A DNA stretch of 64,000 bases from a virus: IMG/VR virus record IMGVR_UViG_3300035212_002004, positions 40,100-104,099 of that record; one strand, written 5' to 3'. Both the position numbers and the translations under genes were made by a program. The notes beneath the pieces were generated by a model. It was given only the letters and a program-made list of their open reading frames with translations. It had not been told where the DNA came from and ran no database searches. Positions 1 to 64,000 of the stretch are shown here, piece after piece. The stretch's first letter is position 1. Each line of letters starts with the position of its first letter.

Positions 1-517
1 CTTTAGTTGTATTATTTTTATAGATTACTTTTGAGTAATCATATAAACTTCCATGCACTTTTTTTGCTTCTTTTATAAAAATATCAGCTCCTAAATTAGC
101 TTTTGCAGCATTTCCTTCATATTGACATTTTCTACATCCTCCTTTTCCACTTAAATGTCTATGAAAGGTTGTATTAATTGTAGTATTGTGTATGTTGCAT
201 TTAATAGTAATTGGAAATGTAATTCCTATATAACTTACTATACCTGAGTAATCGTAATTATCTTTATATCTATCTCTGCATTTCTGTAGAAGCTCTTCTA
301 ATGTATATTTAAGCTCTTTTCTAGTTTCTACATCGCATTTTAAACATCCATGTCCACCGAAATGATCACTAGGTGTTTGCAACCAACTTCCATGTATTGG
401 GCAAATAATCTTTACTTTTGTTTGACTATTACTATATTGTACATTTGAATAGTCGTATTTACCTTTATGAATCTCAGTAAATCGTTGAATAACTTCTTGT
501 TGTGTTAATCTTTTCAT
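1..517 (-). CDS. Zinc-repeat protein of homing-endonuclease type, truncated by window edge
   Basis: The frame opens with ATG at 515-517 and stays open to the left edge, so only the N-terminal part (172 codons) is seen. Two tandem copies of a repeat are visible, each containing a YDYS segment, then C-P-x-H-G or C-N-x-H, then C-x-x-C after a G-H/G-G motif (for example IICPIHGSW and GGHGCLKCD). This Cys/His repeat is typical of DUF723-like domains found in phage-encoded homing endonucleases and their relatives. Catalytic residues are not visible in the part present. It is preceded by a hairpin-rich leader (525-607) and a copy of the AATATTTAT element at 588-595. A free-standing mobile endonuclease is an inference from the family; a regulatory zinc protein remains possible. 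Confidence 0.7.
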   Translation of the reverse strand, partial: MKRLTQQEVIQRFTEIHKGKYDYSNVQYSNSQTKVKIICPIHGSWLQTPSDHFGGHGCLKCDVETRKELKYTLEELLQKCRDRYKDNYDYSGIVSYIGITFPITIKCNIHNTTINTTFHRHLSGKGGCRKCQYEGNAAKANLGADIFIKEAKKVHGSLYDYSKVIYKNNTTK

Positions 518-524
518 AATAAAA

Positions 525-607
525 AAAGCTTAGGCTTTCGAGGTCGGACGCTCTACTTGCCATAAGCTTTAAATTGATGTTTTCGATATAAATATAGGTC
601 CGACGCT
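525..607 (-). promoter_or_regulatory. Hairpin-rich leader with terminator-like stem and competing inverted repeat
   Basis: An 8-bp perfect inverted repeat (525-532 with 563-570, AAAGCTTA/TAAGCTTT) is followed on the coding strand by a T tract and then directly by the ATG at 517. A second inverted repeat pairs 543-549, which lies in the loop of the first, with 598-604 upstream (GTCGGAC/GTCCGAC). The two pairings cannot easily coexist. This may simply be the terminator of the upstream gene, or an attenuator for the gene at 1-517. Confidence 0.5.
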
Positions 608-650
608 ATGCTTATAAATATCAACTTTTTATGAAAAATACGATTTATTT

Positions 651-1046
651 TCATTTTATTAATTTTAATGCTTCTTGTAAACCAACTTCTAATGCTTCTT
701 CGTAAGTTTTATAATTATTATATTCATCATACCAACCGTTAACATTTTGATTTCCATCAATATCTTTTTGTTGAAGGAATCCCCAACTAGTATAATATTG
801 AATACTTTTTCCATCTGATGTTAAGTCATGATATGACTCTACATATAAGTTATGCACTTCTCTTAACCATTTTTGAAGAAATGATTGTGTGCAACAATTA
901 GCATAAACTTTACAGTATATAGATGCTCCTATACATCCTTCATCATCTCCCTCTAACATATAAGGTAAGTGATTTGTTCTAACATCATCAAAACCTTTCT
1001 CTTTAGCTAACTTAGCTGTTTCAAATGTTATTAATTGTTCTTTCAT
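651..1046 (-). CDS. Conserved small phage protein (ITFETAKLAKEKGF type)
   Basis: 131 residues, function unknown. The N-terminal ITFETAKLAKEKGFD, the central LQKWLREVHNLYVE and the C-terminal YKTYEEALEVGLQEALKLI are the hallmarks of a small protein family that I recognise from Bacteroidota phages and prophages. It has no signal peptide or membrane segment. The gene at 3376-3771 looks like a diverged paralogue with the same architecture (ALILKELGF at the start, FKSYEEAELECLKKLIEII at the end). It is 5 bases downstream of 1052-1237 and probably co-transcribed with it from the promoter at about 1265-1293. The leader is A/T-rich (AAAAATAAAAGTT before ATG), with no Shine-Dalgarno sequence. Confidence 0.75.
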   Translation of the reverse strand: MKEQLITFETAKLAKEKGFDDVRTNHLPYMLEGDDEGCIGASIYCKVYANCCTQSFLQKWLREVHNLYVESYHDLTSDGKSIQYYTSWGFLQQKDIDGNQNVNGWYDEYNNYKTYEEALEVGLQEALKLIK

Positions 1047-1051
1047 AACTT

Positions 1052-1237
1052 TTATTTTTTAAATTTCTTTTCTTTTATTTCAACAAATCCTTCTAATGTA
1101 AGATTTTCTCCTATACATTTCCCTTCTGTGTTATAAAAATAAATTGGAATACCTGTGATGTTTGTTTCTATAAATTGTTGACTCTTTACAAGTTCTCCTG
1201 TATTTGAATTCTTATAAAATTTATTAACTACTTTCAT
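1052..1237 (-). CDS. Hypothetical protein, 61 aa
   Basis: Short protein of unknown function rich in Lys and Asn, without membrane segments or motifs I recognise. It is the first gene after the ter/promoter junction at 1265-1297, so it is probably the first cistron of a two-gene unit with 651-1046. The start is supported by the same A/T-rich leader seen before neighbouring genes and the absence of an alternative upstream ATG. Confidence 0.6.
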   Translation of the reverse strand: MKVVNKFYKNSNTGELVKSQQFIETNITGIPIYFYNTEGKCIGENLTLEGFVEIKEKKFKK

Positions 1238-1264
1238 AACCTTTTTATTTGTTTCTAATACTTA

Positions 1265-1293
1265 AATATACAAAAAAAGACTTGAATAAACAA
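1265..1293 (-). promoter_or_regulatory. Putative early promoter (TTGTTT-17-TATATT)
   Basis: Coding-strand -10 TATATT (1265-1270) lies exactly 17 bp from TTGTTT (1288-1293). It is a weaker member of the TTGGAT-17-TATATT set found at five other places. The -35 part overlaps the terminator hairpin 1278-1297, so termination of the RNA upstream and initiation for 1052-1237 share the same DNA. Confidence 0.5.
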
Positions 1294-1297
1294 GCCT
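1278..1297 (-). terminator. Rho-independent terminator of the 1.3-1.9 kb RNA
   Basis: On the minus strand AGGCTTG-TTTATT-CAAGTCT forms a 7-bp stem with 6-nt loop, followed by seven Ts. It would end transcription coming from the structured region above. Confidence 0.75.
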
Positions 1298-1310
1298 TTT
1301 ATCAATTATT

Positions 1311-1862
1311 TTTAAAAAAATTTAACACCTCAGTTGCACTCTGGTTTGTAATGGGGCTACTATGGGAAATCCTGAATTCGTCGTGTTCGTCACAGGCGTA
1401 CTAGTCCTTATCTTCCTTTGAACTTAATCGATTACAATTGGCGAGGTTTACCACTATCAACACGCCTATTCTGTTTCATGTGTTGGTTACAGACAACCAT
1501 CGAGGTGTTAAATTTCTATATTATTTTGTTGCTGGGATGTAAAGCATATAGACTATGTCAAATACAAAATCAAAGTCAAAAACCTTCCACTACCACAAGG
1601 GCAAGGACAAAAACTAAGTCTCAGTTTCGCTAGCCACTTTTAATCTCATCCCCCTTTTCAGGGTTCGCACGAGTAACATGTCTAGCTGTTGAGTTCTATC
1701 TCAGTTTTGGTTTAAGTTTGTAGGGAAGCGAGTTTATGGATGGCTCGAGGCCACGGTTATCATGATTGATTAATATATATCGCATATAGTTTGTATGATA
1801 ACTCCACTATCCCAGCATAAAGCTTTGGAGGATCGGCTTGTGCCTACCTCCTTAGCACCAAA
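1311..1862 (-). ncRNA. Candidate large structured noncoding RNA
   Basis: About 550 bases without a convincing ORF on the coding strand and visibly more G/C-rich than flanking genes. It is bracketed by a stop codon (1863) and a strong terminator (1278-1297). Helices seen directly: a 14-bp perfect pairing of 1318-1331 with 1502-1515; an 8-bp pairing of 1756-1763 with 1795-1802; 1827-1831 with 1847-1851, which encloses 1835-1837 with 1842-1844; hairpins at 1485-1498 and 1741-1753. Size, structure density and position beside a tRNA array recall the large ornate phage RNAs (ROOL, GOLLD), but I cannot match it to either. A Bacteroidota-style -7 box (TAATTTGG, about 1853-1860) lies at its 5' end. 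The 71-codon plus-strand frame at 1418-1633 starts with TTG and opposes all transcription, so it is not favoured. Confidence 0.6.
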
Positions 1863-2135
1863 TTATTTTTCTCCTTCTTGGAATATTTTCTCCCAAGCTT
1901 GTTGTGATTCGTAAGGTCTTGCTACGTACTCATTTAACGCTTCCATTCCTTCTTTAATTGTTGTAAATGGAATTTCTTTACATCCTACTGAGATAATACA
2001 TCCAATTGATAGGAATCTAATTTTTACTTCATAATTTGTAAGACATTGTTGTCTTGATGGTTTCCACTGTTCTTCTGCTAATGGTCCATTTTCTACTAGT
2101 CTTGTTGGTGCTGCTACTGGTTCTACTTCGTTCAT
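1863..2135 (-). CDS. Hypothetical protein, 90 aa
   Basis: Small acidic protein of unknown function. The central stretch NYEVKIRFLSIGCIISVGC is beta-strand-like, and the C-terminus is helical and charged. It forms a tight minus-strand cluster with 2142-2450 and 2452-3363 (gaps of 6 and 1 bases). Its stop codon directly abuts the putative large RNA, which could therefore also be made as the 3' part of this transcript. Confidence 0.6.
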   Translation of the reverse strand: MNEVEPVAAPTRLVENGPLAEEQWKPSRQQCLTNYEVKIRFLSIGCIISVGCKEIPFTTIKEGMEALNEYVARPYESQQAWEKIFQEGEK

Positions 2136-2141
2136 AATAAC

Positions 2142-2450
2142 TTAATTTGATTGTTGATAACTTTGTTGATTTTCTACTTCTTCTATGAATGGTTGATTTT
2201 CCAACTCTTCTATAACTATATTAATTGCATCAGGATAATGAGTGTGTCCAGATTGAAAATATATTCCCACCAAACCTAATACCTCATTGTCAATGTAGTG
2301 ACGATTTTTACCTTTACCGTTTACTATCTCGTGATCCATTGACACATCATCCCATTCATCCAATACAATTCTATTACCACCCTTTTCTCTATAGTGGAGC
2401 CTGATCATATTATTATGACTGAAGTTTTTAATAAACTCTCCTAGCTTCAT
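2142..2450 (-). CDS. Hypothetical protein, 102 aa
   Basis: Unknown function. The segment RLHYREKGGNRIVLDEWDDVSMDHEIVNGKG resembles a small beta-rich domain, and the C-terminus is Gln/Asn-rich and probably disordered. One base separates it from 2452-3363, so the two are translationally linked. No membrane segment or known motif. Confidence 0.6.
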   Translation of the reverse strand: MKLGEFIKNFSHNNMIRLHYREKGGNRIVLDEWDDVSMDHEIVNGKGKNRHYIDNEVLGLVGIYFQSGHTHYPDAINIVIEELENQPFIEEVENQQSYQQSN

Positions 2451-2451
2451 A

Positions 2452-3363
2452 CTATTTTAATTGGTTTAAAAACTCATCTACTACTGATTGAAATCTTTCT
2501 GCTACTTCAATTTTTAAATTAACAGCATCTTGAATTCTTGCTTGACGTTTTTCTTCAAACTCATGTTGAGCGTTACGTTCTTCTCCAGCCCATTTATCGT
2601 AAGCTAGTTTATAAGTATTTGCTGCTTCTGCATTCTCAGTATTTACTCTTGCTTGAATAATTCCTCTTTCTTTCTGAATTCTGGCATTCTCAGAAGTAGT
2701 AGCATTTTTAATCTTAGATTTAAAGTAATTTACTTTTTGTTCATATCCTCTGTGCAGAGCTGCTAATTCTTCATGAATTAAAAGCAACTGTGATGGGGTA
2801 TGATGAATTGAGATTTTCATAGGGGTTTTCTTTCCTACTTCAATTTCCATAAACTCTAAAGTTTTAATGGTAGGAAGTTCTGCTCTTAATCTATCCAATT
2901 TACCTCCTTTATGAATAAATTGCCCAATATGTGAAGCATAAGCCTCTGCTTCTAAGAATTCGTTGTACTCGGCTGTAGTTAAAGTATTCCAACCAAAATC
3001 CTCATCCACTTCACTTGGAATTGTTTCCGATATAAGTTTTGGTCTCTCTGGGGATTCTACTTCGTATTTGAATCGTTCTTGTTTGATTTTATTAATCAAC
3101 TCGTCCTTAGCTTTGATGTTCTCCATCAAGAATGCTTGAGTAGCAGATAATCTTGCTTTAGCAGTTAATAATTCAACTACATTTTCTGGAATTGGGTTTC
3201 CTTTAACTTCAGTATAGGTTTCTTCTCCTATCACTAGTTCTTTAGAAACGTTATTGATATCAGCTAATTGTGCTGTAAGATCTTTTGAACGTTGGTTACA
3301 CAAGTTTGAGATTGATTGTGCTTGAGACATTGATAACCCTTTTGATGCTAACGAATTTTTCAT
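2452..3363 (-). CDS. Coiled-coil protein of unknown function
   Basis: 303 residues, almost wholly helical with long heptad-rich stretches at both ends and a Glu/Ala/Arg-rich C-terminal third, so an elongated coiled-coil homodimer is likely. The middle contains a short non-helical segment (about 125-190) with IKTLEFMEIEVGKKTPMKI. No catalytic motif or signal peptide. It is the first gene of the 3363-1863 unit. The start has the usual AT-rich leader. Confidence 0.65.
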   Translation of the reverse strand: MKNSLASKGLSMSQAQSISNLCNQRSKDLTAQLADINNVSKELVIGEETYTEVKGNPIPENVVELLTAKARLSATQAFLMENIKAKDELINKIKQERFKYEVESPERPKLISETIPSEVDEDFGWNTLTTAEYNEFLEAEAYASHIGQFIHKGGKLDRLRAELPTIKTLEFMEIEVGKKTPMKISIHHTPSQLLLIHEELAALHRGYEQKVNYFKSKIKNATTSENARIQKERGIIQARVNTENAEAANTYKLAYDKWAGEERNAQHEFEEKRQARIQDAVNLKIEVAERFQSVVDEFLNQLK

Positions 3364-3375
3364 AACTATGATTTT

Positions 3376-3771
3376 TTATTTATTTTTAATGATTTCTATT
3401 AATTTTTTAAGACATTCAAGTTCTGCTTCTTCGTAAGATTTAAAATCTGTTTCTAATTCAGATATTGATTGAGAATGATTTATTATTTGATAATCACAAT
3501 TAACATCATTTTCTAATGAATTGTCTAATCCTATTGAATGATATAAACCATACTTCTCTCTAAACCAACTAAATGCTTGTTGGTATAATGGTGCTGAAAC
3601 TACTATACTTGATGAATTGTGATTAAATAGAATTGGTTTAGGATTAATACAATCACTATTCATTATTGCATAATCACCTAACAATGGGTCAAAATATCCA
3701 AAACAAGGTTCATCAAATCCTAATTCTTTTAAAATTAATGCTTGTTCGTAAGGTGCAAATTCTTTTTCCAT
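3376..3771 (-). CDS. Paralogue of the 651-1046 protein
   Basis: 131 residues, the same length as 651-1046. It shares the N-terminal helix (EQALILKELGFD), a central AFSWFREKYGLYHSI corresponding to LQKWLREVHNLYVE, and a C-terminal YEEAELECLKKLIEI helix. It is more diverged in the middle. Function unknown. It has its own promoter (3793-3821) 22 bases upstream of the start, and is transcribed toward 3363. Confidence 0.7.
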   Translation of the reverse strand: MEKEFAPYEQALILKELGFDEPCFGYFDPLLGDYAIMNSDCINPKPILFNHNSSSIVVSAPLYQQAFSWFREKYGLYHSIGLDNSLENDVNCDYQIINHSQSISELETDFKSYEEAELECLKKLIEIIKNK

Positions 3772-3792
3772 AACTATTTTTTCTTATACTTT

Positions 3793-3821
3793 AATATACG
3801 AACTATATTTCTAATATCCAA
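3793..3821 (-). promoter_or_regulatory. Early-type promoter TTGGAT-17-TATATT
   Basis: Coding-strand TTGGAT (3816-3821), 17-bp spacer ending GTTCG, and TATATT (3793-3798). The same arrangement recurs before 5664-5891, 5212-5367, the tRNA-Ser(TGA) cluster and the tRNA cluster at 10.9 kb. It drives 3376-3771. Confidence 0.75.
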
Positions 3822-3828
3822 CTTTTTT

Positions 3829-4284
3829 TTAATCTATTTTTAAAGTAAGTATAATATAATCTGCCCATCCCATTTCATGTCCTTCTATATAGAAGTCGTC
3901 TTCTGGAAAGTAATGAGATAAGTCTGTATCCCATAACTGATCATATATTCCTTGCTTAAAGGTATCCATATCTGTTGGATAGATTTTAGGTACCATGCAT
4001 TCTAATTTTTCTGAGAGGTATTTTTTAGCAAGTTCATCATTTAGAGTTTTGTAAACTTCAAATGCTTCTTTACTATCGTCATTACCACCATTCCATTTGT
4101 AGGTTTTTAGCAATGCTTGTGATATCTGTTCATGTCTTTGTTTATCTTGTTCAGATATCTCTACAATGGTATGTGTTTTTAGAGCATCTGTAGATAGAGT
4201 TGGGAGAAATCTTCTAGTAATATATTCTCCTACGTAAAGTCCTAGCTGGTAGTTTAAGTCTTTTACATCAGGATCTCTTCTCAT
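3829..4284 (-). CDS. Hypothetical protein, 151 aa
   Basis: Soluble, acidic, mixed alpha/beta protein with a helical first half (LNYQLGLYVGEYITRRF). The C-terminus is aromatic and acidic (YFPEDDFYIEGHEMGWADYI). No known motif. It stands alone between the 3.8 kb promoter and the first tRNA, so it may be read from a tRNA-cluster transcript. Leader AAAATAAAAGTT before ATG. Confidence 0.6.
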   Translation of the reverse strand: MRRDPDVKDLNYQLGLYVGEYITRRFLPTLSTDALKTHTIVEISEQDKQRHEQISQALLKTYKWNGGNDDSKEAFEVYKTLNDELAKKYLSEKLECMVPKIYPTDMDTFKQGIYDQLWDTDLSHYFPEDDFYIEGHEMGWADYIILTLKID

Positions 4285-4314
4285 AACTTTTATTTTTTAT
4301 TGGATAAAATATTG

Positions 4315-4387
4315 TGGTCTCGGGGAATTACGATATCCCAGCCTCTTTCTTATGAGGAAATTGCTCTACCTTTGAGCTACGAGACCA
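4315..4387 (-). tRNA. tRNA with CAT anticodon (Met or lysidine-Ile)
   Basis: Full cloverleaf with acceptor TGGTCTC/GAGACCA and anticodon loop CTCATAA. The T-loop is unusual (ATCGTAA instead of TTCRANY). One of three CAT tRNAs, so initiator, elongator Met and Ile2 roles may be split among them. Sequence alone does not settle which. Confidence 0.8.
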
Positions 4388-4393
4388 ATTAGT

Positions 4394-4462
4394 TGCGGAT
4401 TCAGGACTCGAACCTGGCCTCTGGGTTATGAGCCCGGAATGCTACCAATTACACCAAACCGC
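4394..4462 (-). tRNA. tRNA-Met (CAT)
   Basis: Acceptor GCGGTTT/AATCCGC with one mismatch, D-arm with GGT, anticodon loop CTCATAA, canonical T-arm GGTTCGAGTCC. It ends 7 bases from the preceding tRNA. Confidence 0.85.
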
Positions 4463-4564
4463 GATGTATGCTTTAATGAAAAGAGGTAAGCTACTTCAGT
4501 TATCTGCGTTTACTGAGTATTTAAAGCCGTCATTGGCAAAGTGGCTACTTACTTATTCATTTTG

Positions 4565-4635
4565 CGGTCTAGAACGGTAACGCTCCGTCTACTCAACAGT
4601 GACAGTGTTGGATGATACTTCTTCACTACTAGACC
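4565..4635 (-). tRNA. tRNA-Asp (GTC)
   Basis: Acceptor GGTCTAG/CTAGACC with G73, anticodon stem CAACA/TGTTG and loop CTGTCAC. The T-arm has the non-canonical loop AGCGTTA, shared with tRNA-Gln here; tRNA-Lys has AGCATTA. The 100 bases above it (4463-4564) hold no gene I can recognise. Confidence 0.75.
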
Positions 4636-4642
4636 TTTTTGG

Positions 4643-4714
4643 TGGAGCTACCGAGATTCGAACTCGGAATAATAGAATGCAAATCTATCGTGATGCCAAT
4701 TTCACTATAGCCCC
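4643..4714 (-). tRNA. tRNA-Ala (TGC)
   Basis: Acceptor GGGGCTA/TAGCTCC with A73, loop TTTGCAT, canonical T-loop TTCGAAT. Confidence 0.95.
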
Positions 4715-4720
4715 TTTTGT

Positions 4721-4790
4721 AGCCCTGCCGGGAGTCGAACCCGACTTTTATGGATGAAAACCATATGTCCTAACCGATAGACGACAGGGC
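4721..4790 (-). tRNA. tRNA-Glu (TTC)
   Basis: Acceptor GCCCTGT/GCAGGGC, anticodon loop TTTTCAT, T-arm CGGGTTCGACTCCCG. No encoded CCA. Confidence 0.95.
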
Positions 4791-4792
4791 CG

Positions 4793-4867
4793 TGGAGCAG
4801 ATGCGGAGAATCGAACTCCGATCTTCTGGTTGGAAGCCAAAAGTAATAACCATTATACGACATCTGC
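4793..4867 (-). tRNA. tRNA-Gly (TCC), CCA encoded
   Basis: Acceptor GCAGATG/CATCTGC, anticodon loop CTTCCAA, canonical T-arm. It is followed by an encoded CCA, which the other tRNAs here lack. Confidence 0.95.
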
Positions 4868-4873
4868 ATTTTG

Positions 4874-4947
4874 AGGTTCTTGTCAGGATCGAACTGACTC
4901 TATTCAGCGTTACAAATGCTGTGCACCACCACTTATGCGTAAGAACC
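4874..4947 (-). tRNA. tRNA-Thr (TGT)
   Basis: Acceptor GGTTCTT/AAGAACC, loop TTTGTAA with an A-C mismatch closing the anticodon stem, T-arm GTCAGTTCGATCCTGAC. Confidence 0.9.
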
Positions 4948-4953
4948 AAGTAA

Positions 4954-5020
4954 ATTACAGCCGGTTTTCGTATCCGTTCTCCTACTGCCAAGCAGGTGCT
5001 TTGCTATAAGCTAGCTGTAA
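4954..5020 (-). tRNA. Degenerate tRNA, possibly Ala (GGC)
   Basis: Perfect 7-bp acceptor TTACAGC/GCTGTAA and a D-arm are present. The anticodon arm reads CCTGC-TTGGCA-GTAGG with only six loop bases, and the T-arm (CGG...CCG) lacks the TTC loop. At 67 nt it is short. It may be a decaying or highly diverged tRNA; the anticodon is uncertain. Confidence 0.45.
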
Positions 5021-5028
5021 CTTTTTTA

Positions 5029-5095
5029 TGTAGGCGACTAGAACTCCAGTCCTTCTGTCCAATTAAGGAACTCATATCCGGTAACCCGGTCCTAC
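5029..5095 (-). tRNA. Degenerate tRNA-like element
   Basis: A partial acceptor pairs GTAGG with CCTAC, and a central CCTT/AAGG stem has an 8-nt loop containing TTGG. The T-arm pairs ACT/AGT only. It is tRNA-sized and in line with the array, but the anticodon cannot be read with confidence. Confidence 0.35.
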
Positions 5096-5107
5096 TATAT
5101 TCTACTG

Positions 5108-5187
5108 TACCCAAGGGGGGAGTCGAACCCCCAAGCTTACGCCACGGCTTCTAAGACCGCTGTGTCTACCAGTTCCACCACTCGGGC
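5108..5187 (-). tRNA. tRNA-Leu (TAG)
   Basis: Class II tRNA: acceptor GCCCGAG/CTTGGGT, anticodon loop CTTAGAA, extended variable arm, T-arm GGGGGTTCGACTCCCCC. Confidence 0.95.
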
Positions 5188-5211
5188 ATTTACCGCATGT
5201 GCGGTCACTTA

Positions 5212-5367
5212 TCAATCGGTAGCTCCCTCTTGATGTCCATCTGTGGGTGTAACACATTTGGTAGAGGGTCGAACCTTAAATATCGTATCATGAAGCATTT
5301 TTGATATTGTTGAATATGCTATATCCAACTTTCTTGCTTTTATGATTATAATTTCTTTATCTTTCAT
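5212..5367 (-). CDS. Possible small protein, 51 aa
   Basis: Short frame beginning MKDKEIIIIKARKLDIAY, immediately downstream of a promoter of the early set (5373-5401). The N-terminal half could form a helix-turn-helix-like pair of helices (KARKLDIAYSTISKML), similar in feel to the DNA-binding tails of phage endonucleases, so it might be a fragment of one. The C-terminal half has low complexity and may not be coding. Kept mainly because of the well-placed promoter. Confidence 0.35.
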   Translation of the reverse strand: MKDKEIIIIKARKLDIAYSTISKMLHDTIFKVRPSTKCVTPTDGHQEGATD

Positions 5368-5372
5368 ACTTA

Positions 5373-5401
5373 AATATACGAACTATATTTTTACTATCCT
5401 A
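5373..5401 (-). promoter_or_regulatory. Early-type promoter TAGGAT-17-TATATT
   Basis: Coding-strand TAGGAT (5396-5401), 17-bp spacer ending GTTCG, TATATT (5373-5378). The frame at 5212-5367 begins 6 bases below the -10; the promoter also serves the tRNA cluster 5187-4315. Confidence 0.65.
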
Positions 5402-5425
5402 GCTTTTTTTAATTTACTTTTAATC

Positions 5426-5497
5426 TTAATTGCCATCATTTATTTTAATTCCAAAAAATATAAAGACTACAGCCACAATTATAAAACATACTATCAT
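5426..5497 (-). CDS. Possible membrane micropeptide, 23 aa
   Basis: MIVCFIIVAVVFIFFGIKIN is almost entirely a transmembrane helix. The frame has a start, stop and A/T-rich leader and lies between tRNA-Cys and the promoter at 5.4 kb. It could be a real phage micropeptide or chance; no family recognised. Confidence 0.3.
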   Translation of the reverse strand: MIVCFIIVAVVFIFFGIKINDGN

Positions 5498-5511
5498 AAT
5501 TTATTTTTTTG

Positions 5512-5584
5512 AGGGACTATAAAGAATCGAACTTTACAATCTATTCGTTTGCTGCGAATAAGCTTAACCATCAGCCTTAGTCCC
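5512..5584 (-). tRNA. tRNA-Cys (GCA) with A33
   Basis: Acceptor GGGACTA/TAGTCCC, U73 as expected for Cys, anticodon stem ATTCG/CGAAT, loop CAGCAAA. Position 33 is A, not the near-universal T. T-loop TTCGATT. Confidence 0.8.
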
Positions 5585-5588
5585 ATTT

Positions 5589-5658
5589 ATCACCTAGCCT
5601 GACCTTCCAGACAGTACAAGTCAGTATTAATTTCACGTGCTGTTTTGTAGTAGGTGAT
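5589..5658 (-). other. tRNA-like closed stem without T-arm
   Basis: An 8-bp perfect terminal stem (ATCACCTA/TAGGTGAT) encloses 54 bases with a CTGAC-TTGTACT-GTCTG arm resembling a Tyr(GTA) anticodon arm. There is no room for a T-arm. tRNA relic or another small RNA. Confidence 0.35.
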
Positions 5659-5663
5659 TTATT

Positions 5664-5891
5664 TTATTTATTCAGATCTTGTATAATAGGTCCTAAATCT
5701 TTTACAGGTATCTTACAATCCTCTTGACCTTCTCCTTCTGAGTTTCTCCACATATAGTTGTAAACTGCTTTTGTTTTTCTTTCCATCTCAAATGTAAAGT
5801 ATAGGTTTGGAGTTTCTAATTCATATACATTCCAATCATCTCCTCTTCCGTCAGTATATTGATTTACTAATTTAAAATCTGTTATTTTCAT
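5664..5891 (-). CDS. Hypothetical protein, 75 aa
   Basis: Small soluble protein of unknown function with alternating aromatic and charged residues (WNVYELETPNLYFTFEM) consistent with a beta-sheet. It has its own early-type promoter (5910-5938) with the start 19 bases downstream. No membrane segment. It is isolated between tRNA-like element 5589-5658 and an HNH gene. Confidence 0.65.
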   Translation of the reverse strand: MKITDFKLVNQYTDGRGDDWNVYELETPNLYFTFEMERKTKAVYNYMWRNSEGEGQEDCKIPVKDLGPIIQDLNK

Positions 5892-5909
5892 ATTTCTTTC
5901 TTATACTTT

Positions 5910-5938
5910 AATATACGAACTATATTTCTAATATCCAA
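5910..5938 (-). promoter_or_regulatory. Early-type promoter TTGGAT-17-TATATT
   Basis: TTGGAT (5933-5938), 17-bp spacer, TATATT (5910-5915) on the coding strand. The spacer and flanks are nearly identical to the 3.8 kb copy. It overlaps the 3' end of the HNH gene 5928-6626. Confidence 0.75.
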
Positions 5939-6626
5939 CTATTTTGTTAGATTTTTTTAAATTATCTTTTTTCCACAATGGTTGATAATTACTATAATGA
6001 TTTAATCTTACAATATCTTCCTCTGTTTGAGCTGAAGAGATTGGTATTTTATGATCTAATTCCCATTGACCATAATTGTAAATAGTCATACCTTCTTGAA
6101 ATAAGTTCTGAATATGTTCTGTAAATTCTAATAGAGTGCATCCTAGTATTTCTTCAGTTCCTATACTTTTTCTATAAGTACCATTGCAGCTCCTTTTGAA
6201 TGAACCTCCTATTAAACTTCTTGTATTATATATTAATTTATAAATTGGATCTACTTTTTTTCGTTCCCTATGATAATTTACATAATATCCAGGATTCCTT
6301 TCATTCCAACTACTCTTTTTCTCTCTAGGTTTTTTAATAACCTCTTTTTTAGGTCTAGGATGAGTTTTATAGTACTCTCTTTGCCTTAACTTTATCTCCT
6401 CTTTATTTTGTTGGTAATTTAACCTATCTCTTTCTCTTTGCTTATCCCTATTAGCATCTCTATACTCTTCTCCATATTTTTGTAGAGATTCTTTATTATC
6501 CTCTTTCCATCTTGCAGTTTCTATTTTTCTACAAGCTCTGCAGGTATAGTCGTAGTTATTAAATACAGATTTTGATATGTTAATTCCTACTTCTAATTCT
6601 ACTTTACACTTTATACACTCTTTCAT
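5928..6626 (-). CDS. HNH homing endonuclease with N-terminal zinc finger
   Basis: 232 residues. The N-terminus carries a four-Cys knuckle (C-I-K-C, then C-R-A-C about 25 residues later), followed by a long Arg/Lys/Glu-rich helix. The C-terminal HNH-like nuclease has QWELDHKIPISSA (DH pair), then NYQPLWKKDNLKKSN. The same architecture is found at 18754-19425 and 54541-55089, so three related elements occur in this window. It is inserted between small genes beside the tRNA array. Free-standing homing nuclease by family; no intron boundaries seen. Confidence 0.85.
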   Translation of the reverse strand: MKECIKCKVELEVGINISKSVFNNYDYTCRACRKIETARWKEDNKESLQKYGEEYRDANRDKQRERDRLNYQQNKEEIKLRQREYYKTHPRPKKEVIKKPREKKSSWNERNPGYYVNYHRERKKVDPIYKLIYNTRSLIGGSFKRSCNGTYRKSIGTEEILGCTLLEFTEHIQNLFQEGMTIYNYGQWELDHKIPISSAQTEEDIVRLNHYSNYQPLWKKDNLKKSNKIVGY

Positions 6627-6763
6627 ATTAAAATAAAAGGAGAAATTAAAGAAAACACATGGTACGTGCTAAGCTCTAAAATCTCCTATAATGTTTTTAT
6701 TGAACAGTACCATTGTTCATTTAATATAAATATCACAAAATATAGGAAACCTTAATATATTTT
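6627..6763 (-). other. Hairpin-rich spacer
   Basis: Non-coding. On the coding strand an AGGAGA...TCTCCT pairing (ends near 6640 and 6690) is followed by T-rich sequence and may be a terminator. A GAACA/TGTTC hairpin and an AATATTTAT-like element (GATATTTAT, about 6724-6732) precede it. Confidence 0.4.
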
Positions 6764-7270
6764 TTAAAAGAATAGGAAAGCTTCCCATTCCTTAGGTACA
6801 TAGTTTAAGGTTTTTAAGAGCATTAGGTAATGAGGTCTTTTTGGTTCTGGAATTTCCTTTCCATATTCCTCAAGAGTTAAATCTGCTTTAGCTCCATTAC
6901 AAGATCTACATGCTGTTACTAAATTGTCCCAAGCATTTTCTCCACCTTTTGATTGTGGAATGACATGGTCAAGTGTTAATGACTTTATGTTACTTGATCC
7001 GCAATAAACACATTCATAATTATCCCTTCGATAAACATTTTCTCTCGTTAGAGGAACTTTTTGAATGTTTTGTTTTACATATTTAAAAACCCTAATGATT
7101 GAAGGTTTAAAAATTTCTAGTTTTGGATTTACTAATCCGAATGTTTCTGGATGTTCAGCTATTATTTCTGCATTACCCTTATACGAAATCACGAAAGCTC
7201 TTTCGGTAGAGATGATGCTTCTTGCCATAAAGCTTGAATCAATTACCAGTGTTCTTTGGTACTTACTCAT
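6764..7270 (-). CDS. HNH endonuclease (CxxC type)
   Basis: 168 residues from the preferred ATG at 7270; an in-frame ATG at 7294 would add 8 residues. The N-terminal domain (TLVIDSSFMARSIISTERAF...SYKGNAEII) is the partner domain common in stand-alone bacterial and phage HNH proteins. The HNH core is CVYCGSSN, then LTLDHVIPQSKGG, then NLVTACRSCNGAK: paired Cys zinc ligands, catalytic DH, and a terminal Asn. Intact. It follows tRNA-Trp and precedes a hairpin-rich spacer (6627-6763). Confidence 0.85.
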   Translation of the reverse strand: MSKYQRTLVIDSSFMARSIISTERAFVISYKGNAEIIAEHPETFGLVNPKLEIFKPSIIRVFKYVKQNIQKVPLTRENVYRRDNYECVYCGSSNIKSLTLDHVIPQSKGGENAWDNLVTACRSCNGAKADLTLEEYGKEIPEPKRPHYLMLLKTLNYVPKEWEAFLFF

Positions 7271-7303
7271 GATTTTAATTTTTAAATGAAACAATTTATT
7301 TTG

Positions 7304-7374
7304 CGCAGGCCGTAAGAATCGAACTTACCCGTAGCAGTTTTGGAGACCGTACCGACACCTTGTCTGTGACCTGC
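7304..7374 (-). tRNA. tRNA-Trp (CCA)
   Basis: Acceptor GCAGGTC/GGCCTGC with G73, anticodon loop CTCCAAA, T-arm GTAAGTTCGATTCTTAC. Confidence 0.95.
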
Positions 7375-7377
7375 ATT

Positions 7378-7420
7378 TGTAGAGTATCGCTTACTCTACC
7401 AAAGTTGATCAGACTTCTTT
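7378..7420 (-). repeat. Paired-hairpin element, copy 1
   Basis: Two hairpins: GTAGAGTA/TACTCTAC with loop TCGCT on the plus strand, and AAGT/ACTT with loop TGATCAG. About 85% identical to 7624-7665, with a compensatory A-T to G-C change in the first stem. It lies in the spacer between tRNA-Arg(TCT) and tRNA-Trp; the rest of 7421-7468 shows no gene. Confidence 0.6.
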
Positions 7421-7468
7421 AATAGCTCTTTAAGTTGTTACCATCTGTCTATCCATGCGATTTTTTTG

Positions 7469-7541
7469 TACCCCTAGAAGAATTCGAATCTCCATTTTAC
7501 ATCTTAGAAGGATGTTGCATTTCCATTTATGCTATAAGGGC
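7469..7541 (-). tRNA. tRNA-Arg (TCT)
   Basis: Acceptor GCCCTTA/TAGGGGT, anticodon arm ACATC-CTTCTAA-GATGT, T-loop TTCGAAT. Confidence 0.95.
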
Positions 7542-7547
7542 ATTTTG

Positions 7548-7619
7548 AGGTCCTACCAGAACTCGAATCTGGATTCTATCGTTCGTAGCGATAAGTTTTT
7601 CCAATTAAACTATAAGACC
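7548..7619 (-). tRNA. tRNA-Arg (ACG)
   Basis: Acceptor GGTCTTA/TAGGACC, anticodon arm TATCG-CTACGAA-CGATA. A34 implies inosine modification by the host TadA. Confidence 0.95.
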
Positions 7620-7623
7620 AGAC

Positions 7624-7665
7624 TGTAGGATATCGCTTAACCTACGAAGTTGATCACACTTCTTT
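7624..7665 (-). repeat. Paired-hairpin element, copy 2
   Basis: Second copy of the 7378-7420 element: GTAGGATA/TAACCTAC stem (one A-A mismatch) with the same TCGCT loop, then GAAGT/ACTTC with loop TGATCAC. It sits between tRNA-Leu(TAA) and tRNA-Arg(ACG). Both copies are followed toward higher coordinate by CGATTTTTTTGTA before the next tRNA. Confidence 0.6.
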
Positions 7666-7686
7666 TCTATACGAACGATTTTTTTG

Positions 7687-7759
7687 TATCCCTGACTGGA
7701 GTCGAACCAGCAGCTTACGAGGCTTAAACTCGTTGTGTTTACCATTTCACCACAGGGAT
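7687..7759 (-). tRNA. tRNA-Leu (TAA), short variable loop
   Basis: Acceptor ATCCCTG/CAGGGAT, anticodon arm ACGAG-TTTAAGC-CTCGT, T-arm CTGGTTCGACTCCAG. The variable region is only about five bases, unlike the long arm expected for Leu. Confidence 0.85.
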
Positions 7760-7854
7760 GTAAAGCCAATCCCGTAGATTGGCAGCTCAACTTTAGGCAT
7801 TGAGTTTGCAAGAACTAGTCTCTGGCCAAGTCAATCTCCCTTTGGGAGTTGTCG
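7760..7854 (-). other. Inter-tRNA hairpin spacer
   Basis: No gene. Three hairpins are visible: GCCAATC/GATTGGC, CTCAA/TTGAG and CTCCC/GGGAG. These may be processing signals between tRNA-His and tRNA-Leu. Confidence 0.4.
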
Positions 7855-7927
7855 TGTGAAAGGTGGGACTCGAACCCACAATCTCCTGAATCACAATCAG
7901 ACGCTTTACCATTCAGCTACAATCACC
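7855..7927 (-). tRNA. tRNA-His (GTG)
   Basis: Anticodon arm TCTGA-TTGTGAT-TCAGG, T-arm GTGGGTTCGAGTCCCAC, and an extra 5' G usable as G-1. The acceptor GTGATTG/CTTTCAC has two T-T mismatches. Confidence 0.9.
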
Positions 7928-7934
7928 ATGTTAG

Positions 7935-8003
7935 TACCGAGTGTTGGATTCGAACCAACCTAAGGGCGGATATGAGCCATCCTTGATCCCAAGCTCCCTC
8001 GGT
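7935..8003 (-). tRNA. tRNA with CAT anticodon (third copy)
   Basis: Acceptor ACCGAGG/ACTCGGT, T-arm TTGGTTCGAATCCAA, anticodon loop CTCATAT with one mismatch in its stem. Candidate Ile2 (lysidine) or Met. Confidence 0.75.
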
Positions 8004-8008
8004 AATTA

Positions 8009-8073
8009 AAAGTAACGTAGGACTCGAACCTACTCATGCCAAGTTAATAGCAATTATCCACCATGCATTACTT
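8009..8073 (-). tRNA. tRNA, anticodon undetermined
   Basis: Acceptor AAGTAAT/GTTACTT and T-arm GTAGGTTCGAGTCCTAC are clear. The anticodon arm TGCTA/TGGCA closes only six bases (TTAACT), so no anticodon can be assigned safely. Confidence 0.65.
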
Positions 8074-8076
8074 TTG

Positions 8077-8159
8077 AGGAAAGAATGAGAATCGAACTCA
8101 ATCCAATTACGAACGTCTCGCTTAGCAGGCGGACTCAACACCATGTTGATTTACTTTCC
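8077..8159 (-). tRNA. tRNA-Ser (GCT)
   Basis: Class II: acceptor GGAAAG/CTTTCC, anticodon loop CTGCTAA, long variable arm, T-loop TTCGATT. Confidence 0.93.
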
Positions 8160-8165
8160 ATTTTG

Positions 8166-8237
8166 TACTCCTAGGAAGAATTGAACTTCCATTTCATCCT
8201 TATCAGAGATGTGTGCTAACCATTCTACTATAGGAGC
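8166..8237 (-). tRNA. tRNA-Ile (GAT)
   Basis: Acceptor GCTCCTA/TAGGAGT, anticodon arm CATCT-CTGATAA-GGATG, T-loop TTCAATT. Confidence 0.95.
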
Positions 8238-8359
8238 AATTTGTAACGTTTAATCTGATAACCTTACGAAGAGTTGTTCCTTATTAATCCAATTGTAATG
8301 TTAGTTGTTGGAGGGAAAGTTACACATCTAAACCCGTCAGGAGATACTAACACCCCTTG
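8238..8359 (-). other. Inter-tRNA spacer
   Basis: 122 bases with no gene, no T-arm and no strong hairpin that I can see. AT-rich centre with a G/C-richer left end. Confidence 0.3.
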
Positions 8360-8431
8360 CTCCTCCCCTAGGACTCGAACCTAGATAAGATGATTAACAG
8401 TCATCCGTAATAACCTTTATACGAGAGAGGA
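8360..8431 (-). tRNA. tRNA-Asn (GTT)
   Basis: Acceptor TCCTCTC/GGGAGGA with G73, anticodon arm GATGA-CTGTTAA-TCATC, T-arm CTAGGTTCGAGTCCTAG. Confidence 0.95.
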
Positions 8432-8437
8432 ATTTTG

Positions 8438-8510
8438 AGCCACATAACAGGAATCGAACCTGTCTGCTGAATCTTGTCAAATACTCTCATCTTGTCGACC
8501 TTTCAGAGGC
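8438..8510 (-). tRNA. tRNA, anticodon undetermined
   Basis: A perfect T-arm (ACAGGTTCGATTCCTGT) is present. The proposed acceptor GCCTCTG/ATGTGGC has only four pairs, and the anticodon region GAGTATTTGACAAGATTC does not close a standard 5-bp stem. GACAAGAT is duplicated within it. Diverged or decaying tRNA. Confidence 0.5.
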
Positions 8511-8613
8511 ATATTCTATTTAACCCTTTATGATCTTCCACCCTACGTCTAGGACAGTCCATACATAATTGACTAAAAGATCCAGTCGTCACCGTTGACT
8601 ATGGACTTGTTTG
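8511..8613 (-). other. Spacer with tRNA-like closed stem
   Basis: On the coding strand AGTCCAT...ATGGACT closes about 38 bases containing a GACT/AGTC hairpin (roughly 8556-8607). Cloverleaf-like ends without a T-arm. No ORF. Confidence 0.35.
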
Positions 8614-8686
8614 TGGACCCTGTAGGAATCGAACCTACTCCTCTAGTTCTTCAGACTAGCGTACGCACCAGCTATACCAAAGGTCC
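8614..8686 (-). tRNA. tRNA-Phe (GAA)
   Basis: Acceptor GGACCTT/AGGGTCC with A73, anticodon arm CTAGT-CTGAAGA-ACTAG, canonical T-arm. Confidence 0.95.
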
Positions 8687-8699
8687 AAGGTTAATAAAG

Positions 8700-8770
8700 T
8701 GGGGCCAGTAGGAATCGAACCTACCCAGTGAGCTTTTACAGAGCTGCTCGGCACCTTGCCTGTTGTCCCC
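8700..8770 (-). tRNA. tRNA-Tyr (GTA)
   Basis: Acceptor GGGGACA/TGGCCCC (one mismatch), anticodon loop CTGTAAA, T-arm GTAGGTTCGATTCCTAC. No long variable arm, unlike most bacterial Tyr tRNAs. Confidence 0.9.
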
Positions 8771-8816
8771 AATTACACTTTCCAATTAAATCTGTATAAG
8801 TGTGAAACCCTCTTCG

Positions 8817-8887
8817 TACCTCGTAGTGGAATCGAACCACTGCCATTTCCATGTAAAAGAAATACGCTTCCATTACGCCAACGAGGC
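8817..8887 (-). tRNA. tRNA-Val (TAC)
   Basis: Acceptor GCCTCGT/ACGAGGT with A73, anticodon stem TTTCT/GGAAA and loop TTTACAT, T-arm AGTGGTTCGATTCCACT. Confidence 0.92.
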
Positions 8888-8934
8888 AAATGCACTTCCT
8901 GTTCTCTACGGTATAGTATAGTGCTAACCATTTG

Positions 8935-9005
8935 TACCCCCTGAAGGTAATGCTCCTTCTTCCCGATATTAAAAGTATCGTGCTTCACTTTAAAGCCTAG
9001 AGGGC
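8935..9005 (-). tRNA. tRNA-Lys (TTT), atypical T-loop
   Basis: Acceptor GCCCTCT/AGGGGGT with A73, anticodon arm CGATA-CTTTTAA-TATCG. The T-stem GAAGG/CCTTC encloses AGCATTA rather than TTCRANY. Confidence 0.88.
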
Positions 9006-9067
9006 AAATTTAATTCTATGCGTCGGTGCTTATTAGGCGGTGATCTATGAATTAGTAACAGTCTCTC

Positions 9068-9140
9068 GTCTAATAGTTAGGATTCGAACCTAAGTACTGC
9101 TCAGTCCAAGTGAGCCATGAAACCGTGCTTCGCTACTAGA
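9068..9140 (-). tRNA. tRNA-Pro (TGG)
   Basis: Acceptor TCTAGTA/TATTAGA, anticodon arm GCTCA-CTTGGAC-TGAGC, T-arm TTAGGTTCGAATCCTAA. The 62 bases before it (9006-9067) hold no recognisable gene. Confidence 0.93.
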
Positions 9141-9151
9141 AATTTATTTGT

Positions 9152-9220
9152 TGCCCATGAAGGTAACGCTCCTTCTCCGCATGTGTCAAAGACATGTGTA
9201 CTACTTTTATACGAACGGGC
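9152..9220 (-). tRNA. tRNA-Gln (TTG), atypical T-loop
   Basis: Acceptor GCCCGTT/CATGGGC, anticodon arm CATGT-CTTTGAC-ACATG, T-stem GAAGG/CCTTC around AGCGTTA, the same odd loop as in tRNA-Asp. Confidence 0.88.
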
Positions 9221-9226
9221 ACAATG

Positions 9227-9667
9227 CTATTTTAAATTATGTTTTATTTTTAATCTATGGACTCTATTGTAATTATCACCTTTTGGAGATAAACCAGCAT
9301 CTCTTAATATGTCAGCTATACTTCCTCCTTTTTTTATAGATTCAATTAATACATCTTCATGCACCCATTTAGTATGGGTTTCTTTTTTATAGTTTTTAGA
9401 TCTAAAAGTTGATGTTTGTGAATGACAATTAGGACACATATATCTTAAATTCCCTCTAGTATTATTATGTTTATCACCATCTATATGGTCTAATTCTAAT
9501 AAAAGAGGTTTTTCATTCCATTCTTCTAATATTCCACATTCTACACATTTAGGTTCTCCTAACCATTTATCTTTTTTTAACCAGTCTCTAAAAGCAGGAA
9601 CAAATGTTATTGTCATTTCCCCATTTAATATTTTTTCAATATTATTTTTAATATCAGTACGTTTCAT
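9227..9667 (-). CDS. HNH homing endonuclease
   Basis: 146 residues from ATG 9667. The frame is open farther up to 9751, but that would run into tRNA-Ser, so the internal start is preferred. It follows an AATATTTAT element (9683-9691). The core is CVECGILEEW, then LLLELDHIDGDKHNN, then NLRYMCPNCHSQTSTF: a Cys-zinc HNH nuclease of the phage/mobile type (LDHIDGD with CPNCHSQT). The C-terminal helix-turn-helix-like tail (SIADILRDAGLSPKGDNY) probably aids DNA binding. It sits inside the tRNA array between tRNA-Ser(TGA) and tRNA-Gln. Confidence 0.88.
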   Translation of the reverse strand: MKRTDIKNNIEKILNGEMTITFVPAFRDWLKKDKWLGEPKCVECGILEEWNEKPLLLELDHIDGDKHNNTRGNLRYMCPNCHSQTSTFRSKNYKKETHTKWVHEDVLIESIKKGGSIADILRDAGLSPKGDNYNRVHRLKIKHNLK

Positions 9668-9726
9668 ATAATATATTTGATAATAAATATTACATCGTCT
9701 TAAAGACTTAAACATACTTTTAATAG

Positions 9727-9810
9727 AAGAGAGTGTGGGACTCGAACCCACAACGGTTTAACCCGCTACGACTTTTCAAGAGTCGCTCTTGATCCAGCCA
9801 GATACTCTCC
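9727..9810 (-). tRNA. tRNA-Ser (TGA)
   Basis: Class II: acceptor GGAGAGT/ACTCTCT, anticodon arm CGACT-CTTGAAA-AGTCG, long variable arm, T-arm TGTGGGTTCGAGTCCCACA. Confidence 0.95.
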
Positions 9811-9860
9811 ATCTTATTCTATCCAATATGTCAATGAACTACTTATTTTTCTTATGCTTC

Positions 9861-9889
9861 AATATACGAACCCTTTTTACGGTATCCAA
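9861..9889 (-). promoter_or_regulatory. Early-type promoter TTGGAT-17-TATATT
   Basis: TTGGAT (9884-9889), 17-bp spacer ending GTTCG, TATATT (9861-9866) on the coding strand. It lies just below a terminator and feeds tRNA-Ser(TGA) and probably the following HNH gene and tRNA cluster. Confidence 0.72.
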
Positions 9890-9903
9890 ATCTTTTGTAA
9901 AAA

Positions 9904-9934
9904 AAACTCGAATCTTTTTATTTGATCCGAGTTT
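9904..9934 (-). terminator. Terminator
   Basis: Coding-strand AAACTCGGATC pairs with GATTCGAGTTT (one mismatch) around an A-rich loop, followed by a T run. It separates the 9.9-10.4 kb genes from the tRNA promoter. Confidence 0.75.
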
Positions 9935-9965
9935 CTTATTAGAATTTATATGTTATATCTCTATA

Positions 9966-10100
9966 TCATACCTCGGTACCACCTTGTTTCGGTTCATTAT
10001 TATATGTAAAGCCAATGACAAAATCATTCCATAACGAACTGGCTGACATTGTCAGTGATCTCGAGGCTTGATGTTGTTGTATGTTTTGAATTTGTATCAT
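9966..10100 (-). CDS. Small hypothetical protein, 44 aa
   Basis: Sequence begins MIQIQNIQQHQASRSL and ends YNNEPKQGGTEV. The frame has an A-rich leader and follows an AATATTTAT-like element (ATATATTTAT, about 10118-10127). Residue choice looks protein-like (SLWNDFVIGFTYNNE) and the frame ends upstream of a terminator. No family recognised. Confidence 0.5.
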   Translation of the reverse strand: MIQIQNIQQHQASRSLTMSASSLWNDFVIGFTYNNEPKQGGTEV

Positions 10101-10153
10101 TTTGTTTTATGTGATTATAAATATATATAAGGAATAGAAACCTTGAATTATTT

Positions 10154-10414
10154 TTACCCTTTTAATAATTTTTTCTTATCTTTACTTTTAGCTAACCTAC
10201 TATCTAGGTACTGAATGGTGTCTACATGAAGTCTGTCAGTTCGATCTATTTCTTGATCAATTCTACGATTCACTAATTCATCATTTTTGTAAAGGGTATT
10301 AATAATCTCTGTTTCATTACCTTTTAAAGCAGTTACTTGCTTTGATACCTTGTTTAGTTTTACTCCTTGGTAAACTAAGGTGATAATTGCTGCACCTAAT
10401 AAAAATTCTGTCAT
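10154..10414 (-). CDS. Small membrane-anchored coiled-coil protein
   Basis: 86 residues: one N-terminal transmembrane segment (LLGAAIITLVYQGV), then a highly charged coiled coil with heptads (IDQEIDRTDRLHVDTIQYLDSRL) and a Lys-rich tail. It resembles inner-membrane accessory proteins of phages, but there is no specific family I can name. It follows tRNA 10436-10536 by about 20 bases. Confidence 0.65.
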   Translation of the reverse strand: MTEFLLGAAIITLVYQGVKLNKVSKQVTALKGNETEIINTLYKNDELVNRRIDQEIDRTDRLHVDTIQYLDSRLAKSKDKKKLLKG

Positions 10415-10435
10415 AATAATTTGATTTTAGAATTA

Positions 10436-10536
10436 GAGCTAAGGCCGGACTCGAACCGGATACCGTTTCATTTAAAACGGACTAGACAACCATTTGACTG
10501 GATTCGGAAACCATTCCTCATTACGCCCACTTAGCT
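10436..10536 (-). tRNA. Oversized tRNA-like gene, anticodon undetermined
   Basis: Perfect 7-bp acceptor AGCTAAG/CTTAGCT and T-arm CCGGTTCGAGTCCGG, but about 101 nt long. The centre has a strong CCGTTT/AAACGG hairpin and a GTCAAATGGTTG segment. Either the D-arm or the variable arm is expanded, and no anticodon loop is unambiguous. Confidence 0.55.
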
Positions 10537-10540
10537 TTTT

Positions 10541-10627
10541 GGAATCGGTGAGGGATTCGAACCCTCATCTGGACTTACCGTCCATGTTAACCCTAGCAGG
10601 TATGCTCCTGTTGACACCAACCGATTC
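10541..10627 (-). tRNA. Class II tRNA, Ser/Leu-like
   Basis: Perfect acceptor GAATCGG/CCGATTC, D-arm GGTG/TACC, variable hairpin TGGAC-GGTAA-GTCCA, T-arm GAGGGTTCGAATCCCTC. The anticodon arm (TACC...GGTT) closes TGCTAG, six bases, so the anticodon is ambiguous (GCT is possible). Confidence 0.75.
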
Positions 10628-10794
10628 TTTTTTTACCAACCTTGGTCTTTCTTGTAGCCTTCCGAGTTATCAGTTACGGGGCTTGTACAAGATCAGGGTT
10701 TCTGATTAATGATTTGCTTGTACTCTAGATTACTATAAACCCTTTTTCATCCGTTTAGCATCATCATTAATTAACAGCGAGCATTGGTAATTTG
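10628..10794 (-). other. Inter-tRNA spacer with closed stem
   Basis: No ORF. GTACAAG/CTTGTAC (7 bp) encloses an ATCAG-AAACC-CTGAT hairpin on the coding strand, giving a two-helix element near 10688-10726. Role unknown. Confidence 0.35.
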
Positions 10795-10900
10795 TAGTCA
10801 GGACAGGAATCGAACCTGTATACCTCGTTTATCTGTTGGAACGAGTACTCCCAATGGTTGCGACCCATACACTGCGTTTCCCATTTTCGCCACCTGACTA
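10795..10900 (-). tRNA. Long class II tRNA-like gene (loop reads CGC)
   Basis: An 8-bp terminal stem TAGTCAGG/CCTGACTA, Leu-type D-arm (GGCGAAAATGGGAAACGC), anticodon arm ATGG-GTCGCAA-CCAT, a variable arm closed by CTCGTT/AACGAG, and T-arm ACAGGTTCGATTCCTGT. About 106 nt. CGC would decode Ala, which is odd for a class II shape. Confidence 0.6.
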
Positions 10901-11003
10901 TTTTATAAAACATTCCAGCCACATTGGGAGAGCCGCAGTTCCCACGTTGTTTAAAGACTTTCTTGGCGGACCTATCTACTGGGGTGTGTTTTACTTATAC
11001 TTA
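10901..11003 (-). other. Structured leader between promoter and tRNA
   Basis: No gene. The coding strand has GGGA...TCCC and flanking pairings (about 10914-10948) that may form a leader hairpin. Confidence 0.3.
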
Positions 11004-11032
11004 AATATACGAACTTTAGTTTAATTATCCAA
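11004..11032 (-). promoter_or_regulatory. Early-type promoter TTGGAT-17-TATATT
   Basis: TTGGAT (11027-11032), 17-bp spacer ending GTTCG, TATATT (11004-11009) on the coding strand. It drives the tRNA genes 10900-10436. The -35 overlaps the last codons of 11025-11312. Confidence 0.75.
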
Positions 11033-11312
11033 CTTCTTTGGACATTTTTTCTAACATTTCGTAAGTTTTTTCAAAAATATCTGGTTTACATGGATAAAAT
11101 TCTCCTTGTACTCCTTTTATGATAAAATCACCTACACTAGCTGTCATATCTCCTTCTAGAGTTTCGATTGTAATTTTTCCTGATGGATTACCTTCTTCAG
11201 GACTTGTTTTAGTCCTGATTGAGGTTTTCATAAATTCAGCTATTTCTCCTTGATTTGTTCCATCCCATCGAACTGCTTCAATTACAACTGGTTTCTTTCT
11301 GTAGAGAGCCAT
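11025..11312 (-). CDS. PGDYG-like phage protein
   Basis: 95 residues. YRKKPVVIEAVRWDG at the N-terminus and TLEGDMTASVGDFIIKGV with GEFYPCKPDIFEKTYE at the C-terminus are the conserved blocks of a small phage protein family (the PGDYG motif is SVGDFI here). Common in phages and prophages; function unknown. It overlaps the stop of 11312-11710 by one base, so translation is probably coupled. Confidence 0.8.
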   Translation of the reverse strand: MALYRKKPVVIEAVRWDGTNQGEIAEFMKTSIRTKTSPEEGNPSGKITIETLEGDMTASVGDFIIKGVQGEFYPCKPDIFEKTYEMLEKMSKEVG

Positions 11313-11710
11313 TAAAAACTTACTGTTGAAAGTACTTTAATAATAGTAAATTCAGGATCAAAATCTTTGTCTAATTGTTTTGCAACTAATAAATCGATTG
11401 ATGTTCCGTTTTTTTGCTCAACCCATAACTCTTTTACAAATTCTGAAGATGTTACTTCATTTTTGTCGTTTCTTCCTACTGTAAATACAGCTACTTTTAC
11501 TTGTTTGCTCATGTTTTTTATTGGTGTTACGGCTGTTGATAAGCCTAAATTATTTGAATAATTAATTGTTGAATTTCCTGATAGGGTTAATCCTGAATTG
11601 GGGTGGGATACTGTAAGTATTGAGTTAGGATTAGTACATCCCATTCCTATTGTTCCTGAGTATCCAACTGTTGTTCCGGTTGTTCCTAGCCAACTTTGTG
11701 TTTCGTTCAT
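11312..11710 (-). CDS. Hypothetical protein, 132 aa
   Basis: Unknown. The first ~65 residues are Gly/Ser/Thr/Asn-rich and low-complexity, like a fibre or linker segment. The C-terminal part (KQVKVAVFTVGRNDKNEVTSSEFVKELWVEQKNG) looks like a compact alpha/beta domain. An internal Met at residue 67 could start a shorter 66-residue product. It overlaps 11707-12138 by 4 bases. Confidence 0.55.
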   Translation of the reverse strand: MNETQSWLGTTGTTVGYSGTIGMGCTNPNSILTVSHPNSGLTLSGNSTINYSNNLGLSTAVTPIKNMSKQVKVAVFTVGRNDKNEVTSSEFVKELWVEQKNGTSIDLLVAKQLDKDFDPEFTIIKVLSTVSF

Positions 11711-12138
11711 AATTTTAGATAATCTTTTAAATTAATATTTTGTGTTTTTTCTTGATAATGAAAATCTGTATGGCAATTTCTACAAAGCACTTTACATTTC
11801 CGTATTTCAGTTTTAATAATATTTAAAGTGTAAGTTTTAAAATATGGTAAAGCATGTTCTTTAGTATCAGGATCTATATGGTGAAAATCTAAAACCCAAA
11901 ATCTTTTTTCTCCACATTTTTGGCACCCACAATACTTTTTGTACCTATTCATAAATTCTTGACCTCTATTATAACTCTTTTTACTAGCCTTTATTTGATA
12001 CTTTTTATAAACATCACTATTAGCTTTATTATGTATAGCATTATAAGAATGTTGACATAATTTACATTTACCTCCACCTTTATAAAAATCGGTTAATGGT
12101 TTAGTTTCATTACAAGAAGGGCATTTTTTATTATTCAT
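11707..12138 (-). CDS. HNH homing endonuclease, zinc-finger type
   Basis: 143 residues. N-terminal CPSCNETKPLTDFYKGGGKC, then C-x-x-C, forms a zinc knuckle. The nuclease core is CGCQKCGEKRFWVLDFHHIDP (H-H pair), ending with KVLCRNCHTDFHY. Intact catalytic and zinc residues. It lies directly downstream of queC, with an AATATTTAT element in the loop of a 10-bp hairpin (12151-12183) at its 5' end. It probably interrupts a formerly continuous queC transcript. Confidence 0.85.
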   Translation of the reverse strand: MNNKKCPSCNETKPLTDFYKGGGKCKLCQHSYNAIHNKANSDVYKKYQIKASKKSYNRGQEFMNRYKKYCGCQKCGEKRFWVLDFHHIDPDTKEHALPYFKTYTLNIIKTEIRKCKVLCRNCHTDFHYQEKTQNINLKDYLKL

Positions 12139-12150
12139 AATTTACATTTT

Positions 12151-12180
12151 AGGTCCGGTTATAAATATTAAGAAACCGGA
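12151..12180 (-). terminator. 10-bp hairpin with the AATATTTAT element in its loop
   Basis: AGGTCCGGTT/AACCGGACCT pairs almost perfectly around a loop containing ATAAATATT (12161-12169). Likely terminator of queC, combined with the promoter-like element for the HNH gene below. Confidence 0.6.
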
Positions 12181-12191
12181 CCTTTTGTAAA

Positions 12192-13067
12192 TTATTTTAT
12201 ATGGTTTTCTAAAACTTGAGCAACATGATCCCTAGCAATTTCCCAACTTACAGGACCTTCTTCAAGGTTCGCATAAGCAACTGGATCTTTTCTTCCTAGT
12301 TTAATAAATGCTTCGATACGTTCTACTGAAGATGCTGATTTATAATCTGAGAACCATTCTCCTGTCCAAACATTAAATTCTTTACCTGGGAATTGTCCTT
12401 CTTTCCAGGGTTTATATCCCTCAATCCAAATTGGCTTATAAGAAGTATTAGTTCTCGAATAAACTTCATCAAAATCTAATCCTAATTCTCTACACAATAC
12501 CTCTCCATCTTTTAAGATATCGAATTTATCTCCTTCTAAATAAGGTGTAAAATAACCTACTCTTTCAGCTTCCCAATTTCCTAATCTAAAAGCTGTATCA
12601 TCAGCATCTCTAAACTCTTGTCTACAATCAGGATAAATTGCATGATCACCAGCATGAATACCTAAAGCAATATCACAAGTTTCTCCTGTTCTATTTGCAA
12701 CTGATAAAGCTACTGCTTGAGAAATTGAAGCAAATATTTTGTTTCTATTAGGAACAACTGTTGCTTTCATATTATCTTCTGCATAATGACCTTCAGGTAC
12801 ATCTTCACCTCCTGTTACTAAAGCTGAATCTAATAAATCAACTAATCCATCTAGTTTAATTTGACGATAACGTAATTCAGTCTGTGATGATGATTCCTCT
12901 CCAATATAGTTTACTAAGGATTGAGCTCTCTCTAGCTCTACTCTGTGTTTTTGACCGTAATCAAAGCTAATAGCAGTGACTGTGTCATACTCTTTTAGAC
13001 ATCTAAGCAATAATGTGCTTGAGTCCATTCCTCCACTTAAGGATACTACAACATGTTTTTTAGACAT
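12192..13067 (-). CDS. queC: QueC-like 7-cyano-7-deazaguanine synthase
   Basis: 291 residues. QueC converts carboxydeazaguanine, ammonia and ATP to preQ0 in 7-deazaguanine biosynthesis. Seen: N-terminal PP-loop SLSGGMDSST (about 9-18), FDYGQKH, VVPNRNKIFASIS, GIHAGDHAIYPDCR and a C-terminal VERIEAFIKLGRKDPVAY block. The family's C-terminal zinc site (C-x8-9-C-x2-C-x2-C) is absent: the segment reads SRTNTSYKPIW and then SASSVERIEAF. Size is larger than typical QueC (about 220-240). It is two genes from a DpdA-like gene, so preQ0 is probably destined for phage DNA. QueD, QueE and FolE are not in this window and may lie elsewhere or come from the host. Confidence 0.88.
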   Translation of the reverse strand: MSKKHVVVSLSGGMDSSTLLLRCLKEYDTVTAISFDYGQKHRVELERAQSLVNYIGEESSSQTELRYRQIKLDGLVDLLDSALVTGGEDVPEGHYAEDNMKATVVPNRNKIFASISQAVALSVANRTGETCDIALGIHAGDHAIYPDCRQEFRDADDTAFRLGNWEAERVGYFTPYLEGDKFDILKDGEVLCRELGLDFDEVYSRTNTSYKPIWIEGYKPWKEGQFPGKEFNVWTGEWFSDYKSASSVERIEAFIKLGRKDPVAYANLEEGPVSWEIARDHVAQVLENHIK

Positions 13068-13115
13068 AATTTATAATTTAATTTGTGCCAGGTATTTGAA
13101 ACGTATAGGCAAACG

Positions 13116-13340
13116 TTATTTTTGTTCTCCGTTGTAAATTTTCTTTCCAAAATATTCATCAAGAAATTCTCTACGATAAAGTTTTACTTTACCTGTGTAT
13201 TTAGGATTTGACACTTCTTGTTCTTGAATAGTTTCTCTTAATTTAACAGCAACTTCTGCTACTTCTTTTCCTAATTCTGATCCTGCGGCTCTGCCTAGAT
13301 ACTCATAAAGAGACATCATGTACAGTTTTTGTGCTTCCAT
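13116..13340 (-). CDS. Hypothetical protein, 74 aa
   Basis: Helical protein (YMMSLYEYLGRAAGSELGKEVAEVAVKL) ending in a basic tail with KVKLYRREFLDEYFGKK. No known motif. It is part of the dpdA-queC unit, 4 bases below 13345-13488. A role in DNA modification is only suggested by position. Confidence 0.65.
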   Translation of the reverse strand: MEAQKLYMMSLYEYLGRAAGSELGKEVAEVAVKLRETIQEQEVSNPKYTGKVKLYRREFLDEYFGKKIYNGEQK

Positions 13341-13344
13341 AACT

Positions 13345-13488
13345 CTATTTTTGTTTTAGTTTTTTTAATCCCCAAGGATGATAAATTATTTCAAAGGTTT
13401 CAGTATCATATTGGGCCATTCTTTGAAATCCATACCCAAATATTCTTAATATGGGGTTTACAAACTGGGCTAACTTATATTTTACCAT
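13345..13488 (-). CDS. Small protein, 47 aa, overlapping dpdA-like gene
   Basis: Begins MVKYKLAQFVNPILRIFGYG and ends HPWGLKKLKQK. Its ATG overlaps the last 14 bases of the DpdA-like gene in another frame, a typical translationally coupled arrangement. Its stop lies 4 bases before the next start. Basic and aromatic; no family recognised. Confidence 0.55.
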   Translation of the reverse strand: MVKYKLAQFVNPILRIFGYGFQRMAQYDTETFEIIYHPWGLKKLKQK

Positions 13489-14269
13489 TATTACAAAATT
13501 CTTTAAATTTATTTACATTAAATATAATATCTTCTAATTGAGAAGACAAATCTTTTTCCATAAACTCTTCAATTTTATTTGATGGTTTTTCTAATAAACC
13601 TATGTCAGTATATCTTTTACCTAAAGCCCCACAAATAATTGGATTTGAAGTATCAACTGAATTAATTAAATTAGGTTGAGCGTCTCTATAGTAAGTAAAT
13701 TCTTGAGGTGTTGATGCTCCTAATAAATGAATATAATGATGATCTTTTATTACATTTTGAGATAATAAAAATTGAATTAATAATACTCTACCAACAGATT
13801 GATTAGCTAGTACATTTTCAGAACCACCTAATTCTTGATATACAACAGAAGAATGGTTAAAAGCAAAATGAGTATAGCCTAAATCAACACATTGTTGATA
13901 TAGAGTATGAATTTCACTTACCGTTTTTCCCTGCAATACAACCATTAATTTAGTTTTAAATGGTAGTTTATATTGGGTCCAATGTTTTGCGTTTTTAGCT
14001 GTAAGATCACGTTCATTCCACTCATCAGGTACAATAAATATATTTGGTTCAATTAGATTTATTTTTTCTAATAAATCTTTAGTAGTATGTGAATATCCTT
14101 CAAATAAAGAGTTATCCATAATAATAAATCTATCTCTTTCTTTTTGATCTAAAAAATACTGTCTATATTCTGGGTACTTATCCATAAAAATAGGGAGACA
14201 ATAATCAAAATCTGACCATTCATTATTGTACTCAAATAAAGAGATTGGAACTTCATGTGAAATTTTCAT
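13475..14269 (-). CDS. dpdA: DpdA-like DNA guanine transglycosylase
   Basis: 264 residues. It resembles the phage DpdA branch of tRNA-guanine transglycosylases, which swap guanine in DNA for a 7-deazaguanine. TGT-fold landmarks in order: FIIMDNSLFEG (D at the DSGG position), IFIVPDEW, KLMVVLQGKTVSEI (V-x-QG motif), HYIHLLGAS and NSVDTSNPI (D in the nucleophile position). There is no C-terminal zinc cluster, as expected for DpdA. It is co-directional with queC two genes downstream. Substrate (preQ0 or a further derivative) is inferred from the pairing. It could belong to a distinct DpdA subfamily; assignment is by motif order, not alignment. Confidence 0.75.
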   Translation of the reverse strand: MKISHEVPISLFEYNNEWSDFDYCLPIFMDKYPEYRQYFLDQKERDRFIIMDNSLFEGYSHTTKDLLEKINLIEPNIFIVPDEWNERDLTAKNAKHWTQYKLPFKTKLMVVLQGKTVSEIHTLYQQCVDLGYTHFAFNHSSVVYQELGGSENVLANQSVGRVLLIQFLLSQNVIKDHHYIHLLGASTPQEFTYYRDAQPNLINSVDTSNPIICGALGKRYTDIGLLEKPSNKIEEFMEKDLSSQLEDIIFNVNKFKEFCNNGKI

Positions 14270-14279
14270 AAATTTAATT

Positions 14280-14852
14280 TTAAATGTTTGTTTTTAATTT
14301 CCATATATAATTACCTGAGGATTTTGATATACCCATTACACAGTTATTTATACTTTGGTAGTTTATTTTTAAAGTTTTTGATGCTAATAATTGGGAATCC
14401 CATTCTTTAATAAAATTTCCAGTTAATCCATATTGAATAACAGGTTTACTATTTTTATCTCCTATAGTTCGTTTACCTAATTCAGTATGTTGGGGTTTTC
14501 CTAATTTAGCTTTAGATATATTATTATTCCATTCTATACTTCGTGTTTGTTTTACCCCACTTCCGGATGTTTTACCCCCACTACTTTTATTAATTAAAAT
14601 TCCATCAGATTCTATTCCAATTCTACCAAATTTTTTAATTAATTTTTCTTCTAATTCATAAGCGTAATCAACCTCTAAATTTTGATACCTAATAATAACA
14701 ATAGGATCACCATATTTTTTCACATAATTATAATAATGCTTACTTCTTCCCCATTTGAAAGAATATGCTCTACCTTTCATTCCTACTCCAACATAAAATA
14801 ATTTTTTAGTTAATTGGTTAAAGTGATAATATACATAGTGTTTATTTTCCAT
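14280..14852 (-). CDS. GIY-YIG homing endonuclease with NUMOD repeats
   Basis: 190 residues. The GIY-YIG module is YVYYHFNQLTKKLFYVGVG with a conserved Arg in KGRAYSF and a Glu downstream (YELEEKLIKKFG). Then comes a NUMOD3-like stretch (ISKAKLGKPQHTELGKRTIGDKNS) and a NUMOD1 DNA-binding unit (VIQYGLTGNFIKEWDSQLLASKTL...NYIWK). It is preceded by the AATATTTAT element (14867-14875) and sits 10 bases upstream of the dpdA-like gene, which may be its target. No intron seen. Confidence 0.85.
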   Translation of the reverse strand: MENKHYVYYHFNQLTKKLFYVGVGMKGRAYSFKWGRSKHYYNYVKKYGDPIVIIRYQNLEVDYAYELEEKLIKKFGRIGIESDGILINKSSGGKTSGSGVKQTRSIEWNNNISKAKLGKPQHTELGKRTIGDKNSKPVIQYGLTGNFIKEWDSQLLASKTLKINYQSINNCVMGISKSSGNYIWKLKTNI

Positions 14853-14965
14853 AATACTTATTTATTATAAATATTAATAATGGATAGGGGACTACAAATA
14901 TCTTTTACAATTCGTGTGAAATTTTCATAACTTAATGTTTAAATTTTATAGACTAAATATAATAA

Positions 14966-14982
14966 GGCTCCCTATGGGAGCC
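14966..14982 (-). terminator. Terminator below the lysis genes
   Basis: GGCTCC/GGGAGCC hairpin with T-rich 3' flank on the coding strand, directly after 14987-15388. Confidence 0.75.
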
Positions 14983-14986
14983 AAAC

Positions 14987-15388
14987 TTATTTTACAAATA
15001 GAAAGAGTGAAGTTGCAATTCCTATAAATGTTCCTACTCTATAGAGGAATGTCTTTGTTCTAGATTTCCTAAGTTCTTTTTGTAGATCGTCGGTCATATG
15101 CTCATACTGTCCAATTTGTAGTTCGTTCTGACGTATGATGTATTTATTGGTTTCGTCTTTGTATGTTAGGAGTTTTATAATAGTATCTTTTTGTACTTCT
15201 CTTTGTTCTAGTTTAGATACTTTTTGTTGAGTAAGTTTTAGTTCCTGCCTACAACCATCATATCTAATAAGGTCTTGTGCAACTTGTCGAGCAATTTTAG
15301 TTGGGAGTAAGATTTTTGTTGTATCTGCTTGCGAAAAACTGCTCAAGCTCAACATTAGAAAACTTACCAGCATTACTAGCTTTTTCAT
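14987..15388 (-). CDS. Exported coiled-coil protein, spanin-like partner
   Basis: 133 residues. An N-terminal signal peptide (MKKLVMLVSFLMLSLSSFSQ) ends in the FSQ motif frequent in Bacteroidota exported proteins; there is no lipobox Cys. Then comes a long coiled coil (about 45-110) and a C-terminal hydrophobic segment (FLYRVGTFIGIATSLFLFV). Its first 92 bases overlap 15297-15674 in another frame, recalling nested Rz/Rz1 genes. Last gene of the lysis cassette before a terminator. Outer-membrane disruption is inferred from position; topology with a C-terminal anchor is unusual for an o-spanin. Confidence 0.6.
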   Translation of the reverse strand: MKKLVMLVSFLMLSLSSFSQADTTKILLPTKIARQVAQDLIRYDGCRQELKLTQQKVSKLEQREVQKDTIIKLLTYKDETNKYIIRQNELQIGQYEHMTDDLQKELRKSRTKTFLYRVGTFIGIATSLFLFVK

Positions 15389-15674
15389 TTGTTTGATTTT
15401 TTATAATTGTTATTGTATTATCTATGTGGTAAATTTCTTTTGTAATAGTAATTACCTTTTCTTTTACTGAGTCAATTTTAACATCTATTTGTTTATTGAC
15501 TACCTTAGCTGAATCTATTTTAGTTTGTAGCAGTTCTATTTTAGCTTTGTATCCTTTTACATCTGTCCTAACACTATTTGTATTGAAGATGTTATATCCA
15601 ATTAAGACAATTACTATAAGTAGTAATATATTTTGTTTATTTTGTAACATCTCTTTCACCTTTATGTTTATCAA
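15297..15674 (-). CDS. Inner-membrane spanin-like protein
   Basis: 125 residues (or 117 from an internal ATG at 15650). One N-terminal transmembrane helix (ILLLIVIVLIGYNIF), then a periplasmic coiled coil (about 35-105). This is the topology of an i-spanin (Rz). It overlaps the holin gene upstream and 14987-15388 downstream in different frames, so the three are tightly coupled. No enzymatic motif. Confidence rests on context and topology. Confidence 0.6.
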   Translation of the reverse strand: MINIKVKEMLQNKQNILLLIVIVLIGYNIFNTNSVRTDVKGYKAKIELLQTKIDSAKVVNKQIDVKIDSVKEKVITITKEIYHIDNTITIIKNQTNEKASNAGKFSNVELEQFFASRYNKNLTPN

Positions 15675-16062
15675 GCTTATCTAATATCTGTATTACTAAT
15701 TCATTCTTAACTGCACCAACCATTGAGGCATTCTTTAAAATAGAAATTAATTGGAATACCAAAAATGGAGCCATAATTGTTTCACTTAACCAAGCTGTTC
15801 CAGTAAATCCTTTTTCTATTGATAAAATAGCTGACAGCATTACAATCCAAAAGCCAAACGTCTTGAGCACACTTAATGCTTTACGAGTTTGAAAGCCTTC
15901 TCTTTTAATTCCTGCCCATATACCAAAAAATCCATCAGCAAATATAACTAGCCCTACTGAGAGGTATTGTTCAATATTATCCGCTGTTAGATGCATGAAA
16001 TATGTACCTATAAATGCTAATGCTGTTGTCAATGATAATGTAATTAGTAGTGAGGTTTTCAT
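15637..16062 (-). CDS. Holin, phage holin family with three to four TM segments
   Basis: 141 residues with hydrophobic segments at about 5-27, 34-52, 67-85 and 90-112. A basic linker follows the second (GIKREGFQTRKAL), and the C-terminal tail is charged (LDKLDKHKGERDVTK). It lies directly downstream of the endolysin gene and would permeabilise the inner membrane to release it. Topology resembles toxin-secretion/phage-lysis holins. A second membrane protein, 16685-16930, precedes the endolysin, so one may be an antiholin. Confidence 0.7.
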   Translation of the reverse strand: MKTSLLITLSLTTALAFIGTYFMHLTADNIEQYLSVGLVIFADGFFGIWAGIKREGFQTRKALSVLKTFGFWIVMLSAILSIEKGFTGTAWLSETIMAPFLVFQLISILKNASMVGAVKNELVIQILDKLDKHKGERDVTK

Positions 16063-16073
16063 CTTATAGCAAC

Positions 16074-16685
16074 TTATTTAACGTATTCGTAGTATTTCTT
16101 AGTTAACTCATTACGGTGAGATAACCCTATCGTTCCTCCATTTATACGTTTTGTTAAAGCTAATATAGTTTTATCACTAATTCCTTGGTCGCAAATGGAC
16201 CACAATTTATTTTTATCGAAGAAAAACATTGCTGATTCAAAAGAGTACGTAGTTGCTACTAAGTCTGGATTGGTCATGATCTCTGGTTTTTTCAAATAAT
16301 CTGAGAATGCTTTGTAATTATCTTTCCCTGTTAATTGAAGAGCTCCTCTTCCTCTGAACTTATACCCATCTCCTGATTTCTCATCTCCATTACCCATTCT
16401 AGATCCATATACTCTGTTGGCAATCTTTTCAGGGTTGCGAGCGTATAGTTCGTTTAAGTTGCCTGGAAAGTACTTTGCAAAGATACCTTTTAACCCATCT
16501 CCTGAGTAGTTAAGATTTTCTGCAAATAATTTAAACCCTCCAGTTTCGTGAGCTGTTTGTGCAAAGAAGTGTGCTGCTCTTACTGGAGTTAATTTATAGA
16601 ACTCCATTGCCTTCTTCATAGTACCTGGGCCGAAGTCACCATCTGGGGTTGTGCTTATTTTTGTCTGTAAACTTTTTAAACTCAT
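16074..16685 (-). CDS. Endolysin, GH19 family
   Basis: 203 residues. The N-terminus has a short peptidoglycan-binding-like segment (LQTKISTTPDGDFGPGTMKKAM). The glycoside hydrolase 19 domain begins with AAHFFAQTAHETGGF, where the catalytic Glu is in HETGGF, followed by RVYGSRMGNG, YKFRGRGALQLTGKDNY and ALTKRINGG. It would cut peptidoglycan glycan strands. No signal peptide, so release needs the neighbouring holin. It starts 1 base overlapping 16685 and ends 11 bases before the holin. Confidence 0.92.
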   Translation of the reverse strand: MSLKSLQTKISTTPDGDFGPGTMKKAMEFYKLTPVRAAHFFAQTAHETGGFKLFAENLNYSGDGLKGIFAKYFPGNLNELYARNPEKIANRVYGSRMGNGDEKSGDGYKFRGRGALQLTGKDNYKAFSDYLKKPEIMTNPDLVATTYSFESAMFFFDKNKLWSICDQGISDKTILALTKRINGGTIGLSHRNELTKKYYEYVK

Positions 16686-16930
16686 TACTGTTGTTTTGTA
16701 TTATCTTTTTTCTTAGCTGCAAATTTTTCTAATCCTGCAATTCCAAAGGATCCTAATGTTATATACATAAAAGCATCAAAGATAAACTCTGTTACTTTTA
16801 TATCTCTTCCTAAGCATTTTGTTACTAGGTCAACACCTAGGGTAATTACCATTACTGTAAATGCCAAAAATCCTATAATAGTTTTTTCATTATAGTCGTT
16901 ACTGTCTTTAAAGATGTTTTTAAAAGCCAT
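16685..16930 (-). CDS. Small membrane protein, holin or antiholin candidate
   Basis: 81 residues from the preferred ATG at 16930 (MAFKNIFKDSNDYNEK). Longer frames from 16993 would add a Cys-rich, less typical N-terminus. Two transmembrane helices (TIIGFLAFTVMVITLGVDL and FIFDAFMYITLGSFGIAGL) are followed by a Lys-rich tail. It starts the lysis cassette just below an AATATTTAT element (17002-17010). Similar small two-helix proteins precede endolysins in many Bacteroidota phages. Confidence 0.65.
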   Translation of the reverse strand: MAFKNIFKDSNDYNEKTIIGFLAFTVMVITLGVDLVTKCLGRDIKVTEFIFDAFMYITLGSFGIAGLEKFAAKKKDNTKQQ

Positions 16931-17001
16931 AATATAATTTTTAAAGTTGATTAACTTACAACCAATTTGGCAAAACATACTTTTCATAAACATAATTTAT
17001 A

Positions 17002-17010
17002 ATAAATATT
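17002..17010 (-). promoter_or_regulatory. AATATTTAT element before the lysis cassette
   Basis: Coding-strand AATATTTATTATAAA immediately below the nrdA terminator and above the first lysis gene. Confidence 0.55.
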
Positions 17011-17011
17011 A

Positions 17012-17036
17012 AAAGCCCCAGTATTAATGGGGCTTT
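17012..17036 (-). terminator. Terminator of nrdA
   Basis: AAAGCCCC/GGGGCTTT stem, loop of about nine bases, followed by TTTT. It lies 25 bases below the nrdA stop. Confidence 0.85.
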
Positions 17037-17060
17037 CTTTTAAAAAAATATAAATTTTAA

Positions 17061-18788
17061 CTATCCTTCACAAGAAGTACAACTATCTGCAGTACGTTGT
17101 AAATTGTCTCCTCTTAATACTGATTCTGTACGAAGGTAATATAAAGTTTTAATACCCAATTTATGTGCTTCTTTATGCACGGCACTGATGAAACGAGGTT
17201 GGTCATTTGGATCGAATGAAAGGTTTAAAGACATTGCTTGATCTACATACTTCTGTCTAATTCCGTTTTGTCTTACTAATTCTAATTGATTAATCTCCTT
17301 AAATGTTAAAAATATTTCCTTTTCTTCAGGAGATAAGATATAATCTGCTAAACCTAATACTGAACCTTTGTCTTTTAGAATTTGATCCCAAATGCTATCA
17401 ATGTTATACCCTTTAGCATCTAATACTTTTTCTAATATTTTATTTTTCTTAATAAAAACACCTTTTGCTGTTTTTAAATTATAAACATTAGCAGGAATTG
17501 GTTCAACTGATGGTGAAACACCACCTGAAATGTGAGCATTTGATACTGTCGGTGCAATAGCTAAATGATGTGAGTGTCTTAATCCTGTTCCTTTACACCA
17601 TTCTGGTTCTCCATAAATTTCTGCTTGTTCACGAGATGCTTTTAATGCTCCTTCTTCAATAAATTGAAACATCATTCTAGTATAAGTATCTGCTGGTATT
17701 CCTGTAAATGGTAGGTTTTTAGATTGTAAAAATGTATGCCATCCTAACACACCTAAACCAATTGCTCTACCTTTTGTAGCAGATCTTACAGTATTTTCAA
17801 AGAATTTGATGTTTTTAGCACGATCAATAAATTCTTGTAATGCTCCTTCCAAAAACCAAGTAGATACTTCAGGTAAAGTCATATCATTTTCGAATTTGTA
17901 ATCTTTCCATTCATCCCACCTTGCAAGATTTAATGAAGATAAACAACAAATAAATGAGTGTAATTCGTCTGTATAAAGTGCAATTTCAGAACAAATGTTC
18001 GTCATTGTTACTTTGAGATTATTATTTTTGTATGCTTGAGGATTAGCGTTATTAACGTTATCTTCATACATAATATAAGGTTCACCTGTTTCTAAACGTG
18101 TTTTTAAAATTTCACCCCATAATTTTAAAGCTCTTGGATCTCTTTCTTCAAGTTTATCCATAAAGGCATCATCAATTGATACACATTGGTGTAAGTTTAA
18201 ACATTGTCTGTTTACATCACCTTTTGGTCTTCTAATTCCTAAGAATTCTTCAATATCTGGGTGATTGATTGATAAGTTTACTGATGCTGCTCCTCTTCTT
18301 ACTGATCCTTGATTAGTTGCTAGGATAGTTGAATCAAACATTTTAGCCCATGGAACAATTCCCTCAGAAGTACCATTATCTTTAATAGTTTTACCTCTAC
18401 CTCTAATACGAGATAAACCTATACCTACTCCACCACCTTGTGAAGTTAATCTCATTAATTCTGAATTAGAACCTGCAATTCCTTCAATAGAATCTTCTAC
18501 ATCAATTCCAAAACATGAGATAGGCATTCCTCTTTCTGTACCCATATTTGATAGTACAGGAGATGCTAGACATAACCAGTTTTTTGTCAATGCCTCGTAA
18601 AATATAGGTTGTAAATCTTTACGTTTTAGTCTACGAGCCGATGCTTTACTTACTCTTAAGAAAGCTTTAAACACATCTTCTTCAGGCAAGAGATATCCGT
18701 TTGAAACTATATCTAATCCTATTTGATCAAACCACTCTGGGTAATTCTTGCCCTTAATCCAATGGCTGGTGTCCACTTGTACGCTCAT
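17061..18788 (-). CDS. nrdA: Class I ribonucleotide reductase large subunit
   Basis: 575 residues, shorter than cellular NrdA because the N-terminal ATP-cone is missing. Redox-active Cys pair: PISCFGID and FICCLSSLNL. Radical-site Cys and Glu in TNICSEIAL. Loops with SQGGGVGIGLSRIRGRG and SVRRGAASVNL. The C-terminal shuttle cysteines are in DSCTSCEG. With NrdB it makes dNDPs for phage DNA synthesis. Loss of the cone implies no dATP overall-activity inhibition. The upstream HNH gene overlaps its first 35 bases. Only a related gene for the thiol reductant (thioredoxin/glutaredoxin) is lacking in this window. Confidence 0.95.
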   Translation of the reverse strand: MSVQVDTSHWIKGKNYPEWFDQIGLDIVSNGYLLPEEDVFKAFLRVSKASARRLKRKDLQPIFYEALTKNWLCLASPVLSNMGTERGMPISCFGIDVEDSIEGIAGSNSELMRLTSQGGGVGIGLSRIRGRGKTIKDNGTSEGIVPWAKMFDSTILATNQGSVRRGAASVNLSINHPDIEEFLGIRRPKGDVNRQCLNLHQCVSIDDAFMDKLEERDPRALKLWGEILKTRLETGEPYIMYEDNVNNANPQAYKNNNLKVTMTNICSEIALYTDELHSFICCLSSLNLARWDEWKDYKFENDMTLPEVSTWFLEGALQEFIDRAKNIKFFENTVRSATKGRAIGLGVLGWHTFLQSKNLPFTGIPADTYTRMMFQFIEEGALKASREQAEIYGEPEWCKGTGLRHSHHLAIAPTVSNAHISGGVSPSVEPIPANVYNLKTAKGVFIKKNKILEKVLDAKGYNIDSIWDQILKDKGSVLGLADYILSPEEKEIFLTFKEINQLELVRQNGIRQKYVDQAMSLNLSFDPNDQPRFISAVHKEAHKLGIKTLYYLRTESVLRGDNLQRTADSCTSCEG

Positions 18789-19425
18789 ATTTATTTGATT
18801 TTATTCTGTTTTTATTTTTTGTTAGGGGTTGAAGATTTTTATAGTTCCAACATTCTATTATTTCGTTTTCGTCTTTAAAATTAAAACTTTCTATAGGTCT
18901 TATATGGTCTACTTCCCAATAATCTCCATAATTTCCCCAATTCATTTTATGATTAAATTTAACTTCAATGTGGGTTTTAAACTCATCTAAAGTACAACCT
19001 AAATACTTAAATACAGATTTACTTTTTAAAGTAATAGTTCTATAAAAATATGTTCTTAAATTTTCTTTTAACCTAAAAATTGGATCTAGTCTTTTTAATC
19101 TTTTATATTCTTTTTGATATTCTCTATGTTTTAATTGATATTCAGGATTATTTTTTTTACTTTTCCAATGACTTCTAGCATATTCCTTATCATATTCTTT
19201 GTAGTTTCCTCTATTCTTTTTGATAAGGGCTTTAAATTTTTCTTTATTATTATTTATCCACTCTTTATTTTTAATACTAATTATATCTTTTTTTTCAATA
19301 TATCGAATCTCAGATTTAATTTTTATACAAGATTTACATATATTTTGGTAACGTTGTCTTGTATTTTCCCAATAATAATTCTCAATCCCTTTTAATTCTT
19401 TGCATTTAGTACATTCTCTTTCCAT
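18754..19425 (-). CDS. HNH homing endonuclease between nrdB and nrdA
   Basis: 223 residues, same architecture as 5928-6626 and 54541-55089: N-terminal C-x-x-C ... C-x-x-C knuckle (CTKCKELKG, CKSCIK), a long basic helix, then FKTHIEVKFNHKMNWGNYG with DYWEVDHIRPI (DH) and NLQPLTKNKNRIKSN. Its last codons overlap the nrdA start by 35 bases, so the C-terminal tail (YERTSGHQPLD) is dictated by nrdA sequence. This indicates insertion exactly at the nrdA 5' end. Own AATATTTAT element at 19440-19447. Confidence 0.88.
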   Translation of the reverse strand: MERECTKCKELKGIENYYWENTRQRYQNICKSCIKIKSEIRYIEKKDIISIKNKEWINNNKEKFKALIKKNRGNYKEYDKEYARSHWKSKKNNPEYQLKHREYQKEYKRLKRLDPIFRLKENLRTYFYRTITLKSKSVFKYLGCTLDEFKTHIEVKFNHKMNWGNYGDYWEVDHIRPIESFNFKDENEIIECWNYKNLQPLTKNKNRIKSNKYERTSGHQPLD

Positions 19426-19476
19426 AATTATGTTTTGATATAAATATGTAAAGGGAAAAAACTATCCATGATTCTT

Positions 19477-20430
19477 TTATAGATCTGACCAGTCTTCTAC
19501 AGATTTAGAGTAAGAAGTTACACGTGAAGCAAAGAAATCAGTATGACTAACGCCTGATGTTAAATGACCAAACCATTCCATTTGTTTTAATAGATTTGGA
19601 TCAATATCATTATAAACTGCGTTATAACCTAATTCAATCATTTTTTCGTTAGCTCTTGCTTTGATAAAGTTTTGTAATTGGGCTCTATTTAAACCTTCTA
19701 CTTCACCCATTTCAAAGGCTTTATCAATGAAGTCGAATTCTAATTGTACTGATAGATGACATGCTTCTGTTACTTTAGTTCTTAAATCTTCAGTGTTAAG
19801 TTCAGGCATTTCATCTAACATGGTTCTAAATAACCAACATCCTGCTTTTGAGTGTAGAGATTCATCTCTTACAGACCATTCTACAATTTGTCCTGTACCT
19901 TTCATTAAGTTTCTTAATTGAAAAGACATTAAAATCGCGAATGAAGAAAATAGATTAACACCCTCCGTGAATGCAGAGAATATGGCCAGTGACTGCGCTC
20001 TTTCGTTTAGAGTATCCATAGGAGTGTCTAACAGACGTTCAATTTTATTTACAGCTGCTTCGTCTTCTAAGAATGCTTTAAAATCTTCTAAATCTAAGGC
20101 TTCATTTAATCTAGCATAAGCATGAGCGTGGATTGCTTCAAATGAGCCAAAAGTAGAAGTCATAGCTACGATTTCAGGTTTTGGGAACCATTGTGATACT
20201 TTAGAAGACCAATAATCATTTACATGCACTTCAGTTTGTGCAAAAGATTTTAGGATATTTCCGATTAAGTTTTTTTCTGATTCGGTAAGTTTTTGTTTCC
20301 AATCGTTTAAATCGGATGCTAAAGGCACTTCATCTGCTAGCCAGTGCGAGCGTTGTTGGTCTAAGTAGAAATCGAATGCTTCTTGATATTCGAATGGTTT
20401 GTAGAAATCTCTTCTATCTATTAATGACAT
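19477..20430 (-). CDS. nrdB: Class I ribonucleotide reductase small subunit
   Basis: 317 residues. Diiron/radical subunit: acidic ligands around WLADEVPL, TEVHVNDYW, the FGSFEAIHAHAYARL helix (Glu and His ligands and a Tyr in the radical position), and FTEGVNLFSSFAIL with VRDESLHSKAGCWLF (E-x-x-H). Typical ferritin-like helices throughout. It partners NrdA, from which it is separated only by an HNH gene. An AATATTTAT element is 27 bases upstream. Confidence 0.95.
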   Translation of the reverse strand: MSLIDRRDFYKPFEYQEAFDFYLDQQRSHWLADEVPLASDLNDWKQKLTESEKNLIGNILKSFAQTEVHVNDYWSSKVSQWFPKPEIVAMTSTFGSFEAIHAHAYARLNEALDLEDFKAFLEDEAAVNKIERLLDTPMDTLNERAQSLAIFSAFTEGVNLFSSFAILMSFQLRNLMKGTGQIVEWSVRDESLHSKAGCWLFRTMLDEMPELNTEDLRTKVTEACHLSVQLEFDFIDKAFEMGEVEGLNRAQLQNFIKARANEKMIELGYNAVYNDIDPNLLKQMEWFGHLTSGVSHTDFFASRVTSYSKSVEDWSDL

Positions 20431-20456
20431 ATTTTTGTTTTTTTAAAGACGTGGTT

Positions 20457-20465
20457 ATAAATATT
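20457..20465 (-). promoter_or_regulatory. AATATTTAT element before nrdB
   Basis: Coding-strand AATATTTAT 27 bases upstream of the nrdB start, in the same orientation as all other copies. It coincides with the stop region of the helicase gene. Confidence 0.5.
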
Positions 20466-21846
20466 ATTGGTTATTTTCTAAGCTAAAATTTTGAAATAAA
20501 TTTTTGAGGTTACCTTTTTCACTATTTGAAATACCTCCAAATGTATTAGGTTGTGATAATTGTTGATTTTTATAATCTTCAGTATCATCATATTCTCCTA
20601 ATACTTCAATATGACCACAAGAAGTATCAATATTAACATTGTAGGTCATACCATCAGGACCATATCTATTCTTTTGAATATGCCATCTTCCGGTACCTTC
20701 TGTTTTATCTTTCTTCAATCTAGATTGAGACATACCAAAATCTACAATAGCTTGTTTCTCATATGAACCAGCTGATTTATCACCTTCTACTATCTCATCT
20801 TTTGCACCTGCTCTATTTACTTGTGAAACAGACCAAATAGGTAAATTTAATTCTTTTGCTAAACCTTTAGTTCCATAATGTAAATCATCAATCTCTTCTT
20901 TTTTCTCTTTACGTCTTGAAGGTGGTTTTAATAAATCTACATAATCAATTAAAATTAGATCTGGTTTAAAACCTAAATCCATGGTTTTTTGAATATGAGA
21001 TTTAATAGTAGTTAATGATGCCCCTTTAGCTGGGTATTCTTTGATTATGATATTATCTTCAAATTCACTTAACATTTCTTTAAGTTTATCCTGGTAATTA
21101 TGAATTTCACTAACATTAATTCCTGTATAGTAAGCATCATATCTTTTACCAACATAATCTTCACCTAATTCTAAAGTGTAATGTATTACTTTATAACCTA
21201 ATTTACCAGCGAATGCTCCTAGAGCAACTAAATCCCATGATTTACCTCCACCAGGTCCACCATAAATTAACCCATAATCACCACCACCTAATCCACCTTG
21301 AAGCAAAGTATTTAATACATCCCAAGGTGTAGGTACAGTTTTTCTACTTGATTCTCTATAACGAGATTCAATATCCTTTACATACTCATGACCTAAATTC
21401 TTGTCAGCACCTGCCTTTAAAGCATTATCAATTAAAATTCGAATATCATCATAATGACCACTTTTTAGTAAATCTACTGAGTCTATTAGTGCATTTTTTA
21501 ATAATTGATTTTTACAAAAATTAGCAAATTCTTCCTCAACATATTCTTGATCATCATATTGAGTAGTGTAGATAAGTTTTAATTGTTCTTTTACTGCTGT
21601 TTGTAATACATCATTATCAATTTTTTTAACTTCAATTTTTAATGTATCAAGTGTAGGGCAACAATGATATTTATCAAAGTATTTTATTGTTTCAGTTAAT
21701 GTCCATTTTATACCAGGATGTTCGAAATGAGATTCATCTATGATATCTCTTACATTAAGTAAAAAAGCTTTATTTTTTAATAAAGAACTTATTACTTTGA
21801 TCTGGAATGTAGGACCATAATCTTTTAAACTTTGAAATGCAACCAT
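20464..21846 (-). CDS. 41: gp41-like replicative DNA helicase (DnaB family)
   Basis: 460 residues. The N-terminal helical domain is followed by a RecA-type helicase core: Walker A GGPGGGKSWDL (about 191-201), Walker B LILIDYVDLL (about 299-308), SVSQVNRAG with a conserved Gln (motif H4 region) and KNRYGPDGMTYNV with an arginine-finger-like segment. Length fits T4 gp41 (475). It would unwind DNA at the fork and recruit a primase; no primase gene is in the window. It sits in a compact cluster with the FEN nuclease, UvsX and SSB genes. Confidence 0.9.
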   Translation of the reverse strand: MVAFQSLKDYGPTFQIKVISSLLKNKAFLLNVRDIIDESHFEHPGIKWTLTETIKYFDKYHCCPTLDTLKIEVKKIDNDVLQTAVKEQLKLIYTTQYDDQEYVEEEFANFCKNQLLKNALIDSVDLLKSGHYDDIRILIDNALKAGADKNLGHEYVKDIESRYRESSRKTVPTPWDVLNTLLQGGLGGGDYGLIYGGPGGGKSWDLVALGAFAGKLGYKVIHYTLELGEDYVGKRYDAYYTGINVSEIHNYQDKLKEMLSEFEDNIIIKEYPAKGASLTTIKSHIQKTMDLGFKPDLILIDYVDLLKPPSRRKEKKEEIDDLHYGTKGLAKELNLPIWSVSQVNRAGAKDEIVEGDKSAGSYEKQAIVDFGMSQSRLKKDKTEGTGRWHIQKNRYGPDGMTYNVNIDTSCGHIEVLGEYDDTEDYKNQQLSQPNTFGGISNSEKGNLKNLFQNFSLENNQ

Positions 21847-21857
21847 TTATATAACTT

Positions 21858-22886
21858 TTATTTTTTATGTTTATATTGATTAAGATATGAAAAATTATTC
21901 GAGAGCCAAAACTCTACATTAGGAGAGATTTGATTCTCTAAATAATCTGATTTATGTAATTGTAAAAAACGAGCATTATTTAGAGTATGAGGTTCAATAT
22001 TAATTAATTTGTCTAGAACTACTTTATCATACTCAGGTATATTTAATTCTTCTAAAGTCATTAATTTGAAATTAATTTCTAATTGTTTTCTAAAATTATA
22101 AATATCCCCATATAAACCATGTTCTTCATGCTTATCATAACTCTTCTGAATGATTTCTTTTAATGTGATTTTTTTATCTCCTGCTATTTCAGGGTATAGT
22201 TTATTTAACTTTTTATCACCTAATCCTTTAATACCAGGAACATTATCCGATTTATCACCCATTAACACTTTGTAATTGATATAATTTTGGGGCCATAATC
22301 CCATTTCATCAAATACCTCTTTTGGACCATAGAATTTTTTCTTAATAGGAGAGTACACTTGAATTTTATCATTACATAATTGAAGGAAATCCTGGTCAGC
22401 TGATACTATAACTGTATTATCAAATTTAGGGGCTAAGTAGCCAATCATATCATCAGCTTCTAATTTATCTAAAGTAATAATAGACATTGGAAGTTGTTGT
22501 AAATAATCTACTAATCTTAACATTTGTTGAGATAAGGAAGCTGATTCGTCAGCTAAATCATCGAATGAATTCCAATTTGTAATACGTTTTAATTTACGAT
22601 TAGCTTTATATTCAGGATATAAATTTTTTCTGTTTGTAGTATTTCCTTGCCCATCAAAAACACATATGATTCTTGTAGGTTGTACTAGATTAACTGTATA
22701 AGCTAGAGACCTTAAAAACCCCACCATTCCACCAATATGAACCCCTTGAGTATTTGTACTGTTAATAACAGCAAATGATCTCAAGAACATATTCATACTA
22801 TCTACTAACAAAACCCTACTATTTAAATGTAGGGTTTCACTGTTAGTATCTTCTTTTATATTATCTAAAAGATCTTTATAACTCAT
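21858..22886 (-). CDS. 5'-3' exonuclease / RNase H (FEN family)
   Basis: 342 residues. Conserved acidic motifs for two-metal catalysis: VLLVDSMNMFLRSF, CVFDGQGNTTNRKNLYPEYK, LEADDMIGYLAP, IVSADQDFLQL and MGDKSDNVPGIKGLG (the last is the helix-hairpin-helix DNA-binding motif). It corresponds functionally to T4 RNase H, removing RNA primers and flaps. Family A Pol I normally carries this domain fused; here it is a separate gene four genes from the polymerase. One base separates it from uvsX. Confidence 0.9.
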   Translation of the reverse strand: MSYKDLLDNIKEDTNSETLHLNSRVLLVDSMNMFLRSFAVINSTNTQGVHIGGMVGFLRSLAYTVNLVQPTRIICVFDGQGNTTNRKNLYPEYKANRKLKRITNWNSFDDLADESASLSQQMLRLVDYLQQLPMSIITLDKLEADDMIGYLAPKFDNTVIVSADQDFLQLCNDKIQVYSPIKKKFYGPKEVFDEMGLWPQNYINYKVLMGDKSDNVPGIKGLGDKKLNKLYPEIAGDKKITLKEIIQKSYDKHEEHGLYGDIYNFRKQLEINFKLMTLEELNIPEYDKVVLDKLINIEPHTLNNARFLQLHKSDYLENQISPNVEFWLSNNFSYLNQYKHKK

Positions 22887-22887
22887 T

Positions 22888-23958
22888 TTATATTTCTGAT
22901 GTATCTATTCCTACGAAATCTGGGTTCTCTTCTTCAACGATATCAAAATCATCGCTTCCTAAGATAACTGACCAATCTTTAGAGTGTTCTTTTTTATACT
23001 TGTTTATCTCATTAGGTGAATTTTTAATAAACCCATGAGCTGTACTAATAATAGTTCCTTTTGCTGTTACTCCAGTCACATGATTTTTATCACAAGATAC
23101 TTTAGTTTTAAGAGCAAATTCAATTTCTTTACCATTTTTAGTTGCTTTTACTTTTTGAGTACCAGGACTAGTTACATTACCAAAAGTGATGATAAATGAG
23201 GCATCGAAAAACATACTATCACCTCCTTTATTCCGTAATTTTGGCTGAGCCATCGGCATTAACGCTGGTTCTACCCACACTTTATTTACACAAAGCATTG
23301 TGTTAGTATAGGCTTGTGATTCTTTACGAGACATAATCAATCTTTGATTGATAAAGTTGGCAAATTGTTGAGACATTGCTCCTGCATTCCACATGGGTGA
23401 ATTAGAGTTTTTCTCAATACTCATTCTACATGGAATAGATCCAATTGAATCCCATAAAAACAATAGATCATAAGGTAGATTACCTTTCTTCTGCTCATCT
23501 AATAGGTCCGCAATAAAAGCAGCTACATCTTCAATACATTGTAAAGATTCTCTATCAGCATAAATAAAGAAACCTTTATAGTCTTTATTACCATCTTCAT
23601 CAACTGTTTCACCTAAATCAAATCCCATTGCTGACCAATGCTCCCAACTATGTTTCATCTCAGTGATTATAATAACTGGTAATACTTGTGTCTTTTGAGC
23701 TTCAATAGCGGCTTCAATTAATAAAGTAGTTTTACCTGTATTACTATGTCCTCTTACTAATGTAATATGACCTTTAGGAATACCAGGCATTTCTAACATT
23801 TCAGCTACAGGTTCAGAGAACTTAATCCATGCTTGAGGTTTAAAATTAGAAGTACTTTGTCCTAGATTTTTCCCAGCCTTGAACTTATCAAGTGAAAAAG
23901 TGCCAGTAATGGCCTTTCCGACTTTACCGGAAAGGCTATCTGTTTTTGGTTTAGCCAT
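22888..23958 (-). CDS. uvsX: UvsX-like RecA recombinase
   Basis: 356 residues. Walker A RGHSNTGKTTLL (about 68-79), Walker B LLFLWDSIGSIPC, and an acidic C-terminus (DFDIVEEENPDF). IITFGNVTSP is a RecA-core strand. It forms filaments on ssDNA for recombination-dependent replication and repair, as T4 UvsX. The next gene upstream is the gp32-like SSB (3-base gap), matching functional pairing of UvsX and SSB. No UvsY-like gene recognised. Confidence 0.92.
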   Translation of the reverse strand: MAKPKTDSLSGKVGKAITGTFSLDKFKAGKNLGQSTSNFKPQAWIKFSEPVAEMLEMPGIPKGHITLVRGHSNTGKTTLLIEAAIEAQKTQVLPVIIITEMKHSWEHWSAMGFDLGETVDEDGNKDYKGFFIYADRESLQCIEDVAAFIADLLDEQKKGNLPYDLLFLWDSIGSIPCRMSIEKNSNSPMWNAGAMSQQFANFINQRLIMSRKESQAYTNTMLCVNKVWVEPALMPMAQPKLRNKGGDSMFFDASFIITFGNVTSPGTQKVKATKNGKEIEFALKTKVSCDKNHVTGVTAKGTIISTAHGFIKNSPNEINKYKKEHSKDWSVILGSDDFDIVEEENPDFVGIDTSEI

Positions 23959-23961
23959 ATA

Positions 23962-24798
23962 TTATTTAAATAAATCTTCGAATTCGTCTTCGGCGATTGT
24001 TTCTTTAGGTTTTAAAGCGAACGCTTTATTAGCTTGAGGTGCAGTTGGAGTGAATGGACCTTTAGGGGTAGATTCAGTTTTTGGTAATGCTAAGAATTGA
24101 TCACCAGCCTCTTCAGTTTTTTCTGCTTCTTCTGGATTTAACCATTCAGTTAAGAATTGTTTAATCTCATCAAAAGTATATTTTTTACTAAAAGATGTAG
24201 GATCTGGTTGGTTTTCTAACCATTTAGTTAATTCATCATTATCATTACATAATGGTGTAGTTTTAAGAGCAGGCATAATACGAGATTTATTATAATCTGT
24301 ACCTGTAGTTTCTGGTCCTACTGTTTCTACTTTCATATCTCTACCTTCCATGATGTCAGTAAAATCTCCAATATCTTCATCAGCAGCTAATGATAGTAAT
24401 GATTGATAAACTTCTTTACCAAATTCCCAAAGACGTACTCCTTTGTCCTCTTCACCTCTAATAATAACAGGAGCAAAAACTCTCATTTTAGGCTCTAATT
24501 TCTTAGCTAATTTCCAGTTTTCAGGTTCTTTAGTTTTGCGTAATTCCTTTGCAAATTCAATAATTGGATCTTTTTCACCGAAGTTTGTAGGTGAAATAAT
24601 TGTTCTTTTTCCTATCCCATAATGGAAATACAATTCCGTAAATGGGTTTTCAGGATTGTTTTTTGATGGTACAAACCTTACTAAGGCTTTACCAACTGTA
24701 GGTTTCCAAAAGCTTAAAGCTTTATCGTTGTTTTTCTGACCTCCAGATTTAGGAGCCGAAAGTTCACTAAGCTTGTTTTGGATCAAGTCTAAATTCAT
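23962..24798 (-). CDS. 32: gp32-like single-stranded DNA-binding protein
   Basis: 278 residues. N-terminal ALSFWKPTVGKALVRFVP, then FTELYFHYGIG, followed by an OB-fold core with KMRVFAPVIIRGEEDKGVRLWEFGKEVY, and an acidic, disordered tail ending EDEFEDLFK that would contact partner proteins. This architecture is T4 gp32-like, but the Cys/His zinc ribbon of T4 gp32 is absent (the single Cys is near residue 200). It coats ssDNA and recruits replication and recombination proteins. First gene of the uvsX-FEN-gp41 cluster. Confidence 0.88.
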   Translation of the reverse strand: MNLDLIQNKLSELSAPKSGGQKNNDKALSFWKPTVGKALVRFVPSKNNPENPFTELYFHYGIGKRTIISPTNFGEKDPIIEFAKELRKTKEPENWKLAKKLEPKMRVFAPVIIRGEEDKGVRLWEFGKEVYQSLLSLAADEDIGDFTDIMEGRDMKVETVGPETTGTDYNKSRIMPALKTTPLCNDNDELTKWLENQPDPTSFSKKYTFDEIKQFLTEWLNPEEAEKTEEAGDQFLALPKTESTPKGPFTPTAPQANKAFALKPKETIAEDEFEDLFK

Positions 24799-24847
24799 AA
24801 CTTTTGATTTTAATGTTAAAACTAATTTGTAATCGTAAATATAATAA

Positions 24848-24864
24848 GGCTTCCTAAGGAAGCC
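24848..24864 (-). terminator. Terminator upstream of the SSB gene
   Basis: GGCTTCC/GGAAGCC hairpin with T-rich 3' flank on the coding strand, below 24873-25343. Confidence 0.75.
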
Positions 24865-24872
24865 AAATATTT

Positions 24873-25343
24873 TTATAAAGTAATTATTTTGTAGATTTTT
24901 GTATCTAATTTTTTTAAATCACCTGCGTGTGTTAATAAGATACAATTTTGATACTCTTTCCAATCAATAGGAAATTTATTGTCTAATACTCCCCCGTTTA
25001 AAGACTTAATTAAGTCATTTAAGGCGTTGATAGTATAAAGAGTATTTGATTCTTTCTTTCTATGAAGTAAAATAGTATTACTCAATAAGGTATTGGTAAT
25101 GTTTACTGCATCTACATTATAAGTAAATACATATTCTTCCGTTGATTGTATATATAAAATAAAGATCTTATTAAATAAGATTTTATATTGACCTTGTATG
25201 ATAGCTAAAGTAGCGTCTAAATCCTCTTTACTAGAGAATGTACAGAATAATTTATTTTGCATGTTATCGGAATGTTCATATGAGTTTTCATATGATGATT
25301 GCAGATAAATATGTGAAGGGACTGGTAAATGTGTGATTATCAT
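24873..25343 (-). CDS. Hypothetical protein in replication cluster
   Basis: 156 residues, no motif I recognise. Begins MIITHLPVPSHIYL; alternates short strands and helices (LFCTFSSKEDLDATLAIIQ) and ends KLDTKIYKIITL. It lies between the polymerase/GIY-YIG pair and gp32 with its own terminator, a place where T4 relatives carry small replication regulators. That is context only; no RegA or gp59 signature is visible. Confidence 0.6.
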   Translation of the reverse strand: MIITHLPVPSHIYLQSSYENSYEHSDNMQNKLFCTFSSKEDLDATLAIIQGQYKILFNKIFILYIQSTEEYVFTYNVDAVNITNTLLSNTILLHRKKESNTLYTINALNDLIKSLNGGVLDNKFPIDWKEYQNCILLTHAGDLKKLDTKIYKIITL

Positions 25344-25369
25344 AACTTATTTTAATGAATTATTTTATT

Positions 25370-26266
25370 TTATTTATTTTTATATTTCCAAATATACCCT
25401 CCGTGGGTTTTAATGGTTTCTTTACAACACATAACAATCCCTGAGGAATATAGGTTAAGGTTTGTTTCTATTTCTTTTATACTATTCCATTCTTTTATAA
25501 AATTTCCATTTTTGTTAAACTGCAATATTTTCTTATTAGGTTTTAGTTCAAAATTAAAATCCAATGGGGTATTTTTATACCTCCAAATAAAATTATTAGA
25601 AGTTTCTTGGTCCCCATTACAACAACCAAAAATACTGGATTTGTTTGTATTGGTGTGTTTAGAAGCTTTAATCATACTATCCCACTCTTTTACCAATTCT
25701 CCTTTTAAATTGTATTGAATAATTGATTGACCTTTTCTATCTCTAGAATAAATAAAATTATTATCAATTTTATTTAAATCAAATCTCCAAATAAAATTAA
25801 AAACACCTCCTGTTTGTTTTCTACAATCTCTTAATATAGCAGCAGATTTTAACCCCAATTCATTTTCAATACAAATAGCCCCATCCCATTCTTTAATAAA
25901 ATTACCATCTAAATCATATTGGATTATTTTTTTCTTCCCAACACCTTTTCTAGCTAATTTAATTTTTTCTCTTACATCCTCTGTGTGAAATTCTACTCCA
26001 TTCCCCCCCTCATTTTTGTTTTGAATATTAAATCCAAATTGCCTAAAATATTCAATCCAAAAGCATTCTAAATGCTTCCAATCTTTAGATTCTAAAGATT
26101 TCACTTGGTCTATTTCAGTATAAATTATATCTTTACCAAAGGTTTGTTTATGATTACTTTTTCTAGTATTTTTAGTTTTACCTATATAGACTTTATTGGG
26201 GTCTCCGTAACAATTGGTAACTAAGTAAATTTTTGTAATTTGAGGAGGGGTTGTAATATTTATCAT
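25370..26266 (-). CDS. GIY-YIG homing endonuclease with three NUMOD1 repeats
   Basis: 298 residues. N-terminal nuclease: KIYLVTNCYGDPNKVYIGKT (GIY...YIG equivalent), a conserved Arg, and HLECFWIEYFRQFG with the metal-binding Glu. Then three tandem NUMOD1-type DNA-binding repeats, each starting IIQYDLDGNFIKEWD or a variant and ending N-F-I-W-R/K. The N-terminus is closely related to that of 40203-40844, and the two share upstream sequence. It sits directly after the polymerase gene. Confidence 0.88.
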   Translation of the reverse strand: MINITTPPQITKIYLVTNCYGDPNKVYIGKTKNTRKSNHKQTFGKDIIYTEIDQVKSLESKDWKHLECFWIEYFRQFGFNIQNKNEGGNGVEFHTEDVREKIKLARKGVGKKKIIQYDLDGNFIKEWDGAICIENELGLKSAAILRDCRKQTGGVFNFIWRFDLNKIDNNFIYSRDRKGQSIIQYNLKGELVKEWDSMIKASKHTNTNKSSIFGCCNGDQETSNNFIWRYKNTPLDFNFELKPNKKILQFNKNGNFIKEWNSIKEIETNLNLYSSGIVMCCKETIKTHGGYIWKYKNK

Positions 26267-26294
26267 CGTTGTGTATTTTAATTGTGTTGCAACA

Positions 26295-26303
26295 ATAAAT
26301 ATT
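26295..26303 (-). promoter_or_regulatory. AATATTTAT element before GIY-YIG gene
   Basis: Coding-strand AATATTTAT. The surrounding 20 bases (ATAAATATTACTTCT-TAAGCCTCT on the plus strand) are repeated at 40871-40892 before the related GIY-YIG gene. Confidence 0.55.
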
Positions 26304-26310
26304 ACTTCTC

Positions 26311-26332
26311 TAAGCCTCTATTCAGGGGCTTT
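26311..26332 (-). terminator. Terminator overlapping the polymerase stop codon
   Basis: AAGCCCCT-GAAT-AGAGGCTT with the TAG stop of 26318-27667 inside the loop region. Confidence 0.65.
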
Positions 26333-27667
26333 TACTTTTTTAAGGCAATTATAATTATACCCAAAAGAAACACTTACTTTAAACCCGAATGGTTCTTCTA
26401 ATAACTTTTTTATCTCTCTTAATACCTCCTTTCCATCATCTTTATGATAATCTACTAATATCGAGTCGTAAGTATATAATATAATATTACTTTTTTTGGT
26501 ATCCAAATACTCCTGCACACCCTTAATAGAGTTTACGTTATAATAAGTTTCTCCTGATTGTATCAGGTAATTCAATAGTTTTTGTGGTGTAGGGTTTATA
26601 ACATCTTTTGCAAATAATTTTCTCCCTCCTACTAAATGTATGTACCCATCAGAATTAAAATCTCTATATATTTGATCCGTATATTGGCCAACTTTGGCAA
26701 AGAATGGTATGTCTTTGTATTGTTCAAATACCCCTCCGTATAGTTGCTTGAATGTTAATTCTTTGGATGCTTGATATTGCTCATCTGTTAAAATATCTGT
26801 TTTAAAATACATTTGTCCTAAATGGGTGTGAATAGATCCTTTATCAAACTCATATCCTATTAATTTACCCAAAATTCGTGGGTGGTATGCCTCGTAATCA
26901 AATTCAAATAGCATGTCGTTTTGACATATAATAGCTTCTCTCGAACCATTGGATTTATTTAAAGCCGCGAAATTAATGTTATTAAAAGCATTAGTGGGGC
27001 GCGAAGTAAAATTATATAGATTATATTGAGTGTAGATTTTGTCATCCTTTATAGAGAAATTAATATTTTGCGGATTAAAATGTTCGTTAAATAATGGTAT
27101 ATCCAACGCGATACCCTGTTTTTCAATACCGTAATACACATTAACATACTCGTCGTTATAATACGTGTTTAATGTTGGAAGCAACATTAAATGCTTCACA
27201 ACACTAAATATAGCTTCTTGAGTCTCATAGTGTTTCGGAATTGGGATAATCGAATTTAAATAAGGTTTGTCTCCATAAAGTTGTTTGAAATGAGTGTGTA
27301 TATGAGTATCAAAATCATGTATATACGGAGGGGTAGTGGATGTGGATAGTGACAAAAGTTGTAAATCTTTTACTTTATTATTTAAAAATTCTTCCCCTAA
27401 TAATTGTGCCGTTATTTTTTTATCTAATACAAAGACATTTTCATGTTTTAAGATAAAATCCTTTACATTCTCAAAATTTAAATAAAACCCTTCACTATGA
27501 TTAATTGTAAGTATTAACCCTTTACCATGTTTTGGTTTATAATAAATTAAGGACACTTCTGTTAATAAAGGATGATAATTGCTACTTAATGGTATTACAT
27601 TAATGTAACATTCTTCCGATATACAAAGTTGTGATAATTGATCTTGGGTTTCTACTATATAAAACAT
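26318..27667 (-). CDS. Divergent family A DNA polymerase
   Basis: 449 residues. The Pol I palm/finger motifs are recognisable but altered. FTSRPTNAFNNINFAAL matches the SSSDPNLQNIP block. Motif A is FEFDYEAYHPRIL (D257, R264; the usual Glu is His). Motif B is QASKELTFKQLYGG (K302, F306, Y310, G311; the usual leading Arg is missing). Motif C is LYTYDSILVD (D401; HDE reads YDS). The first ~190 residues have no intact 3'-5' exonuclease motifs. It likely replaces T4 gp43, a family B enzyme. A split exonuclease/polymerase like that of Rhodothermus phage RM378 would be a precedent; no separate exonuclease gene is seen here. Confidence 0.8.
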   Translation of the reverse strand: MFYIVETQDQLSQLCISEECYINVIPLSSNYHPLLTEVSLIYYKPKHGKGLILTINHSEGFYLNFENVKDFILKHENVFVLDKKITAQLLGEEFLNNKVKDLQLLSLSTSTTPPYIHDFDTHIHTHFKQLYGDKPYLNSIIPIPKHYETQEAIFSVVKHLMLLPTLNTYYNDEYVNVYYGIEKQGIALDIPLFNEHFNPQNINFSIKDDKIYTQYNLYNFTSRPTNAFNNINFAALNKSNGSREAIICQNDMLFEFDYEAYHPRILGKLIGYEFDKGSIHTHLGQMYFKTDILTDEQYQASKELTFKQLYGGVFEQYKDIPFFAKVGQYTDQIYRDFNSDGYIHLVGGRKLFAKDVINPTPQKLLNYLIQSGETYYNVNSIKGVQEYLDTKKSNIILYTYDSILVDYHKDDGKEVLREIKKLLEEPFGFKVSVSFGYNYNCLKKVKAPE

Positions 27668-27701
27668 TTAATATAACTTTTATTTTGGTTAAATATAAAA
27701 A

Positions 27702-27718
27702 GGCTCCCTATGGGAGCC
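27702..27718 (-). terminator. Terminator after 27739-28989
   Basis: GGCTCCC/GGGAGCC hairpin followed by T-rich sequence, ending the tail operon above the polymerase gene. Confidence 0.8.
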
Positions 27719-27738
27719 AAATTTAATATTTTAAGATT

Positions 27739-28989
27739 TTATTTAAATAACAATTTAGTAAAATGATCTTCAACTTCATCTCTATAGTCTTCCATAGATG
27801 GATTCATTCTAAGAAAATCTTCAACTGCTTTTTCTGCTTTTTTATGTTCCTCTGCATGATTAGATGCTCCAGTCATACCTACTCTTTTTCCTAATCTCAT
27901 TTCGTTACCAACAAGAGTGTGTAGTTGCGATCTAAGGCTTTCTTCATTTTCTTGTAATTCTTCAGTATCTTCCCCTCCAAATAAAGATTTATAATCAGGA
28001 AATTCATCTTCATCTTGGCTTGTTAATTGCCCTTGATATATAGCTTGTTGTCTAAATTGTTCAGCTTTTTCTACTGCTCCATTTAAAAAATGATCTGCTC
28101 CTCTTTTATAAGTGACATCAGCTTCAGTTTCATCTTCTTCAGCAGTAGATTCATCTTCACCATAGTTAGAGAAATAATTTTCCTCCATAGCTTTAAATTG
28201 TGCTAAAGGGAATATAAAATCTCCTTTTTCATCTTTACTTCCTTCTCCGTTCCATACTTTAAATTCTTTACCACTCATTACAACTGATTCTAATCTACCT
28301 TTTAAGCCTTGTTTAAATTGAGATAAGAAAGATGATGTTTGAGCAGGACCAAAGTCTGTACTAGCTTTTCTTGCAATATCAAAATATCCTCTAAGTTTAC
28401 CATATAATTCTTTGTAGTTAATAGCTCCACCTCTACCTCTTTCAACTGAAGTTAAAGCTATTACTGCTTCTGGGGAAATTAATAGTTGGTCTCCTAACAT
28501 TTTAAAATGATTAGGTAAAGCTGTAAATAATTTACTTGGTACTATTCCATTAGTAGGGATAAATCTTTTACCTCCGCCCCCACCTTTTTGGAAATTGAAA
28601 CGGACATCTTCATCTAAACCATCTTGAAATTTTCTTGCTTCTTCTTCAGAAGGGAATGATTTTTCTGTAGTTCCTTTAGAACCTCTATAAGTCACAATCC
28701 AATAAGGACCTTCTTGAGAAATACTAGATATTTCATTGTGACCTAAATTACCTCCTTCTTTTAATGAATTTTTAGATTTTACTAATTCAGCAGAAAAAGC
28801 TCTAGCTAATCTAGGGGCATCTTTTTTTATTTTAGCTATAGCTTCTTTTTCAGAAGTTGCTTTTACTTTTTTATCATAATCAATATCATCATCTCCTTTA
28901 GCTATATAATATGTAACAAGATATTCTTTTTCTTCAGAATTCTCAATTAAGATTTGATTTAAGATATTTTTTAATTTAATAGCGCTCAT
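27739..28989 (-). CDS. Probable virion-associated protein, 416 aa
   Basis: Unknown. The N-terminal amphipathic helix KLKNILNQILIEN followed by Ser/Glu resembles the capsid-targeting leader of T4-like internal proteins, including an I/L-x-E site for the prohead protease. The next ~130 residues form two small beta-rich repeats (YLVTYYIAKGDDD, YWIVTYRGSKGTTEKSFPSEEEA). The middle is helical, and an acidic low-complexity stretch (about 275-295) precedes a helical C-terminus. Last gene of the late region. Internal head protein or tail protein is an inference. Confidence 0.55.
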   Translation of the reverse strand: MSAIKLKNILNQILIENSEEKEYLVTYYIAKGDDDIDYDKKVKATSEKEAIAKIKKDAPRLARAFSAELVKSKNSLKEGGNLGHNEISSISQEGPYWIVTYRGSKGTTEKSFPSEEEARKFQDGLDEDVRFNFQKGGGGGKRFIPTNGIVPSKLFTALPNHFKMLGDQLLISPEAVIALTSVERGRGGAINYKELYGKLRGYFDIARKASTDFGPAQTSSFLSQFKQGLKGRLESVVMSGKEFKVWNGEGSKDEKGDFIFPLAQFKAMEENYFSNYGEDESTAEEDETEADVTYKRGADHFLNGAVEKAEQFRQQAIYQGQLTSQDEDEFPDYKSLFGGEDTEELQENEESLRSQLHTLVGNEMRLGKRVGMTGASNHAEEHKKAEKAVEDFLRMNPSMEDYRDEVEDHFTKLLFK

Positions 28990-29002
28990 TTTTTATTTTG
29001 AT

Positions 29003-29011
29003 ATAAATATT
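29003..29011 (-). promoter_or_regulatory. AATATTTAT element before 27739-28989
   Basis: Coding-strand AATATTTAT 14 bases upstream of the start. Confidence 0.5.
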
Positions 29012-29015
29012 ATAA

Positions 29016-29612
29016 TTATTTGGAAAATTGAGTTAGATTGGTTAGATACTGTTTTATACCTATAAAGTTTTTCTCAGCGTTATCTAGTACTCTTTGGTTA
29101 GTGTCTATTATTCCTGCTCTTGTTGTTATATTGTTTATTCTTTCATTACGGAGTGGGCCTGAGATTTGCCAGAATATTGAAATTGATTTCCATAAAGCAT
29201 AATTATCTTTAGTGATGCTGTTTTGAAAAGCATCAAAAGTTGCCTTATCAATTTCCATTATTTTAAAGGTAGTACCACTTCTTTGTCTTGCTAAATATCT
29301 TGTAATTTTTCCTACTTTATAATCTTCATCTGTTGGGCGAGGAGTAAAAGGTGTAGGATTTATTAAATTGATAGTTAAACTAGGATTTAATTTTTTATAT
29401 AATTTAACTGAGTCAGGGCTAAAATCTCCTCCTAGTGAAGGTGCTGATTCTGTTAGAGGGATAGAGCTACCTGATGTGGGGCTGGTTCCAGTAAAAGATT
29501 CACCTTTAAAAGTAGTATAATACGGACCATTATAATCTTTTCCATTTATATTAAATTGGCCAGGATTAGCTTTTTGATTAGCTAATATTCGAGATTTAGG
29601 AAAATATTTCAT
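29016..29612 (-). CDS. Baseplate-region protein, 198 aa
   Basis: Unknown function. The N-terminal half is Gly/Ser/Pro-rich (YNGPYYTTFKGESFTGTSPT), resembling virion proteins. The C-terminal half is helical (TFDAFQNSITKDNYALWKS...). It lies 10 bases after the transglycosylase gene in a tightly packed tail operon, so a baseplate component is likely. Confidence 0.6.
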   Translation of the reverse strand: MKYFPKSRILANQKANPGQFNINGKDYNGPYYTTFKGESFTGTSPTSGSSIPLTESAPSLGGDFSPDSVKLYKKLNPSLTINLINPTPFTPRPTDEDYKVGKITRYLARQRSGTTFKIMEIDKATFDAFQNSITKDNYALWKSISIFWQISGPLRNERINNITTRAGIIDTNQRVLDNAEKNFIGIKQYLTNLTQFSK

Positions 29613-29622
29613 TTTAATTTAT

Positions 29623-30588
29623 TTAAGAGTAAACATATTTGTCAAAAGCATACCCATCAATTACTTTTTCTCCATTTATAGTTTTTGTACTAAAAGCAGC
29701 TATAGCAGGATTTTGTTTTGCTACTTTTATAGCGTAAGCATCTGATTGTTCACTACCATATACCCAACTTTTTGATTTATTTTTAGAAATAGGATAAAAA
29801 GTAGCTCCATATAAATCCCCAGCAGAAGCAGGTTTACTGCTATTAAATCCTAAAGATTTAAAATACTTTTCAACATAATCCAATTGAGCAAGTCCTGAGT
29901 TTTGAATAGTAGAAAGGTTATAAGTAGTTCCTTTAATAGTTTTAGTAGTTCCTCCTCCTTTATCAGGGCAGAATTGAATTAATCCTACACATCCTATACC
30001 ATTTTTAATAGTAGGTCTAATTCCAGATTCTTTATACATTACAGTTACTAAATCCATTTCAGATACACCAATGGCTGCTGCTACTTGTTGGGTTTTTATT
30101 TTAAATCCAGGATAAGTTACTTCAGCTTTATCATAAGCATCTTGTTTATTTTTACTAGCTTTTGGATTACCTAAATCCTTATATTTAGTCATTGAATTTT
30201 GAGTGTCTTGAGCATCTTTGATTGCTTTTTTCTCAGCCTCAGTTAAAGGTTCAAATCTAATATTAAGAGTTTGTCCTGTTATTTTAGTTGTCCATTTATT
30301 ATTGTTAAAATTTTGATCTATAGTATGTAAAATGAAAGCTATTTTGCTTAATCCTACATCAGGTCCATCTTGAATTTTATAAGAATCTGGTAAAGAATTT
30401 TCAGGTATTGTAAATGCAGAGTGAGGTATTATCCCACTTAATCCATCCATTTCTAGATTAAAATCTAAAGGTAATATAACGTCACCTGTAAAAGCGTTAT
30501 CATCTCCTGATTTGAGAGGATCTGAGAATACTTCTCGGTATGTATTTAAACATGAATCGGATTTATCTGAGTTATATATTAAAGCCAT
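29623..30588 (-). CDS. Baseplate protein with lytic transglycosylase-like domain
   Basis: 321 residues. The first ~130 form a beta-rich adaptor (VILPLDFNLEMDGLSGIIPHSAF, conserved in baseplate proteins of this group). The second half is a lysozyme/SLT-like domain: VSEMDLVTVMYKESGIRP with the catalytic Glu, then CVGLIQFCPDKGGG and DYVEKYFKSLG. It would locally open peptidoglycan during DNA injection, the job of T4 gp5. Two bases downstream of the large baseplate gene 30590-33097. Confidence 0.75.
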   Translation of the reverse strand: MALIYNSDKSDSCLNTYREVFSDPLKSGDDNAFTGDVILPLDFNLEMDGLSGIIPHSAFTIPENSLPDSYKIQDGPDVGLSKIAFILHTIDQNFNNNKWTTKITGQTLNIRFEPLTEAEKKAIKDAQDTQNSMTKYKDLGNPKASKNKQDAYDKAEVTYPGFKIKTQQVAAAIGVSEMDLVTVMYKESGIRPTIKNGIGCVGLIQFCPDKGGGTTKTIKGTTYNLSTIQNSGLAQLDYVEKYFKSLGFNSSKPASAGDLYGATFYPISKNKSKSWVYGSEQSDAYAIKVAKQNPAIAAFSTKTINGEKVIDGYAFDKYVYS

Positions 30589-30589
30589 A

Positions 30590-33097
30590 TTATTTTAAGT
30601 CTGCATTTTGTTTGTATTCATTTAATTCTCCTAATTTGTTCTGCCAAAGTTTTTCAATTGGGCTATCATCAAATAAAGAGCTAGGAGAATCATAATTAGC
30701 ATTTAATTGAAGAGTAATATAAGCATACATTGAAGATTTTGGAGTATTTATTTCTGCCATATCTTTTTGGTCGGATTGTTCTAAAGTTTTATAATTTTCA
30801 AAATCATTAGCTATAGGTGAACTTAATATAATAGCTTTAGCTTTATCTAATGCTGCTATTTCTTTACTAGCATCTTCTTTACTATTTTGAGCAATTATTT
30901 TTAATTCATTAATAGCGGCTTCTAAAGAACCTCGAAGTTTATCTTTAAAATTATCTTTATTCACTTTGGGTATTATAGGAGGAAGATTATCTCCAAAAAC
31001 ATTTTGTTGGATTTCTGTTTGTTGAATTTCAGTTTCTGCTAATGCTCCTGTACCTACTCCATCATATAATTTTTCTATAAAATCTCTTAATTCTATATAT
31101 CTTTGATTAGAACTATCATTGGTTTTAGCAGTAGCATTATTATTAGTAGCAGCATCAACTGTAATAGTATCTAATCTATTATATAATCCTTTATTTAAAT
31201 GAGAGAAAGATAAAGCATTTTCTGCCCCTTGTACCCCATAAGGTTGTGCTTGTGCTGCTATAACCACCATTGCCGCAGTATTTGGAGAAATCTTTGAAGT
31301 ATAATTAAAATTATAAGCTAAACTTTTTAAACCTAATACTGGTATTTGAGTATAAGTAGGTACAGTTTGTGTGAGGCTAGATACTCTTCTATCATCTAAT
31401 ATTCTTATACATCTTGAATCATCATCAGGTACAATTCTAAATTCATTGTAACCACCAGTGGCTTTAGAAATGCCCTCTAGAATATCTTTAACCAAATCAA
31501 CAAAATAAACATTTCCTTTTTGATCTGCTGTTCTCCATTTTTTTAGTATACTTGCTACCCAATCTATATTTACTAAAGTGTACATAAATTTACCTCCTAA
31601 ATCTGCGTCTCCTATTCCAGGAGAATTTTTATTATCTCCATAAAAAGGGAATGTAACTTGAATTGAAGAAAAAATATCTGATGTTATCCCAAATGGTAAT
31701 TTTTCTGAACCTATTAAACATACTGATGGGTCTAATGAGCAATGTCCTGGGAAAGTATAACATCTATTTGTTTCAGGATTTACATCTATATAAATGTAAG
31801 GTTTAGGAATATCTTTTTCATTATTTTTTTGAAGAAGCATTCCTGTATATTTTATTAATAAAAGTAAATGACCTAAAGTAATGTATACTTGCTCTAAACC
31901 TGTTGAGTTAATATCATTACCTTTAGATAATCCTTCTCCATTAATTTCATACCCCATAATTAATCTACTAAAAAAAGCACTTGGGGTACCAATATAACTT
32001 TCAATAGTAGGAACATTAGTATCAATATCTACAGTATGAGGAGTATTCATACCTGGTTTATTTAATAAACGGTAATGAAATCCTTTTCGTACTAATTCAG
32101 AGTTTGAAGCCCAATTACTTACACTTATATGACCTTTAAATATATAATCTAACCAACTTATATAAGTTTGTCCAAAATCTATTAAAGCACCTGTGACATT
32201 AGAACTATTAAGTACCTCATTTTGGTAAATTTTAAATAAAGCTGAGTTTAGTAATGATTGATTTTGATCTGCTACTACAGGGTAAATTGAAGATGTAATT
32301 TCAGAACTTGAGGAAATATTAGATCTGAATTCCCCTGATAGATTTATTTTTAATGATTCTAGTATATCTCCAGCTCCAACTAATTGAACTTGACATTTAA
32401 ATGAGCCATTATCTGCTAATGAATAAGTAAAGTTTTTTATTGTACCCCAAGTAGCATCATAGTTTCCACTATGTTTTATTCTATTAGCGGTAATTTCTTC
32501 CATTAATTTTTCCTTAGTATGGATGCCATAGAACCCTATAGGTAAAGGAGTATTCTCAATTTTTCCAGTGTCATTAGCAATATAAAAAGTATGACCCCAT
32601 TCTACTAAAAGACCAAATCCTAACTTCATATAAAGAGCTTCCATTATATTAAGTTGCTCCATATTGTAGCAAACAAAATCAATAGTAGTTTCTTTTAAAG
32701 TACCTAACTTACCACCAGTTTTAATTGATATTCCAGTTATACCAGGCATTGGTTTAAAACCAAAAGTATCAGTTTTTCCAATCCCATAAGCCCCATCATC
32801 ACCTAATCCTGAACGTAAATTAAAACTAGTAGGACCTCCTGTATGATCTACAAGACCTGCTTGTAATATATATTTTTTAGATAATGCATCTCCTTCTAAT
32901 CCTCCAAATCTTTTATTACCGTATAAAACATTAGCACCAGAACTTACTCTTATCCAAACATTTTTGTTTGTAAGCCATTGTAGTTCTTGTGAACTTCTAT
33001 TTTTATTATCAATAAGTTTTTTTCGTTTTTCAATTTGAGTTGCAACATAAGGTTGAAAAGGAGAACCAGCGATATTAGTATAATCTAAATCAGCCAT
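30590..33097 (-). CDS. Large baseplate protein, 835 aa
   Basis: No T4 equivalent assigned. Mixed beta/alpha protein; the N-terminal region has WIRVSSGANVLYGNKRFGG and GISIKTGGKLGTLKETTIDFVCYN, then LGFGLLVEWGHTFYI, typical of a baseplate hub/wedge protein conserved in T4-like phages of Bacteroidota. The C-terminal ~180 residues are helical. Position between gp53-like and transglycosylase genes supports a central baseplate role. It starts 5 bases after the gp53-like stop. Confidence 0.65.
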   Translation of the reverse strand: MADLDYTNIAGSPFQPYVATQIEKRKKLIDNKNRSSQELQWLTNKNVWIRVSSGANVLYGNKRFGGLEGDALSKKYILQAGLVDHTGGPTSFNLRSGLGDDGAYGIGKTDTFGFKPMPGITGISIKTGGKLGTLKETTIDFVCYNMEQLNIMEALYMKLGFGLLVEWGHTFYIANDTGKIENTPLPIGFYGIHTKEKLMEEITANRIKHSGNYDATWGTIKNFTYSLADNGSFKCQVQLVGAGDILESLKINLSGEFRSNISSSSEITSSIYPVVADQNQSLLNSALFKIYQNEVLNSSNVTGALIDFGQTYISWLDYIFKGHISVSNWASNSELVRKGFHYRLLNKPGMNTPHTVDIDTNVPTIESYIGTPSAFFSRLIMGYEINGEGLSKGNDINSTGLEQVYITLGHLLLLIKYTGMLLQKNNEKDIPKPYIYIDVNPETNRCYTFPGHCSLDPSVCLIGSEKLPFGITSDIFSSIQVTFPFYGDNKNSPGIGDADLGGKFMYTLVNIDWVASILKKWRTADQKGNVYFVDLVKDILEGISKATGGYNEFRIVPDDDSRCIRILDDRRVSSLTQTVPTYTQIPVLGLKSLAYNFNYTSKISPNTAAMVVIAAQAQPYGVQGAENALSFSHLNKGLYNRLDTITVDAATNNNATAKTNDSSNQRYIELRDFIEKLYDGVGTGALAETEIQQTEIQQNVFGDNLPPIIPKVNKDNFKDKLRGSLEAAINELKIIAQNSKEDASKEIAALDKAKAIILSSPIANDFENYKTLEQSDQKDMAEINTPKSSMYAYITLQLNANYDSPSSLFDDSPIEKLWQNKLGELNEYKQNADLK

Positions 33098-33102
33098 AAC
33101 TT

Positions 33103-33423
33103 TTATATATTATTTGATTGGTTATATTTCATTAAGATATCTGATAAATTCTTAGGTATTCTTAAGTAGAATCCTTGTGGTGGAAATATTGAATCTCCTG
33201 GTAGATTATTAACCATTGCTACAGTCCACCATAAAGTAGCATCTCCATAAAAATCATAAGCTATATTATCTAATCTATCTGTAGTTCCTGTTAAAATATA
33301 ATTATCATCTGCTTGGGCCTCAATATTAGGATAATACGTTGGTTTATACATGGTCTTATTCGAAGTCGAAGTAACACCCGTATCGGATTTCATTGTGGAT
33401 ATGGATTGGTATCTACTTGGCAT
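33103..33423 (-). CDS. 53: LysM-like baseplate wedge protein (gp53/gpX type)
   Basis: 106 residues. YILTGTTDRLDNIAYDFYGDATLWWTVAMVNN is the LysM-like motif shared by T4 gp53 and P2 gpX, followed by PPQGFYLRIPKN. The N-terminal 35 residues are an extended arm. A structural adaptor of the baseplate wedge. Promoter element 33439-33446 lies 16 bases upstream. Confidence 0.82.
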   Translation of the reverse strand: MPSRYQSISTMKSDTGVTSTSNKTMYKPTYYPNIEAQADDNYILTGTTDRLDNIAYDFYGDATLWWTVAMVNNLPGDSIFPPQGFYLRIPKNLSDILMKYNQSNNI

Positions 33424-33438
33424 AGTTTACATTTTTAT

Positions 33439-33446
33439 ATAAATAT
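33439..33446 (-). promoter_or_regulatory. AATATTTAT-type element before gp53-like gene
   Basis: Coding-strand ATATTTAT 16 bases upstream of 33423, below the terminator at 33459-33476. Confidence 0.5.
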
Positions 33447-33458
33447 GTAAGATAAAAA

Positions 33459-33476
33459 AGGCTCCTGATGGAGCCT
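33459..33476 (-). terminator. Terminator
   Basis: AGGCTCC/GGAGCCT with TTTTT on the coding strand, below 33514-33738. Confidence 0.8.
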
Positions 33477-33513
33477 AATTTTTTAATTATTTGGAGTAGT
33501 AATCCCTGAAGTA

Positions 33514-33738
33514 TTAATCTTCATAATGGAAATTAGGATCATATTCTCCCATTTCCTCTTTAAATTTTTTCATAGTTTCTTCTAAGGCTTTAATTACTAA
33601 ATTTAATTCTTTTTCATCATTAGAAAGATTAGCAGTAATAAAGTCATAAATAGAATCAGACCACTGTTGGGAGGCACCTACATTTTCCTTAAGGATACCT
33701 GCTAATTTTTGCATTCTTTTATACTCATTATTTATCAT
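33514..33738 (-). CDS. Small protein with MQKLAGI leader
   Basis: 74 residues. The N-terminus YKRMQKLAGILKENVG contains an L-x-E site after a short helix. The same MQKLAGI string ends the scaffold-like protein 56888-57988. The rest is a helical, acidic domain (NLVIKALEETMKKFKEEMGEY). I infer a capsid-targeted internal protein processed by the prohead protease, although it lies among baseplate genes. Own AATATTTAT element (33765-33772) and terminator. Confidence 0.6.
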   Translation of the reverse strand: MINNEYKRMQKLAGILKENVGASQQWSDSIYDFITANLSNDEKELNLVIKALEETMKKFKEEMGEYDPNFHYED

Positions 33739-33793
33739 AATTATTTATATTTTAAGTTATACTAATAAATATATAAAATTTTAGTTAAATTAC

Positions 33794-35854
33794 CTAGCTA
33801 TTTGGTGTATTGATATTAAAAACTTCAGGATCAAATCTTACATTTTTAGTATCCCAAAAAGGAATTTTAGAAGCAGGATTTTGAAGTCTGTTAATAAAGT
33901 TTTCTTGAATACCATGATCACTAATCAATATGTGTTTTTTCTGAATTGCAGCTTCAGTTACTCTAGATAGTGATGGTAATTCGTTAAGTATAGGAGTAAA
34001 TGTACAAGATACGTTAACTACTTGTGGTAACTCCATCATATCAGCATCTGAGTTGGAATTGATAAAATCAGGGCTTCCAGGAGTTGTAGTGTTGGTAAAG
34101 TCTAAGGTTTCAAAAGATCTTGCAGTTTCAGGTTCTGAGTATTTTATTTCCCAAGGATAATTATCATCTACACTTATATTCATAGATTTTAAAATACCTG
34201 GAGTTCTATAGAAATATTCTCCTATAGTTAATTTATGTAAATTACCTCTCATAAATCCTTGACCACTGTAGTCAGGGTATAAAGATGATGCTAAGTAATT
34301 TAATTTTTGCCATAAAGGTAACATTTCTTGTTTAGATTGAGCTACTACTTTAAATTGAAAGCTTACATCTCTAGTAAAACCTTGGTATGTAAAAAATTCT
34401 TCACCTCTACCCATATACCTTTGACCATTCCAAGTAGCCCCATGATTATCAGCAAAATTAGTTAAAAATGCTCTAAAATGTACCTTAGTAGTGACTATAT
34501 TAGAATCAGAAGTTTTTTCACCTTTACTATTAGTAGATGTTAAAGAGGTTCCTGTTGTCCCATCATTATTTATTACTTCAAAAGCAAATTTAATTAAATC
34601 TCTAGCTTCAGGTTTACCATTAAAAGGATCAGTAGCATCAGCATATAATGGTATCATATTTACCTGATCTTGACCACTATAATTAACTTGATTTACAAAT
34701 TTTCTTTGATCTTTAAGTCTACCTCCAGGGCTACCTATACCAACTCTTGTTACTATATTAATTAAAGGATTATTGTATTTACGTGCTTGAGAACGAGCAG
34801 GATCTAGAGGATCTAATGAATTAGATCTAAAATCTTGTATTTCTTTTTGAGTAGTTACAGGACCAGAATATTCTTTAGAAGCTATTAAAGCATTATATCC
34901 CATTAAATTACCAAACTGATTAACTGAGGGTATACCTTCAGGTATTTTATCAGGTCTTATAAAATCAGGTGAGGACTGTTGATAAAAAACATCAGCAATT
35001 TTATACCCTCCTATAGTAACAGAATTAAGTTCTCCTGTAAATAAATTAGGTATTTGGAAAGTTAAACCTTTAGAAAAAGTTTTAGATATTCCTAATAAAT
35101 TATTTACATCTAATGTACGTGTTAGTGAAGGTCTAATTTGACCTGCAGGAGCAGTTCCAGTGTTTATAGAAACTCCTTTAAAATCTGTTGCTTTAAATAT
35201 AGTTGTGTTACCATCTCCATATAATGAATCCGGTCCCATTGCATAATCAAATAAAGTGTTATCATTATTAGTAGTAATTCCTAAATTAGTAGCACTACCT
35301 AAAGAATTTACTATATCATCCAAATTAGAATTTACTTTTATATTAAATAAAGTAACTAATCTATTTTGGTCTTTAGTTTTATGAGAAACTATATACTCAT
35401 ACTTATTTTGAGCCCCATCAGGTCCCAATTCGTTAGTATTTGCTCCGGCTCTTGGAATATGAATGCCAGTACCTTGTTCAAATACTTGAGCTAATAAATT
35501 AGCATTTAAGTTGTAGGTTTGGGTATTTAATCTAGAGGCTTTGCCTCCAGTTTCAATGTTTGGATTTGATTTTTGTAATCCTACTTGCTTAGCAGTAAAT
35601 ATAGATCCCTTGGGAAAATCAGTTAGAAAACGCGATATTCTTACAGAGTCTTCAGTAGACGCTACAGTGGAATATAGTCCACCTCTTAATGGCCAATCTG
35701 CGCTATTTCTCGCTATGCCAGCAAGATATTCACCAGCAGGTGAATCCTCAGGTAATCCAGGTTGTATATAGGGAAGGCCACTAGAGCCTCCTCCTTGTAT
35801 ATCATTTCCGAACCTTAAGGATTTTAAACTGGTTTTAAGAGAGATTAACGCCAT
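33794..35854 (-). CDS. Large baseplate/tail protein, 686 aa
   Basis: Beta-rich structural protein conserved in this phage group (PAGEYLAGIARNSADWPLRGGLYST and RISRFLTDFPKGSIFTAKQVGLQ near the N-terminus). A C-terminal domain has NGQRYMGRGEEFFTYQGFTRDVSFQFKV and KLNYLASSLYPDYSGQGFMRG. No T4 name can be assigned. It lies between the tape-measure module and gp53-like protein, so a baseplate wedge or hub role is likely. Confidence 0.65.
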   Translation of the reverse strand: MALISLKTSLKSLRFGNDIQGGGSSGLPYIQPGLPEDSPAGEYLAGIARNSADWPLRGGLYSTVASTEDSVRISRFLTDFPKGSIFTAKQVGLQKSNPNIETGGKASRLNTQTYNLNANLLAQVFEQGTGIHIPRAGANTNELGPDGAQNKYEYIVSHKTKDQNRLVTLFNIKVNSNLDDIVNSLGSATNLGITTNNDNTLFDYAMGPDSLYGDGNTTIFKATDFKGVSINTGTAPAGQIRPSLTRTLDVNNLLGISKTFSKGLTFQIPNLFTGELNSVTIGGYKIADVFYQQSSPDFIRPDKIPEGIPSVNQFGNLMGYNALIASKEYSGPVTTQKEIQDFRSNSLDPLDPARSQARKYNNPLINIVTRVGIGSPGGRLKDQRKFVNQVNYSGQDQVNMIPLYADATDPFNGKPEARDLIKFAFEVINNDGTTGTSLTSTNSKGEKTSDSNIVTTKVHFRAFLTNFADNHGATWNGQRYMGRGEEFFTYQGFTRDVSFQFKVVAQSKQEMLPLWQKLNYLASSLYPDYSGQGFMRGNLHKLTIGEYFYRTPGILKSMNISVDDNYPWEIKYSEPETARSFETLDFTNTTTPGSPDFINSNSDADMMELPQVVNVSCTFTPILNELPSLSRVTEAAIQKKHILISDHGIQENFINRLQNPASKIPFWDTKNVRFDPEVFNINTPNS

Positions 35855-35859
35855 TGAAT

Positions 35860-36147
35860 TTATCCAGGTAAGTTATCTAAATACCCTTGTCCTGGATTGC
35901 TTCTGTAAGCAGCAGTATTAAGTCGGTCTTTTTCTTCTAAATTTGAAGGTAGATAAGTTACTGGGGGCGCTTGTAATCCATTTACTCCACCTACTATAAT
36001 TTTAGAACTCATATTAGGAGTGCCATTAGTGGAGAATAAATTATGACGTGTGAATCCTGGAGGATTAGTATTTGTAGTTGAAGGAACAGTGTCTCCACTA
36101 TATCCGTAATCACTTGCTCCAGCATTTAATAATTTTAATAATCCCAT
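35860..36147 (-). CDS. Small tail protein, 95 aa
   Basis: Gly/Asn/Pro-rich, largely extended protein (GFTRHNLFSTNGTPNMSSKIIVGG, YRSNPGQGYLDNLPG). Its frame ends 5 bases before the 686-residue gene. Probably a baseplate accessory or assembly factor; no family recognised. Confidence 0.55.
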   Translation of the reverse strand: MGLLKLLNAGASDYGYSGDTVPSTTNTNPPGFTRHNLFSTNGTPNMSSKIIVGGVNGLQAPPVTYLPSNLEEKDRLNTAAYRSNPGQGYLDNLPG

Positions 36148-36171
36148 TGTGTTTATATTTTATTGTTTATA

Positions 36172-36180
36172 ATAAATATT
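36172..36180 (-). promoter_or_regulatory. AATATTTAT element before 35860-36147
   Basis: Coding-strand AATATTTATTATAAAC, 25 bases upstream of the start. Confidence 0.55.
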
Positions 36181-36186
36181 GAAAAA

Positions 36187-38511
36187 TTATATTTTACGTG
36201 TAGCTATTCCCATTGGGGTTTGTAATCCTCTTGATACACTTACTCCATCTAAATTAGTTTGAACTTGTACTTTAGATACAGCTTGAGCTAAATGAGCTCC
36301 TAATTTCTCATAATCAATCATTGGAGATGATTGTTGGGCGGGTTGAGTTCTTATATTAGGAGATACAGCTAAACCATCTCCAGTAGCTGTAATAGCGGTA
36401 GCGCCAAATTTATCAGTTATAGTAAAAGGACCATTATTTGGAGAAGCTACACCATCTTGCACAGCTTGAGGTTCCATATAGGTTTTATAAGCTGCTATTC
36501 CTCCAGCTGCTGCTGCTAATATAACAGCTGCTCCAACTCCTAGTGTTAATGATGTCCCTAACATAAAAGCTGCTAAAGCTGCTGCTGCTAAGGTAGTTGC
36601 TATCTTTCCTAACACAGGACCTAAACTATTTAATCCATCAAAAATATAACCTACTCCTTTCATTACTGCTCCTATCACACTTAATATACCAGCAAATGCA
36701 TCTAATACAGGCATTAAAGGTTCAGCTAAAGTAACAAATATTTCTTTTAATTTTTCAATAGAAGTATTAAATCTATCTTGAATTGAAGCTGATTGCATTT
36801 GATTATCTAGTTCTTTTTGACCTAATTCTGCTATAGCTTGAGTACTAAAACCTTGTTCTTTTAATAAGGCTAATTTTTTTCTATTTTCTTCAGTATCACC
36901 TCCAGTTAATTTAGATAAAGCAGCTTGTTCTATTAACATTCCTCCTAATTGATCACGAGATAATCCCATAGCTTTAGCTACAGCCTCTTGTTGAATAACA
37001 TTCATCCCGGCAAATTTAACCTGATCTATGCCTTGTTTCCCTAATTCTTGTGCTAAACCTGATATGCTGTTTGTTAAAGCGTAGTATCTTGCTCGTTCTA
37101 GATTTAATTGTTTACCTGTTATTACTTCGGCCTCAAATTCAGCAGCAATTGAAGATTCAATATTAAGTAAAGAATCTTGAACACCTTGTATAGATTCTAG
37201 TTCTAAACCTATTTTTTTAGCAGCATAAGCGGCTTCAATTAATTTTTTAGGTTGAGCAGCAAAGGTTGCTAAAAGACCTTTAGAGGTTTTAGCTATACTT
37301 TCTATTAAAGTTTTTTCATTAATAGCAGTATTATTAACTAAATTTAAAGCTTTAGCTTGACCTAAAAATGAAGTTACAATATCTTTAGCAGGCTTATCAG
37401 TTGCTAAAGATAATTTAGAAATCATTGTAGCGGCTTCTACACTATAAAATGCTTGTTTTGTAAGTTCGGTTTGAGTTAATAATAATTCATTACTTAAATT
37501 AGCATTAGTACCTAAAGCTCCATTTATTTGATTAAAGGATTCATTTATACCTTTAGTAGTAATAAAAATATTACCACTAGCGTTAGCTATTGAGTTGAAT
37601 TGTTGGCTTAATCCTGCTGCGGTACTATATGAAACTCCTAACTGTTTAGCAGTATCTCCTATAGTTTTATCCAATTCAGTAAAGGATTTGAATGCTTCTA
37701 CTGCTAAAAATAATGGACCAAAAGATTTTAAAAGTGCTGGTCCTAGAGCTTTAGCTCCAGCTATAAAAGTATTTTGGCTTTTGGCTTCAAGACCCATAGA
37801 TTTTGCTCTAGCTGCTGCGGCCGCCCCTGTTAATCCTCCTAATTCCTTTTCTAAACCTAATTGTTTAATTTTTTCTTTAGTAAGCCCTTTTCCATTAAGA
37901 TCTAAAATATCTTGGAATTCTTTTTTATTAATAGCATTTTGAGTTCCAACTTCTCTAGCGGCTTCTGCTGCTTTATTAAAAGGTTCTGAAAATCTACTTA
38001 ATCCTGGTATTGCTTTACTTATATCAGATAAGGCTCCAAACATTTTTACCCCAAAATTATTAGCTATATTCTGACTGGTCTGTTCTAATTTTCCTGTTTC
38101 TATTAATAATTCTTGGACATTTTTAATTTGGTCTCCTATAGATTGGTTTATTTCTCTATTTAATTCTTTATCATCAGTATAAATTTTATTTTTAAGAGAA
38201 GATAAAGTATAAAGAGATTTTTCTAGAGTTTGTCTTTGTTTAGCTAACTCAGCTATACTTTTTTGAGTCCCTAAATCTTTTTTATCAATAGCATAAGTTT
38301 GATCAGCAATTTTTACTATCTCTCTTCCTATAGAGCGAAGTTTATTTTTTTCAATAATTTGAAATTGAACTGATTTTGTTTGGTCTCTTAAAACATTAGC
38401 TAAATCTCTAGAATCATCTAAGATGCTCTCTCCAATTCCTTGTCGTTGTTGTAAAAGTCTAATTAAATCCTGTTCAAGAGATAAATTATCTTGATTAGTA
38501 TTGTCTGCCAT
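36187..38511 (-). CDS. Tail tape measure protein
   Basis: 774 residues. Long alpha-helical/coiled-coil N-terminal half (IRLLQQRQGIGESILDDSRDLANVL...), Ala/Gly-rich middle, and a hydrophobic region about 610-695 (ILSVIGAVMKGVGYIF, TTLAAAALAAFMLGTSL, AAVILAAAAGGIAAY) able to insert into membranes, the usual tape-measure pattern. It sets tail length; at roughly 0.15 nm per residue this predicts a tail near 115 nm. The position downstream of the gp26/gp51-like genes, where tail chaperones precede the tape measure, supports the call. Confidence 0.8.
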   Translation of the reverse strand: MADNTNQDNLSLEQDLIRLLQQRQGIGESILDDSRDLANVLRDQTKSVQFQIIEKNKLRSIGREIVKIADQTYAIDKKDLGTQKSIAELAKQRQTLEKSLYTLSSLKNKIYTDDKELNREINQSIGDQIKNVQELLIETGKLEQTSQNIANNFGVKMFGALSDISKAIPGLSRFSEPFNKAAEAAREVGTQNAINKKEFQDILDLNGKGLTKEKIKQLGLEKELGGLTGAAAAARAKSMGLEAKSQNTFIAGAKALGPALLKSFGPLFLAVEAFKSFTELDKTIGDTAKQLGVSYSTAAGLSQQFNSIANASGNIFITTKGINESFNQINGALGTNANLSNELLLTQTELTKQAFYSVEAATMISKLSLATDKPAKDIVTSFLGQAKALNLVNNTAINEKTLIESIAKTSKGLLATFAAQPKKLIEAAYAAKKIGLELESIQGVQDSLLNIESSIAAEFEAEVITGKQLNLERARYYALTNSISGLAQELGKQGIDQVKFAGMNVIQQEAVAKAMGLSRDQLGGMLIEQAALSKLTGGDTEENRKKLALLKEQGFSTQAIAELGQKELDNQMQSASIQDRFNTSIEKLKEIFVTLAEPLMPVLDAFAGILSVIGAVMKGVGYIFDGLNSLGPVLGKIATTLAAAALAAFMLGTSLTLGVGAAVILAAAAGGIAAYKTYMEPQAVQDGVASPNNGPFTITDKFGATAITATGDGLAVSPNIRTQPAQQSSPMIDYEKLGAHLAQAVSKVQVQTNLDGVSVSRGLQTPMGIATRKI

Positions 38512-38529
38512 AATAACTTAGTATATAAT

Positions 38530-38538
38530 ATAAATATT
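38530..38538 (-). promoter_or_regulatory. AATATTTAT element before the tape measure
   Basis: Coding-strand AATATTTAT, 19 bases upstream of 38511, immediately below a terminator. Confidence 0.55.
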
Positions 38539-38552
38539 GAATAGATAAAAAA

Positions 38553-38572
38553 TGCCCACTATTTAGTGGGCA
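38553..38572 (-). terminator. Terminator containing the upstream stop codon
   Basis: TGCCCACT/AGTGGGCA stem followed by TTTTTT. The TAG of the frame at 38559-38837 lies in its loop. Confidence 0.85.
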
Positions 38573-38837
38573 CTTTAGCATTATATGTGTTTGCTTGAGG
38601 TATATTAGGTCTAGCTACTTCAGTGACATTTTTATTAGTTAACTGATTATTTTGAGCATCTATTTGGGCTTGTTCCTTATCATAATGTTCTTTTAACTTA
38701 TTAAAAGTAAATGTTCGAAGCCAAATAGGCATTTCATAAACAGTATTCCAATCATATCCTCCTTTACCATGAAATATTATTTCATGTATTTGAGAAAATA
38801 AATTTATTCTATAGGTTGAGGTCAGGCCAAAAAAAGT
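38559..38837 (-). CDS. gp51-like tail assembly protein lacking an ATG; possible frameshift product
   Basis: A well-conserved-looking frame, INLFSQIHEIIFHGKGGY followed by DWNTVYEMPIWLRTFTFNKL, ends at a TAG inside the terminator. EIHEI(V/I)FHGKGGYD...MP.WLR.FTF is a motif I recognise from T4-like phages, next to gp26-like genes. There is no ATG in frame before residue ~30 of the conserved part; the frame is open from 38837 and overlaps the end of 38809-39555. Translation may begin at a non-AUG codon (for example ATA at 38807), or arise by +1 or -2 frameshifting in the T7 run near 38828-38834 of the upstream gene. Roughly 57 residues could start at an internal ATG. Confidence 0.65.
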   Translation of the reverse strand, partial: TFFGLTSTYRINLFSQIHEIIFHGKGGYDWNTVYEMPIWLRTFTFNKLKEHYDKEQAQIDAQNNQLTNKNVTEVARPNIPQANTYNAKVPTK

Positions 38838-39555
38838 TTAGACTAATTGGTACGGCGATGTCCTCCCCTTCATCACCCTTAATAGTTAAATTGATATCTG
38901 GAGATATTCTTTTTATTTCTTGACGTAACGCTCTTGAATCTCTTGCTAATAATTCATTATCAACAAATTCTCTTACTGTTTTTCTTTCTTTATCTCCATT
39001 AATTGAAGTAAGTATGTATTTTAAACGCGTAGAAATTTCAGGTGCACCACCGTTAGGAAATAATTTTTTTAATCCTTTTAATTCCGCTTCTATCGCTGCT
39101 TCATCACCATGTGTTAGGATTTTATATCCAACTTCTAATTTAGATGCAGGTAAAGTAAAGAAAAATTCATTACCATTAGTATAATCTACATCTTCAGGTA
39201 ATTCTTTATCTTTTAGAGTAGTTAAATCTACTTTATATGTTTTTCCTCCTGATTCGAATTCATAATCTTGACCATATCCTAAAACACGTGAAGCAATTAA
39301 GATAGCGTTTTTATCTCCAATTATCATATCTTTTAAATCTACTTTAGATACTATAAGTGAGTCTAGTAGTTTATCTAATACTGTACCTTGTTGAATGTAA
39401 TTTGAGTTAGTTAGAATATCTTCTTCTCTTGCTCCCATATACTTCATTTCAATAGTACCACTTGAAAGGGGATTGTCTTTTGAGTAAAGTAAACCTTTTG
39501 AAGGTAATTCTACAATTTCTGTAGGGAATTTTGGTTTTGTAACTTGATTTTCCAT
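38809..39555 (-). CDS. 26: T4 gp26-like baseplate hub protein
   Basis: 248 residues. PTEIVELPSKGLLYSKDNPLSSG then IEMKYMGAREEDILTNSNYIQQG are the opening blocks of the T4 baseplate-hub family (Pfam T4_baseplate). Middle VLGYGQDYEFESGGKTYKV; the C-terminus ends ISLNFFWPDLNL. In other phages this family acts in baseplate hub assembly, next to gp51. The 3' end overlaps the out-of-frame gp51-like frame; see 38559-38837. Own AATATTTAT element 22 bases upstream. Confidence 0.8.
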   Translation of the reverse strand: MENQVTKPKFPTEIVELPSKGLLYSKDNPLSSGTIEMKYMGAREEDILTNSNYIQQGTVLDKLLDSLIVSKVDLKDMIIGDKNAILIASRVLGYGQDYEFESGGKTYKVDLTTLKDKELPEDVDYTNGNEFFFTLPASKLEVGYKILTHGDEAAIEAELKGLKKLFPNGGAPEISTRLKYILTSINGDKERKTVREFVDNELLARDSRALRQEIKRISPDINLTIKGDEGEDIAVPISLNFFWPDLNL

Positions 39556-39576
39556 AAATTATTTTAATGTTTATAT

Positions 39577-39584
39577 ATAAATAT
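39577..39584 (-). promoter_or_regulatory. AATATTTAT-type element before the gp26-like gene
   Basis: Coding-strand ATATTTAT 22 bases upstream of 39555. Confidence 0.5.
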
Positions 39585-39600
39585 AGCGAGGATAAAAAAA

Positions 39601-39618
39601 ACCCACCATTTGGTGGGT
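39601..39618 (-). terminator. Terminator of the tail tube gene
   Basis: ACCCACC/GGTGGGT with TTTTTT on the coding strand, 26 bases below the gp19 stop. Confidence 0.85.
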
Positions 39619-39643
39619 TAATTTTGAAATATATTTGTATAGC

Positions 39644-40132
39644 TTAGAAGTTTAAGATACAATAATCCATTGCTAATGTACAGTTAATTTCTGCTGCTGC
39701 TTCACCTTGTGACCAATCATAATCACCAAATGTCGCTGATTTGATAAATGCACCTTTTATGATCCATTCACCAACTACGTCACCTACAGGTCCTAGAACA
39801 TTCAATGTGATGTCTTTTTTATAGAAATCTGAGTATCCATCTCTACCTGTTACAGATTCGTGAGATAAACGCATCCATTCCATTACTGCTTGTGAACCTG
39901 CTGGAGCAATTGGATCATATAATGATAATGTAATATCGTTCCATTTTACTTTACCTTTTATTTTACGGTAAACATTGATGTGATCAAGTGTGATTTCACC
40001 AGCATCGAATCCAGGAGCCGAAGCTTTCTTAATCATATAAGCTGGGATTCCTTCTATATACATTATAAACCTATTTGATACTTTAGGTTCGAAAGCCGTA
40101 AACATAATCTCATTAGGGTTTAATACTGCCAT
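39644..40132 (-). CDS. 19: Tail tube protein gp19
   Basis: 162 residues from the ATG at 40132 (MAVLNPNEIMFTAFEPKVSNRF). A longer frame to 40234 begins with an implausible hydrophobic leader and overlaps the GIY-YIG gene. Hallmarks of T4 gp19: NRFIMYIEGIPAYMIKKASAPGF, HINVYRKIKGKVKWNDITLSLYDPIAP, MEWMR and GEWIIKGAFIKSATFGDYDWS. It polymerises into the inner tail tube. Normally adjacent to gp18; here a GIY-YIG gene intervenes. Confidence 0.93.
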   Translation of the reverse strand: MAVLNPNEIMFTAFEPKVSNRFIMYIEGIPAYMIKKASAPGFDAGEITLDHINVYRKIKGKVKWNDITLSLYDPIAPAGSQAVMEWMRLSHESVTGRDGYSDFYKKDITLNVLGPVGDVVGEWIIKGAFIKSATFGDYDWSQGEAAAEINCTLAMDYCILNF

Positions 40133-40175
40133 GTTATATTTTTTATTAGTTTGTTGTTTTAATTTAATGTTTACA

Positions 40176-40184
40176 ATAAATATT
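40176..40184 (-). promoter_or_regulatory. AATATTTAT element before gp19
   Basis: Coding-strand AATATTTATTGTAAAC, 44 bases upstream of the gp19 start. Confidence 0.55.
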
Positions 40185-40202
40185 AAAAAATAGAGGAAAA
40201 TG

Positions 40203-40844
40203 TTATAAGTTTTTATATTCCCATTTATAACCATAAGCTGATTTTGAGAACCCTGTAAGACAGCAACTTATATTACTTCTTTTAAATTTTATATTACTGT
40301 TAGATGCGGCTTCTATACTTTTAAAAGAATTTATTATATCTCCATTTTTATCTAACTGATTAATAGGTTTAGAGTGCTTTTCTTTAAAGGATTTTGTTTG
40401 AAAACAAGGATGATTAGTTTTAGATTTACTTATTTTATCTTTGGTCTCTTGAGACATTACTAAATTTTGGGATAATTTTACTTTACTAATATTTTTTCCA
40501 AATCCTTGTGGTTTTGGTTTACCTTTATTTTTAATTCTTAATTTAAGTTTTGATTCTTCAGAACAAAATGAAGGACCTCCACCACCATTATTCCCATTCA
40601 TTAATTGAAATCCCCACTGTCTAAATTGTTCAATCCAAAACCTTTCTAATTTTATCCAATCTTTATATTCTAATGAGTCTACTTCATCTATATAAAAATA
40701 CTTAGCTTTATCTCCATAAGTTCTTAAATGTTTAGCTTTTCTACAATTCTTTGTTTTTCCTATATAGACTTTATTAGGATCTCCATAACAATTTTCTACT
40801 AAATAAATCTTAGTAATTTGGGAAGTTTCTTGTATATTTATCAT
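40203..40844 (-). CDS. GIY-YIG homing endonuclease between gp18 and gp19
   Basis: 213 residues. Nuclease domain KIYLVENCYGDPNKVYIGKT, with EYKDWIKLERFWIEQFRQWG carrying the catalytic Glu, close kin of 25370-26266. Then a NUMOD3-like Lys-rich segment and one NUMOD1 repeat (PINQLDKNGDIINSFKSIEAA...YGYKWEYK). The insertion separates sheath and tube genes, which are adjacent in T4. Confidence 0.88.
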   Translation of the reverse strand: MINIQETSQITKIYLVENCYGDPNKVYIGKTKNCRKAKHLRTYGDKAKYFYIDEVDSLEYKDWIKLERFWIEQFRQWGFQLMNGNNGGGGPSFCSEESKLKLRIKNKGKPKPQGFGKNISKVKLSQNLVMSQETKDKISKSKTNHPCFQTKSFKEKHSKPINQLDKNGDIINSFKSIEAASNSNIKFKRSNISCCLTGFSKSAYGYKWEYKNL

Positions 40845-40870
40845 AGTAATATTATTAATGTTTCGCGACG

Positions 40871-40879
40871 ATAAATATT
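40871..40879 (-). promoter_or_regulatory. AATATTTAT element before GIY-YIG gene
   Basis: Coding-strand AATATTTAT; flanks match those of the copy at 26295-26303. Confidence 0.55.
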
Positions 40880-40887
40880 ACTTCTTT

Positions 40888-40907
40888 AAGCCTCTAAATA
40901 GAGGCTT
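40888..40907 (-). terminator. Terminator above the GIY-YIG element
   Basis: AAGCCTCT/AGAGGCTT perfect hairpin, resembling 26311-26332. Confidence 0.7.
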
Positions 40908-40921
40908 TTATATTATTAAAA

Positions 40922-40942
40922 AAGGCCCTAATAAAGGGCCTT
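40922..40942 (-). terminator. Terminator of the sheath gene
   Basis: AAGGCCCT/AGGGCCTT with TTTTT on the coding strand, 25 bases below the gp18 stop. Confidence 0.85.
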
Positions 40943-40966
40943 AATATACTTATCTTTATAATATTA

Positions 40967-42610
40967 TCAACTGAAAGTTGTTGAAGTTGGTGTAACATTG
41001 AAATCTAATATAACAAACTCAGCAGTTCTTGTAGGTTGGATAAAAATCTGTCCTAGCAATTGATTTCTATCGATTACATCTGCAGTATTGTTACTTTCGT
41101 CCATTACTACTTTATAAGCGTATAAACCTTGTCTTTGTTGAATTGATTCAAGATATGGATTAACTTGTCTTAAGAATCTATTTCTTGTAGCGATTGTATT
41201 TTGTTCAAATACTAAATTATTAGCGACTTGACCAATATATCCTTTTAATTCAATTAATAATCTTCTAACATTAATTCTATCTAAAGCAGATGCTTTTTTC
41301 TGTAATGTTTTCTGACCATAAGCTACAACACCTTGTCCAGGGAATGTAGCAATTGAATTAATTTTTCCAGAGTATAAAGTATCTCTATCTGTTGGAGCTA
41401 ATTTTCTTTCAGCTTGAATTACACTTAAACTACCTCTTGTAAATCCTGCAGGTGCAAACCATGGAGCAGAAATTCTATCATTATAAGCAAATACAGAAGG
41501 TATGATTGTTGAAGGTGGAACCCATGTTAATTTTCCGGTGTTAGGAGCACTAATTTGAACCCATGGGTAATAGGCCGCAGCATAACTACTATCTACTGAT
41601 GTAGCGTTAGATATTACAGTAGCGATATTATCTCCAAAAGCTGACATATCAACAATAGCAATACAATCTCCTCTATTAGAAGCTAAGTTGGTTAATGATG
41701 TAATTACAGCATTTCCTGTTGTAGCAGTAACACCTGGAGTAGTGATGATATTAAATTTAAATTCATCAACATTGTTTAATAAGGAAATTGATGAAGTGTA
41801 ATCAGAGTTTGATAAACCATTTATAGCACAATTTATTCCTAAAGCTCCCCCAAAAGATGAACTAGCAGCTAATGGAATTGATGAAGTATATGAAGGAATT
41901 GGATTTCCTATATTATCAAAATAATTTGGAGTAGTTAAAGCAACTGTTTTTACTCTTACATATTTTGATTTATTAGTATAATCTCCAGTAGCTTGGATAT
42001 ACCCATTAGTAGTAGTAATAGATTGGTTACCAATTACTGCTGAGATAAAGTTTGGGGAATTTGGATCTAATGATAGGTTACTCCAAGATTCTAATACTAC
42101 TTTAGAGTTAGCATTATCATCTCCTCTTCTAATTAATAAACTAAATGTACCACTTCCAGTGTTAGGATTAACTATTTCCCATCTTACATTGCTAGATGAA
42201 CCCGATGCTAATGCTCCACTAATTTCAGATCCAGAATTATTCATGATAATACCTGATGATAAAGTTTCTAAAGTAAAGGCTACAACTGAACCTGAAGCTG
42301 CAATAGAACTACTTGCAGGGGCAAATGTACCACTCACTGCTCTAGTTACCAACAATGTAGTTCCTCCTTGTTGGAAGTAATTATAAGTAGATATTGAAGT
42401 TAAATATTCATTTGATGTACCTCCACTAATGAAAGATCCACCAAATTTATTTAAATAGTCACTATATGAAGTAACTAATGTTGGGATCCCAACAGGACCC
42501 ATCACAGTTGGTCCAACAATAGCTGCACCTGCAGTTATAGGACCTTGTGTAATTTGTGATTGGTCATTTTCTCTGGTTATTATACCTGGAGATAAAAGAG
42601 TTTCAGCCAT
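40967..42610 (-). CDS. 18: Tail sheath protein gp18
   Basis: 547 residues. N-terminal LLSPGIITRENDQSQITQGPITAGAAIVGPTVMGPVG and LVTSYSDYLNKFGGSF are typical of contractile sheath proteins. The C-terminal domain has FPGQGVVAYGQKTLQ, RINVRRLLIELKGYI, LVFEQNT and NRFLRQVNPYLESI. It contracts to drive the tube through the envelope. Shorter than T4 gp18 (659), with fewer peripheral insertions. Confidence 0.95.
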   Translation of the reverse strand: MAETLLSPGIITRENDQSQITQGPITAGAAIVGPTVMGPVGIPTLVTSYSDYLNKFGGSFISGGTSNEYLTSISTYNYFQQGGTTLLVTRAVSGTFAPASSSIAASGSVVAFTLETLSSGIIMNNSGSEISGALASGSSSNVRWEIVNPNTGSGTFSLLIRRGDDNANSKVVLESWSNLSLDPNSPNFISAVIGNQSITTTNGYIQATGDYTNKSKYVRVKTVALTTPNYFDNIGNPIPSYTSSIPLAASSSFGGALGINCAINGLSNSDYTSSISLLNNVDEFKFNIITTPGVTATTGNAVITSLTNLASNRGDCIAIVDMSAFGDNIATVISNATSVDSSYAAAYYPWVQISAPNTGKLTWVPPSTIIPSVFAYNDRISAPWFAPAGFTRGSLSVIQAERKLAPTDRDTLYSGKINSIATFPGQGVVAYGQKTLQKKASALDRINVRRLLIELKGYIGQVANNLVFEQNTIATRNRFLRQVNPYLESIQQRQGLYAYKVVMDESNNTADVIDRNQLLGQIFIQPTRTAEFVILDFNVTPTSTTFS

Positions 42611-42648
42611 TTTTAATTATGTTTAAATTATTTTGTTTATGTTTAGTA

Positions 42649-42657
42649 ATAAATATT
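42649..42657 (-). promoter_or_regulatory. AATATTTAT element before gp18
   Basis: Coding-strand AATATTTATTACTAAAC, 39 bases upstream of the sheath gene. Confidence 0.55.
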
Positions 42658-42671
42658 AAAAAAGGGTTCAA

Positions 42672-42693
42672 AACCTACTCTTATGAGTAGGTT
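42672..42693 (-). terminator. Terminator after 42681-42932
   Basis: AACCTACTC/GAGTAGGTT hairpin overlapping the stop codon of 42681-42932. Confidence 0.65.
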
Positions 42694-42932
42694 AATGTAC
42701 CATCTTTTAAATCTATTTGAACATCACCATAAGTTTCTTTTAATTTTTTACTAATTTCAATTTCAAATGAGGTTAGTTGTTGATGTTGTTGTTTTAAGAG
42801 TTGTTCTTCAGTTTCAAGTTGTAATTTTCTGAATGATAATTGACCTAATTGGATAATTAACTTTTCGGATTGTTCTTGAAACATGTTTAATTCTTGTAAT
42901 TCTATTTCTTGTAATTTTGTGGGTTTTATCAT
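42681..42932 (-). CDS. Small coiled-coil phage protein
   Basis: 83 residues: Glu/Gln/Leu-rich coiled coil (LQEIELQELNMFQEQSEKLIIQLGQLSFRKLQLE) ending YGDVQIDLKDGTLTYS. The C-terminal YG-x-G/V-x-I-x-L-x-T/D-G block is a conserved phage motif. The degenerate reading frame at 45767-46063 encodes the same type of protein. Function unknown; perhaps a tail or fibre assembly helper, as it sits between fibre and sheath genes. Confidence 0.7.
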   Translation of the reverse strand: MIKPTKLQEIELQELNMFQEQSEKLIIQLGQLSFRKLQLETEEQLLKQQHQQLTSFEIEISKKLKETYGDVQIDLKDGTLTYS

Positions 42933-42957
42933 AACGTTGTTTTAATTTTTATTAATA

Positions 42958-43281
42958 TTATTGTCTCCAAGGAAGCCCGCTTTTTACAGCTTCAGCTTCT
43001 CTTGCCTGTTTTTGAGCTGTTACACTATTTTGAAGATCTACTTCAATGGCTGTTACTGCTTCTGCTCCTAAAGAATTTTGAACCCATCCTAATATAGTTT
43101 GTTCTGTAAGATTTGAATAAGCTACAAATCCTTCTGCAGAAGGGTCTCCTGCTAATTCCAATTGTCCTATATTTCTGCCAACGTAGTTTTCTAACTGAAC
43201 TGTGCATCCGTAAACTACCTTAGTAATTAATCCGTCTGCTGTTTGATACTTTGTATCAAAAATTTGCCATTTTGTTGTCAT
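42958..43281 (-). CDS. Small fibre-linked protein, 107 aa
   Basis: Sequence TADGLITKVVYGCTVQLENYV and GFVAYSNLTEQTILGWVQNSLGAEAVTAIE with a PWRQ C-terminus match a small protein often found downstream of phage tail-fibre genes (DUF7936-like pattern). Soluble, about half helical. Likely a fibre assembly or virion accessory factor; 21 bases after the beta-roll fibre gene. Confidence 0.65.
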   Translation of the reverse strand: MTTKWQIFDTKYQTADGLITKVVYGCTVQLENYVGRNIGQLELAGDPSAEGFVAYSNLTEQTILGWVQNSLGAEAVTAIEVDLQNSVTAQKQAREAEAVKSGLPWRQ

Positions 43282-43302
43282 ATTGTTTTTATTTATATCT
43301 TA

Positions 43303-44595
43303 TTAATCTAATTGTTTCCATGTACTGTTTAAGTAGCAGTATAAATGCTGGTCTGCTCCTGATCCTGATACTATTACCATTCCTGGTGAAGGAGATGGTG
43401 TTGTTGATCTTGGGGCTAGTACTAGTATATCATTTAACATTAGAGAACCTGTTATTTCTACTACTGACCCATATGCTAAAATAAGGTTTGATCTAGATGC
43501 ATTTGATACTCCATTTCCGTGAATAAAAGCTGATTGTATAGATGAGGATATGTTATACTGTCCTTGAACGTGTTGATAAGGTCCTGATGCTACTGTATTT
43601 TGTCCTTCTGCATGTGATCCTTGTCCTGTTGCTATTGATCCTGAACCTTCTGCATGTGAGTAAGATCCTGATGCTAGTGTATAATATCCTTCAGCATGAG
43701 CTCCGTATCCGGATGCTATTGTAATGTATCCTTCTGCATGTGAGTTAGATCCTGATGCTATTGTATTATAGCCTTCTGCATGTGAGTAATTTCCAGATGA
43801 TACCGTACTCTCTCCTTCTGCATGTGAGTTAGTTCCTAATGCTATTGTAGAATCTCCTTCTGCATGTGAGTGGTCTCCTGATGCTGTTGTGTAGAAGCCT
43901 TCTGCATGTGAAGCGAGTCCTGATGCTATTGTAATGTATCCTTCTGCATGTGAACCTGCTCCTGATGCTATTGTACTAGCTCCTTCTGCATGTGAGGCAT
44001 ATCCTGATGCTATTGTACTCTGTCCTTCTGCATGTGAGTAGTATCCTGATGCTATTGTATTTTGTCCTTCTGCATGTGAGGAGTTTCCTATTGCCTGTGT
44101 ACCATACCCTTCTGCATGTGAGGAGTTTCCCATGGCCTGTGATGACTGCCCTTCTGCATGTGAAAAGTTTCCTGATGCTATTGTATAATATCCTTCTGCA
44201 TGTGAGTACTGTCCTGATGCTATTGTAACCGCTCCTTCTGCGTGTGAGTAAGACCCTGATGCTATATTTCCTGCTGCTCCTTGAGTAAGAGATCCTGTTA
44301 TTATCTGATTTCCTATAAACCTATTTGATCCTGTAGTGGCAAATGAACCAGTATTAGTAAGTGGTCTCCAATTTGAAGTAGTATCCCAAGAAGCTACTGT
44401 TTGACCATAAAATCCATAAAAGTTTTGAGAAGATGATACAAATATAATTGCTCCTACTTTTCTTTTATCTGCAGGAATTGAACCTGTATCAGAAAGTAAG
44501 TTGATAGGGTAACTATTTCCTCTTACTTCTGTTATATCAGTAAGTGCTTTAGTTGTGTTATTATGTTGTAGTATGTCAGGATAAAGTAGTGCCAT
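43303..44595 (-). CDS. Tail fibre with YadA-like beta-roll head repeats
   Basis: 430 residues. The N-terminus (about 1-100) links to the particle. Then come 17 consecutive 14-residue repeats of the form SHAEGxxTIASGxx (about residues 112-350), the trimeric left-handed beta-roll seen in YadA-type adhesins. A C-terminal knob ends HLYCYLNSTWKQLD. Encoded by 42-bp tandem DNA repeats. Likely a receptor-binding fibre. One base separates it from 44597-45607. Confidence 0.85.
   Translation of the reverse strand: MALLYPDILQHNNTTKALTDITEVRGNSYPINLLSDTGSIPADKRKVGAIIFVSSSQNFYGFYGQTVASWDTTSNWRPLTNTGSFATTGSNRFIGNQIITGSLTQGAAGNIASGSYSHAEGAVTIASGQYSHAEGYYTIASGNFSHAEGQSSQAMGNSSHAEGYGTQAIGNSSHAEGQNTIASGYYSHAEGQSTIASGYASHAEGASTIASGAGSHAEGYITIASGLASHAEGFYTTASGDHSHAEGDSTIALGTNSHAEGESTVSSGNYSHAEGYNTIASGSNSHAEGYITIASGYGAHAEGYYTLASGSYSHAEGSGSIATGQGSHAEGQNTVASGPYQHVQGQYNISSSIQSAFIHGNGVSNASRSNLILAYGSVVEITGSLMLNDILVLAPRSTTPSPSPGMVIVSGSGADQHLYCYLNSTWKQLD
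43560..44275 (-). repeat. 42-bp tandem coding repeat, about 17 units
   Basis: Each unit contains TTCTGCATGTGA and GATGCTATTGTA on the plus strand with variable spacers. It codes for the SHAEG repeats and is prone to copy-number change. Confidence 0.85.
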
Positions 44596-44596
44596 A

Positions 44597-45607
44597 TTAT
44601 GAAATTGTTAAGGTAGTTCCGCTTGCAAATGCTTTGTCGGAGTTGGATTTATATACTCGATATGATAGTGGAATTGAGAATGTATTAGTGACTGTAAAGT
44701 CACCTATCTTAGTAAAAGCTCCTAGTACTGGAGTTGCTCCATTTTGAATTATACTTGCTAAGTCTCCGTAAGACGCTGGGTATATTATGTATGTGAAATT
44801 CCCCAAAGTATCATTTGCTGCTGTACAAGTCGCAGTCCATGACTTGCTTGAAGCTAAGGTTGATGCTACTGCTGCATTTACTACTGTTTGAGCTGTTGAA
44901 TCATTCATTATAGTAGTTGAGCTAGCTCCTAAATAGTTTTTCCATTGGAATGCCATAGTAGTTGTGGCTGGTGTTATTGTGGCAAGTGTATCTGATCTTT
45001 TACCATTTACTGTAAAGATAATATTACCGGATGTTGTTCTTGTATAGGTATTAGAACTTCCTATTGGAAGCACGTTTGATGATCCTAGTACATTGTTTCC
45101 AAAATAGTACTGTACTGTTCCTATGTCGGCTCCGGATGCTGTAAATGAAGCACTTAGTGGATAAATTGACGTTGGGTTATCTGCTGCTGCCGTAAATGAG
45201 GCTGTGTTTGCTGTAAAAGATGCTCCAACTTCTCTTGTTGATGTTGAGATTAGTGAACTACTATTTCTCATTACTAATGAACTTAGAGTTGGTGGTATAT
45301 AAGTTACTAACATTGTTCTAATAATTGTCTCTAAACTAGTTCCTGATATAAAAGTAATTGGGGCAGTCGCTCCACCTACTGTTACATTTGAGGTTATTCC
45401 TGCTTGTAAAGTGGCATTCCCCGCAGTTATACCAGTTAATTGAGAACCATCTCCTTTAAATGAACCTGTAACTTGGAGTGCATTTAATGAACCTGAAATT
45501 ATTATATCATTAGGTGTAGTACCATCTAAAGCATTTATTATTCTTAATAAATGTTCTGAACGGATTATTTGGGAAGGTGATATACCAGATGTACTAATTG
45601 TACTCAT
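44597..45607 (-). CDS. Tail fibre/appendage protein, 336 aa
   Basis: Thr/Ser-rich beta protein. The N-terminal IRSEHLLRIINALDGTTPNDIIISGSLNA and GSFKGDGSQLTGIT are typical fibre linker motifs; the middle holds several Ig-like beta segments (FTVNGKRSDTLATITPATTT). No catalytic motif. It is translationally linked to the beta-roll fibre, and they may form one appendage. Confidence 0.65.
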   Translation of the reverse strand: MSTISTSGISPSQIIRSEHLLRIINALDGTTPNDIIISGSLNALQVTGSFKGDGSQLTGITAGNATLQAGITSNVTVGGATAPITFISGTSLETIIRTMLVTYIPPTLSSLVMRNSSSLISTSTREVGASFTANTASFTAAADNPTSIYPLSASFTASGADIGTVQYYFGNNVLGSSNVLPIGSSNTYTRTTSGNIIFTVNGKRSDTLATITPATTTMAFQWKNYLGASSTTIMNDSTAQTVVNAAVASTLASSKSWTATCTAANDTLGNFTYIIYPASYGDLASIIQNGATPVLGAFTKIGDFTVTNTFSIPLSYRVYKSNSDKAFASGTTLTIS

Positions 45608-45630
45608 ATTATGGATTTTAAATGTTTATA

Positions 45631-45638
45631 ATAAATAT
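45631..45638 (-). promoter_or_regulatory. AATATTTAT-type element before the fibre genes
   Basis: Coding-strand ATATATTTATTATAAAC, 24 bases upstream of 45607. Confidence 0.5.
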
Positions 45639-45644
45639 ATTAGG

Positions 45645-45766
45645 AATTTTAATAAATTATCTTATAGTGTTAGGTTTTATTTTCTATAATAAATAGTAAC
45701 ATAGAGTCGAAACCCTCTTCTCTATTCACTGTAATTGTTGTTACGCTATCCTACTACCTATGCCGA
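45645..45766 (-). other. Non-coding hairpin region
   Basis: On the coding strand ATAGAG/CTCTAT (with flanking AGTGA/TTACT) forms a long hairpin at about 45704-45737. No open frame. Possibly a terminator without a clear T tract. Confidence 0.35.
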
Positions 45767-46063
45767 CTACTCAGAAGTGATAAATTCTCCTGTTTCCAAA
45801 TTAATTGACCCTTTTCCGTAAACACTTTCCAATTGTTGTGCTATTTACTCTTGCTCCTGTAATATATCTTCAAGGTACTGTTGTGCGATTTACTCTCTTT
45901 TTGTTAGTTGTAGTTTTTTAACTTGAATTTGTCCCAATTCTTGTATGATAAATTGATTCTTTTTTTGAATTGTATCAATCTGTTGTAACTCCTCTTGTGA
46001 TAACTTTTTAGTTTCTATTTGTAACGTTTCTATTATTTCTACTTATTTTATTATTAATTGATT
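45767..46063 (-). pseudogene. Coiled-coil protein frame with in-frame TAA codons
   Basis: Reading in one frame gives VEIIETLQIETKKLSQEELQ, a QIDTIQKKNQF segment, LGQIQVKKLQL and a final YGKGSINLETGEFITSE before TAG (45767-45769). The product type matches 42681-42932. The frame is broken by TAA at 46043-46045, 45890-45892 and 45845-45847 (and 46064-46066 upstream), and it lacks an ATG. There are no frameshifts. Either a recently inactivated duplicate or a readthrough/recoded gene; TAA is used as a normal stop elsewhere in this genome, favouring a pseudogene. Confidence 0.65.
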
Positions 46064-46087
46064 TTATAGAGTAGTTGGTGTACTGTA

Positions 46088-48433
46088 TTACCAGTTATTT
46101 TGTAATATATTTACCCAAGCATATGTCAATGCTCCAGTTTGCATCACCATATCTACATATGAATTATTTCCTGATGTTCTGTACCTTATTGAACCTACGT
46201 TTGTAGAAGAAGCAATTGACGTATCGTCTGCTACTTGTACTGATCCTGCGATTGATAATTTAGAGGCAGGTGTTATAGTCCCTATACCTACATTACCGCC
46301 ATTTGGCTGTAAGGATAGTCCATATACTTCAGCATTAACTGCCTCTCTTTGGCTTTGTATAGAATGTACTCCTGTTTGATATCCTCTAAATATAATACCG
46401 TAAGGTGATGGTGCATATGATAGAAACTTTGCGGTAGGAGTTCCGCTAAAAGGGTCAGCTTGGTATACTCCCCTAACTACTCCTGCTACATCCAAAGATG
46501 CTGAAGGTGTTGTTGTTCCAATACCTACGTTACCTGTCGAGGTAATCCGTAGCCTCTCTGAGCCGCTTGTTACCAGTGTAAGCGGCTGGTTGTTACTTGT
46601 TCCTAGTAAAGAACCTGTTATACCTTGGGTCACATTTAATGATCCTGTTAATACGTAAGACCCTGTTAATTGGTTTGAGTTAGTCCAAACACTGCCACTC
46701 CTTACCAGTAATTGGCCTGAAGTAAGTGAGCCTGTATTTATTCTTACATTATGTAATTCATCTAATTCATACCCATTATCTATTTTAACAAAAATTTTAC
46801 CTTGATTATTGTGAGCATATTCAACAAACCCAACAATGACCAAATGGTTTGGTGCGGTTGGTTTTATGTTTGTAAGACATCCTGGTATTGTCGAAGATAG
46901 GTACAATACATCGCCATCCACCCACGTCTCTCCTTGTAGTGCACCTGTTGTGTTTATCTTTTTTACTTGGCCTGAAAGTGTTATGAATCCTTCTTGATTT
47001 TTTGCTATGTTTTCAGTAACGACTCCTAAAGTAGTTGCTGAGTCAGCGTCGCTATCCGCTAGCGCTAGTACTACTGCCAATCGTCCACCTTGGGCTCCCC
47101 CTTCAGCAACTGATCTAATGCGAACCACACTGTAGTCAGCTTCTAGCAAATCATCTGCTGTTTTATTTACAACCCTAGTTACCTCTTCTTGTCCTATTTG
47201 TAATGTTACATTACCCCCTTTTAATCCTATATCTAAAGTACCATCTACATCATTCCAACTCAATCTTCCAGGGATTGGCTGCGTAACAACAGAACCTGTA
47301 TTAAAATCAATATAGTCTACACTATTAATTGAACCAGATATTTGCAAATTTCTAGAGTAAGATGCTGTAGCTGCATAAGAAGCACTTAGTGCCTGTGTTG
47401 CATAGGAAGCTGTTCCAAGTAGTGAACCTGTTATTCCGTTTGTAACAGTTAAAGAGCCTGTTATAATTGCATTACCGTTTACATCTAGTTTTGCATTTGG
47501 CAATCCTGTTCCTATACCTACGTTACCTCCGTCTAGTACAGTAATAAGATCATTATTCCCTGTTCTATTTTTAAATACAATTCCAGTTCCTAATGATTTA
47601 ATCACTGTATTATCGTTACTAGAGTATACTGTAGAATATGGTGAACCTAAGGAATTTTGAAATCTAAGTCCATATCCATTTTCAAAAGCTATTGAACCAT
47701 TTTCAACATTTATAACATCGGATATATTCATTGCTGTTCCACCAATTCTCATAAAACCGGCATTATTCAATCTCATTCTCTCAACCATAGTGCTACTACC
47801 GTCAGGGGTTGTAAAAAATGATAATCTTGATGGTAAATCATTCGCCCCTGTTGTAGCATCCATAGATGCTTCAATTTTTGCATTTGCTATAAAAGTTGAA
47901 GTTCCAATATCATAAGCTCCAAATTCTAATCTACCTACCGCAGTACCTGTACTAGGTGTTGTTGGAGAGAGTTGTGTACCAGATGCTCTAAATAATCTAA
48001 GTCTTGCATAAGTACCGTAGTTATTTGTCTCTATTTGTGAATTAAATAAGTCTAAATCATTATCTACGGTAACATACTGTAAACTGGTTGGATTGCCTTG
48101 TACAGTTAGTGAACCACTTACGTCTAGTTTTGCACTTGGTGTTGTTGTTCCTATACCTATACTACCTGATAGTTGGTATAATGTACTACTAGTTAAATCA
48201 GTACTTCCACTCCAAAGTGGAATATAATTATTAGTTCCTCCTGTTAATGTACTTCCAGTTGATCCTGTAGGACCTGGTGGGCCTTGTGGTCCTGCAGTAA
48301 TTATCTCAACTATTTGAGTAACAGGTTGAGTTATATCAACTATATTTGGGTTGTTAGGGTCATTAACACTAATATGATTAATGTTTTCCTGTACAGCAAT
48401 GGTATTGGTATTAATTGATATATTAACTGGCAT
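46088..48433 (-). CDS. Long tail fibre with collagen-like and GIGTTTP repeats
   Basis: 781 residues. Beta-rich N-terminus, a short collagen-like stretch (GPQGPPGPTGSTGS), then four copies of a (S/N)VGIGTxTPxAxLDVxG module separated by fibre segments such as TGSLLGTASYATQALSASY. The middle carries ADDLLEADYSVVRI and a hydrophobic-rich domain. There is no obvious C-terminal peptidase S74 chaperone. Likely a trimeric host-recognition fibre. It follows the 48440 gene by 6 bases. Confidence 0.75.
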   Translation of the reverse strand: MPVNISINTNTIAVQENINHISVNDPNNPNIVDITQPVTQIVEIITAGPQGPPGPTGSTGSTLTGGTNNYIPLWSGSTDLTSSTLYQLSGSIGIGTTTPSAKLDVSGSLTVQGNPTSLQYVTVDNDLDLFNSQIETNNYGTYARLRLFRASGTQLSPTTPSTGTAVGRLEFGAYDIGTSTFIANAKIEASMDATTGANDLPSRLSFFTTPDGSSTMVERMRLNNAGFMRIGGTAMNISDVINVENGSIAFENGYGLRFQNSLGSPYSTVYSSNDNTVIKSLGTGIVFKNRTGNNDLITVLDGGNVGIGTGLPNAKLDVNGNAIITGSLTVTNGITGSLLGTASYATQALSASYAATASYSRNLQISGSINSVDYIDFNTGSVVTQPIPGRLSWNDVDGTLDIGLKGGNVTLQIGQEEVTRVVNKTADDLLEADYSVVRIRSVAEGGAQGGRLAVVLALADSDADSATTLGVVTENIAKNQEGFITLSGQVKKINTTGALQGETWVDGDVLYLSSTIPGCLTNIKPTAPNHLVIVGFVEYAHNNQGKIFVKIDNGYELDELHNVRINTGSLTSGQLLVRSGSVWTNSNQLTGSYVLTGSLNVTQGITGSLLGTSNNQPLTLVTSGSERLRITSTGNVGIGTTTPSASLDVAGVVRGVYQADPFSGTPTAKFLSYAPSPYGIIFRGYQTGVHSIQSQREAVNAEVYGLSLQPNGGNVGIGTITPASKLSIAGSVQVADDTSIASSTNVGSIRYRTSGNNSYVDMVMQTGALTYAWVNILQNNW

Positions 48434-48439
48434 ATTTTA

Positions 48440-48823
48440 TTATGGTCTAGTTATTTCTTTACTTAAATTTACTTGCCCTTCTAATATTCTTGTTGTTATT
48501 GGGCAATCTCCACTTCCAGAATAGATTTCTAAATCATATCTTGCAGTTGAAAAGTTAAATGCAGATGAAGAACATGCTGCTATAAAAATTCCTATAGAAC
48601 CTGTAGCTGCTCCAACAAAATTCAAACCAGTCCCATCAGGAGCTAGTGAACTTGATAAAGTAATATAAGTAATGGGGGAATTATCAGCATAATTTGATCT
48701 AATTTGCATTCTACCTGAGTATCCTGATATGTTTATAGGGGCAAGATTCTTATCTTTATATTGTATAGAGAAATCTACAGTAGTACCTTGTTCAATAGTA
48801 AAGTTCCATTTTCCAGCTGCCAT
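48440..48823 (-). CDS. BppU-like Ig-fold virion protein
   Basis: 127 residues from ATG 48823; the frame extends to a TTG at 48883 but that start lies within an AATATTTAT element. KWNFTIEQGTTVDFSIQYKDKNLAPINISGYSGRMQIR is the N-terminal domain common in phage baseplate/appendage adaptors (BppU N-terminal type). It probably links fibres to the particle. It precedes the 781-residue fibre. Confidence 0.75.
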   Translation of the reverse strand: MAAGKWNFTIEQGTTVDFSIQYKDKNLAPINISGYSGRMQIRSNYADNSPITYITLSSSLAPDGTGLNFVGAATGSIGIFIAACSSSAFNFSTARYDLEIYSGSGDCPITTRILEGQVNLSKEITRP

Positions 48824-48882
48824 ATGTTTATTATAATTTATATTAGATAATATATCCTCATTGGAAGGATAATGTTTCCTCA

Positions 48883-48891
48883 ATAAATATT
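48883..48891 (-). promoter_or_regulatory. AATATTTAT element before the fibre operon
   Basis: Coding-strand AATATTTAT, 60 bases upstream of 48823. Confidence 0.5.
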
Positions 48892-48917
48892 AAGAAATGT
48901 AAGGTAGATCGGATTGA

Positions 48918-49793
48918 CTATTGGATTCTTTCAGTAAATACTGTTTTAGTTACATTATATGACTTAGGATTGGGACCAGCTTGAGCTACATTTATGGTTT
49001 TAGGTATGATATACCCTTGTAATGTAAGAATTAAGTCACTTTTATTAGCTCTATCCATCCCATTCTCTAAAGATACAGGAGTAGGGAATGAAGAAATAGA
49101 CGCTCTAAATAAGAATCTTTCAGGGTCACCCCAATATGAATCAGACGCAAATTCTAATGCTTCAATTAATGGATTCATTTGTTGAATATAATCAGTAAAT
49201 ATGGATAGAGTATAGGTTATAGTAATATAATCAGGTATAATACCTAATATATATTCCTTTTGTGGTTTTTGATTATTTAACACATCAAAATTATCATATA
49301 CATTTCTTTTTGAATATCCTTTTTCAAAATATTGAACATTATGAACTATATTACCATCTAACTTATTACCTAAGTTTCTATTTTTTTCAAATGAATCTCT
49401 TTTAAACATGATTAATGGAACCATAGTTTTACCATTTTTATCACGATAAAACCCATCGTATTGAATTGACTTCCATCTTTCCGGTGAACCATATATAATT
49501 GGAACAGGTATTTGCCTATTGTTTTGAATTACTGTAGGTTTAATTACGTTTTCTAAATAATATAAAACAGTATTATCATGATCTTCTAAAGTAATGTTGA
49601 TAGTTTTAGTATCATCATTCTTTAAAGATGTTTGTTCTGCTCTATTAAAAGTAGGTTGACCAGGTTGAGTATCTTGAGAAAAAGTAGAATTTGGATTTGA
49701 ATAAGGTTGTATCTCTTTTTCAGGTTCTACATAAACATCTGATAAAGTAGATAAAAATTCTCGTTTAGTTAAAGGGGTTGGTTTAAATTCCAT
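48918..49793 (-). CDS. 15: gp15-like tail sheath stabilizer/terminator
   Basis: 291 residues. After a Pro/Gln-rich N-terminus, YYLENVIKPTV and VPIIYGSPERWKSIQ, then MVPLIMFKRDSF and YITITYTLSIFTDYIQQMNPLIEAL, match the gp15 family (T4 VPITYAS and YELSIFTRYEDDMFQIVEQI). It caps the tail at the neck and joins to the head via gp13/gp14, whose homologues are the two genes immediately upstream. Two-base gap to the gp14-like gene. Confidence 0.85.
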   Translation of the reverse strand: MEFKPTPLTKREFLSTLSDVYVEPEKEIQPYSNPNSTFSQDTQPGQPTFNRAEQTSLKNDDTKTINITLEDHDNTVLYYLENVIKPTVIQNNRQIPVPIIYGSPERWKSIQYDGFYRDKNGKTMVPLIMFKRDSFEKNRNLGNKLDGNIVHNVQYFEKGYSKRNVYDNFDVLNNQKPQKEYILGIIPDYITITYTLSIFTDYIQQMNPLIEALEFASDSYWGDPERFLFRASISSFPTPVSLENGMDRANKSDLILTLQGYIIPKTINVAQAGPNPKSYNVTKTVFTERIQ

Positions 49794-49794
49794 T

Positions 49795-50292
49795 TTATAA
49801 TCTGTTTTCTCTTATTCCTACTTTTTCGGGGCGAGTATAGAAGCATTCTAATATTATTGATAAACTAGTACCAGTATCTGGCACTCCATTAGTGTTTGTA
49901 TAAGCATAATCTGGATCTTTACCTACTACTAATTGGTTCTCATTTACATTATTAACTTCATAATAATCTTCATTCCAAAGAATAATGTCACCTACTGAAG
50001 GTTCAACATTTGCCGTTATTAGATGATATTTTAAAAATCTTACTATTAGTTTTCTTTCAAAATCCATACCAAAATTATCTGTTATTGGTGTGGTATCTCC
50101 TCTTTCTAATAAACAATTGACTAAGACAGGACCGTTATATTTTTTATTTAAACTTTCACCATAAATGTTTGGTGGAGTTTCATCTAATATTACTTGATAA
50201 TATCCTACTTTTTGTTCAATAACTTGCCCTAACAATTCTTTATTAATATTATGAAACATATCAATATCACGAGAGCGTCCAAAATAAGCCAT
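49795..50292 (-). CDS. 14: gp14-like neck protein
   Basis: 165 residues (T4 gp14 is 256). The signature block is SVGDIILWNEDYYEVNNVNE, like T4 [20 protein letters not shown], after a beta-rich segment with NIYGESLNKKYNGPVLVNCL. A neck ring component. Lies between gp13- and gp15-like genes as in T4. Confidence 0.8.
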   Translation of the reverse strand: MAYFGRSRDIDMFHNINKELLGQVIEQKVGYYQVILDETPPNIYGESLNKKYNGPVLVNCLLERGDTTPITDNFGMDFERKLIVRFLKYHLITANVEPSVGDIILWNEDYYEVNNVNENQLVVGKDPDYAYTNTNGVPDTGTSLSIILECFYTRPEKVGIRENRL

Positions 50293-50304
50293 ATAATAAT
50301 AATT

Positions 50305-51471
50305 TTAACCTATAAAGATATTCATAGGGACATTTTGTAATGTAGTAGTCATAGCAGCATTTTCAGCTGCTTTTCTTTCTAATTGCATTTTACGAGAAGA
50401 TTCATCTAAATCTGTTCTTAACTTTTCAATTAATGCTAATTGTAAATCTCTTGCTTTACCTAATAAATCAGCTTGATTTAAAGCTACTTCAGCTCCTGGG
50501 ATAGGTACTTGAGTATATTTACCTCTAATGAATGCTAGAGTTTCAGCAGCTAATGCTAATGTATACTCAAATATCCAGTACCTTCCAGGCGCATTTACAC
50601 TAGAATAAGTAGGATTATCATATGGCACATTAGATATATCAGTAATTAAGTTATCACTTGATCCTGGCCCGTTTGTTGCTATAACACTATTACGTTCTGA
50701 TATTTTTATATATTCAAAAAATAATCTTTTATCTTGTGTTGGGATAGGGAATATTTTTAATTTATTATTTACAATTTGAAAGGAAAATGCTGATCTTCTA
50801 ATTTGGTCATTTAATTCAATTGCTTGAATTGTACCAATGTCATAATTTAATGGCATTAACATAAAGTTAATAGCGGGAGATTTATTACCAAACCCAAAGG
50901 CATCTAATAATTGCTGTGAACCATATCCTGTACCAGCATAAGGGTCAAAATAACGAACAATAGCAGGAGCATTCTCATAAAAGATAGTCTTTATTTCAAT
51001 TGAGTCATCAGGTGATATTATTCCTGAAGATGAGGCCCAAGTTTTTAAATCATAGTCTTGTACTCCCGCTGTCATATCAATAGAACCAGTGTAGTAAGTA
51101 GTATTACCTCCTACACCAGCTTCACTACCATAATCTTGAGCCATTCTAATTATATTACCTAATGAAGGTGTTATAACTTTATTATTAAGAGTTATATTAT
51201 TTGGATTAGCTTCTAATGATATAAAATTATTTCTTATTTGATATAAATAAAGTTCATTTCCATAAGTAGTGACAGCATCTTCAAAACAAGCAAAGAATTG
51301 ATCTCCACCCATTTCAACATCCATTGAAGGATATCCTAAACGGATAGCGCAAAATTTTGCTACTTTTATAGCATCTAATTGGAATTGGTAATCGTTATCA
51401 TAAAATCCAAATGGAGTGGAAGTACCTTGAGTAAAGGTTGCTGTCCCATTCCATAATTGTGAATTAGCCAT
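50305..51471 (-). CDS. 13: gp13-like neck protein
   Basis: 388 residues. Helical N-terminal region (AIKVAKFCAIRLGYPSMDVEM, ACFEDAVTTYGNELYLYQIR) characteristic of the gp13 head-completion family. The middle is beta-rich (ITPSLGNIIRMAQDYGSE), and the C-terminus is helical (EYTLALAAETLAFIRGKYTQVP). It closes the portal vertex after DNA packaging. Larger than T4 gp13 (309). Confidence 0.85.
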   Translation of the reverse strand: MANSQLWNGTATFTQGTSTPFGFYDNDYQFQLDAIKVAKFCAIRLGYPSMDVEMGGDQFFACFEDAVTTYGNELYLYQIRNNFISLEANPNNITLNNKVITPSLGNIIRMAQDYGSEAGVGGNTTYYTGSIDMTAGVQDYDLKTWASSSGIISPDDSIEIKTIFYENAPAIVRYFDPYAGTGYGSQQLLDAFGFGNKSPAINFMLMPLNYDIGTIQAIELNDQIRRSAFSFQIVNNKLKIFPIPTQDKRLFFEYIKISERNSVIATNGPGSSDNLITDISNVPYDNPTYSSVNAPGRYWIFEYTLALAAETLAFIRGKYTQVPIPGAEVALNQADLLGKARDLQLALIEKLRTDLDESSRKMQLERKAAENAAMTTTLQNVPMNIFIG

Positions 51472-51474
51472 ATT

Positions 51475-51708
51475 TTATTTTATAAATGATTTAATAAAAA
51501 GAAGAACAGCAGGGATTATACTAATTAAAAAATCCTTATAATCGAACCCCTTATAAACAATTTGATCCTTAATTTCTTTTCCTAAAGCAAATAGTATAAC
51601 TACTCCTAAAGACCAATAATTAGATAAAATTAAATTTATAATAAAATATATCCCAAACCCATAAATAAAATGGTTGGCTTTGTCTAAAGGTATTAAAGGT
51701 AAATTCAT
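51475..51708 (-). CDS. Small membrane protein, VanZ/DUF2279-like
   Basis: 77 residues with two transmembrane helices: DKANHFIYGFGIYFIINLIL and SIIPAVLLFIKSF. It has LDKANHF at the start and ALGKEIKDQ and GFDYKDFLIS between the helices, the conserved charged pattern of VanZ-like/DUF2279 small phage proteins. Function unknown; it sits between fibre and neck genes. Own AATATTTAT element at 51727-51735. Confidence 0.65.
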   Translation of the reverse strand: MNLPLIPLDKANHFIYGFGIYFIINLILSNYWSLGVVILFALGKEIKDQIVYKGFDYKDFLISIIPAVLLFIKSFIK

Positions 51709-51726
51709 AATGTTATGTTATTTAAT

Positions 51727-51735
51727 ATAAATATT
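51727..51735 (-). promoter_or_regulatory. AATATTTAT element before 51475-51708
   Basis: Coding-strand AATATTTAT, 19 bases upstream of the start; it also serves the neck genes. Confidence 0.5.
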
Positions 51736-51738
51736 GAA

Positions 51739-51760
51739 GAAGCATAATTATTTATGCTTC
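51739..51760 (-). terminator. Terminator after the adhesin operon
   Basis: GAAGCATAA/TTATGCTTC hairpin below 51788-52078; only a weak T tract. Confidence 0.55.
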
Positions 51761-51787
51761 CCCTTTATTTAATTATAGAAATAAGTT

Positions 51788-52078
51788 TTAATATCCAAAG
51801 CTATGTCTAGGATTTATTGGAATTATCTCATTTTCAAAAACTATATCTTGTTCGCTCATAACATCAAAAGCATATCCATCGTAATAAATAGGCTCTGTAA
51901 GTACATTACCATTTTCATCGTAAGTACCTTGTATATTTACTACTTTACCAATTTCTACTATTGCGTGAATACCTTGACCGTAAGTCAAACCCTCATCTGT
52001 TTGTACATAAACTGCTTTTGCTAATAAATCAGCTATTGCAGTTTCTTTGTCTGTGTAATTTAGTTTTGATATTTTCAT
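51788..52078 (-). CDS. Small conserved phage protein, 96 aa
   Basis: Begins MKISKLNYTDKETAIADLLAK; GIHAIVEIGKVVNIQGTYDENGN and YYDGYAFDVMSEQDIVFENEIIP are recurrent in Bacteroidota phage proteins that lie beside adhesin genes. Function unknown. It follows the 52080-53303 adhesin by 1 base. Confidence 0.65.
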   Translation of the reverse strand: MKISKLNYTDKETAIADLLAKAVYVQTDEGLTYGQGIHAIVEIGKVVNIQGTYDENGNVLTEPIYYDGYAFDVMSEQDIVFENEIIPINPRHSFGY

Positions 52079-52079
52079 T

Positions 52080-53303
52080 TTATAAAGTTGTTAAAGCTAT
52101 ACATTCTGAATCAGTTAAAGCAGTTTTTGAAATTAAAAAAGTATTTATACCAACATTAGCATTTTCTCCTCCAGCTGTGGTAGAGCATCCTAAAAATAAT
52201 CTATCTATAATAGGAATTTCAGACAAACCTACATTCCCAACTAATACACCATTTATAAACATTTTAGTTGCTCCTATTCTATAAGATACTGCTATTTTAA
52301 ACCTACCAGTTGGTGTATCTACATTGATATTAGATACTGTTACATTATTTGAACGTATTGTTATATCCGTATAATTTCTTGTAGCTGTTTTAACTATTGA
52401 GTGTGAAAATCTGTTATTGGCAGTACCATCAGTTATACTATATAACATTCTAACAACTACTCCAGTTGTTATTTCATTAACTTTATTTTGAAAATCTATA
52501 AAGAAAGTTCCTTCTGTTTGTCCTATTAAATCAGAAATTCCTGTTTTACTAATAGCATCAGCGTTTCTTGTTACACTTGCGGTAGTTGTAGGTATAAAAG
52601 ATGTGCTATACGAACTTACTTCTAATTGTGGCATTGATAATACAAAATTTCCAGTCACATTAGAATTTACTCCAGAACCTACTCTAAATTGAAAATCTCC
52701 AGCAGTTGTACAAGTCAAAACAATTGAATAGGTAAATCCAGCTTCTATATTTAATGCACTTGATACTACAACATTATTTTTTAAAAATACGGTTGTTCCA
52801 ACACCAGTGTTTGTTGTATTTATTCTTAACATTTGTGAAATAGGAATTGCAGTTGTAATAGATTCTACATAAACACTAAAAGAATTTATACTATTTAAAG
52901 CAATAGCGAAAGTTTGTGAAATATCTTGTCTTGTAGTAGATGTTGTAAATCTATAAGCAGTAACATTTGTATTTTTAATACTTGTAACTGGCGTAGATGT
53001 TCCAGTACTTGTGTTAACAGTCCAACTTGTAGGCAAACTGCTACCACCAGCCCAAACGCTATTTAACAATAAATTAGTTTCTTGTGGCTCCACCAATATA
53101 CTTGGACAACCTCCATCATAATTCAATCTTGGAACGTTTGTCGCTACACTTTCTATTAAACCTAAACTATTTATTCTTGTTGCAGTTGTTGCTCTTACAA
53201 CTGTCATATCTCCATTACCATTTGATGGAATAATAGAATATAGTTTTGAAGCTTTTACTGCGTTAGGAGTTGTGATTAAAGACGCTTGTGTTAATATACT
53301 CAT
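52080..53303 (-). CDS. Adhesin-like appendage protein, LamG/jelly-roll type
   Basis: 407 residues. The Thr/Ser/Asn-rich beta protein has LYSIIPSNGNGDMTVVRATTATRIN and NYDGGCPSILVEPQETNLLLNS, a motif I recognise in surface and phage proteins of Flavobacteriia. Then carbohydrate-binding-like strands and a C-terminal concanavalin/LamG-like domain (RFKIAVSYRIGATKMFINGVLVG). Probably a receptor-binding appendage. Its ATG overlaps the stop of 53303-53476 (TAATG). Confidence 0.7.
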   Translation of the reverse strand: MSILTQASLITTPNAVKASKLYSIIPSNGNGDMTVVRATTATRINSLGLIESVATNVPRLNYDGGCPSILVEPQETNLLLNSVWAGGSSLPTSWTVNTSTGTSTPVTSIKNTNVTAYRFTTSTTRQDISQTFAIALNSINSFSVYVESITTAIPISQMLRINTTNTGVGTTVFLKNNVVVSSALNIEAGFTYSIVLTCTTAGDFQFRVGSGVNSNVTGNFVLSMPQLEVSSYSTSFIPTTTASVTRNADAISKTGISDLIGQTEGTFFIDFQNKVNEITTGVVVRMLYSITDGTANNRFSHSIVKTATRNYTDITIRSNNVTVSNINVDTPTGRFKIAVSYRIGATKMFINGVLVGNVGLSEIPIIDRLFLGCSTTAGGENANVGINTFLISKTALTDSECIALTTL

Positions 53304-53476
53304 TATATTTTATTTAAGTTTGTCAATATTATATTTAAGCAAGATTCTGCTTCAAATAAACCAGAATCAGCAGCTATTCTTGTTTTAAAATCATTGATTA
53401 ATACTTCAACATTAACTACTGATGAAGCTATTGCAGGGTTAAAATTTAAAAAACCCATCCCTAAACTCAATCCCAT
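53303..53476 (-). CDS. Small protein, 57 aa, coupled to the adhesin gene
   Basis: Begins MGLSLGMGFLNFNPAIASS and ends CLNIILTNLNKI. Stop and next start share bases (TAATG). Starts 3 bases after the stop of 53479-53751, so it is tightly packed and likely real. Weakly amphipathic; no family recognised. Confidence 0.6.
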   Translation of the reverse strand: MGLSLGMGFLNFNPAIASSVVNVEVLINDFKTRIAADSGLFEAESCLNIILTNLNKI

Positions 53477-53478
53477 GA

Positions 53479-53751
53479 TTAATATCTAGGTATTGGAGAT
53501 GACCCTGAGTATAGTATAGCTATACCTGAAGATTGGGTAACTTCTGTTATGTAACCATATATAGGAATACCTGCTGTAAAGGATGCAGAAAAATTATTAC
53601 CGTTGGTTAAATTAGGGATAACTAATTTAGCAGAAGTGGTTTGAAGAGGATAATATACAAATCCTTTTACTTGTACTTGTACTGATCCGCTTAGTATTAT
53701 TCCTCCTCCTAATCCGAAGGGGTGTTTTGCTATATCTACTTGATCGTTCAT
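53479..53751 (-). CDS. Small structural protein, 90 aa
   Basis: Beta-rich: HPFGLGGGIILSGSVQVQVKGF and GIPIYGYITEVTQSSGIAILYSGSSPIPRY. Resembles small virion decoration or fibre-linked proteins of phages; no certain family. AATATTTAT element 25 bases upstream (53776-53784). Confidence 0.6.
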   Translation of the reverse strand: MNDQVDIAKHPFGLGGGIILSGSVQVQVKGFVYYPLQTTSAKLVIPNLTNGNNFSASFTAGIPIYGYITEVTQSSGIAILYSGSSPIPRY

Positions 53752-53775
53752 TGTATGTTTTAATTTTAGTTTATT

Positions 53776-53784
53776 ATAAATATT
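53776..53784 (-). promoter_or_regulatory. AATATTTAT element before 53479-53751
   Basis: Coding-strand AATATTTATAATAAAC, 25 bases upstream of the start. Confidence 0.55.
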
Positions 53785-53793
53785 GAAGAAACC

Positions 53794-54480
53794 TTAGTCT
53801 CTAAAATCTTGGTATATCTTTAGTATAGGTGTTACAATCTCATGTCTATGATTTTGTAATAAAGCTACTATTCTAAATCCCTTTACATGTTCTTCAACTC
53901 TTGTTAGAAAAGAAAAACCAGTATCTTTTTTTATTTTTAAATCAATTTGAGCTAAATCTCCACATATTACCATTTTAGAGTTTTTACCTAATCTTCCGAT
54001 TACAGTTTCCATCTGATCATGTGTGACATTTTGTGCTTCATCTACAATGACAAATGAGTTTAAAAAAGTTCTACCTCTCATAAATGCAAATGGTACAATT
54101 TCAATATTTCCATTCTCCAATTCCTTATCCACTTTATCTTTGCTATATAAAGCGTATAAATTATGATAAATCGGGGCTAACCACGGATCCATCTTTTCTT
54201 TTAGGTCGCCGGGTAAAAAACCAATGTCTTCTTTGGCTACCGTTGGTCTTGTAATAATAATCTTTTCTATTTCTTTATTAAATAGTAAATCTAAGGCTGC
54301 TTGTACTGCTACAAGTGTTTTCCCACTTCCTGCCATTCCTTTTAAAACGGTTACAGGATTCTCTAAAATAATTGCTTTTGCTTGTTTTTGCTCTTCATTA
54401 AGAACTAAGTTAAACTTGATAGGTTGTTTTGGTTTTCTCTTTTGAGTAAAAACCTCATCTGTGTGGTGGTTTGAAGCCAT
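53794..54480 (-). CDS. phoH: PhoH-like P-loop ATPase
   Basis: 228 residues. Walker A VLKGMAGSGKTLVA (about 38-50), then IIITRPTVAKEDIGFLPGDLKEKM, a PhoH signature, Walker B SFVIVDEAQNVTHDQM and ICGDLAQIDL, and LLQNHRHEIV with an arginine finger region. A P-loop ATPase often carried by T4-like phages, with a suspected role in RNA or phosphate-stress metabolism. It is here separated from gp23 by an HNH insertion. AATATTTAT element 22 bases upstream. Confidence 0.92.
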   Translation of the reverse strand: MASNHHTDEVFTQKRKPKQPIKFNLVLNEEQKQAKAIILENPVTVLKGMAGSGKTLVAVQAALDLLFNKEIEKIIITRPTVAKEDIGFLPGDLKEKMDPWLAPIYHNLYALYSKDKVDKELENGNIEIVPFAFMRGRTFLNSFVIVDEAQNVTHDQMETVIGRLGKNSKMVICGDLAQIDLKIKKDTGFSFLTRVEEHVKGFRIVALLQNHRHEIVTPILKIYQDFRD

Positions 54481-54501
54481 ATTAATAACGTTTAGTTTTC
54501 G

Positions 54502-54509
54502 ATAAATAT
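54502..54509 (-). promoter_or_regulatory. AATATTTAT-type element before phoH
   Basis: Coding-strand ATATTTAT, 22 bases upstream of the phoH start. Confidence 0.5.
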
Positions 54510-54537
54510 GATAGATTAATATTAATATAAAAAAAAA

Positions 54538-54557
54538 TGCCTAGCTTTCGCTAGGCA
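54538..54557 (-). terminator. Terminator after the HNH gene
   Basis: TGCCTAGC/GCTAGGCA hairpin plus T tract; the HNH stop codon lies inside it. Nearly identical to 55162-55181, the terminator of gp23. Confidence 0.85.
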
Positions 54558-55089
54558 CTTTATTGGATTTTTTTCGGTTTTCGGGAATAGTGAGGGGTTG
54601 AGTGTTGGAGAAGTGGAAGGCTTTATTGGCTTCTTCTGGTATACTTAAGTTAAAAGATGAAATTGGCATTATGTGATCAATTTCCCAATATGTTCCATAA
54701 TTATCCCAATTCATTTCAGGTTTAAATTGAGCTGATATATGATCGTTATATTCTTGTAATGTACATCCGATATATTTAATTACTCGTTGAGTTTTATTTT
54801 TAATGTGATAACGAAGTAAAGTTTGAATGTTATCTCTTAAACGATAATTAAGGTTTTTAGCTCTGTGTTTCTTCATAGCTAATCTCATACCAACTTTGAT
54901 TTTTTCTTTATTGTTAGCTCGGTATGAAGTATGGATTTCTTTTACTAATTCTTTATTATTAATATAATATTCTTTTTTTTCAGTCTTACAACATATATTA
55001 CAATATCTATTTAAACTATCAGGGGTATCTTTACGTTTATAGAATTCGGTTTTAGGTTTAATTTCCTTACATTTTTTACATTCTTTCAT
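54541..55089 (-). CDS. HNH homing endonuclease between gp23 and phoH
   Basis: 182 residues, same family as 5928-6626 and 18754-19425. N-terminal CKKCKEIKPKTEFYKRKDTP then CNICCK zinc knuckle, basic helix, and HNH core YNDHISAQFKPEMNWDNYG, YWEIDHIMPISS (DH), NTQPLTIPENRKKSNK. Intact. Flanked on both sides by near-identical terminator hairpins. AATATTTAT-type element at 55105-55112. Confidence 0.88.
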   Translation of the reverse strand: MKECKKCKEIKPKTEFYKRKDTPDSLNRYCNICCKTEKKEYYINNKELVKEIHTSYRANNKEKIKVGMRLAMKKHRAKNLNYRLRDNIQTLLRYHIKNKTQRVIKYIGCTLQEYNDHISAQFKPEMNWDNYGTYWEIDHIMPISSFNLSIPEEANKAFHFSNTQPLTIPENRKKSNKVPSES

Positions 55090-55104
55090 GACTTGCGATT
55101 TGAT

Positions 55105-55112
55105 ATAAATAT
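55105..55112 (-). promoter_or_regulatory. AATATTTAT-type element before HNH gene
   Basis: Coding-strand ATATTTAT, 16 bases upstream of 55089. Confidence 0.5.
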
Positions 55113-55161
55113 ATGAAAAGTCCAGAGATTAACGGAGGTTTATGAACAAAACATAAAAAAA

Positions 55162-55181
55162 TGCCTAGCTTTCGCTAGACA
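55162..55181 (-). terminator. Terminator of the major capsid gene
   Basis: TGTCTAGCGAAAGCTAGGCA hairpin with TTTTTT on the coding strand; one base differs from 54538-54557 within the stem. Confidence 0.85.
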
Positions 55182-55208
55182 TCTTTTAAAAATATTCTAA
55201 GATATTGA

Positions 55209-56858
55209 CTAAACTACGTTCAAGTCAGCAACTAATACTTTTCCGTAAAATTCCGGACGTACCATTTTCTTAGCGTAACGAGTCATAATACCTTTTCTTG
55301 GAGTGAAAGTATTTGGATCGTAAACTAATGGAGTCATGATTAATGGAACGTATGGAGCATAAACTGCACCTGATTCAAGGAATTGGTTACCTCTGAAACC
55401 CATCAAGATAGTGTTCTCTGTCATATATGGATTTTTGTAAACTTTATATCTAGAGTTTAATTGACCAATTTTCTGAACACCAAATGCGTAAGTCATTTTA
55501 GCTGAATCACCATCTGTATCAGCAGCAAATCCAGGAATAGATTCCAAGATAGTAGCTACAGCTGGAGAGATAACAATGAAGTTAGCACCACCTCTTAAAG
55601 TTCTTTGGTGGATGATGTTAGAGATTTTTTGCAATTTAATTCCAAGAGTTTGGAACCAAGACATTTGAGTGTAATATACACCAGCGGTGTTAGAAGAAAC
55701 AACGTTGTTTGTAATAGAGTTACCTACTTTAGCAGACCATACTTCAACTTGGTTAGTTGGAACATTTTGGATCAACATATCTAAGATTTCAAGATCAATC
55801 TCTAATGAGATATATTCTGATAAAATAGAAGTTAATTCAGCTTCAGCGTCAAGTGAATGGAATGCATTAAGATCTTGAGAAAATTCTGGAGTCCATTGTG
55901 CTTTCAATTTTCTTGTTTTAGCAACAATAGCTTCTGATCTCATTTGAACATTAATTTCTGGGATAGAAATTGCAGTTTGAGATTGTGCGTTAGGGAAACC
56001 TGCTCCTGAAGCATCTTCAAAATCACCTCTTGAATTATCTTTAGGTCCTTTACTGTAAAAAGTAATGAATGTACTGTTAGATGCTCCAATAGTAGCAGCA
56101 GATGCAGTAAAGAAGAAATCAACATTTGTTCCATTTACTTTTGTAAATGCTGGTAATAAGTTAGCAGCAGTATAAGAAGATCCTGAAGTAGGTACAAATG
56201 ATCTAATAGCATTAACATCAAACCCAGGAAGAGCAGAAGATGTTATAGATACTCTAATAATTTGAGACGCTGCCATAGAAGCTGACAATTCTGCTGTATA
56301 GTTAATATCAGAAAAAGTAGTTGTTGGACCAAAATCATTAGCTGAACCTGAAAGTACAGTAGCATCTGAACCAGTGAACTCATTGATTGAGTAACCGAAT
56401 CTACCTGCACCATATAAACCATCTTTAGCTTCGTTACCAAAGTTAGCAGATTGAGAACCATAAAGGGATGTACCAGAATTAAATGGTTGTTGATTTGTTC
56501 CATATTGGAAATCTAAGAAGAATACTAAACCAGCTGGTAAGCTCATTGGTTGTACACTTACAAATTCTTTAGCAGCGATTTGACCAAATACTTTACGTAC
56601 TAATGGTAATGCTACAGCAGCATACTGCTCACCTGTACCTGCAGTAAAAGTACCACCAGTTCCAGTTTGAGAAGATTCTACTACTAATTGTTTTGCTTGG
56701 TTTTCTAAGATAATAGCCATGTTAGACTTATCTGTTTCATTAGAAATACCTTCTAATAGACCTGACTTACCCCATTTAGATGCTAATCTGTTAGCGTCTT
56801 TTTGTACCGATTGGTAAGGGTTAGCTGTCTCTAATAATGAATTAATCATGTTTGACAT
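55209..56858 (-). CDS. 23: Major capsid protein gp23
   Basis: 549 residues, HK97 fold of the T4 type. The N-terminal scaffold-like leader holds several L/I-x-E prohead-protease sites (LLE at 34-36, ILE at 50-52), typical of gp23, which is trimmed after assembly. Then LPLVRKVFGQIAAKEFVSVQPMSLPAGLVFFLDF, the gp23 core block. C-terminal YAFGVQKIGQLNSRYKVYKNPY and VPLIMTPLVYDPNTFTPRKGIMTRYAKKMVRPEFYG match the gp23 end. It forms the head shell. Confidence 0.95.
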   Translation of the reverse strand: MSNMINSLLETANPYQSVQKDANRLASKWGKSGLLEGISNETDKSNMAIILENQAKQLVVESSQTGTGGTFTAGTGEQYAAVALPLVRKVFGQIAAKEFVSVQPMSLPAGLVFFLDFQYGTNQQPFNSGTSLYGSQSANFGNEAKDGLYGAGRFGYSINEFTGSDATVLSGSANDFGPTTTFSDINYTAELSASMAASQIIRVSITSSALPGFDVNAIRSFVPTSGSSYTAANLLPAFTKVNGTNVDFFFTASAATIGASNSTFITFYSKGPKDNSRGDFEDASGAGFPNAQSQTAISIPEINVQMRSEAIVAKTRKLKAQWTPEFSQDLNAFHSLDAEAELTSILSEYISLEIDLEILDMLIQNVPTNQVEVWSAKVGNSITNNVVSSNTAGVYYTQMSWFQTLGIKLQKISNIIHQRTLRGGANFIVISPAVATILESIPGFAADTDGDSAKMTYAFGVQKIGQLNSRYKVYKNPYMTENTILMGFRGNQFLESGAVYAPYVPLIMTPLVYDPNTFTPRKGIMTRYAKKMVRPEFYGKVLVADLNVV

Positions 56859-56887
56859 AATAATGTGTTTTTTTTGTTTTTAATTTT

Positions 56888-57988
56888 TTAAATAATTCCT
56901 GCAAGTTTTTGCATTCTTGCTACAAAATCGTTATTTTCAACGATTGGTTGTCTGTTTGGAGCAACACCAGCTGCTTTAGAAGCGTATGAAAGAGATTCTT
57001 TTATAGAGTTCTTAGCTGGGGTTACATTTAGAGATTCTTGTAATGTTTCAAAAATGTTCTTAGTTTCTTTAACTGTTTCAGCTCTATCGAAAGCGTTGAT
57101 AACTTTTACTTTTTGAGCTTCTGTTAAATTTTTAGATTTAAATAACTTGTTAACGTAAAGTAATTTAGCGTTTAGAAGATTAACTTCGTTTAATTCAGAA
57201 CGTAAAGTAGAAATAGTAGACATTGCTTCTTCTAATTCTTCATTTTCTTGAGCGACTTCACGAACTCCTAAACTTTTTCCTCCATGAATGATGTTTCCGA
57301 TTTTATCATAAGCAGCATCAAAAGATGTTCCCATTTTAGCAGCTAATGCTTTTATCATTCTTTCTAATTCTGCAGCGCCAGCAGCGGCTGAGTCAGATGG
57401 TTCTTGCATTGCTTCTTCAACTTCTTCATTTTCATTTAATGAATCTAATTCAGCTAAGATTTCTTCAAGGTTAAATTCATCTTCACCTGCTTCTTCTTCA
57501 CCAGTCATTTCTTCTTCTTCACCTGCTTCTTCTTCTTCAGATTCTCCACCCATTAGATCTGCGACTACATCTCTGATGATATCTTTAAGATCATCAACTG
57601 TAATTTCTCCTACTGTGTCATCGTCTTCAGCTTCTTCATTAATAGTTAATTCAGATGCAGGGTTAGGTAATTGATTTTCATCGTCACTACCCATTGTGTA
57701 GTCTACATTGTCGTCTTCTTCAAGAGCTTCAAGTTCAGCTAAAAGTTCTTCTAATGAAATTTCTTCCATTGATTCATCTCCAGGCATTTCACCGTTTGAT
57801 TTCTTAAAAGCTTCTTCTACTTCTTCGTTTTCTTCAGATAATGCTTCTAATCTAGAAGACATCATTTCTTGCATACGAGGAGCGAAAGCTTCTTCAAGTG
57901 CTAGTTTAGCGTTTACCATAGCGGTCTCTCTAATAGACTTAGCCTCAGCGATTGCTTCACTAAAAATTTTAGTGTTTGTGTTTGACAT
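56888..57988 (-). CDS. 22: gp22-like prohead core scaffold protein
   Basis: 366 residues, very acidic and coiled-coil rich. N-terminal AIAEAKSIRETAMVNAKLALEEAFAPRMQEMMSSRLE, then acid runs (about 80-200), a helical domain, and a C-terminal stretch (ELEEAMSTISTLRSELNEVNLLNAKLLYVNKLF) ending NNDFVARMQKLAGII. In T4 gp22 is the main head-assembly core and is digested by gp21. Position between gp21 and gp23 matches T4. The last residues MQKLAGI recur at the N-terminus of 33514-33738. Confidence 0.82.
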   Translation of the reverse strand: MSNTNTKIFSEAIAEAKSIRETAMVNAKLALEEAFAPRMQEMMSSRLEALSEENEEVEEAFKKSNGEMPGDESMEEISLEELLAELEALEEDDNVDYTMGSDDENQLPNPASELTINEEAEDDDTVGEITVDDLKDIIRDVVADLMGGESEEEEAGEEEEMTGEEEAGEDEFNLEEILAELDSLNENEEVEEAMQEPSDSAAAGAAELERMIKALAAKMGTSFDAAYDKIGNIIHGGKSLGVREVAQENEELEEAMSTISTLRSELNEVNLLNAKLLYVNKLFKSKNLTEAQKVKVINAFDRAETVKETKNIFETLQESLNVTPAKNSIKESLSYASKAAGVAPNRQPIVENNDFVARMQKLAGII

Positions 57989-58085
57989 AAAATTGTTTTT
58001 TTGATTGTGATTACTTATTGGGAAGTAATATAGAATTTTTTATTCGAGGGAGATTATATTGGGATAATCTATCTTTAAGATACCC

Positions 58086-58093
58086 ATAAATAT
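58086..58093 (-). promoter_or_regulatory. AATATTTAT-type element before the capsid operon
   Basis: Coding-strand ATATATTTAT, about 98 bases upstream of gp22, directly below a terminator. The leader 57989-58085 holds no gene. Confidence 0.5.
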
Positions 58094-58109
58094 ATAAAAA
58101 AGGACAAAA

Positions 58110-58135
58110 AATGCACTCTTCTTAGGGAGTGCATT
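58110..58135 (-). terminator. Terminator below the prohead protease gene
   Basis: AATGCACTC/GAGTGCATT hairpin with TTTTTT on the coding strand. It separates gp21 from gp22. Confidence 0.85.
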
Positions 58136-58166
58136 ACTCTACATAAATGTAGAAGGAGGTGGTTAT

Positions 58167-58781
58167 TTATCTTATACAACAGATACCAGCTTGTGAGCAA
58201 ATAATATCTGATATTAGTGTATTTATTTTTGAGTATTTGTTATCGTATTGAGGTTTGTATCCTTCACTTAATCCTGTTGGTGTCATAAAAGCACCTTGAG
58301 TTGATGGAGTTGAAACAAAATCCCAACAAAGTAATTCAAAATCGTCTTGTACTTCTACTGTACCTTCTCCTAATGATTGAACAGAGCCCATACCACGAGA
58401 TGAAATACCTACAGTAATTTTATTTATAAATAATTCTTTTAATATGTTACCACTTGGAGTAGGTAATACTTCTATTTTACCCATTAAATCATCTCCATTC
58501 CACCATAATTTTTTGATATTATGAGATACATTTTTTAGGTTAATTACCATTGATTCAGGGTGATCTAATTCACCTAATGCTCTATTTTCAGAAATAGGCC
58601 CTTGAACATATTTTTCAACTTCTCTTTCAAGAATATCTTTGGGGTAAACTCTACCATTTTGGTTTTTAGAGTCAGCTCTTTGAATAACACCTTCAACCAT
58701 TAAGTTTCTATCACCTCTTCCTTCAGATAATACTGATTTAGGAGTGAATAAAGCATATTCTATTAGTAGTGACTTACTCAT
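58167..58781 (-). CDS. 21: Prohead protease gp21
   Basis: 204 residues. Serine protease with the herpes-assemblin/HK97-type fold: catalytic His in GELDHPESM (H74) and Ser in KITVGISSRGMG (S127 or S128). NGRVYPKDIL is the conserved entry block. It cleaves scaffold and capsid leaders after L/I-x-E. Its ATG overlaps the stop of 58781-60034 by one base. Confidence 0.93.
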   Translation of the reverse strand: MSKSLLIEYALFTPKSVLSEGRGDRNLMVEGVIQRADSKNQNGRVYPKDILEREVEKYVQGPISENRALGELDHPESMVINLKNVSHNIKKLWWNGDDLMGKIEVLPTPSGNILKELFINKITVGISSRGMGSVQSLGEGTVEVQDDFELLCWDFVSTPSTQGAFMTPTGLSEGYKPQYDNKYSKINTLISDIICSQAGICCIR

Positions 58782-60034
58782 TATAGGTCTACAGTTTTAC
58801 CAGCATTAAAAGCTTTAGTTAATTCAGCTTTAGCAGTAGGATTAGGTATTTTATTTATTTGTTTAAGAGCATCAGCATTATGAATTGGATCTGTAGTTTT
58901 AGCAGTTATAGCTTCTTCCATTTCTCCTTCTTCATTACCTACTGCTAAAGCACTATCTAAGTAATCTTTAGCTCCAGTTAAATAATTTTTGGCTAGAACA
59001 ATTTTTGCTTGCCACCAGTGTGGAAAATCAATTTCTCCCATATTATCTACAGAATCCATTATTTTATATAATTCAGTGGCTTGTTTAGCTATTTGATATA
59101 ATTCACCTTTAATCATACGAGGTTCATTATCTTGATGACCTAAATCTATATCTTCACTTATAGGAGTAGAATCAGCATTAACATCAGCTACTCTATCAGC
59201 ATATTGCCCATGCTCTTCTATTTGTTTTTCCTTAGCATCTCTAACCATTGATTTTAAATTCTCAATTGGGATACCTGTAGCTTGGGCATATTTTTCAAAG
59301 ATAGCGTTTTGTTGATCTTCTTTCACTAGACCATCATTTTCATATCCTTCTTTTTGTAATCCACCTTGTGATTTAATATGATTTATCATATCAGTAACAC
59401 CTCCTATTTTAGATAATTGTGTTGAATCGTGAGATCCTAGTGTTTGTAGTGCACTTCCTACTCTATAATCTCTACCATTAGGTAAAAATTTAACATTTCT
59501 AGCAATAATTTTTCCTCCTCTTAACACATCAAATTCACTTTCAGTATCTACTCCTTCTCTCATTAAACCTTTAGCATCTTTTCCTTTACCAATAGCATCG
59601 ATATTTTTCTTAGTAGTTTCAATCCATTTATCACTTACTTCACCTTTACCATTAAGTTTTTCAAAGTAATATTGAGGATTTTTAGTTAAGTTAGTTAATA
59701 CTTTTTTCTGCGCTTTAAGTACTTCATCTTCAGTTAAATCAGTTTTAGCAGGAATGTCTATCATTTCCAGTTCATATTTCATACCTCTAGAATATTCATA
59801 TGGGTTAACCATATCAATAGTTTTAGCTATAATTTCTATATCTTGTTTTCCAGTTGATTCTTTTGAAGCTTTTTCTGAAATTATGTTCTTATTTTTAAGG
59901 ATTTTGATTGTATCGTCAAAATTGTTATGATGTGAAATCATATCAAGGTTTTGATCTCTACGTACCTCGTAAAGAAATTTAGCTTTGGTAACTTTACCAT
60001 CTAAATATTGAGTATATAAGTTTTGAACTGTCAT
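58781..60034 (-). CDS. Head-associated protein, 417 aa
   Basis: No T4 homologue assigned. Helical and charged. A conserved block is IKGELYQIAKQATELYKIMDSV followed by EIDFPHWWQAKIVLAKNYLTGAKDYLD; I have seen the same block in T4-like phages from marine and freshwater sources. The C-terminal tail is Asn/Ala/Lys-rich. Position between portal and protease, with coupled translation to gp21, suggests a prohead core or internal protein (the gp67/gp68 place in T4). Confidence 0.65.
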   Translation of the reverse strand: MTVQNLYTQYLDGKVTKAKFLYEVRRDQNLDMISHHNNFDDTIKILKNKNIISEKASKESTGKQDIEIIAKTIDMVNPYEYSRGMKYELEMIDIPAKTDLTEDEVLKAQKKVLTNLTKNPQYYFEKLNGKGEVSDKWIETTKKNIDAIGKGKDAKGLMREGVDTESEFDVLRGGKIIARNVKFLPNGRDYRVGSALQTLGSHDSTQLSKIGGVTDMINHIKSQGGLQKEGYENDGLVKEDQQNAIFEKYAQATGIPIENLKSMVRDAKEKQIEEHGQYADRVADVNADSTPISEDIDLGHQDNEPRMIKGELYQIAKQATELYKIMDSVDNMGEIDFPHWWQAKIVLAKNYLTGAKDYLDSALAVGNEEGEMEEAITAKTTDPIHNADALKQINKIPNPTAKAELTKAFNAGKTVDL

Positions 60035-60038
60035 GTGT

Positions 60039-60047
60039 ATAAATATT
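60039..60047 (-). promoter_or_regulatory. AATATTTAT element before 58781-60034
   Basis: Coding-strand AATATTTAT only 5 bases above the ATG at 60034, touching the stop of 60047-60193. Confidence 0.5.
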
Positions 60048-60193
60048 TATTTACCTTGTCCCCTATTTAATTTTTTATAATTTTTAGAACTTTTTAATTT
60101 TGATGTTTTACATTTAGCATGAACACCTGGTCTAGAAATTTTTGGTTTTTCTACTTTTGTTACTGTAGAATTGGATTTTACTTTTGCTGCCAT
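60047..60193 (-). CDS. Small basic head-region protein, 48 aa
   Basis: Sequence MAAKVKSNSTVTKVEKPKIS then RPGVHAKCKTSKLKSSKNY and KLNRGQGK. The GVHAK-x-K-T-S-K-x-K-x-SKNY-x-K...GQG pattern is a small conserved protein of T4-like and other large phages, found next to head genes. Start and upstream stop overlap (TAATG). Strongly basic; possible nucleic-acid or capsid-interior role. Confidence 0.78.
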   Translation of the reverse strand: MAAKVKSNSTVTKVEKPKISRPGVHAKCKTSKLKSSKNYKKLNRGQGK

Positions 60194-60897
60194 TACTCAG
60201 TTAAACTTTTTATTTTTTCGTTAATTGACTGTATTTTTTCGTTTATTTTAAATAGTGAATTATGAGTACGTTTTAAAAAATTCATTTCTTCAGCATCACC
60301 TTTTAATTCAGTTTTCATACGGGATGTAAATTCAACTAATTTATTAATTTCGTCTAATTTACGGTATATTTCTTTAACTCCCATATGTAATTGTTCTTGA
60401 GGAGCACGAGTTTTAGATTGTGTTTTAAATTGTGAATAACGAACTTCATTAAGTGGTTCTTCTTTAGGTTCTATTATTTTAAATTTCACTAGTTCAAAGT
60501 GTTTATCGGGGTTAGGTAAATCTTCATGTCCTGATTTAGAGACTTCATGTTGTTTTTTAGTTTTTCTAAAAGCTTTAGGAATAACTACAGCCATAGTTTC
60601 TTCAAGATGACTTCCTTTCCATAAATCTTTAGAATTAATTCTTTCTTCAGGCTTAATAACTTTAAATCCTCCTTTAATATAAACTTTAGCAGAATCCGGC
60701 ATAGATTCAAATCCAGAAGGTGAATTAGTATCTTGTACAGTTTTAGTGCGAGCAGGATTACAATTAAAGACTTTAGTAGTATTTTCTTTTTGAGATTTTT
60801 TAACCATCATTCGGCCTAAAAATCCTCCAGCACCCGCTGTAGCAGACATCTCATCAATACAATTTTTTACTAATTCTCTTAATTTATTTTTTTCCAT
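60193..60897 (-). CDS. Head-associated protein, 234 aa
   Basis: Unknown. N-terminal amphipathic helix KLRELVKNCIDEMSATAGAGG, followed by a Gly-rich segment, resembles capsid-targeting leaders with an I-x-E site. A middle segment (VYIKGGFKVIKPEERINSKDLWKGSHLEETMAVVIPKAF) is beta-rich; the C-terminus is a coiled coil (FTSRMKTELKGDAEEMNFLKRTHNSLFKINEKIQS). Overlaps 60884-61744 by 14 bases. Confidence 0.6.
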   Translation of the reverse strand: MEKNKLRELVKNCIDEMSATAGAGGFLGRMMVKKSQKENTTKVFNCNPARTKTVQDTNSPSGFESMPDSAKVYIKGGFKVIKPEERINSKDLWKGSHLEETMAVVIPKAFRKTKKQHEVSKSGHEDLPNPDKHFELVKFKIIEPKEEPLNEVRYSQFKTQSKTRAPQEQLHMGVKEIYRKLDEINKLVEFTSRMKTELKGDAEEMNFLKRTHNSLFKINEKIQSINEKIKSLTE

Positions 60898-61744
60898 TAT
60901 GAATCTTTTTTAATTCATTATGCAATTCTTGATACTGTAATAAGGCAATAATATTATCATCTTTTACAGTTTTAGATTCTAAAATAGGATTAATAAGATT
61001 TATGGTCTCATTTACTTTAATTTTAATTGTAGTATCTTCTATTTTAGGTAATAATTTTAAAAGAGATTCTTTTAAATATGTAAATTTAGTATCCACATAT
61101 TTTTTAAGATTTGTAGTGTTGGTAATATTATTAATATATTCTTTTAATACATCTTTTTGTTCATTAGATAAAGTTTCAAATCTAGTATTAAATTTTTCTA
61201 ACATTATTTTATAAACTAAAGCACGAGTACCTTTATCTAAAGTTTCAAATTCACTAACAGTAGGTTGTATTTCTTTTATAAGTTGAGATTGAGCTATATG
61301 CTCTAAAATATTCATTTTAGAGGTAATAATAGTATCAATATGATGTGAAGGGAATAAATTAGCTTCTAATAAAGTATATGTTGAAGATAATAATTTATAA
61401 TTATTAATTTTAGCTTTAAAAAAATCATCAATATCAAAATTAGATTTAATTTCTTTAATTAAATTATATTTCTCTTTTGATAATTTAACTTGATTTAAAG
61501 ATTTATTTATCTCTAATATAGTAGAAACAATAGATTCAGCTTTAGCCTCACTAATATTTTGAACTCTTGATATAGACTGATATAATTTATTTTCTTTTGA
61601 TAATTCAGTGTTAACAAAATATTTTTTAATTAAAGATATAGCTTTAGAGTCTTGGTTAGACATTGTATCAGCTGTAATTTTTCTTACAAGAAGTTCAAAT
61701 AATATCCCAGTATTACGATATTTGTTATGCTTAATATTAGCCAT
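60884..61744 (-). CDS. Helical head-region protein, 286 aa
   Basis: Almost entirely alpha-helical. The N-terminus KHNKYRNTGILFELLVRKITADTM is a conserved block in T4-like phages from this environment. No enzymatic motif. It lies between the portal and small head proteins; likely a prohead core or packaging-related protein, but function is unknown. AATATTTAT element 29 bases upstream (61773-61781). Confidence 0.65.
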   Translation of the reverse strand: MANIKHNKYRNTGILFELLVRKITADTMSNQDSKAISLIKKYFVNTELSKENKLYQSISRVQNISEAKAESIVSTILEINKSLNQVKLSKEKYNLIKEIKSNFDIDDFFKAKINNYKLLSSTYTLLEANLFPSHHIDTIITSKMNILEHIAQSQLIKEIQPTVSEFETLDKGTRALVYKIMLEKFNTRFETLSNEQKDVLKEYINNITNTTNLKKYVDTKFTYLKESLLKLLPKIEDTTIKIKVNETINLINPILESKTVKDDNIIALLQYQELHNELKKIHNGKK

Positions 61745-61772
61745 TTATGTTTTATATAGTTAACTACTAATT

Positions 61773-61781
61773 ATAAATATT
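61773..61781 (-). promoter_or_regulatory. AATATTTAT element before 60884-61744
   Basis: Coding-strand AATATTTAT between the portal stop and the next start. Confidence 0.5.
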
Positions 61782-61785
61782 ACCT

Positions 61786-63714
61786 TTATTTATCTTCCTT
61801 TAAAAGGTTATCTTCGTTTAATAAATTACTTTCTTCAAATAATTTAACTTTTTGTTGAGGAAACATATTTTTTAAAGAATTTGACATTTGATGGTAAACA
61901 ACTTGAGTGTTAAGATTTTCAAGTGTTAAAGGAGATCCACCTTTATAAGCGGTTCTGAATCCTTTAGATTCAGAATCATCTTTTTTCATTCCATCTCTAC
62001 CTAATCTATCTTTACCTAACGCACTATCTTGAGTATTATAACTAGATGCTTTTTCTTTAGGTCTACCCAACACTTGATCAGGATAGGTATCACTTTTCTC
62101 ATTATATCCTTTAGGAGTACCTTCAGTACCTGGGTATCGACTTGAACCATAAAGTGATGCTAGTGAATGTGGGGTACCATATGCTTCTCCTGTTTTATAT
62201 GGATCATTACCTTCAGTTTCTATTTGATCAATTCTGAATTTACGTTTAGCGTCTTCAATTATTAAATCTCTATATTCATCATATTGGTCCTCACTAAAAT
62301 GGAAAATATTATCATAAACCCAATCAGTTGGGACAATTTTATTTGTAATCAATTCCATAGCTAATGCTGATTTTTCTTTCAATAATGCTACTTTTTCTTG
62401 TTCATATATAATTGAAGGAACAGTTAATGATAAATCAAAATTAGTTAATGATTCTCCATCATATCCTTGTGCATATAAGTGTACTAAAGCAATTTTTGTT
62501 AATTCTGATATTATAATACGTTGAAGTCTTTCTACAGTACGAGCAAATCTAATATCTTCTGCTGCTAATGTAGCCTTACCTGTTAAATCTTTTTCATATC
62601 CAAAATAAGCTTTAGGTACTTTAAGTGCTGCGAATAATTTATCTTTTAGGTAATTAACATCTTCAATAGCAGTATAATCTAACCCCTTTGTAGTTTCAAT
62701 TCTAGTTGTTGCATCACCACCTCTTACCGGAATATAAAAATCCTCAAGAATATTTTGCATGTTATATTTTAAGTTGTACTCACCAGTATTTGGATCAACA
62801 TAAGGTGTTTTTTTCATCTTATTAATAGTACGTTGCATAAAATTTTCTACCTCATTAGGTGGAATATTACCAACATTAATAAAGAATGTACGCTTTTCAG
62901 GTGCTCTAACAATACGATGTATTAACATCGCATCTTCCATTAAAGTTAATTGTTTAAAGATTTTACGAGCAGGTTCAATAAAACTTCTACCATAAGGTAG
63001 ATAATTAAAATCAGATAATAATCTAAAGTGAGCCATTTCAAAATTATCAAATTGAATGTCACTATCATTGTTACGACTATATTGAGAAATATTTTGAGGC
63101 CCCATTGGAGACTGTTGAGATGAGAAAGTAGGATCATATTTGAATTTTACTTCTTGTGGACGTTCTGGATTTCTACCCTCTAATCTAATAATAGAATAAG
63201 ATGAAAATGGTATCACACCATATACTCCAAATTTTTCTGATATTTCTAGTTTAAGATAAAAATCACCATATTTACACATATTACGAGTCCAAGACCAAAG
63301 ATTAAATTCAATATTTAATACATCGTAAAATAAGTTATAAAGTATTTTTTGTATAGTTTCATCAGAAGAACGTATTTGTAATACCTCTCCCATATCATTT
63401 CTTAAACAAGTCTCATCAGCTAAAATATCTAATGTAGAAGCAATAATGGAATCACTATCCATTAACTCATAATCAGTATAAAGTTGGATACGAGTAGTTG
63501 GGTATGAAGTATCATTATTAAAGTTGAAATTTAATCCTCCTGTAGTAGTATATACTTTATTATATCTGTCAAATAAAGAATTTGTTTGGATAGTACCAAG
63601 CTGTTGAATACGATCTGTATCCATTACTTTTAATTGATTACCCCCGACATTTCTTATTATAACATCGGTTGAAAATAATCGTTGTAATCTACCAAAAAAT
63701 GATGTATCTACCAT
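61786..63714 (-). CDS. 20: Portal protein gp20
   Basis: 642 residues (T4 gp20 524; the extra length is mostly the C-terminal Gly/Ser/Lys tail from about 510). Hallmarks: YELMDSDSIIASTLDILADETCLRNDMGEVL, MAHFRLLSDFNYLPYGRSFIEPARKIFKQL, LMEDAMLIHRIVRAPEKRTFFINVGNIPPNEVENFMQR, EDFYIPVRGGDATTRIETTKG. Forms the dodecameric DNA entry vertex. Its tail ends FEESNLLNEDNLLKEDK. AATATTTAT element 19 bases upstream. Confidence 0.96.
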   Translation of the reverse strand: MVDTSFFGRLQRLFSTDVIIRNVGGNQLKVMDTDRIQQLGTIQTNSLFDRYNKVYTTTGGLNFNFNNDTSYPTTRIQLYTDYELMDSDSIIASTLDILADETCLRNDMGEVLQIRSSDETIQKILYNLFYDVLNIEFNLWSWTRNMCKYGDFYLKLEISEKFGVYGVIPFSSYSIIRLEGRNPERPQEVKFKYDPTFSSQQSPMGPQNISQYSRNNDSDIQFDNFEMAHFRLLSDFNYLPYGRSFIEPARKIFKQLTLMEDAMLIHRIVRAPEKRTFFINVGNIPPNEVENFMQRTINKMKKTPYVDPNTGEYNLKYNMQNILEDFYIPVRGGDATTRIETTKGLDYTAIEDVNYLKDKLFAALKVPKAYFGYEKDLTGKATLAAEDIRFARTVERLQRIIISELTKIALVHLYAQGYDGESLTNFDLSLTVPSIIYEQEKVALLKEKSALAMELITNKIVPTDWVYDNIFHFSEDQYDEYRDLIIEDAKRKFRIDQIETEGNDPYKTGEAYGTPHSLASLYGSSRYPGTEGTPKGYNEKSDTYPDQVLGRPKEKASSYNTQDSALGKDRLGRDGMKKDDSESKGFRTAYKGGSPLTLENLNTQVVYHQMSNSLKNMFPQQKVKLFEESNLLNEDNLLKEDK

Positions 63715-63732
63715 AAATCTAATTATATATTA

Positions 63733-63741
63733 ATAAATATT
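63733..63741 (-). promoter_or_regulatory. AATATTTAT element before gp20
   Basis: Coding-strand AATATTTATTAATATA, 19 bases upstream of gp20, right after the gp17 stop. Confidence 0.55.
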
Positions 63742-63747
63742 GAAATT

Positions 63748-64000
63748 TTAACCAAGAAGCCAATCTATGTCTTCCATTCCTCCCATACCATTATCCATTT
63801 TATATGGATTTTGAGCTTGAGGACTATATGAGTACACACCAGGAGATTGTTGAGTTGTAACATGAAAACTACCTAAAGTAGCTCGTGTTAAATCCATACC
63901 TTGTTGTCTGAATCTTAATGCGGTATCACGTAGAAATAAACCAATACTAAATGCCATTACTAGATCATCATTATAACCATTTTGTGATTGGGCTTTACCA
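63748..64000 (-). CDS. 17: Large terminase gp17, C-terminal part
   Basis: The frame is open to the right edge, so only the last 83 residues are seen. KAQSQNGYNDDLVMAFSIGLFLRDTALRF contains the N/H-DDLVMA block of the terminase nuclease active site. The tail is Gly/Met-rich and ends DIDWLLG. The full gene lies beyond 64000. It packages DNA through the gp20 portal encoded just downstream. Confidence 0.9.
   Translation of the reverse strand, partial: GKAQSQNGYNDDLVMAFSIGLFLRDTALRFRQQGMDLTRATLGSFHVTTQQSPGVYSYSPQAQNPYKMDNGMGGMEDIDWLLG

Follow-up and report, generated by a model that had tools for sequence, protein, structure and literature searches.

ROOL and GOLLD, among the closest described systems, are large structured phage RNAs that lie near tRNA genes, and neither their function nor a protein partner is known (PMC12286853). 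The locus considered here comes from a stretch of viral DNA of 64,000 nucleotides, hereafter the window, which belongs to a T4-like myophage; its capsid protein shares 57% identity with the one of Flavobacterium phage immuto, making a Bacteroidota host likely. A first-pass annotation proposed that positions 1311-1862, beside a tRNA array, hold one noncoding RNA of about 550 nt that might be ROOL, GOLLD or a new class. Identity with ROOL or GOLLD was not borne out, as their Rfam covariance models give no match in the window at the gathering threshold, in the region at E values up to 10, or in relatives at E values up to 1. At gathering score the window yields tRNAs as its only Rfam 15 families, and neither ARAGORN nor Rfam detects a tmRNA in the region. 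The new-class reading is supported in the form of two families, of which only one, RNA-A, has a strict link to a protein gene, p303. Homologues in which paired positions covary, the test named beforehand, strongly support structured noncoding RNA in the region beside the tRNA array, but the single 550-nt RNA gives way to two, both on the minus strand and listed here with the terminator:

1526-1861, minus strand: RNA-A, a structured RNA of about 335 nt with its 5' end near 1861 and its 3' end near 1526, recognised from homologues, covariation and a covariance-model match
1318-1515, minus strand: RNA-B, the other structured RNA, whose closing helix is the 14-bp 1502-1515/1318-1331, with seven aligned homologues
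1278-1297, minus strand: an intrinsic terminator that these phages carry in repeated copies, which recur in relatives

Much of what the annotation read directly from the letters holds. G+C is raised, at 0.38-0.41 against 0.23-0.33 in the adjoining genes; no credible conserved ORF lies across the region; and 1318-1331 (AAATTTAACACCTC) and 1502-1515 are perfectly complementary, a 14-bp match of which well under 0.01 would be expected by chance within 550 AT-rich bases, by the estimate made here. The terminator is likewise real, and with its flanks it has copies of about 92% identity in immuto (L002); the same hairpin and flanks are reused at several sites within the genomes of the window phage and immuto. 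The 8-bp helix suggested for 1756-1763 (GTTATCAT) and 1795-1802 is complementary as described, but it falls in a variable stretch outside the conserved structure. The supposed Bacteroidota-style -7 box at the RNA start, TAATTTGG, is an incomplete TAnnTTTG box that is not kept in relatives, and thus gives no promoter evidence. A small antisense ORF (MSNTKSKSK...) was rejected because its ATG is lost in relatives. Folding of the minus strand beats 99 of 100 dinucleotide shuffles (z -2.3), with the plus strand weaker (z -1.8); alone the minus-strand score would be weak support, and it is the homologues that decide.

Those homologues indicate that RNA-A is a new structured RNA family, with strand and fold given by sequence, and it is almost certain that a conserved RNA exists here as such. 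Across 58 non-redundant loci its length runs from 295 to 374 nt (median 324), and the covariance model matches 1546-1732 of the window with 169.5 bits. The named helices are as follows:

1859-1861, minus strand: 5' strand of P0, pairing with 1526-1528 and joining both ends of RNA-A
1822-1856, minus strand: hairpin P1/P1a/P1b (1854-1856 with 1822-1824, 1847-1851 with 1827-1831, 1842-1843 with 1836-1837), with double-sided changes in 10 of 10 pairs
1809-1816, minus strand: 5' strand of P2, pairing with 1531-1538, with double-sided changes in 8 of 8 pairs
1720-1728, minus strand: 5' strand of P3, pairing with 1584-1593, with double-sided changes in 9 of 9 pairs
1691-1702, minus strand: hairpin P5, GAG-AUAGAA-CUC, highly conserved, with 86% of cells paired
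1629-1686, minus strand: stem-loop P4, 1676-1686 with 1629-1639, with 97% of cells paired and double-sided changes in 7 of 9 pairs

In a home-made, phylogeny-aware G-test with APC, in which the null replays substitutions on a FastTree tree (30 replicates), 14 canonical and mutually nested pairs rank highest, eight of which score beyond anything in the null. A second test took 44 diverse sequences, aligned independently with MAFFT, and the 42 pairs of the named structure P0-P5, whose cells are paired in 89.8% of cases as compared to 71.6% after shuffling. Double-sided changes occur in 37 of the 42 pairs, amounting to 391 cells against 125.5 in shuffles, and the covariation score is 0.570 against 0.238 in shuffles and at most 0.20 when the structure is slid; none of 500 shuffles reaches the observed paired fraction, double-sided pairs, double-sided cells or covariation score. 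The middle pair of P0 is formed in all 44 sequences and has changed on both sides in 20, and one pair of P4 occurs as A-U, G-U, U-G and G-C, which identifies the minus strand as the transcribed one. Support for P5 is weak because the hairpin hardly varies. RNAalifold recovers most of the P0-P5 helices, plus a short extension of P2. A terminator directly 3' of RNA-A appears in only 15 of the 58 loci by a strict folding test and is not claimed as a general feature.

RNA-B, of about 200 nt, is a second family with fewer members than RNA-A. Homologues were identified on seven or more contigs, part of them from records without p303, and RNA-B is found among tRNA genes as well; on L116, the same contig as L017, it stands separate from RNA-A. 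Its closing helix is swapped for a different helix in L102 and carries compensatory changes in L100, while its inner structure, resting on seven sequences, is only a prediction. Most of 28 contigs matching an RNA-B pattern share a short word alone and were set aside.

The tie between RNA-A and a protein gene involves three genes of the window:

2452-3363, minus strand: p303, encoding a 303-aa protein of an unrecognised family, always upstream of RNA-A in the loci examined
2142-2450, minus strand: a 102-aa ORF inserted between p303 and RNA-A in the window phage
1863-2135, minus strand: a 90-aa ORF inserted between p303 and RNA-A in the window phage, with relatives in some loci

In counts that are conditional on how the loci, all on environmental contigs, were found, RNA nucleotides 1-340 (window about 1861-1526) lie 3' of p303 in every locus holding enough sequence among 80 IMG/VR loci fetched with the window p303, the exceptions being three fragments that end at or near the p303 gene. 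A second set of 80 loci, fetched with a diverged p303 profile and sharing many contigs with the first, likewise has RNA-A 3' of p303, with a short fragment as the sole locus lacking a match. Contigs found by RNA patterns alone (12 plus 1, partly overlapping the first set) all have p303 directly upstream, and the next commonest neighbouring gene family accompanies p303 and RNA-A in 25 of 60 loci. From the p303 stop codon to the start of RNA-A the gap has a median of 6.5 nt, and it is no longer than 13 nt in 47 of 58 non-redundant loci. Adjacency this close can also reflect cis regulation, with RNA-A acting as a 3' UTR element that controls the stability or translation of p303 mRNA by autoregulation. 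Such an element is quite unlikely, however, because an ORF or a longer gap intervenes in 11 of the 58 loci, the window included, and leaves RNA-A intact, and because 300-375 nt with paired ends far exceeds the needs of a stability hairpin. RNA-A probably functions in partnership with p303.

The p303 protein itself is mildly acidic (pI 5.7-6.3) and has a predicted fold of pLDDT 84 with no match in the PDB at E <= 0.001. Pfam gives no match above the cut-off, no recognised RNA-binding domain was found, and searches of Pfam, PHROGs and the PDB by sequence and fold return nothing beyond the protein's own homologue A0A6J5N6M1. These properties form a counter-argument to p303 as the binding protein, in that RNA binding is not predicted from the protein. 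A type III toxin-antitoxin system (ToxIN, with a tandem-repeat antitoxin RNA and a toxin of the ToxN fold) was also rejected, since RNA-A lies 3' of the gene and p303 has no Pfam or PDB fold match. No isolated phage with a close p303 turned up, nor any p303 match in immuto. The RNA-A family has probably been overlooked because Rfam lacks it and deposited phage genomes hardly contain it, with only 2 of 50,697 records.

On the two sides of the P3 3' strand lie arrays of hexamers with the consensus N(C/U)UU(U/A)G, G recurring with a period of six bases:

1596-1620, minus strand: hexamer array 1, G at 1620, 1614, 1608, 1602 and 1596, significantly periodic in 58 of 58 sequences against shuffles
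1553-1583, minus strand: hexamer array 2, G at 1583, 1577, 1571, 1565, 1559 and 1553, significantly periodic in 56 of 58 against shuffles

The hexamer register often runs on unbroken through the P3 strand, and complementarity of the arrays to the window's tRNAs is no better than in shuffles. A period of three or six might instead mean that the conserved arrays code for a small peptide, and a beta strand is a conceivable reading of the alternating GNN-NUN triplets, but this is improbable in the extreme: in 33 of 58 sequences none of the three sense frames stays open through the arrays, U or A fills 492 of the 522 cells at what would be the third codon position and C fills 11, the antisense ATG ORF is unconserved, and the helices covary with G-U pairs. 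Protein coding of the arrays was accordingly rejected and is in practice already refuted.

The hexamers bear as well on a possible host target, as the place of Hfq, ProQ or CsrA is taken in Bacteroidota by RRM-1 proteins such as RbpB (PMC11697453, PMC12119571). RNA-A could be a sponge for a host RNA-binding protein, its hexamers serving as decoy sites and p303 being merely co-transcribed, and both the repetition of U-rich single-stranded hexamers and the abundance of RRM proteins that bind single-stranded RNA in the host group (PMC11697453, PMC12119571) fit that role. It is an unlikely one nonetheless, as a decoy would need neither strict p303 linkage nor an elaborate fold, and the RbpB motif of Bacteroides, GUAGGAUA, in the form cited in PMC12119571, is unlike the hexamers and does not match them.

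Both the arrays and the p303 linkage extend from lakes to guts. A tblastn search with a diverged p303 reached two gut-associated phages at 24-26% identity, and a scan with their p303 reached two further relatives, L207 and L208/L209 (identical there); profile comparison relates the two p303 groups with 98.3% probability (E 1.2e-14). Each gut-group relative has an RNA directly 3' of p303 with a long closing helix, a long P3-like helix at the place equivalent to P3, and hexamer arrays, array 2 among them, and three of these RNAs fold with z -3.5 to -3.9. A covariance model, R1, confined to the P3 domain and built without gut-group sequences, matches three of the RNAs at rough E values of 2.7e-4 to 7e-4, and that of L126 marginally at 0.06. 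In 21 phage contigs without p303, R1 finds nothing at E up to 1. When 16 whole records were scanned, the p303 site was the sole match in 12 of the 13 records having any, G010 showing a second, marginal match at E 0.02, and three records without p303, scanned whole, gave no match.

In most of the freshwater group, p303 and RNA-A close the phage tRNA array, which in the window is the following feature:

4314-9810, minus strand: tRNA array with 18 tRNAs in the ARAGORN count, lying on the p303 strand and upstream of that gene

In L126 and L207, p303 is immediately preceded by a tRNA gene, and RNA ligase, HNH and metallophosphatase genes occur near p303/RNA-A loci. The link to tRNAs is not universal, as the fetched flank of about a dozen diverged loci contains no tRNA gene. 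Other features of these neighbourhoods can be recorded in their own right. ARAGORN misses a tRNA at 9151-9221 (minus strand) that scores 42 bits with Rfam, and the minus strand at 12195-13067, near the array, holds a gene for a QueC-like 7-cyano-7-deazaguanine synthase (queuosine or deazaguanine DNA modification). Two 131-aa proteins flanking p303/RNA-A, at 651-1046 and 3376-3771 on the minus strand, both match phrog_12005 (8.7e-24 and 0.011) and possibly represent a duplicated family. In L049 (IMGVR_UViG_3300033512_000125; p303 at 6001-6903) a conserved Gln (GQFIH) is an in-frame TAG, which suggests either reading as Gln or a sequence error. Three diverse phages carry, less than 1 kb upstream of p303, tRNAs whose anticodon TTA (reading UAA) marks them as putative suppressors (L051 5246-5320, L061 5674-5751, L064 5843-5920), and ARAGORN calls a permuted tmRNA at 3034-3565 of L043, overlapping a tRNA-Arg inside the phage tRNA array, probably a false call.

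The best explanation of the locus, offered tentatively, is that RNA-A is the RNA half of a phage RNP, a hexamer scaffold acting with p303 and probably tuning translation. Strict pairing with p303, a compact fold with joined ends and a six-base repeat together suggest an RNP with one hexamer per subunit. RNA-A would share a transcript with p303 at the end of the tRNA operon, be released from the 3' UTR by cutting or trimming, and fold into a compact body with its ends joined by P0 and with P3 holding two series of single-stranded hexamers. Each hexamer would then take up one subunit of a multimeric protein, p303 being the likeliest, such that RNA-A would serve as an assembly scaffold or sponge, as CsrB does for CsrA and the trp leader for TRAP. 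The RNP would probably protect or tune translation, through the tRNA pool, during infection, a role proposed because of the tRNA and RNA-ligase surroundings. Taken separately, binding of the hexamers by a multimer is possible rather than probable, and it is rather doubtful that the whole constitutes a new kind of RNP machine, distributed from lakes to guts in phages whose hosts are probably Bacteroidota, with a protein of new fold seated on a hexamer-ruled RNA at six bases per subunit and protecting or reprogramming translation during infection.

Among known systems, OLE RNA with its OLE-associated proteins resembles this proposal in being a large, ornate RNA of bacteria that acts together with dedicated proteins, but its hosts, extremophilic Firmicutes, are different, and the Rfam search gives no OLE match here. 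CsrB-type sponges and TRAP-binding leaders carry short single-stranded motifs, GGA and (G/U)AG, repeated at regular spacing. RNA-A too has regularly spaced short repeats, but these putative binding sites follow N(C/U)UU(U/A)G with a six-base period and are set within a conserved fold. ROOL, a phage or prophage RNA often near tRNA islands and with an elaborate covarying fold, is similar to RNA-A in its proximity to phage tRNA genes, but measures about 600-660 nt and has no known protein partner (PMC12286853), whereas RNA-A is smaller and tied to p303. GOLLD is also a phage RNA near tRNA islands, one having first been seen downstream of a Met-tRNA gene (PMC12286853), but it exceeds 800 nt in many members, as compared to 295-374 nt for RNA-A and about 200 nt for RNA-B, and as far as described it is tied to no protein gene. 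The shared setting of phage and tRNA islands (PMC12286853) would suit an RNA-only assembly like the ROOL and GOLLD nanocages, formed by RNA-A or RNA-B with p303 functionally unrelated; smaller size, a lack of sequence or model similarity to ROOL and GOLLD, and the tie of RNA-A to one protein gene make this decidedly unlikely. No description of the RNA-A family was found in the literature searched, whose coverage largely leaves out subscription journals and preprints. Thus the kind of RNA is already known from ROOL and GOLLD (PMC12286853), while the RNA-A family, its p303 partner and the hexamer rule appear new. To a tRNA-array setting like that of ROOL and GOLLD, RNA-A adds a strictly linked protein gene and a repeat resembling binding sites, and through this candidate partner the function of such an RNA becomes approachable.
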